A stretch of DNA of 26,412 nt from Cochliopodium minus (lineage: Eukaryota; Discosea; Himatismenida; Cochliopodiidae). The stretch lies in the NCBI GenBank assembly GCA_024220525.1, contig JAMYWO010000442.1:1-26412 (forward strand). The letters run 5' to 3'. The position numbers were made by a program, and so were the translations under genes. The stretch's first letter is position 1. The number at the start of each line of letters is the position of its first letter. This document shows, in pieces, positions 1 to 26,412 of this stretch. The notes under the pieces are model-generated. The model saw only the letters and a list, made by a program, of their open reading frames with translations, had not been told where the DNA came from and made no database searches.

Positions 1-58
1 TTTACAACTTTGTTAGCGGATATAAAATTTTTACTAACAAATTTTAAACTGTTGTAAA
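1..58. repeat. Nested inverted repeat (imperfect hairpin) at the window edge
   Basis: TTTACAAC (1-8) pairs with GTTGTAAA (51-58), and TTTGTTAG (9-16) pairs with CTAACAAA (34-41). This gives two stacked 8-bp perfect arms with a 9-nt bulge on the 3' side and a 17-nt loop. Positions 1-76 lie where an intron of the mannosidase gene would be, but they do not match the corresponding intron of the second mannosidase copy (25775-26029). Homology between the two begins only near 77. The stretch may be the end of a small inserted element or a rearrangement boundary. No family is recognised. Confidence 0.5.
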
Positions 59-203
59 ATTTTGAACATCTCTAAAATAATTAAATAATTAAATGGAAAT
101 AAAATTAATATAATAAAAAATGATAAAATAAAAAATCAAAAAAATAATAAAAATAAAAAAATAAAAAAATAAATCAAATTATTCAATTATAAATTTAAAA
201 CAG

Positions 204-1037
204 TTGGAGAACCACTCAATGAAACAGAAGCGATTAGAACTACCACAAATGTGATTGTGGAATCCCCTTCACTCGCTTCCCAAGAATTCAGAAGAAGATC
301 CCTCTACCTCACTCACCCTGTAGTCTATGCTTTTGCTAACCCTGTCTCCTCTTTCGGTCAATTCCAAGTAAAAACTCAACTTTCAAATTTTATTTATTTT
401 TTTTATTAATTTTATTTCATTTTATTAATTTTTTATTTTATTTTTTTTTTTTACAATTTTTTTTTTCTTTTTTTTTTTTTTCATTTTAATTTTTCAATTA
501 AAATTTTTTTAGAGCACTTACAAGACCGGGTTTACAGGATTAACTGGAGATTTGCCTGCTAATTTGCATTTACAAACTTTCAGATCTCTTGGAAATGGAA
601 ACTACATTTTGAGGTTGAGACACTTGTTTGGTGTTGAAGAAGACGTAAAAATAAATCAAATTTTCAATAATTAATTATTTTTTTTAATTTTATATTTTTT
701 TATTTTTTTATTTATGATTTTAAATTTTTAAATTTAATCCTTAATTTTTTAATTTTTTAATTTTAAATTTTAAAATTTTAATTTCATTTTAAATCTTTAA
801 AAGGAAAACCTTTCCAAACCAGCAACAATCGATCTGTCTTCCATATTCACTGGTAGAACCATTGCTTCAATGCAAGAAACACAATTAACAGGAATCATAG
901 ATATTGACAAAGTAGAAAGATATCAATGGAAAACTGTCAATGATGCAAAACCTTTTTATTCAAAAACCAAGGATAGTGCTTTTGTTGTCACTTTAAATCC
1001 TCTTGATTTAAGAACTTGGATCATAAATTTTCGTTAA
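204..1037 (+). CDS. Lysosomal alpha-mannosidase (GH38), C-terminal part, 5' end outside window
   Basis: This is the C-terminal beta-rich part of a class II (GH38) alpha-mannosidase, which removes alpha-linked mannose from N-glycans in the lysosome. Three exons are visible: 204-367, 513-644 and 804-1037, with GT-AG introns; 1-203 is intron. The first exon enters in phase 1, so its first codon completes G|TT (Val). Together they give about 177 residues, starting VGEPLNETEAIR and ending with TAA. Landmarks shared with animal and Dictyostelium lysosomal mannosidases are GEPLNE, FTGLTGDLPANLHL, RLRHLFGVEED and the final LNPLDLRTW. LNET is a possible N-glycosylation site. The catalytic domain lies upstream of the window. 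A near-identical but damaged copy is at 25593-26412. Identification rests on remembered family sequence and the order of the conserved blocks. Confidence 0.9.
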
Positions 1038-1378
1038 TTAAAAAAAAATTGACAAAAAATAAAAAGATGTCTTTTTTTATTTTTTTAAAAATTGATCATC
1101 TCTTTGATCGATTTGCTGTACTTCCATCTCAATTTCATTCTCTTTATCTTTTTGTATATTTCTAAATATATGCTTAAAATCTTTCTCAAATCTCCCTCAA
1201 ATCTCAGATTGTCAGAGTCAATCAGATTAATCATTTTCATATCAATCCTTCCATTTTTTCCTCATTTCATGTTCATCCAGTTTCATGGCTGAAAAATAGA
1301 AATTTCTTTCTATTGTTGTTCTCACCTTCATTTTATTCATTATTTGAATTTTAAATCAAAATTTTTTAATTATGACAT
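1038..1378. other. Convergent spacer between the mannosidase gene and family gene A
   Basis: Two convergent genes end on either side, so this holds their 3' untranslated regions. From about 1265 onward the sequence is repeated right after the N at 22950, as part of the A/C duplication. On the minus strand a strong splice-acceptor-like tract (TTTCTATTTTTCAG) ends near 1294, just before the short reading frame listed at 1085-1240. Confidence 0.5.
1085..1240 (-). CDS. Possible small or terminal exon, 51 codons, unrecognised
   Basis: An open frame of 51 codons starts at the ATG at 1238-1240 and ends in TAA at 1085-1087. The product is charged and likely helical (for example LRKILSIYLEIYKKIKRMK), while the opposite strand reads as a hydrophobic artefact. 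It could be a terminal exon: an acceptor-like TTTTTCAG lies about 50 nt upstream and is followed by ATG AAA CTG GAT GAA, but that start is in another frame, separated by a six-A run (1254-1259 on the + strand). No family is recognised. It may equally be chance or a remnant. Confidence 0.25.
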   Translation of the reverse strand: MKMINLIDSDNLRFEGDLRKILSIYLEIYKKIKRMKLRWKYSKSIKEMINF

Positions 1379-2311
1379 TTACATAAAAATTTGAGTATAA
1401 CTCAAAGGGTTTAAGCTATTTAAATTATGAGAATTTTCTTCTGGTATTTCTTTTGGAAAAACTACAAATAAGTTATTTTCGGGTGTTCCATTTTGGAAAA
1501 AGGTGAATTTGTTATCACTGTTGTCTTTGCCGGAAAGTTCATCAATCATTAAGTCGTTGGCATTACCCTTGAAAATAGAATCAAAATCTTCTATTGAATT
1601 TGTAAATGAAAACTCCGGAGTAAAAGTTGATTGATTGAAATAGAAGCCTTCAAGTAAAGAAGGGAGAACAGGCTTAAGAGGTTTATCGATAGAAATGTTT
1701 TCTAGCTGTTCAGTAATGTTTTCAATTATGGGACAAGCGTTTTGTTTAGCTAAGTCAATAACGAAGTTTTCGTCCAAAGGAAGATGCATTTCTCTCAAAT
1801 AAAAAAATTCTCCATCTTTGTTCAAATGTTTCAACTTTATGAAAATATTCTTTTTGTTTGGATTGATGTGTTTTTTGTATTTAAGATCCATTTTCCTTTG
1901 TTTGACTATTTCGCAATGAGTGAGTACGATTGTATCTTTAGGGAATTTTCTATCGAAATTTTGAAATTTTTTTCTCAATTCATATTTCTTGTGGTCAGAT
2001 TCTTTTTTATCATTCCCCATTGCAACCCAATTTCTTAAATCAAACATAGAAACATATTTTTCCCTAATAAAATTATATTCAAAAAAATAATCAAATCAAC
2101 TAGTTTTTGTTATTGTATTTATAATCAAAAATATTTTTAAATATTATGAGATAGATCTGATTAGAAATTAAATTCATTAATCTTTTTACCTATTTATCTG
2201 AAATATAGGAATATTACTTCCCGAAGATATTTTTCTGACGAATATTGGTCTTTTTTGAGTGGATTGGATCTTATCTTTTTCAGAATGATTATTTGTTTTT
2301 GTTCTTGGCAT
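1379..2311 (-). CDS. Unrecognised two-exon gene, family copy A (268 aa)
   Basis: Exon 1 is 2190-2311 (ATG at 2309-2311) and exon 2 is 1379-2063, with a 126-nt GTAAAAAG...TTATTAG intron in phase 2. The joined product begins MPRTKTNNHSEK and reads on through PIFQIN/REKYVSMFDLRNW into a basic core (HKKYELRKKFQNF, MDLKYKKHINPNKKN, FFYLREMHLPLDENFVID). It ends in an Asn/Ser/acidic tail closing with SYTQIFM. The start is chosen because all three copies have an ATG exon of the same kind (M-P/T-R-T) joined at the same phase. No known domain is recognised. The basic core with an acidic tail would suit a nucleic-acid-binding or regulatory protein, but that is inference only. Copy B follows in the same orientation; copy C is at 23042-23996. 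Splicing at a GTAAATG just before the stop could give another C-terminus. Confidence 0.75.
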
Positions 2312-2563
2312 CTTTGCTTTTTTTTTTTTTAATTGTTTTATTAATTTTTATTTTTTTTATTTTTATTTTTTTTTCTTTTCATTTTTCAAAGTTTCACTGT
2401 ATGTTGACTTGAAAATCAGAGAAAAAAAAAAATTTAATTCAAAATCATTTTTCAAGTGGATTCAGGGAAATTCGTTAAATTCTAATAGTTCTCTTTATCT
2501 TATTTTCAATAAAAAAATAAAGAATTTTGGGATATAAAATAAGAAATTTTTTAATTATTCTAT

Positions 2564-3279
2564 CTAAAAAAATATCTGTCCATAACTTAAGGTCAAATTG
2601 TTTTCCAAAATAATAGCATTCTCATTATTTACATATCCTCCCATAATTTCTGTTGGAAAAAATATTTTATCATTTTTTTCAAGAATTGGGGAATGAATTT
2701 GAAGATGTTCATTCAAAAAATTGTTGATTAAAGACTCGTCTATTTTTTCTGTTGGATTATGAGTGTTTGTTTTGTTGGGCAAGTTTTCTTTTTTGTCCAA
2801 TTCAATAACGAAGTTTTCGTCCAAAGGAAGATGCATTTCTCTCAAATAAAAAAATTCTCCATCTTTGTTCAAATGTTTCAACTTTATGAAAATATTCTTT
2901 TTGTTTGGATTGATGTGTTTTTTGTATTTGAGATCCATTTTCCTTTCTTCGACTATTTCAAGTTGAGTGAGAACGATTCTATCTTTAGCTAATTTTCTTT
3001 CGAAATTTTGAAATTTTTTTCTCAATTCATATTTCTTGTGGTCAGATTCTTTTTTTATCATTCCCCATTGCAACCCAATTTCTTAAATCAAACAAAGAAA
3101 CATATAATTCCCTAAAAAAATTAAATTGAAAAAAATAATCAAATCAACTAGTTTTTGTTTTTGTACTTATTAATGTGGAAAACAGGTATTTTGTTTCCTA
3201 CAATAATTTTTCGAATAAATTTAGGTCTTTTTTGAGTGTCAACTTCATTTTCTTCAAAATTTTTTTTTGTTCTAGGCAT
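2564..3279 (-). pseudogene. Family copy B, reading frame broken at an A-run
   Basis: This is a paralogue of copy A with the same architecture. Exon 1 is 3167-3279 (MPRTKKNFEENEVD...) and exon 2 is 2564-3111, with a short 55-nt intron (GTACAAAA...TTTTTAG). Exon 2 starts in the frame that gives KELYVSLFDLRNWVAMGNDKK, but a run of seven A (3050-3056 on the + strand) where A and C have six shifts the frame to a TGA at 3042-3044. From there on a long frame, 169 codons if counted from 3073, continues to TAG at 2564. The core block stays almost identical to A and C, whereas exon 1 and the C-terminal tail are wholly diverged; only the ending SYGQIFF recalls SYTQIF. It could be a real pseudogene, a gene starting at the internal ATG near 3061, or a homopolymer error in the assembly. 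Confidence 0.6.
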
Positions 3280-3583
3280 CTTATTTTTATGTTTTTTTTT
3301 TTTGTTTTTTTTTATTTTATATTTTTTTCTATTTACAAATATAATCTTTCATTTGTTCCATCGTAAAACCAAATTTTAATGATTTGATCTTTTTATAAAG
3401 TGGAATAAAGATTAATATTTGTTAAATTATATATAAAAATATCGGAGTGAATAAAAAAAATAAAAAACATTTGGAAGAGAAAATAATGGAAGGGAAAATA
3501 AGAGATGTTGAATTAAAATTTTTTTTAATTATTCCACCGTCAAAGATTTAAAAATTAATTAAAATCTTTAGTCGGAATGGAGA
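3280..3583. other. Spacer between copy B and pol alpha; nothing recognised
   Basis: About 300 nt of AT-rich sequence lie upstream of copy B and downstream of the pol alpha stop codon. They presumably hold the copy B promoter and the pol alpha 3' untranslated region. No open frame, RNA gene or repeat stands out. Confidence 0.4.
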
Positions 3584-6500
3584 TTATTTGGCTTCAAACT
3601 TTTTGTAAAAATTGAAGATAGAACCCAAATCGACCATAGCCCTGCCATTCTTCTCAGAAAGTTTGGAAATTTTGGAGCGGATCTCCTTAAAGATGGAAAG
3701 ATCATTAGGATCGAAAAGATTTGTAAACTCCTTTGTCTTTTGATGTTTCATATCTTCAGAGATATTTGGATAATTCTTTCTGATGGTGGCATCTATTGAA
3801 TCTTCGGGAGTAAACAAAAAGTTGATGAAGGAGATCTGCTGATGGAGCTGGTAGGAATCCAGGATCAACTTCATTTCCTTGCCACATAACTTGCCAGTTT
3901 CGGATTTGCAGTAACAAGAGGGTTTCTTTTTGAGAAAAACGTGGCTGGATCGGAAAGAACAAGAATCATCGGAACACATGAGAGTGAATGAAGAGAATTT
4001 GTCGAAGAACTTTCTCAATTCTGAATCGATCTTGTTAAGAAAAAAAGCTCTGGTGAATTTCTTATTGCAACTTGGACAAGACAAAGCAGATACAAAGCGG
4101 AAAGAATCTTGGTTGACATTAGGATCGTTGTTTTCGTCATTGATGTTGATGGTGGAGGAGTTGTTATTTTCCACTTTTCTGAGAATTCCATCGATGACAA
4201 ACTTGTGATTGCAGGAACAAACAAAGTTGAGAGGAGCACAGTTGCGATATCTATCAATGGGATCAATGTTGAAAGAATTAAATTTGTCGAATTCAGAAAA
4301 GTCACGATTGACGGTGGGATTAGGTTTGTTGATCTTCAATCCCAAAAGATTGGCTATTTCCTCTGGAGATAAAGATTCAATGGGAGCCAACAAACGGGAG
4401 ACGGGAGGAAAAATCTGTTGGTTGATGTACCATTCGAAATCAAGTTTGATTTCGTTGTTGGATTTGAGGAGATGATCAGGATGGAAAGCCCTTTCCGAAA
4501 CAGAACTGTCTCCTTGACAAATGACATAGGGGATGTGAGTACCCGCAACAACTCTTTCGTTTCTCTCCAACATCTTGAGAGCGACTTGCACATGAGGAAG
4601 TTTTTGGGTATCACTGTAAGATTTGGGATCTTTGTTGAGCCCTCTCGTGATGATGAAATCCTTCAAGGAGACCTGACCATTACGTATCTTTTCACCTTGT
4701 TGTTTGAGATAATCTTTGATGGTCTCCAAGGATTCTTCGAGAGGTTTGCCTGAGAGGATCTGATCCAAAATGAAGTTTCCCATTTGTTTGGAGAGATCGC
4801 ACCAATCTCTTCTCACGAGATCCAATCCTTTAGATTCGATCGAGGTTTTCCATTCTTCTTTTCCGTTTTTGTTGTTCACTTTGGAGAGGGTGTTGGTGGC
4901 GTACTTCTTCTTGGAGAGGAGCAACATTGATTTGTAGATCCCATCGATCGCTATCTCCAAGGTCTTGTACTGAACGTTCACCTCTTTGATAACTGATTTT
5001 CCAACTTTGATTGCATCTTCTATCTCATTAGATCCAGTATAAATCATGATGGAATCAGTATCACCTAAAAAAATAAAAATATTAATAAAAATTTGTTGAG
5101 ATTAAATCAATCAATGTAAATATTTCGTAAAAATGATAATAGGATAAGTACAAAAGATAAAATGATAATTTGGAATTTGTTCTCAAGAAATTATTTTTAA
5201 AAATGTTAAATACCATAAATAACTCTGAGATGTAAGTTGTTGTTCGCTATGTTGACTGTTTTCTGCAAAGTTTCTCTGCCACAACGAGTGATGAGCTCAG
5301 CAAGAGGCATGGCATAGAACCTCGAGTTTTTGTAACCAAGGCAACCATAAAGACTGTTAGCAGTCAACTTGAAGGCCTTTTGTTTAACGTCGAGCTGTTG
5401 CAACTTTTCAGGATCCTTGGTTTTTTCAACTTCGGATCTAACTTGTCTTCTTCTATCAACCAATGTTTTTAGAACTTGTGGAAGAACACCCCTTTCAACA
5501 GTAGGGTCAGGTACACTCGAAGGTAACCACTTGTCATTCTCACTATCTCTTGTTCTGGTGACAGTAGTGAAACAGATGTTGTACTCTTGGATGATGGAAG
5601 GATACAAAGAGTTGAAATCCAACAAAATAACCGTCTTGTCATAAAATCCAACCTGTGGATCAAGAACGAGACCTCCCTTGAAAGCAGGACCCTTTTTCTT
5701 TTCTTCTCCGTTATTGTACTTTTGAACTTTCTTTTCAGGTAAAAGGTAGTGTCTGTTGTGAAACTCATGCAACAAGAGGTATTCTATCCTGAGAGCCCTT
5801 CCTCCTTGAAGAGTAGAAGACCAAACATTTCCTGCCAAGTTGGTCAACTGTTTGGTCAATGGAAGCATTTCCAATTTATACAACAAACAAAGAGCAATGT
5901 AACAATCGTTTTCTGCATGTTCTATGTATTTCAACAAGTTTGGTGCAGAAGAGTAATGAGGTTCAGGCTCATCACCAAGATCGTATCTCTTTATGGAAAG
6001 TTGTGTATCTGCAAGAAAACCCAAAGTATAGTTTTTCAATCTGACAAGCTCTTTGGTGTTGACAAAGGTATCACAAGGCAGTCTTCCTGCAAAAACACTT
6101 CTCTCATCTTGATCAGAGTTTCCTGTTCCTCCTGCTCCCCTTTGGAGTCTAGGGAAATCGATTCTTTCAAGTCTTCCTATCTTTGACCAATTTGAAATTC
6201 TCAACTTTTGCATTCTGTGAAGCAAAACATCCAAGTCGAAACCTAAGAGATTGTGTCCAACAATAACATCAGGATCGATGAGATGAATCTTTGCAATAAA
6301 GTAGTTCAACAATCCCTTTTCGTCTTCAACAAACTCAATCTTCTTGTTGTTCCTGTCTGCCATCTTCTTCACTTGATCGGGAAAGAGGGTGTTGGAAAGT
6401 TTTCTAATTACAGAAAATGATCTAAACTCCTTTTTCATTTTGTTCAAAGATTGTACAGAATCTATGTTGACATTTTTGGAGATCATTCCAGAAATACAAA

Positions 6501-8006
6501 CGATCTCATTGATTTGAAGACTTTGCACAAACTGAGTTTTCACATTAAGAGAAAGAACAGTCAATGTAGGTGTATCTTTTTTCCCGCTCATGATCTCAAC
6601 ATCTCCTGCGCCTGCATAAAGTTCGAATGCACACCATGACTTTTTTTGTTTCTTAGGAACAACTTTGACACCATCCAAAGAGAGCCAACTTGGGCCCATG
6701 ATTTTCTTGTTGAGCAAAAAGTCTTCCAACAGAGAAACTTGATTACCAATCAACTTTGAAAATATTTTGGAAGGGATTTTGGATTCATTCAATCTTCCAT
6801 GTTTTACAGGATAGATCACTTCCCAAAATGTGCTTGTTCCCTTTTTGATGGAGGGATCGTCAAAGTGATAAGTCTTCTCGGTTTGTTTGAATTGAAAATC
6901 TTTCATGCCATATTTGTTTTGCATCAAGTCGATCAAATCTTTTTCGGTATCATCAAAGTTCAATCCATCCGATGGTAAAAGAAAAACTCTATGTCTGAGA
7001 TTGGTCAAAGAGATGCAACAACTGTGGTATTCATTATCTTTTTCAACTTTTCCGATGAGATACAATTCCCTTATTCCTTCATATGCATCGAGAAAATAGA
7101 AATTCAAGTTACCATCTTCTTCCAAGAGCTTGGTTGGATCCATATCTTCGGATTTATTAATAGTCATTTCTCCTGGATTCTCCAATTCATTTGCTATTGT
7201 GAACCAATCTTCTTGATCAATTACTTCCTCTTCTACTTCCATTTTATTCTTATCTTCATTCTTATTTTCCTCATTATCCTCCATTTTTTCATCATTATCT
7301 TCTTTATCTTCATTGTTATTGCTATTGCTGATTTCAGATGGAAGGATATTGTATTTTGAAGATAATTCTTTTTCTATCAAAGCGGAATCTTCAACAAATT
7401 TCTTGAATGTACTTGCTGAATTTTTATTAAAGGTAAGATTTGTTTGTTTTTTCTTTGGAGAAACCTTCTTTATTTGTGTATTGGATGAATTAGAACTGGT
7501 TTGATCATAATCACCCAAAAAATCAATTTCTTTATCATCAAATTTCTTATCATCGTTTATCTTTGCTTTTCTATTGCTGGATGATAACAAAAATTGTTCA
7601 ATGGTTTGATTTGGTTTTGTCGCTTCCAATTTCTTCTTATTTATTTTCTTCTTTTCCTTTTTCTTTTTTTCTTTATTTTTAATTCTCTTTTCCTGTTTTT
7701 CTTTTTCTTTCTTTTGATTTGCAAATGAATATTGTCCTACATCCAAATCAATTTCATCTTCATTTTCATCTATTTTTTTTTTTTTTATATTTTAATATTG
7801 TAAATTCAAGATTAAACATACCACTCATATCTTCATCACTTGATTTATATTCTTCGGATGATTCCTGAATATTAACAATATATATTGATAAATAAAAATA
7901 ACTGAATATATTTTAATAAAAGTATTGAATTTGCCTCCTCATAATTTCTTTTTTCAGTGCTAAATCCTTTATTTTCTTTTTTTCTTGAAGATTTTCTTGA
8001 ATCCAT
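3584..8006 (-). CDS. POLA1: DNA polymerase alpha catalytic subunit (1383 aa)
   Basis: Catalytic subunit of DNA polymerase alpha-primase, which extends RNA primers at replication initiation in the nucleus. Four exons: 7935-8006, 7822-7864, 5214-7769 and 3584-5064; 4152 nt, TAA stop. The N-terminus is Lys-rich, then acidic (residues about 50-200). The exonuclease-like domain has IVGHNLLGFDLDVLL near 540. Polymerase motif A DFNSLYPSII has its Asp at about 756, motif B KLTANSLYG is 839-847, and motif C YGDTDS is 890-895. The C-terminus carries two zinc-binding cysteine clusters, C1173/C1175/C1220/C1223 and about C1254-C1284, that dock the B subunit. Length is close to the 1462 of the human protein. 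Intron 1 appears to use a GC donor (GAG|GCAAAT). Intron 3 (5065-5213) splits the Gly codon of YGDTDS. The start gives an acidic N-terminus typical of the family. Confidence 0.96.
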
Positions 8007-8301
8007 TTTGTAATATGACAAAATCTTAAACTTCTATTTTGATTTTTTTTTATTTTTTAAATGTTTTGGCGGTTTCAGTTATTCATTTCAAAATTTTAAA
8101 AATTAATTAACATTTCAATAGGATTATTTTAGTTTGCCAGTTTCAATAACTGAATGAATTCTCATCATTTCAAAATTAATGACTTTGAAACTTTTCAATT
8201 AAATAGAATAGAATTTGACAAAAGGAATCTAATGAATTTTTGGAATAAAAGAATTTTATTTTATATAAATTAAGTTTATTCAGGAATATATTTCATTTAT
8301 C
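8007..8301. promoter_or_regulatory. Pol alpha upstream region and RPL9 3' flank
   Basis: Both flanking genes read leftward, so this holds the pol alpha promoter and the RPL9 3' untranslated region. It is AT-rich throughout except for a short GC-rich island at 8065-8072. Confidence 0.5.
8065..8072 (+). promoter_or_regulatory. E2F/DP-like site upstream of pol alpha
   Basis: TTTGGCGG fits the TTTSSCGS form of the E2F-DP binding site, and lies about 60 bp upstream of the pol alpha start codon. It is the only GC-rich run in that spacer. DNA polymerase alpha is a classic S-phase E2F target in animals and plants. Binding here is inferred from the motif and its place. Confidence 0.45.
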
Positions 8302-9091
8302 TTAGTTTCCAGTGATAAAAGAAGATCCAGTAATATAAACTCCATCCAAAAATTTACGAATATCTTTTCCTTTGGAACGGGTAATTTCATGAATATTAGC
8401 TGCAGATTGAGATACTTTTTCAAGATCATTTCCAGAAATAATAATTTCATATTGTTTATCACTCTTTGCTACAGTTACACCCTTTGACATTTGAACTTTT
8501 CTGGTAATTCTTTCTCCCAAGAAATTGGTGATTCCAACAGATGATCCGTTTTTGGTAGGTTCGAGTTCCATAGGGAAATGCGCAAAGATACCTTGCATTT
8601 TAATTTGATAACCTTTGCTTACTCCATTAATCATATTCTTTACATGAGAGCAAATGGTACGTACACATGCTTGTTGTTGTCTTGCAGAAAACCAAGTTTC
8701 AACATTAAAACGTCTTCCAAGTTTGGTTCCTTTCTTACCAGTGATGGAGATATCAATTGGGACATTGGTGAAAGAACGTCTCAAAGTTCCTCTACTTCCA
8801 GTAACAGTAATTGTTCTTTTATTTGCAATAATTTCAACTAAATGAATTAATTTTCTGTGATTAATTATAAAAGAAAATTTTCACATCTTGATTATATTGT
8901 TGAATATATCAGTGATTATAATTTCATTTTTCGATTGATTCAAATATTTAAATTCATTTGTTAATTGAGGAGTATAATAATGTAAATTATTAACTTAATT
9001 ATTAATTTTTTTTTATTCTAGTTATTTGAAAGAATTATATACCATCATCTGGAATTGGTACGCTCTTTTTATGTAAAATTTTTCTTGGCAT
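8302..9091 (-). CDS. RPL9: 60S ribosomal protein L9 (uL6), 194 aa
   Basis: A structural protein of the large cytosolic ribosomal subunit (uL6 family). Exon 1 is 9043-9091 (MPRKILHKKSVPIPDD) and exon 2 is 8302-8837; the 205-nt GTATAT...TTTAG intron is in phase 1 and splits a Val codon. The joined start reads PIPDDVEIIANKRTITVTG, as in eukaryotic L9. Later landmarks are GTLRRSF, VRTICSHVKNMI, FAHFP, NFLGE and KDIRKFLDG(V/I)Y near the end. 194 residues compare with 192 in human. The stop is TAA. It is divergent from RPS24, 312 nt apart. Confidence 0.97.
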
Positions 9092-9403
9092 GTGGGAAGA
9101 CTCTGTATAAAAACTTAATTTTTTTTTATTATTTTATTTAAATAATAAATATATAATAAAAAATAATTTTCTATTCATCATTAGGATCAATTTTTGAATA
9201 AAGGGTAAAAAAAAATAAAATTCAATCATTCAGAAAAAGAGATGAGAATGGATACATTCAAGTTGAATATAATAAGTATCTAAACAATGAAAAATTTATG
9301 TATCCTACTTTTAAGTATAGAATTATTTTATTTTATTTTATTTAATAAATTTTATATTTTAAAAAATAAATAAAAAAATAGAGATAGAGATATAGGAGAA
9401 AAT
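9092..9403. promoter_or_regulatory. Divergent promoter between RPL9 and RPS24
   Basis: These 312 nt separate the start codons of two ribosomal protein genes read in opposite directions, so a shared bidirectional promoter is likely. The stretch is AT-rich, with no motif I can name. Confidence 0.6.
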
Positions 9404-10009
9404 ATGTCCACCACCAACAAATTCACTCTCAGAACCGAAAGAATATTTTCTAACAAATTATTGCAAAGAAAGCAAATGGTTAATACAAATAATAAATACC
9501 AATAAATAATTTAATTTTTTTCTCAATAATCTATTTTATTTAATTTATCATTAAGAAATATCTATAAATATGAATAATAGATAAATATGAAATGAATATT
9601 TTTGAAAATATCAAGAGAAAAACTATAAAATTCCCATATGATAAATATTTATTAATGTTTATATTACAAAATATAATAGGTACTCCAAATTACCCATCCT
9701 GGAGTATCCACAGTTTCTAAGAAAGAACTCCAAGAAAAAATTGCTGTTATGTATAAAGTAAAGAACCTTAAAACTGTAGTTCTTTTCGGATTTAAAACTG
9801 CATTCGGAGGTGGAAGAACCACTGGATTTTGTCTTATTTATGATTCTGAAAAAGCAGCTTTGGATTATGAACCAAAACATAGACTTAGAAGAATGGGAAT
9901 TGAAATCAAAAAGAAACATGATGCATCTAGAAAACAAAGAAAAGAAAAAAAGAACAGACTCAAAAAGATTCGTGGTATTCGTACAGAAAAAAAGAGAAAA
10001 GAAAGATAA
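9404..10009 (+). CDS. RPS24: 40S ribosomal protein S24 (eS24), 134 aa
   Basis: A protein of the small cytosolic ribosomal subunit. Exon 1 is 9404-9478 (MSTTNKFTLRTERIFSNKLL, then QRKQM) and exon 2 is 9680-10009, joined across a 201-nt GTTAAT...ATAATAG intron in phase 0 to give QRKQM/VLQITHPGVSTVSK. Further family landmarks are FGFKTAFGGGRTTGF, YDS, EPKHRLRR and the basic tail SRKQRKEKKNRLKK. The length matches the family (human 133). The ATG in GAAAATATG is the first in the exon. The stop is TAA. Confidence 0.97.
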
Positions 10010-10440
10010 TAACCTATTCTATAATTTGGATTACTTGTCTCTATTCTTTTATTTAAATTAAAGATAAATTAAAAAAATATCGTTGCAATAATTCAAATAT
10101 GTTTTCAATAAAATACTCTTGAAACAAAATAATTCAACATTTGAGAATTATCTTTTTAAACAAAATAAACTTTCCTCACAAACATAAAAGAATAAACAAA
10201 TATTTAGTTTAAAGAACCATCATTACAAAAAAAATTTTTGTTCAGCTCATATTTTTATCATTTGTAAAATCAGATAAGATCAAGATTAAAAAAAAAATGT
10301 CAAAATACAAAGAATGATTCCTAATAATTCTCAAAAAAATTCGAAAAGAAATTAGTTCATTCATTAAACAATTTGTATCTCTTCATTTTTTTTTTTATTT
10401 TTTAATTTTTTTTAATATTTCTTTGAAAAAAAAGAAATAT
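10010..10440. other. Convergent spacer RPS24 / F-box-SPRY gene; nothing recognised
   Basis: These 431 nt of AT-rich DNA lie between two convergent genes and should hold both 3' untranslated regions and polyadenylation sites. No open frame of note, RNA gene or repeat family is seen. Confidence 0.5.
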
Positions 10441-11919
10441 TTAATTGAAGTTTGTTTTATTAACATTCTTTTTGACCCAATCTGAAGGGAGATAATTTTT
10501 TCTATTATCAAGGTAAACATCAATATTTTGGGCACCTACAATATATTTATGAAAACTAACAACAATCCCATGAGCCACACAAGCAAAAATGTGTAACTCT
10601 TTATTGGCAAAATTAGAGTAGCAAAGAACTGGTTTAGATTTTTCTTTGACAATGTAAATTTCCTTTTTTTCCATATCAATAATTATTCCAATGTGTTGAG
10701 GATGGACAAAAGAGCCAATCTTATCTGCCTAAACAAATTTTTTTGAATTTATATTTTTTTTTTTTGTTTTATTTTTTGATTATTTTATTTAATTTTTTTA
10801 TTTTGTTTTATTGTTTTTTATTTTTTATTATTATAAAACCTTTTTGTGCTTGACAACTCCTTTGTGGTAAGAAGGCAGGAACCTCGCGTCATAACCAACA
10901 ACCAAGCAACTTTGAGCACCGCCTATACAACTATCTAAAATTTATTAAAAAGATGAGATATTTTTAAAATAAATAAATAAAATATAAATGAACCATAGGG
11001 TATGTCATCTGGTACACCCACACCAAAAAACAGAAAACCATTTTCCTTTTAATTTTTTAAAGTTTTCAATTATTCATATAGATAATTATTTAAATTAATT
11101 TGGTTTTTTTACATCCTTTTTGTCAAGTTTTTTTTTAAATTCAATTAATTATTTAAAAAAACTTTTATTTTCTTTTTCTTTTTTTTTTACAATTTTATCA
11201 ACAAATATTTCAACATAATGTACATCGGATCTGAAAGACTGTTTAGAAAGAATGCAGTTCCTTTTTATTTTTTTTTTTTGAAACGAATTGTTAAATGAGA
11301 TAAATTCCAAAGAAAATGAAAGCAATGAAAACAAAGTGAAAGATCATTTTTTTTTTTTTTACCAAGATACATATGAATTTCCTTTTGGTCAAAAATAATA
11401 AATAAATTAATAAATTAATAAAAGCATAATATCATCGATTCAGCTAAAATGAATATTTTTTCTTTCTCTATTTCTTTATTAGGCCAAAATATTTTTTATA
11501 ATTTTTTTTTTTATACCAGTCATGAAGGATTTCTGATCAGGACTCACCAATATCTGCTTCCCCTTCTTCTCCATATCCCATTTCAATGATTTGAGCCATC
11601 TATACACTTCACGCCAAAAATATTTGGATTTGATATGACATTCCATCTCGACATCACCAAAGAAGGATTCCTCATTGATATCCCCATTAATTCTTCTCAC
11701 TAAATTTCTCCATAAATTCTGCGAATATTTGGAATCGGAGATTAATTGGGAGAGATATTTGTTTGTGAGGCACAGATGGTGGAGATCCGCTGTTGATAGC
11801 AACGAGAAGATCTCTATGCACAATTGTTTGGGAAGTTTATCGAATCTGAGAGGATTCTCAGGTGGGATTATCTCTATTTTGGGTTGTTGATTTTTTAAAG
11901 AAGAAGATTTAGTTCCCAT
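10441..11919 (-). CDS. F-box and SPRY domain protein, six exons with a 19-nt micro-exon (308 aa)
   Basis: Likely substrate receptor of an SCF ubiquitin ligase: the F-box binds Skp1 and the SPRY domain binds the target. Exons: 11517-11919, 11363-11381, 11191-11260, 10994-11045, 10840-10934 and 10441-10728. They total 927 nt, stay in phase at every junction, and end in TAA. The F-box is at about residues 27-75 (FDKLPKQLCIEIFSLLS, then LCLTNKYLSQLI and LWRNLV). The SPRY domain spans about 135-270: GNSYVSWNCILS, FRSDVHYVEI, FLFFGVGVPDD, SCLVVGYD, HIGIIIDMEKKEIYIV. The start MGTKSSS is preferred over an ATG 48 nt upstream whose extension is only translated poly-A. It fits an N-myristoylation signal (MGxxxS). 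Exon 2 encodes just N-S-Y-V-S plus two split codons. Several acceptors lack a pyrimidine tract (CCAAAAG, AAAAAG, TTAAAAG). The target is unknown. Confidence 0.85.
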
Positions 11920-12230
11920 TTTTTTTTTTTTTTTTTTAATATGATTTGAATTGAAGATAAAGAACATATTTGAAAAAAAAATCTAAAAGAAACAATCTTT
12001 CTTTTCTTTTTTTTTTTTTTTGAATAATTTAAGAGTGAATATTGAAAAAAAGTAAATTAGGATTACTTTTTAAGAAAACTTCAAAAACAGAAATTAGGAG
12101 AATAAAAGAAATGATAGAAATGAACCCATCAGAATCTTAAAATTAAAAAAAGAAAGAGGATTCGTTAGAAAAAAAAAAAAAGAATAAGATACATTTTTTT
12201 TTTTAATTTTTTTTTTTTGTTTAAAAAAAG
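11920..12230. other. Spacer between RhoGAP gene end and F-box/SPRY start
   Basis: These 311 nt, rich in A and T runs, should contain the F-box/SPRY promoter and the RhoGAP 3' untranslated region. Nothing else is recognised. Confidence 0.4.
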
Positions 12231-15200
12231 TTAATTGTTCTCAGTGAGATTAGGCAAGGTGTTCGATTGGGTAGGAGTGGTCTCTAAATTGTAAATAGAA
12301 GAAACAATGTCAGTGTTGAAAATGGAGTCCAAATGTTTTATCAGCACAACAACCAAAGAGCAATTCAAGTTGTTGTCAAGAATAGAATAAACACTTTCCT
12401 CTCTATCAACAAAAAAAAAACGAGATGAACTTAGGTTTTTAATAAATTTAAATAATAAAAAAATTAAAGAAAAATGAGAGAAAATAAATTAATAAATTAA
12501 AAAAAATCGAATTAAAATAAAATGATAAAAATAAAATAAAAATAACTAATTTAAATACAAAGTAAAGGAAAAAAAAAAAAAAATCAAAATTTTTTTTTTA
12601 CCTTGGTCTTGACAATGTAGGTCCAAATACTACAGCAATATTATTTACATTCATTTTGTTGGAAGAACTATTGTCGACTATCTCTTTCAAGTGACTAAAT
12701 AAAAGAATTTATCAAACGAAAAAAAAAATGAATTTTTTTTTTACGTGGAAATTTGTTTTAGCGCAATTTGGTTGATTGGTTCCAATTTTTTGATGAGATT
12801 TTGCATTTTTGAAATCAAAACTTGATCTAAAAGGATATTTTTAAATTTAGATTTATTTTAGTTTTTTTTTTTTAAAAATTATTTTTTTTTATATTTTTTT
12901 AATAAATGTAAATAATTTTTTTATTTTATTTTTTTCATCAAATTTTTATTTTTATTTTATTTTTATTTTATTTTATCGATTTTTTTTACCTGTTTTTTCA
13001 AGCAATTTGAGTTTGTGTTCTTTTAAGAGACGAGTGTACTCCTCCGAACCTTCTTCCACATCGGAAATGGGAGAAGAATCGGAATGCAAATTCTTTAACT
13101 TTAAAATTCCGTCTTCCAATTCTTGATGAACTCTTATCACCTCAATAAATTCTTTAAAAAAATTGGAAGAATGATTAAAAAACAGTTTCAAAGATTTTTT
13201 ATTTTTGATTTTTTAATTTTTATTTTTTTTATTTATTTTTTATTTTAATTAATTTATTTTTTATTTTATTTTTTTTATTTTAATTAATTTTTTTGATTTT
13301 TTTTTTTTGATTTTTTTTTTTTATTTTAATCATTTTTTTTATTTTTTTTATTTTTTTTTTTATTTTTGTCATTATTATTTTTACCATCATAAAATTCGAA
13401 AGGAATGACAGGTTCTTCTATTTGACGCAGATACAACTTGAAAGAAGAAGCGACGACATGACAGCTGTCTTCAGTGAGAAATTTTTCGAAAAAATCTGAT
13501 TTAGAAATACAAAAAGAAGCCCAAACCTATTTTGTAGTAAGAAATTTATTTTTATCATTTTTTTCATTTTTATTTTTTTATTTTTCTTTATTTTTTATTT
13601 TTTTTATTTTATTTTTTTTTTTAAATTTATTTTTAATTTTTTTATTTAGTTTTTTACCATTTTAACAACTTGTGTGTTGGCAGATATTCTGTAAATACCT
13701 TCCACTTTCATTGCTTAATAATCGTTAAAATTGAAAACAATAAATTAATAACATAATAAAATTGGGTCGAAATTGAAATTAAAATAAAAAAAATGAAAAA
13801 TGGAAAATCATGAAATTAAAAATTAATGAGAAATGAGAAAATTAAATAATGAAAATAAAATTAATTTAATTAAAAATTTAAAGGAAAAATGAATATAAAA
13901 ATTAAAATTTAAAATAAACAAATTTAAAAAATTTAAAGTTACCATTAGGATATTTCTTGAAAAAATTGATCGAAAAATTAAGAACGACCAAATCAAGAGT
14001 AGAAGAACACTTGTCAAGCTTGGCAGAACTACGAAAAGAAAGTTTTTTGTTGTTAGCAGAGTTTTGGAGATCAGACTTGGTGACATAATTGAGAATTTGG
14101 CGGCCTTCTTTGTTGGAGAGGAGGAGCTTTTTGAATTTCTCCTCCATTGTGTTTTCGTTGGTGTTTTTTGGAGATTGTTGTGTGTTGTTGTTGTTGGTGT
14201 TGTTGTTGTTAGTGTTGCTGTTCAGATTTTTTTTGTAGATGAAAGACAGTGTCACCACCTTCCCTTTTTCTTTAAGAGAAAAATTTTTTTGGATGATTAA
14301 AAATTATTTATAAAAATAAAATATAATTATAAAAAAATTTGTAAAAAGATTGACAAAATATTGTTGAAAAATTTAAATCATTATAAAAAATAATGATACT
14401 AATAAAAACTTTTTAATAATTATTTGGAACAATTTTGAATAATTTAAAATTTATGAATTTAATAAAAAAAATTTTGAAGAAATTTTAAAATAAAAAAAAT
14501 CTCAGATTAACAAAAATAAATTTTTTTATATTTTTATTTTATAAGTTTTTTTAAAAATTTTAATTACCAATTTCTTTTGTTTGTTCTTCGCTTAAATAAT
14601 TGGAGAGAGTGACATCTTCAGAAACAAATTCATTTTTGAATTCATCAAACAGAGAACCATCTCTCTTTATATCCCCCAGCAAGTTGGGAGGTGTCTCCTC
14701 CAGAAATTTCTGAAGCACTTTCTTAAAGTTGCTGCTGACCAAAACGAAATTAGCTTTTTCGATGTGATAATTCTCCAATTTGATCACTATTTTCACCTTA
14801 TTTTTAAAAAATTTCAATAAAATTAATTTTTTATTAAATTTGAGATTTTATTAAATTTGAATTTTAAATTTTAATTTTTTTCATTTAATTAATTTTGATT
14901 TCTACTTTAAATTTTATTTTTTAAAATTTATTCTTTTTAACATTTTTTTATACTTTATTTTTGTGAAATTTTAATAATTTATTTTTTATTTTTATTATTA
15001 ATTTTTCTTTTTTTATAATTTTTTTTCAGTTTTTTTTTACATTTTTTTATTTTATTATTAATTTAATTTATTTGATTTTTTAATACCTCTTTTCCTTTGT
15101 TATTATTTTGTTTGGGAATTTCTCTTCGATGGGGAGAGAGAGAATCATTGAAAGGACCTTTTTGTTCTTAATGTTTGGGATCTCTCTAGAGTGCCATTTT

Positions 15201-18200
15201 CCCATTTCTCCCGATATTTTCTTCCTGATAAGTTCTGAAGAGCCTATTTGGTTAAAATTTAAAATTAAAAATTTAAAATTTAAATTCAAATAAATGATTT
15301 TAAAAATAAAAAAATAAATAAATAAAATGAATGAAAGATTTTAAAATATTTCAATAATTTATGAAGATGTATTTTTATTCAGCAGCATAATATATAAAAA
15401 TGACAAAAATATTAAGTAAAAATATGTTGAATAAATTATAATTTGAGAAAAAATGTTGAATCAATAAGAAAAAAGGATTAATAAAATTAAATTTTGTAAA
15501 AATAAAAAGAATGTAATTTAACAAATGAAGAAAAATGATTTTTTTAAAAATTATTTCAAAAAAAAAACTTTAATTTAAAAATAAGGATTTTTTTTTACTG
15601 CTAAGTGTTTCAACATCATTTTCGCTTTTATTCAAAATTTTTGGGATTGGTCTTGTAAACAAAATACAAAACTAACTCCTCCTTGTTCAACTCCAAAAGG
15701 CGGATTTGTTCCTCACTGAGATACTTGGAGATGACCATGTCGTCATACACAAACTCTTGTTTGTTCTCGTCCCACAAGGAGCCTCCCTTTTTGAGGTTTC
15801 CGAGGAGGTTGGAGGGAGTTTCTTCGAGGAATTTCTGCAGCTCTTTTTTGAAGGTGGATTTGAGTGAGCAGATGTTTGATCTTTCTATGTTCAGGCTTTC
15901 CAATTTGATCACTAATTTTATCTGTGAAATAAAAAAAAAATCATAAAAATTTTTTTATTTGTAAATTTAATCCATTTGATAAAAAAATAAAATAATTATT
16001 TTGTGAAAAAATTTTATTTTATTTTTAATTCTTAAAGAAGGAATTTCAAAAAGATTTTTTTAATTTTTTTTTAAATGTTTATAATCATTCATTTAAATGC
16101 AAAAAGATTTATTTTTGATTATTGTTTTGAATATCAAAAAAATTTTTAAAGTATTTTTGATTTTAATAATTTTAATAGTTTTAATTGTTAAATTTTTTGT
16201 TTTACTTTTTTTGCTTTTTTAGGTTTGAAACTATCTTTTTGAAGAAAACTGTCCAAAAACATGGTCTGAGAACGATTTCTGAAGGAAAGTCTCTCCGTCA
16301 AAGGACTCGTTTTGCTGTTTCTCATGGGTTTCAATCCCATGATTTTTTCCTCCAAATGAAATCCAAGTTTAGGAGGAGAACTCGATATTTCTTTTTTTGG
16401 AGAAACTAATTCTTTTGGTGCTACATCTTCATTAGATTCAATAAATGAAATTAAATATTTTTTTAAAAAAATTGAACAAAAATAAAAATTGGGTTTGAAA
16501 AGAGTTTAAAAAATAAAATTGGTAATTTTAAAAAAGTCAAGACAAATAAAAAAAGGAATTTTCAATAAAATTAAAATTCAAATAGGTTTGTTGAATAAAA
16601 ATTAATATTCAAATAAAATTAAAATTCAATAAAATAAAAATAAAATTAAATTTAAAAATAGGTTTGTTATATAAAAATCAATATTTTTAAATGAATAAAA
16701 TTTTTTTTTTCTAAAAATGAATTAACATATAAAAAAATATTACCCTTCTTTTTACAAAGTAAATTTAAAGTTGCTACTTCTCCTTGTTTTATTTTTTTTC
16801 TTTGTTCTTCCGAAATATATTTGGAGATAACCCCTTCTTCAGGGACATACTCTTTGTTTGTCTCATCCCAAAAAACACATTCTTTTTTGGTTTCGCTGGA
16901 GATGTTGGGAGGGAGGTCTTCGAGAAACTTTTCGAGCTCTTTTTTGAAAGTGGAATTAATGGGACAAAAAAATGATTTGTCAACTTGATGATTCTCCATC
17001 TTTATAATCAAGAAGATCTAAAAAAAAAAATTTAAAAAAACCAAAAGATTATTCAAAAAAAAAAAAAATTTAAAATAATAAAAAACATAAAATAAAGATA
17101 ATCAATTTAAAATAATTGAAAATCTTATTATTTATTGAGAATTTTTTTTTTTTACTTCTTTTCCTTTGTTGGGTACTTCGAATTGACTGAGAAGCTGAAG
17201 ACCACCCATCTTCTCTATCTGCAAAGAAACAGGTCGGGTCGTCCTCTTGTTAAAAGCACTGTCAGTGCTAGCCCTAGAGAATATTTGGCGAAGGGGACTC
17301 TTTCCAGTGATAGTTTTTTTTCCTAATAACTTGGGGCTCCTTTCCTTCTCATTCAGTTGATTGTCATTTAGCGGAGAATTATTTGTATCATTACTCGTGT
17401 CCTTTTCAAAACTAATGCGGACATTTTTTTTCCTAACGAAAGAGTTATCAGTGGGAACATAGAAAAGCTCTAATGAAGACACGTTCCCTTCTTTTATTTC
17501 GTTGACTTGTTCTTCGGAGAGCCACTTCCAAATGGGAGTTTCCTCATCCAAAAAACATTGTTTATGTTCGTCCCACAGGTCCATTCCTTGTTTGGATTCT
17601 TGGAAATTAGGGTCTTCTTTGAACAACTTTTCTATTTCTGTTTCAAATGTTGAATTTGCGGAACAGTAATGTTCATGTCTATTATTTTTTATGTGTATCA
17701 CAAGTTTTACCTTTTTTTTTTTGAAAGATACAAATTAAATTAATTTTTTTGAAAGTAAAAAAATTTTGAATGAATTCTTTATGTAAAATAAAAGAAATTG
17801 AGATTTTTTAAAATCTTAAAATAAAGCTTTAAAAATTTTTTTTTTTTTTTACTTTGTTTTCGGTTATATCATAACCTTTGATATCATTAAGAGTCATTTC
17901 TCCTAAAGACTTGAAACTAGGACCAGACGAAGAAAATTTCTTCGCACCATCAAGAGTAAAAGAACGATCCCTCTTGACAGGAATCTGTATACTGGACCCA
18001 AACTGAGTAGTTTTACTTCTGTTCGCTTCAATAACATTTGAATCTTTAACACGTATACTTAGCTTTGGAGATTTATTGTTTTTTTGAGGATTCTTTTTGT
18101 AGATGATATTCAGTGAAACTATTCCGCCGTTTTCTATTTCTTTTATTTGTTCTTCATTGAGATATTTGGAGAGGAGAAGATCTTCTTGGATGAATTGTTT

Positions 18201-18841
18201 TTTGTTTTCGTCCCACAGAGATCCTTGATTTTTTAGATCTCCCAGAAGATCTTGTGGTGTCTCTTCGAGGAATCTCCCTAACTCTTTTTTGAATGTTGAT
18301 TTCAATGAACAGATGTTCGATTTTTCGATGTTGAGGTTCTCCAATTTGATTATCAATTTAACCTGTATTTTTGGAGAAGGAATATTAAATTAAATGGATG
18401 AATAAATGAAATTTGATTTATAATTATTCAATAATTTTATTTCTATATTCTTTATGATGCAAATGAGCTTAATTATCATTGAATCAATGATTAATCCTGA
18501 TCATTCATTTTATGATATCGGATCTCTTAAATTTAAAAAATCAAAAAAATGATCAAATATATTGAAAAATCTTTAAAGAATCAAAAATCTTAAATAGAGA
18601 TTCTAAAATCTAGAATATATTTCTTAAATGGATTTTTATTCCACTCTCTTACCTCCTTCCCCTTGTGTGATTTCAAATCATCGTTAATCTGTGACTTTGA
18701 TGATATCTTTCCCTCACTTATAGATTTGGATCTGAGAATTCTATTCTTGTTATTATCAACAGTTTTCTCACCTCCCTTCAAATTATTCCAAAACTTTTTA
18801 AATTTTCCATCCCCCTTTATCTTTTCTGTTTTATCATTCAT
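12231..18841 (-). CDS. RhoGAP protein with five tandem copies of an unrecognised ~90-residue domain (about 1163 aa, 15 exons)
   Basis: GTPase-activating protein for Rho-family GTPases. Exons: 18653-18841, 17853-18362, 17156-17710, 16744-17017, 16206-16426, 15599-15921, 15087-15243, 14568-14796, 13943-14269, 13658-13713, 13385-13526, 12990-13151, 12745-12826, 12602-12694, 12231-12402; together 3492 nt, TAA stop. Residues 64-833 hold five repeats joined by Ser/Lys-rich linkers; an Asn-rich stretch follows (about 837-850). The RhoGAP domain is about 904-1137. GIYRIS carries the arginine finger (R937), and HVVASSFKLYLR, NKMNVNNIAVVFGPTLSRP and VVVLIKHLDSI follow. Exons 6 and 7 as given are not open in one frame: two A-runs (15638-15642, 15159-15163) shift it out and back, though their summed length is in phase. 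Exon 5 could begin at 16426 or 16420 in the same frame. Introns are up to 355 nt. The Rac-like gene at 20.8 kb is a candidate substrate. Confidence 0.85.
14229..18362 (-). repeat. Five tandem coding repeats (R1-R5) inside the RhoGAP gene
   Basis: The repeats lie at R1 18093-18362, R2 17456-17710, R3 16744-17017, R4 15652-15921 and R5 14796 down to about 14229 (interrupted by an intron). Every repeat begins at the first codon of an exon, in phase 0, with a beta-strand-like V/I-K-L-V-I-K-L. Shared features in order: C or a similar residue, STFKKELxKFLEExP, a LWDExxKxF block, ISKYLSEEQxKEI, and a final strand such as VSLNIIYKK. R1 and R4 are the most alike, R2 and R3 the most diverged. The order strand-strand-helix-strand-helix-strand resembles a ubiquitin-like beta-grasp fold; that is inference, and I do not recognise a named family. 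Confidence 0.8.
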
Positions 18842-19372
18842 TTGAGATTATTGATAGATAGAATAAGAGAATATCTCCTTTTTGTTTCAATTCAATTGGA
18901 TTTTGTATAGATTTTTTACTCTCCTATTTTTTTTTTTAATTCAAAATATATAATATTTTTTTTTTATTTTCTTCTCTTTATCTTCAACAGATAGATCTTT
19001 ACCTTATATTGAAAGATCTTATCAAAAATTAGATTTTTTTGATGATTCATCAGGGAAAGGAATTAAAAAAGGGGGGAAAATTATAAAAATAAAAAAATAA
19101 TATCATTGCTTTTGACAAATTTGGAGTGAGTTATTGAAATTTGGAAATTTACTTCAATCATTGATTCATTCTTATTTCTTTGAGTAAATAAATGAAATTT
19201 CTCAAATTTACCCTTACTAATTAAAATTTGTTTCTATTTGACATATTCTATAGATTTTAACTTAGTTTTCTATCTTCTTATGGAAATATCAAACCAGTAA
19301 TAATTAGTTATATATCAATATAAACAGTGTAAAAATTTATTTTTATTTATATCCGATAATTTCATCAAAAAT
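18842..19372. other. Spacer upstream of the RhoGAP gene; nothing recognised
   Basis: These 531 nt contain the RhoGAP promoter and the 3' flank of the secreted-peptide gene. Pyrimidine-rich stretches alternate with AT-rich DNA. A short G-run (ggggggaaaa type) near 19070 is the only GC-rich spot. No gene is seen. Confidence 0.4.
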
Positions 19373-19807
19373 TTAATTGTAAGGTTGGAAGGTATCATAA
19401 TGATCATTGGTATAGTAGGTATTTCCATTTCTGCCATTTCTATTGGAAGTGACGATTCTTTGAGCATCACGTCTTTGTCCTGGTGGTGGTCGTTCATTGA
19501 CATCCATCTCATAGTATTGCGTTCCTCTGGAGAAATAAGAAAGAGCAAATAGAAAAAATAAAAATAAAATTTGTTATGTTATACCTTCCTCTGCGATCCA
19601 TTCTGTTCCTTGGCAATCTTCCTTCATTATTCCCGAATTCCCTCAGTTCTCCTCTTGATCTCTTGAATCTTGCCTGACGATTCAACTCTCTTCTATTTGG
19701 ATAGGCAAATACTAATACCAATGAGATTAAAACTAACAATAAGATGCTTTCAAAAAAAATTATCAGTCAATATTTATTGAATTGGAAATTTACAGCGTTA
19801 TTTTCAT
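19373..19807 (-). CDS. Small secreted Arg/Asn/Tyr-rich protein (109 aa)
   Basis: Three exons, 19794-19807 (only 14 nt: MKIT and two bases of a Leu codon), 19585-19746 and 19373-19526, with introns of 47 and 58 nt; total 330 nt, TAA stop. All junction phases agree. The joined N-terminus MKITLILLLVLISLVLVFA is a clear signal peptide with likely cleavage after FA. The mature part of about 90 residues is rich in Arg, Asn, Tyr and Pro (RRELNRQARFKRSRGE, NERPPPGQRRD, RNGRNGNTYYTNDHY) and has no cysteine. No family is recognised. It could be an extracellular or vesicle-cargo peptide, or a propeptide: dibasic RR sites are present. The start is fixed by the hydrophobic segment, which makes sense only with the tiny first exon. 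Confidence 0.75.
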
Positions 19808-20686
19808 TCTTTAAATTCAATTTTTTTTTATTTTTATTTCATAATTTTTATTTTTAATCTTTAAAGTATTTCCAATTGTTGAACATAACAGAGAAATAAG
19901 AAAGATTAGAAACAATTTTTTCACATTTTTACTTTGATTTTCATTTAACTTAATATTTTATTTGAATGCAGAAATAAAAAATATGAAATTAAAATTAATA
20001 TTTCAATTCCTCTTTCATTATAGAACCCTAAATTTTGTAAGAGACAATAATAATTTATTTTTATGTCTATTGATTAATTTGTTCACTTTCAATCATTTTT
20101 TGCAAACAGATATCAAACTTTTTACTCTTTAGAACAACATAGAAGTGATTCAACAGTTATATTTTCATTTTGATGCTGATTTCTAATATTTCATCTGATT
20201 TGGTTCCTTTGATTAATCGCTTTGCTCTTCCTCTATCATATTCTTTTTTTCATATCATGTTTTGTATTATGAAAAATCGTTATTTTTAAAATGAAAGTGG
20301 TATTTTTCTTTTTAAAGAATATGTTGCACTACAAAAGATGTTTTTTTTTGTTTGTTTTCACTTTATGTTGTAAATCAAATTTAAACTTTGTGAATTTAAA
20401 TATCTTTCCTAATTTTAATTTTCCACAACAAATAATCTTTCTTTCAAAAATTCTTCCATTTGCTTTGATTCTTCCATATTTAGAATTGTTCTATTTCATC
20501 TGATATTTTTTTATTTTTAATTTTTTTTATTATAAACTTCTAAAAATGGATTTGAAGATCTTCCATTGAAAATAAAAAATATCTTTAAACACAAATCAAA
20601 TAAAAAAAAAAAAAATCCTTTTGAAATTAAAAGAGAAAGACACTTTAAATAAACCTTAATTTAAAAATATATAAAACAAATATAAA
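19808..20686. other. Divergent spacer between the secreted-peptide and Rac genes; no gene seen
   Basis: About 880 nt of AT-rich DNA lie between two genes read away from each other, so both promoters should be here. A 70-codon open frame at 20291-20503 (+) is Phe/Leu/Ile-rich with no coding-like bias and is not called. No tRNA, repeat or other structure was recognised. Confidence 0.45.
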
Positions 20687-21505
20687 ATGGTAAAATTTTT
20701 TTCTTGAATTTGAAAACAAAAGTTTTCTTACTAATTTCCTTAATTCTCAAATATATTTTAGGCATCAATGCAATCAATCAAATTGGTAGTTGTTGGAGAT
20801 GGAGCAGTTGGAAAAACTTGCTTGTTGATCAGTTATACATCAAATTCATTCCCACAAGAATATGTCCCAACTGTATTTGACAATTATTCAGCAAATGTAA
20901 TGGTAGATGAAAGAACTATCTCATTGGGACTTTGGGATACTGCAGGACAAGAAGATTATGATAGATTGAGACCATTATCTTATCCTCAAACAGGTAAATT
21001 AAAAAATTATAAATTTTTTTTGATATATTCTCAATACAAAATACGCTAAAAAAAAAATTTATATAAATTAATATTCAAATTTCAAATCTTAAATTCACTT
21101 TAATCAAATATATACCCAAATTCTTATTTATTTCCTTTTTGAATAGATGTCTTTTTGATTTGCTATTCCATCATATCACCAACATCCTTTCAAAATGTTA
21201 AAACAAAATGGGTTCCTGAAGTGAAACATCATTGCCCAGATACCAAGATGGTTCTCGTAGCAACCAAATTGGATTTGAGAGAAGATCAAGAACAAATCCA
21301 AAGATTAAAAGAAAAGGGTCTCGCACCTGTTAATACCGAAGCAGGTCTTGGTCTTTCAAAAGAAATTGGAGCTACCTCATACTGTGAATGTTCTGCTTTG
21401 ACCCAAAAGAACTTGAAAGAGGTCTTTGATGAGGCTATCAAGGCTGTCATCGGTGGTTCTAAAACTAATAAATCTTCCAACAAGAAAGGTTGCTCCATCT
21501 TGTAA
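20687..21505 (+). CDS. Rac-like small GTPase (194 aa from ATG at 20768)
   Basis: A Rho-family molecular switch controlling actin and membrane dynamics at the plasma membrane. Coding exons are 20768-20993 and 21147-21505, with a GTAAATT...GAATAG intron in phase 1; 585 nt, TAA stop. Motifs: P-loop GDGAVGKT (10-17), switch [14 protein letters not shown], switch [26 protein letters not shown] (115-118), CSAL and the C-terminal prenylation box CSIL, where the last Leu favours geranylgeranylation. Sequence and length are close to human Rac1, which also starts MQAIK. An alternative start exists: an ATG at 20687-20689 directly followed by GTAAAATT, spliced to the AG at 20759-20760, would give [13 protein letters not shown], the whole first exon contributing one codon. 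Position 114 is Ala where Rac1 has Gly (VGTKLD). Confidence 0.95.
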
Positions 21506-21789
21506 ATTATCTTTTGGTTGATGTTGAACAAGTTTCTTTTCTCTTATTTTATTGTTAAATAAAAATAATGTTATTTGTAAAAAAAATATTGATTCAAAAA
21601 TGGCAATTTTTAATTTGGAATTTCTTCTTTTTCAGTTTAATATTCTTGGATTCTTTTTTAAGTATTCAAGAATTAATTCACTTTTAATGAAAACCTTTTG
21701 GTGTCAAAATACTCTCTCCCAAACAAATAAAATAATTCAAATTTCGATTTTTTATTTTAACTTTACAAAATAGACAAATCAATTTAATC

Positions 21790-22949
21790 TTATATGAAAT
21801 GTCTAACACAATCACCAACATACTCGTGAAAGTGTGTATGTCCCCAATGCTTGAAAGTAATTGTATCTACAATAGGAAATTTAAATCGGTGGTTGTCATT
21901 ATGAATTTTTTCCAAGAAGTAACAAGCCTTTTCGCAATGTCCTATTTGGATCATTGTAACTGAAAGATCGTGATCACACTTTATTTTTTAAAAAGAATGA
22001 AAATTAACAAAGAAAATTTTTTCTATTTTACGTGTAATTTTTGGGTAGCTCTTTCAATGGTTTCATAAACTTCAGTTTCACAATTTGGTTCTCCATCTGA
22101 AAAATATGTAAAAATAAATAAAATCGTTTTTTAAAAAAGGGGTTTTTTTTTACCAGTAATTACAAAGATACTTGTGGGTTTTTTTGAGTGGAAGTGATCA
22201 TTAAAAGCCATCCTCAAAACTTGAGCCAAATCAGTGCTTCCATGGGGCCTAGAAAAAAGAAAAAAAATTATTTTTTTTTAATTTTTTTAATTTTTTTTAT
22301 TTTTTTATTTTTTTATTTTTTTATTTTTTTATTTTTTATTTTTCCATTTAAATTTATTTTTTTAATACTTTTTTTATTTTTTATTTTTATTTTATTTTTT
22401 ATTTTTTATTTTTTATTTTATTTATTTTTACTTGTGATGTTTGAAAACTTTTTTGATGTCGTGAGTGTGATGCATGTGAGAAAACTTCTCAGCTTTGTGG
22501 TTGAAAAGATAGAAAGAGAAGCCATTGTGGTTGGCTTTTTTGAGGAAAGGAGCCATCATCATCAAAGTCTCCTCTCCTTGTTCCCATCTCGTATAATGGT
22601 GTCTGTCCTATTTTTTATATTTTATTTTTTATATGTTTAATATTTTTTTATTTTTATTTTATTTTTTATTTTTTATTTTTTTTTTATTATTTTATTTTAT
22701 TTTTTATTTAATTATTTTTATTTTTTATTTTTTATTTTTTATTTTTTATTTTATTTTTTATTTTTTTATTTTTATTTTTCATTTTTTATTTTTCATTTTT
22801 TATTTTATTTTTTATTTTATTTTTTATTTTTATTTTTCATTTTTCATTTTATTTTGTTTTATTTTTTATTTTTTATTTATTTTTTTTATTATTTAATTTT
22901 TTTTTTGATTTTTTTTTTTGATTTGATTCTTACTCTGCTGTCCATACTT
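21790..22949 (-). CDS. VWA (von Willebrand A) domain protein, C-terminal part, truncated at an N
   Basis: An alpha/beta Rossmann-type, metal-binding (MIDAS) domain protein. Exons: 22934-22949 (partial), 22432-22607, 22154-22248, 22032-22096 and 21790-21978, all in phase, TAA stop. The partial exon reads SMDSR, the end of a DxSGSM MIDAS motif. Next come RWEQGEETLMMMAPFL, FSFYLFNHKAEKF, HGSTDLAQVL (MIDAS Thr), PTSIFVITDGEPN (MIDAS Asp), ETIERATQKL and DLSVTMIQIGHCEKA. This order is the core of cytosolic VWA proteins. The end HWGHTHFHEYVGDCVRHFI is His-rich. Everything upstream of the first MIDAS motif is missing because the sequence is interrupted by the single N at 22950. Introns are almost pure A/T (for example 22608-22933). 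Confidence 0.85.
22608..22933. repeat. Low-complexity (ATTTTT)n-like tract forming a VWA-gene intron
   Basis: The intron between the first two visible VWA exons is almost wholly built of ATTTTT/ATTTTTT units (+ strand). A similar shorter tract fills the next intron at 22249-22431. Such tracts are prone to slippage and to assembly breaks, and the single N follows 17 nt after this one. Confidence 0.8.
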
Positions 22950-22950
22950 N
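22950..22950. other. Single N, probable assembly join
   Basis: This is the only ambiguous base in the window. To its left an exon of the VWA gene stops mid-motif. From the next base onward the sequence repeats 1265-2485. The coincidence of a broken exon and a duplication edge at one N suggests a scaffold or polishing join. Confidence 0.85.
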
Positions 22951-24150
22951 TTTCATGTTCATCCAGTTTCATGGCTGAAAAATAGAAATTTCTTTCTATT
23001 GTTGTTCTCACCTTCATTTTATTCATTTAAAATCAAATTTTTTAATTACATGACATTAACGTAAAAATTTGAGTATAACTCAAAGGGTTTAAGCTATTTA
23101 AATTATGAGAAATTTCTTCTGGTATTTCTTTTGGAAAAACTACAAAAAAGTTATTTTCGGGTGTTCCATTTTGGGAAAAGGTGAATTTGTCATAATTGTT
23201 GTCTTTGCAGGGAAGTTCATCAATCATTGAGTCGTTGGCATTACCCTTGAAAATAGAATCAAAATCTTCTTTTGAATTTGTCAATGGAAACTCCAGAGTA
23301 AAAGTTGATTGATTGAAATAGAAGCCTTCAAGTAAAGAAGGGAGAACAGGCCTAAGAGGTTTATCGATAGAAATGTTTTTCAGCTCTTTAATGACGTTTT
23401 CAATTATGGGACAAGCGTTTTGTTCATCTAAGTCAATAACGAAGTTTTCGTCCAAAGGAAGATGCATTTCTCTCAAATAAAAAAATTCTCCATCTTTGTT
23501 CAAATGTTTCAACTTTATGAAAATATTCTTTTTGTTTGGATTGATGTGTTTTTTGTATTTAAGATCCATTTTCCTTTGTTTGACTATTTCGCAATGAGTG
23601 AGTACGATTGTATCTTTAGGGAATTTTCTATCGAAATTTTGAAATTTTTTTCTCAATTCATATTTCTTGTGGTCAGATTCTTTTTTATCATTCCCCATTG
23701 CAACCCAATTTCTTAAATCAAACATAGAAACATATTTTTCCCTAATAATTAAATTATATTCAAAAAAATAATCAAATTAACTAGTTTTTATTGGTTAAAA
23801 TCAAAAATATTTTTAAATATTAAGAGATAGATCTGATTAGAAATTAAATTCGTATATTTTTTTACCTATTAATCTGAAATATAGGAATATTGCTTCCTGC
23901 AGATATTTTTCTGATGAATTTTGGTCTTTTTTGAGTGGATTGGATCTTATCTTCTTTTTCAGAATGATTATTTGTTTTTGTTCTTGTTCTTGTCATCTTT
24001 GCTTTTTTTTTTTTTAAATGTTTTTTTAATTTTATTTTTTTTCTTTTTTAATTTTTTTTATTAGATTCACAGTATGTTGACATGAAAATCAGAGAAAAAA
24101 AAATTTCATTCAAAATAAAAATCATTTTTCAAGAAGGAAATTCGTTTAGG
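22951..24150. repeat. Duplicate of 1265-2485 (family gene plus flanks)
   Basis: The block matches 1265-2485 through the 3' flank, both exons, the intron and about 150 nt upstream of the start codon, with small indels in non-coding parts. Similarity fades after AGTATGTTGAC...AAATTCGTT near 24150. Within it, 23428-23748 equals 1750-2070 base for base. Confidence 0.85.
23042..23996 (-). CDS. Unrecognised two-exon gene, family copy C (276 aa)
   Basis: Exon 1 is 23866-23996 (MTRTRTKTNNHSEKEDK...) and exon 2 is 23042-23741, joined in phase 2 across a 124-nt intron; 831 nt, TAA stop. It is the closest paralogue of copy A. The core from MFDLRNWVAMGNDKK to LPLDENFVIDL is the same as A, whereas exon 1 (RPKFIRKISAG against RPIFVRKISSG) and the tail carry many replacements. 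C also ends with an extra TLMSCN after SYTQIF. The reading frame is intact, so it may be functional. Role unknown. Confidence 0.75.
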
Positions 24151-24649
24151 CTTTTGGAATTTTTGACTAAGGGCATATAATTTCATTGTATCAAGACATT
24201 TGGAAATAGGATATTCTTTGCTAAAGAATTAAAAGAAAAAAACTAAAGAAAAAAATTTGAAATTATGTTTGGACTCAAAAAATTGTTCATACATCCATTA
24301 ATTGTAAAGACAATTTGTGCAAGTAATCTCTTCCAGAAGGAAAAGATATTTGTGAAAAAAAATGCAAAAAGATATTTAACAAATGCAAACTTGTGGACAT
24401 GCTTCTTGTTATAAATCTTTAGATTCCAGAATTTCAAAGCAAAGAAAAAGTGAGTAAGAAAAATATACAGGGGGTGAAACGACCAAATAAAAATCAAAAA
24501 GATAATGAATAATGGAGGAATGGGAGGATCTTTTCGAAAAGATATCTGATTATTAAAACATAATTGATGATATAATTTCATAATTTTGGAAAAAAATAAA
24601 ATTTAAAGAAACAAGAATTCAACATATTTAATTGTATCTTTATGAAAAT
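24151..24649. other. No clear gene between copy C and the decayed gene
   Basis: A 112-codon frame on the minus strand (24243-24581) would encode a hydrophobic Phe/Ile/Leu-rich peptide, and a 49-codon frame on the plus strand (from 24264) a basic one. Neither shows a recognisable domain or exon structure, and each could be the shadow of the other. Neither is called as a gene. Confidence 0.3.
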
Positions 24650-25523
24650 AAGATGTTTATTTTGGAAAGAGAACAATGTTGTTGGGATCTACTTTTTCTT
24701 CTACTTTTTCCCAATAGAATTTTACCATCTCAATAATCATATTCTTCTTTTCTATAATACCAAGTTTTTTTTGTCCCTTCATTCAAGTTTTTATACCACC
24801 TTTTTCTTTCTAATTTATTCAATTTTTCTGGAATGTTCCAAAGTCATTTTTGTTTTTGGAGAGTCGCAAGATCGTAGCATCTTTCGACCATTTCTCCTTT
24901 AATTATTTCCAGTTTGTGTCCTTCAAAAAAACTTTTTAATTCCCCTTCAAAATCTATTGATACATATTTTTTAATTAGTTCTTGCATTATTTTAAGAAGG
25001 TAAAAAACATCCGCTTCGGCTCTATGTTGCATATTCTAATCAACTAAAATATTCAGCATAATGAAGTTTTTTTCCAATACTCATTAGCTGACCTGTGCAA
25101 GAAGTTACAAGATCCATTGCATCTTATTTTCTTCCTTTATCTCATTAACTGCTTCAGTTCTTTGGTATAACTTTGATTTTTAACAGCCTGCCGAATACAT
25201 TGCGAAAGTTGAACTCTGAAAATACCACACTCACTACAAAAAGTCTTTTCAGAAGGAATCATTGTTCTTTGACAAGCCCAAACACAAGTTTTTTCTTCAT
25301 CAAATGTAAAGCTTGAACCATTTGGTTAATATTTCTTTATGTATTCAACATCTTTCCCTTTATGCATTCCCAAACACTCTTTATAACGTTTATTTTTGAG
25401 ATCATCACATAAATGTTGTTTGAGTTTTCCAAAGAAAGTTAACAATTCATTTTCATGCTTCCCCCCTAAAACTTTCCCTTTTATAAAAAATAAAAAAATA
25501 AAATAAAATAAAAAGGTAAACAA
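24650..25523 (-). pseudogene. Decayed unrecognised gene with exonuclease-like and Cys-rich segments
   Basis: On the minus strand several coding-like stretches follow one another, interrupted by a handful of stops and at least one change of frame. Near 25150-25310 a Cys-bearing part reads TCVWACQRTMIPSEK and TFCSECGIFRVQL, suggestive of a small zinc-binding site. Near 24960-25032 comes MQHRAEADVFYLLKIMQEL, which fits the third motif (H-x4-D, often HRAxxD) of DEDDh exonucleases. Further on are Lys/Arg-rich segments. No whole domain can be recognised, so the parent family (a nuclease, a transposon protein or other) is not named. Absence of plausible introns around the stops argues for decay rather than splicing. 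Confidence 0.45.
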
Positions 25524-25592
25524 TCATTTTAATTATTTTTTTAAATTTTTTTAATTTTATAATTTTTTTTAATTTTAAAATTTTTTTAAAAG

Positions 25593-26412
25593 TTATACAT
25601 GGGTTGTTCCGGTTACAGGAAACTATGTATCTGATAATGAGGTGGCATTGATTAAGGATCAAAAGGCTTCTCTTTCTGTAGTTGTGGATAGAAGTAGGGG
25701 AGGCTGCTCTGACAATGTTGGTGAATTGGAGTTTATGAATCACAGAAGATTATTGGTTGATGATGGAAGAGGAGGTAAAAAATAAAATGAAAAATGAAAA
25801 ACTAAAATAAAATAATTTAAAATAAAAAAAAAATTAATTAATTAAATTTTAAAAAATTTGATAAAAAATGATAAAAAATGAAAAATAAAAAATAAAAAAA
25901 TAAAAAATAAAAAATAATTAAATAATTAAATGGAAATAAAATTAAATAGAAATAAAATAAAAATAATTAAAAATCAAAAATCAAAAAATAAAAAAAATAA
26001 ATGAAATTATTCAATTATAAATATACCAGTTGGAGAAACACTCAATGAAACAGAAGCGATTAGAACTACCACAAATGTGATTGTGTAATCCCCTTCACTC
26101 GCTTCCCAAGAATTCAGAAGAAGATCCCTCTACCTCACTCACCCTGTAGTATATGCTTTTGCTAACCCTGTCTCCTCTTTCGGTCAATTCCAAGTAAAAA
26201 TTCAACTTTCAAATTTAATTTTTTTTTTTATTAATTTTATTTCATTTTTTTTAAAATTTTTTCTTCATTTTTTTTTCAATTTTTTTTTTTTTCATTTTAT
26301 TAATTTTTTATTTTAATTTTTCAATTAAAATTTTATTAGAGCACTTACAAGACCGGGTTTACAGGATTAACTGGAGATTTGCCTGCTAATTTGCATTTAC
26401 AAACTTTCAGAT
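25593..26412 (+). pseudogene. Second copy of lysosomal alpha-mannosidase, 5'-truncated, with a nonsense codon
   Basis: Exons are 25593-25774, 26030-26193 and 26340-26412 (runs off the window). The first reads TWVVPVTGNYVSDNEVALI, VVVDRSRGGCSDNVGELEF and NHRRLLVDDGRG, which is the segment just upstream of the first exon visible at 204. The second and third match 204-367 and 513-585 almost base for base, with identical exon lengths. In the second exon GAA of the first copy is TAA (26086-26088), so the frame closes early. No earlier mannosidase exon is seen before 25593; the decayed minus-strand gene lies there instead. It is best read as a truncated duplicate, or as an error-bearing second assembly of the same locus. 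Confidence 0.8.
25914..26412. repeat. Duplicate of about 77-585 (mannosidase exons and introns)
   Basis: The match starts in intron sequence (TAATTAAATAATTAAATGG) and runs to the window end. Exons differ by only a few bases, for example P to T in GEPLNE, one silent change and the stop; introns differ by several length changes in A/T runs. Confidence 0.85.

Follow-up and report, generated by a model that had tools for sequence, protein, structure and literature searches.

The RA and RB domains have a ubiquitin-like topology in which strand 2 meets switch I of the GTPase, and conserved basic residues are found at the positions of CRAF 59 and 84 (PMC8163975). For talin F0, the K15A/R35A double mutant was reported to lose most of its Rap1b binding, and kindlin-2 F0 is said in the same work not to be a Rap1b effector (PMC5701058). 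The SHANK SPN domain binds Ras and Rap1 (PMC10861631), and in ARAP1, itself a RhoGAP protein, RhoA inhibition depends on the RA domain, which binds Rap1/Rac1 (PMC12756398). Here we describe a gene of Cochliopodium minus in which the RhoGAP domain is preceded by five copies of a repeat, for which a ubiquitin-like fold was predicted, and compare it with these systems.

The RhoGAP gene and its catalytic domain

The window, i.e., the whole stretch of DNA that was analysed, is a contig (C431) of 26,412 bases within the 44.65-Mb, 598-contig assembly of Cochliopodium minus. Its AT content is 73.8%, reaching 89.0% in the introns of the RhoGAP gene, values close to the 80.65% and 91.86% given for Anaeramoeba ignava (PMC11550330) in a paper without mention of RhoGAP. 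The RhoGAP gene occupies the minus strand from an inferred start ATG at 18841 to the stop TAA at 12233-12231. The 15 exons, all given here on the minus strand, were drawn from open frames and splice sites; the latter follow GTAA in 13 of 14 donors and AG in all 14 acceptors. Exon 1 (18653-18841), placed by its open frame and GT donor with the start codon inferred, encodes a lysine-rich N-terminal lead (MNDKTEK...SHKGKE) and ends in a phase-0 donor. The catalytic region starts in exon 9 (13943-14269), behind the end of the fifth repeat (14269-14220) and an Asn-rich linker, and continues through exon 10 (13658-13713; AMKVEGIYRISANTQVVKM), exon 11 (13385-13526; segment HVVASSFKLYLRQIEEPVIP), exon 12 (12990-13151), which, compared with p50RhoGAP, contains an insertion, exon 13 (12745-12826) and exon 14 (12602-12694; motif NKMNVNNIAVVFGPTLSRP) to about position 12306 in exon 15 (12231-12402), where a short tail leads to the stop.

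The spliced exons 8-15 matched the RhoGAP family PF00620 with 98.9 bits against a cut-off of 24.5 (E 3.3e-28), and RhoGAP was the only Pfam domain above cut-off in the two spliced pieces of the window gene. Searched against PDB sequences, the catalytic domain matched 28 different ones with E values of 0.001 or lower, the best being 1f7c (the Graf RhoGAP; E 2.9e-17), 6gvc and 3byi, with ARHGAP12- and ARHGAP15-type RhoGAPs included. The arginine finger, described as intact in the original prediction, is indeed present in GIYRIS (codon 13690-13688), and GIYRIS, FKLYLR and NNIAVVFGP align with solved RhoGAPs and with p50RhoGAP, supplying the arginine finger and the supporting Lys/Arg/Asn of the active site. 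The retention of all three motifs makes GAP activity of the encoded protein plausible.

Exon by exon, at least 128 RhoGAP matches with E up to 0.001 were counted in the whole genome (150 of 158 candidates scored), suggesting that Cochliopodium minus has a large RhoGAP family. A gene for a Rac-like small GTPase with at least two exons (Pfam Ras; 20762-21505, plus strand), a possible substrate, is located about 1.9 kb beyond the start codon of the RhoGAP gene. The window also includes a gene for an alpha type DNA polymerase catalytic subunit with a zinc-finger domain (3584-7791, minus strand), an F-box gene and genes for ribosomal proteins of the L6 type and S24e. Direct repeats lie near both contig ends (196-585 and 26022-26412; 1372-2386, 2742-3170 and 23050-24062), being 77-97% identical to their reference copies and including, in three copies, an open frame (KYELRKKFQNF...KMDLKYKKHINPNKKNIF), one tested copy of which had no Pfam match at E up to 0.001.

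The repeats, their exons and their predicted fold

The five repeats, R1 to R5, are segments of 91-94 residues each upstream of the RhoGAP domain. They had been proposed from the sequence by inspection, and genome searches with single repeats as queries recovered the others at E values from 7e-33 to 1.5e-3. R1 found R4 (7.1e-33), a copy on another contig, C456 (2.0e-25), R5 (7.9e-24), R3 (4.5e-21) and R2 (2.9e-11); R1 and R3 both matched all remaining window copies at E 3e-10 or better, and the weakest pairing among the five queries used (R1, R2, R3, R5 and the C456 copy; R4 was left out as a query) was R5 with R2 (E 1.5e-3). The searches with R3, R2, the C456 copy and R5 returned the same six copies from the genome and nothing else below E 0.2. 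Pairwise identity among the six copies is 32-65% across 15 pairs, and seven residues are invariant, P36, K44, D51, E70, E71 and Q72 among them.

In all five repeats the first codon directly follows an AG acceptor and is in phase 0, exactly as the original prediction had it, and its distribution of one exon for each of R1-R4 and a split R5 holds as well. Exon 2 (17853-18362, 510 nt) contains R1 (18362-18084) and a linker and is symmetric 0-0, as is exon 3 (17156-17710, 555 nt) with R2 (17710-17438) and its linker. Exon 4 (16744-17017, 274 nt) is R3 (17017-16744), starting in phase 0 and ending in phase 1; exon 5 (16206-16426, 221 nt) is a linker that starts in phase 1 and ends in phase 0. R4 (15921-15640) lies in exon 6 (15599-15921). 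R5 starts in phase 0 in exon 8 (14568-14796; residues 1-76) and is divided by a phase-1 intron (14567-14270) from its end in exon 9. The motif KGKE closes exons 1, 3 and 7 just before R1, R3 and R5; for exon 7 this applies to the reading frame that continues into R5.

The claimed origin by exon duplication fits this arrangement, since the exons of R1 and R2 are symmetric (0-0) and the two exons that hold R3 and its tail are 0-0 as a pair, as expected if the array grew by duplicating phase-compatible modules. In the 15 repeat pairs dS was at least 1.34 or not computable and dN was 0.26-0.71, which suggests that the duplications are old and that purifying selection has acted on the repeats. The C456 copy (16744-17019, plus strand), whose exon start is likewise in phase 0, is the only other copy found in the genome. 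It has a RhoGAP about 900 bp downstream, the catalytic region of which is 51% identical to that of the window gene over 282 columns, and the association of repeat and RhoGAP is therefore documented independently of the window. This paralogue supplies a one-repeat state for comparison.

The statement that the repeat belongs to no named family withstood the profile searches: Pfam and NCBIfam gave it no name, and the matches in Pfam, NCBIfam, PHROGs and PDB sequences were weak and inconsistent. The best E values in NCBIfam (0.0063) and PHROGs (0.0017) were each obtained with one member only of the six searched. No RA, RBD, F0 or SPN match appeared in Pfam for the five window repeats up to E 10 (a range in which the HMMER filters drop most matches above 0.1) or, with the limit at E 1, for the longer protein that includes the C456 copy, nor was a domain of these types among the 20 PDB sequence matches of the repeat profile; the best of the latter, Sau3AI (E 0.021), was taken as chance. 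When the repeat profile was compared by HMM score and hhalign with individual sequences of talin, kindlin, SHANK and ubiquitin, no strong match emerged, and of 500 shuffled versions of each target 306 scored as well as talin F0, 165 as well as ubiquitin, 38 as well as kindlin and 2 as well as SHANK SPN. No relative was confirmed among 391 pattern matches in a viral contig collection or among 38 in a collection of prokaryotic genome contigs. Five further matches in the own genome (E 0.235 to 5.44) were not accepted as relatives; three of them were inspected, including an open frame at C39:29657-29887 (E 0.405 with R3), which is ubiquitin-like by eye and whose contig had no match in the genome-wide RhoGAP search.

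The guessed ubiquitin-like fold gained support from structure prediction, and remains a prediction. AlphaFold produced confident beta-grasp models for both R1 (pLDDT 89.8) and the divergent R2 (88.4), with a beta-beta-alpha-beta-beta-alpha-beta topology predicted for both in comparisons by Foldseek and VIA-align. Kindlin F0 was the top structural match of both models, closely followed by ubiquitin/SUMO, SHANK SPN and talin F0, and region 20-106 of PI3K was also among the matches; the TM-score against a ubiquitin insertion mutant was 0.68 (query) and 0.81 (target). On these models, the repeats probably represent a family of beta-grasp domains unnamed in the libraries searched.

Possible roles of the array and the break between R4 and R5

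We tentatively favor, with a probability of roughly 40%, a RhoGAP with an expanded RA/F0-like array that recruits or gates the RhoGAP domain, perhaps via active small GTPases. A catalytically equipped RhoGAP would then be preceded by an N-terminal array of beta-grasp domains whose mode of action resembles that of RA, SPN or talin-F0 domains in other regulators. Through strand 2 and helix 1, the repeats would bind membrane-anchored, GTP-loaded small GTPases, and several such weak contacts would concentrate the RhoGAP wherever Ras/Rap/Rac is active, so that Rho/Rac is switched off there. A one-domain ancestor similar to the C456 paralogue probably gave rise to the array as its 0-0 exon modules were duplicated.

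The residues expected at a GTPase-binding surface were compared after aligning the repeats by eye with the sequences of talin, SHANK and CRAF. In this hand-set register, the basic position of strand 1 (CRAF R59, talin K7, SHANK R12) is I/V in all six copies, with K or H two residues further on in all six; the strand-2 position of talin K15 and the helix-1 position of CRAF K84 are K/R in five of six copies each; and the position of talin R35 is occupied by T, L or D. The strand-2 lysine is missing from R2, in which that region is acidic (net -3). GTPase binding and multivalency of the repeats are put forward here by analogy, and the basic residues of talin, SHANK and CRAF, being matched only in part, support the former only partly. 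The strand-1 and R35 positions, the deviating R2 and the missing sequence-level match of the repeat to RA, RBD, F0, SPN or ubiquitin count against a GTPase-binding role, as do the statement that kindlin-2 F0, the nearest fold, is no Rap1b effector and the fact that a common fold alone shows no function.

The repeats may instead be general docking modules, comparable to kindlin F0 and the PI3K adaptor-binding domain, through which a partner other than a GTPase positions the RhoGAP, a cytoskeletal protein, a regulatory subunit or a lipid being candidates. This is a serious alternative, albeit one short of even odds. The adaptor-binding domain of PI3K binds p85, and the structural ranking of the models, headed by kindlin F0 and including PI3K region 20-106, agrees with such a role, as does the statement on kindlin-2 F0 and Rap1b cited above. 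Six of the seven invariant residues, those listed above, are located outside strand 2 and helix 1, which points the same way, although they may be structural, and the docking partner is a hypothetical one.

A separate doubt, independent of both the GTPase-binding and the docking interpretation, concerns the junction of R4 and R5. The expected single protein running from R1 to the RhoGAP domain in one open frame was not recovered: there is an unexplained break between these two repeats. Exon 6 reads ...FVYKTNPKNFE and then TAA (15630-15628), three codons past R4 as delimited, its tail being open in another frame; exon 7 (15087-15243), a linker, has two stops, upstream of its KGKE end, in the one frame that would lead into R5 in phase with the splice sites as chosen. 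This leaves two open pieces, exons 1-5 plus R4, and exons 8-15 with R5 and the RhoGAP domain (420 aa), so that R1-R4 are not linked to the RhoGAP in the assembly, which counts against the favored explanation.

It is possible, if rather doubtful, that the R4 module is decaying or that R1-R4 belong to a separate transcript, the working protein having fewer than five repeats whatever their function. The in-frame stop directly after R4 and the closed exon 7 are in line with this, and since the end of exon 5 and the start of exon 8 are both in phase 0, skipping of exons 6-7 would leave an open frame with R1, R2, R3, R5 and RhoGAP. Against this, R4 is intact and conserved (65% identity to R1, dN 0.26, dS not computable), and the break could also come from misread homopolymers or from the use of different splice sites, both of which, like decay of the R4 module, are possible causes. 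In the R5-RhoGAP piece, moreover, neither the part of exon 7 behind its last stop nor exon 8 offers an in-frame ATG, the first Met being in exon 9, after R5, so that this piece should need upstream exons. R1-R4 may be continuous with R5-RhoGAP. Codon-usage scoring of the exon 6-7 frames singled out none of them, and a DNA search of the assembly with exons 6-7 (40 of 144 candidates scored) gave no second full-length copy, the 71 other matches being AT-rich intron parts or R3.

An improbable alternative is that the repeats have an intramolecular role, forming an arm that lies over the RhoGAP domain and inhibits or dimerises it. In favor of this, a linker joins the nearest repeat to the RhoGAP in both genes; it is Asn-rich in the window gene and Lys-rich in C456, the two differing in sequence, and the intramolecular contact is hypothetical. 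That the repeat is a T1/BTB-like domain and not a beta-grasp, as might be thought from the Kv channel T1 chains making up 12 of its 20 weak PDB sequence matches (best E 0.2), was rejected as scarcely credible, since no BTB/T1 was among the weak Pfam matches of the five window repeats up to E 10, within the same filter limits, and the R1 and R2 models are both beta-grasp.

Comparison with known systems

A bolder version of the favored reading is that the repeats constitute a new beta-grasp family of GTPase-binding domains, multiplied to five by 0-0 exon duplication, by which the RhoGAP would read the density of active GTPase, or several GTPases, multivalently. This we regard as unlikely; no RhoGAP with a multivalent beta-grasp array of this type was found in the literature searched. 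If the array does bind active GTPases, exon duplication would have turned a one-domain protist RhoGAP into a multivalent device for GTPase crosstalk, with the one-copy C456 paralogue as a natural comparison; the beta-grasp family concerned would be one invisible to the sequence profiles searched, suggesting that the RhoGAPs of protists could be under RA-like regulation more often than has been counted.

With ubiquitin and SUMO the repeats have their predicted topology in common, but none of the six copies ends in the terminal Gly-Gly, the predicted repeat has additional helical segments, one following helix 1 and one preceding the last strand, and the repeats form part of a multidomain protein. 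The nearest solved folds include talin F0, kindlin F0 and SHANK SPN, which share by eye an LW/LF ... Y pattern after helix 1 with the repeats, in contrast to which there is no significant sequence match and the repeats are in tandem, outside FERM or ankyrin proteins. From the Graf-type, ARHGAP12 and ARHGAP15 proteins the window protein differs in its N-terminal region and in the insertion in the middle of its RhoGAP domain. ARAP1 has its RA domain together with SAM, PH, ArfGAP and ankyrin parts, while the window gene has up to five domain copies without an RA sequence match and no other Pfam domain above cut-off; what ARAP1 and ARAP3 share with the window gene is the combination of a beta-grasp domain, in the window gene a predicted one, and a RhoGAP in one polypeptide.
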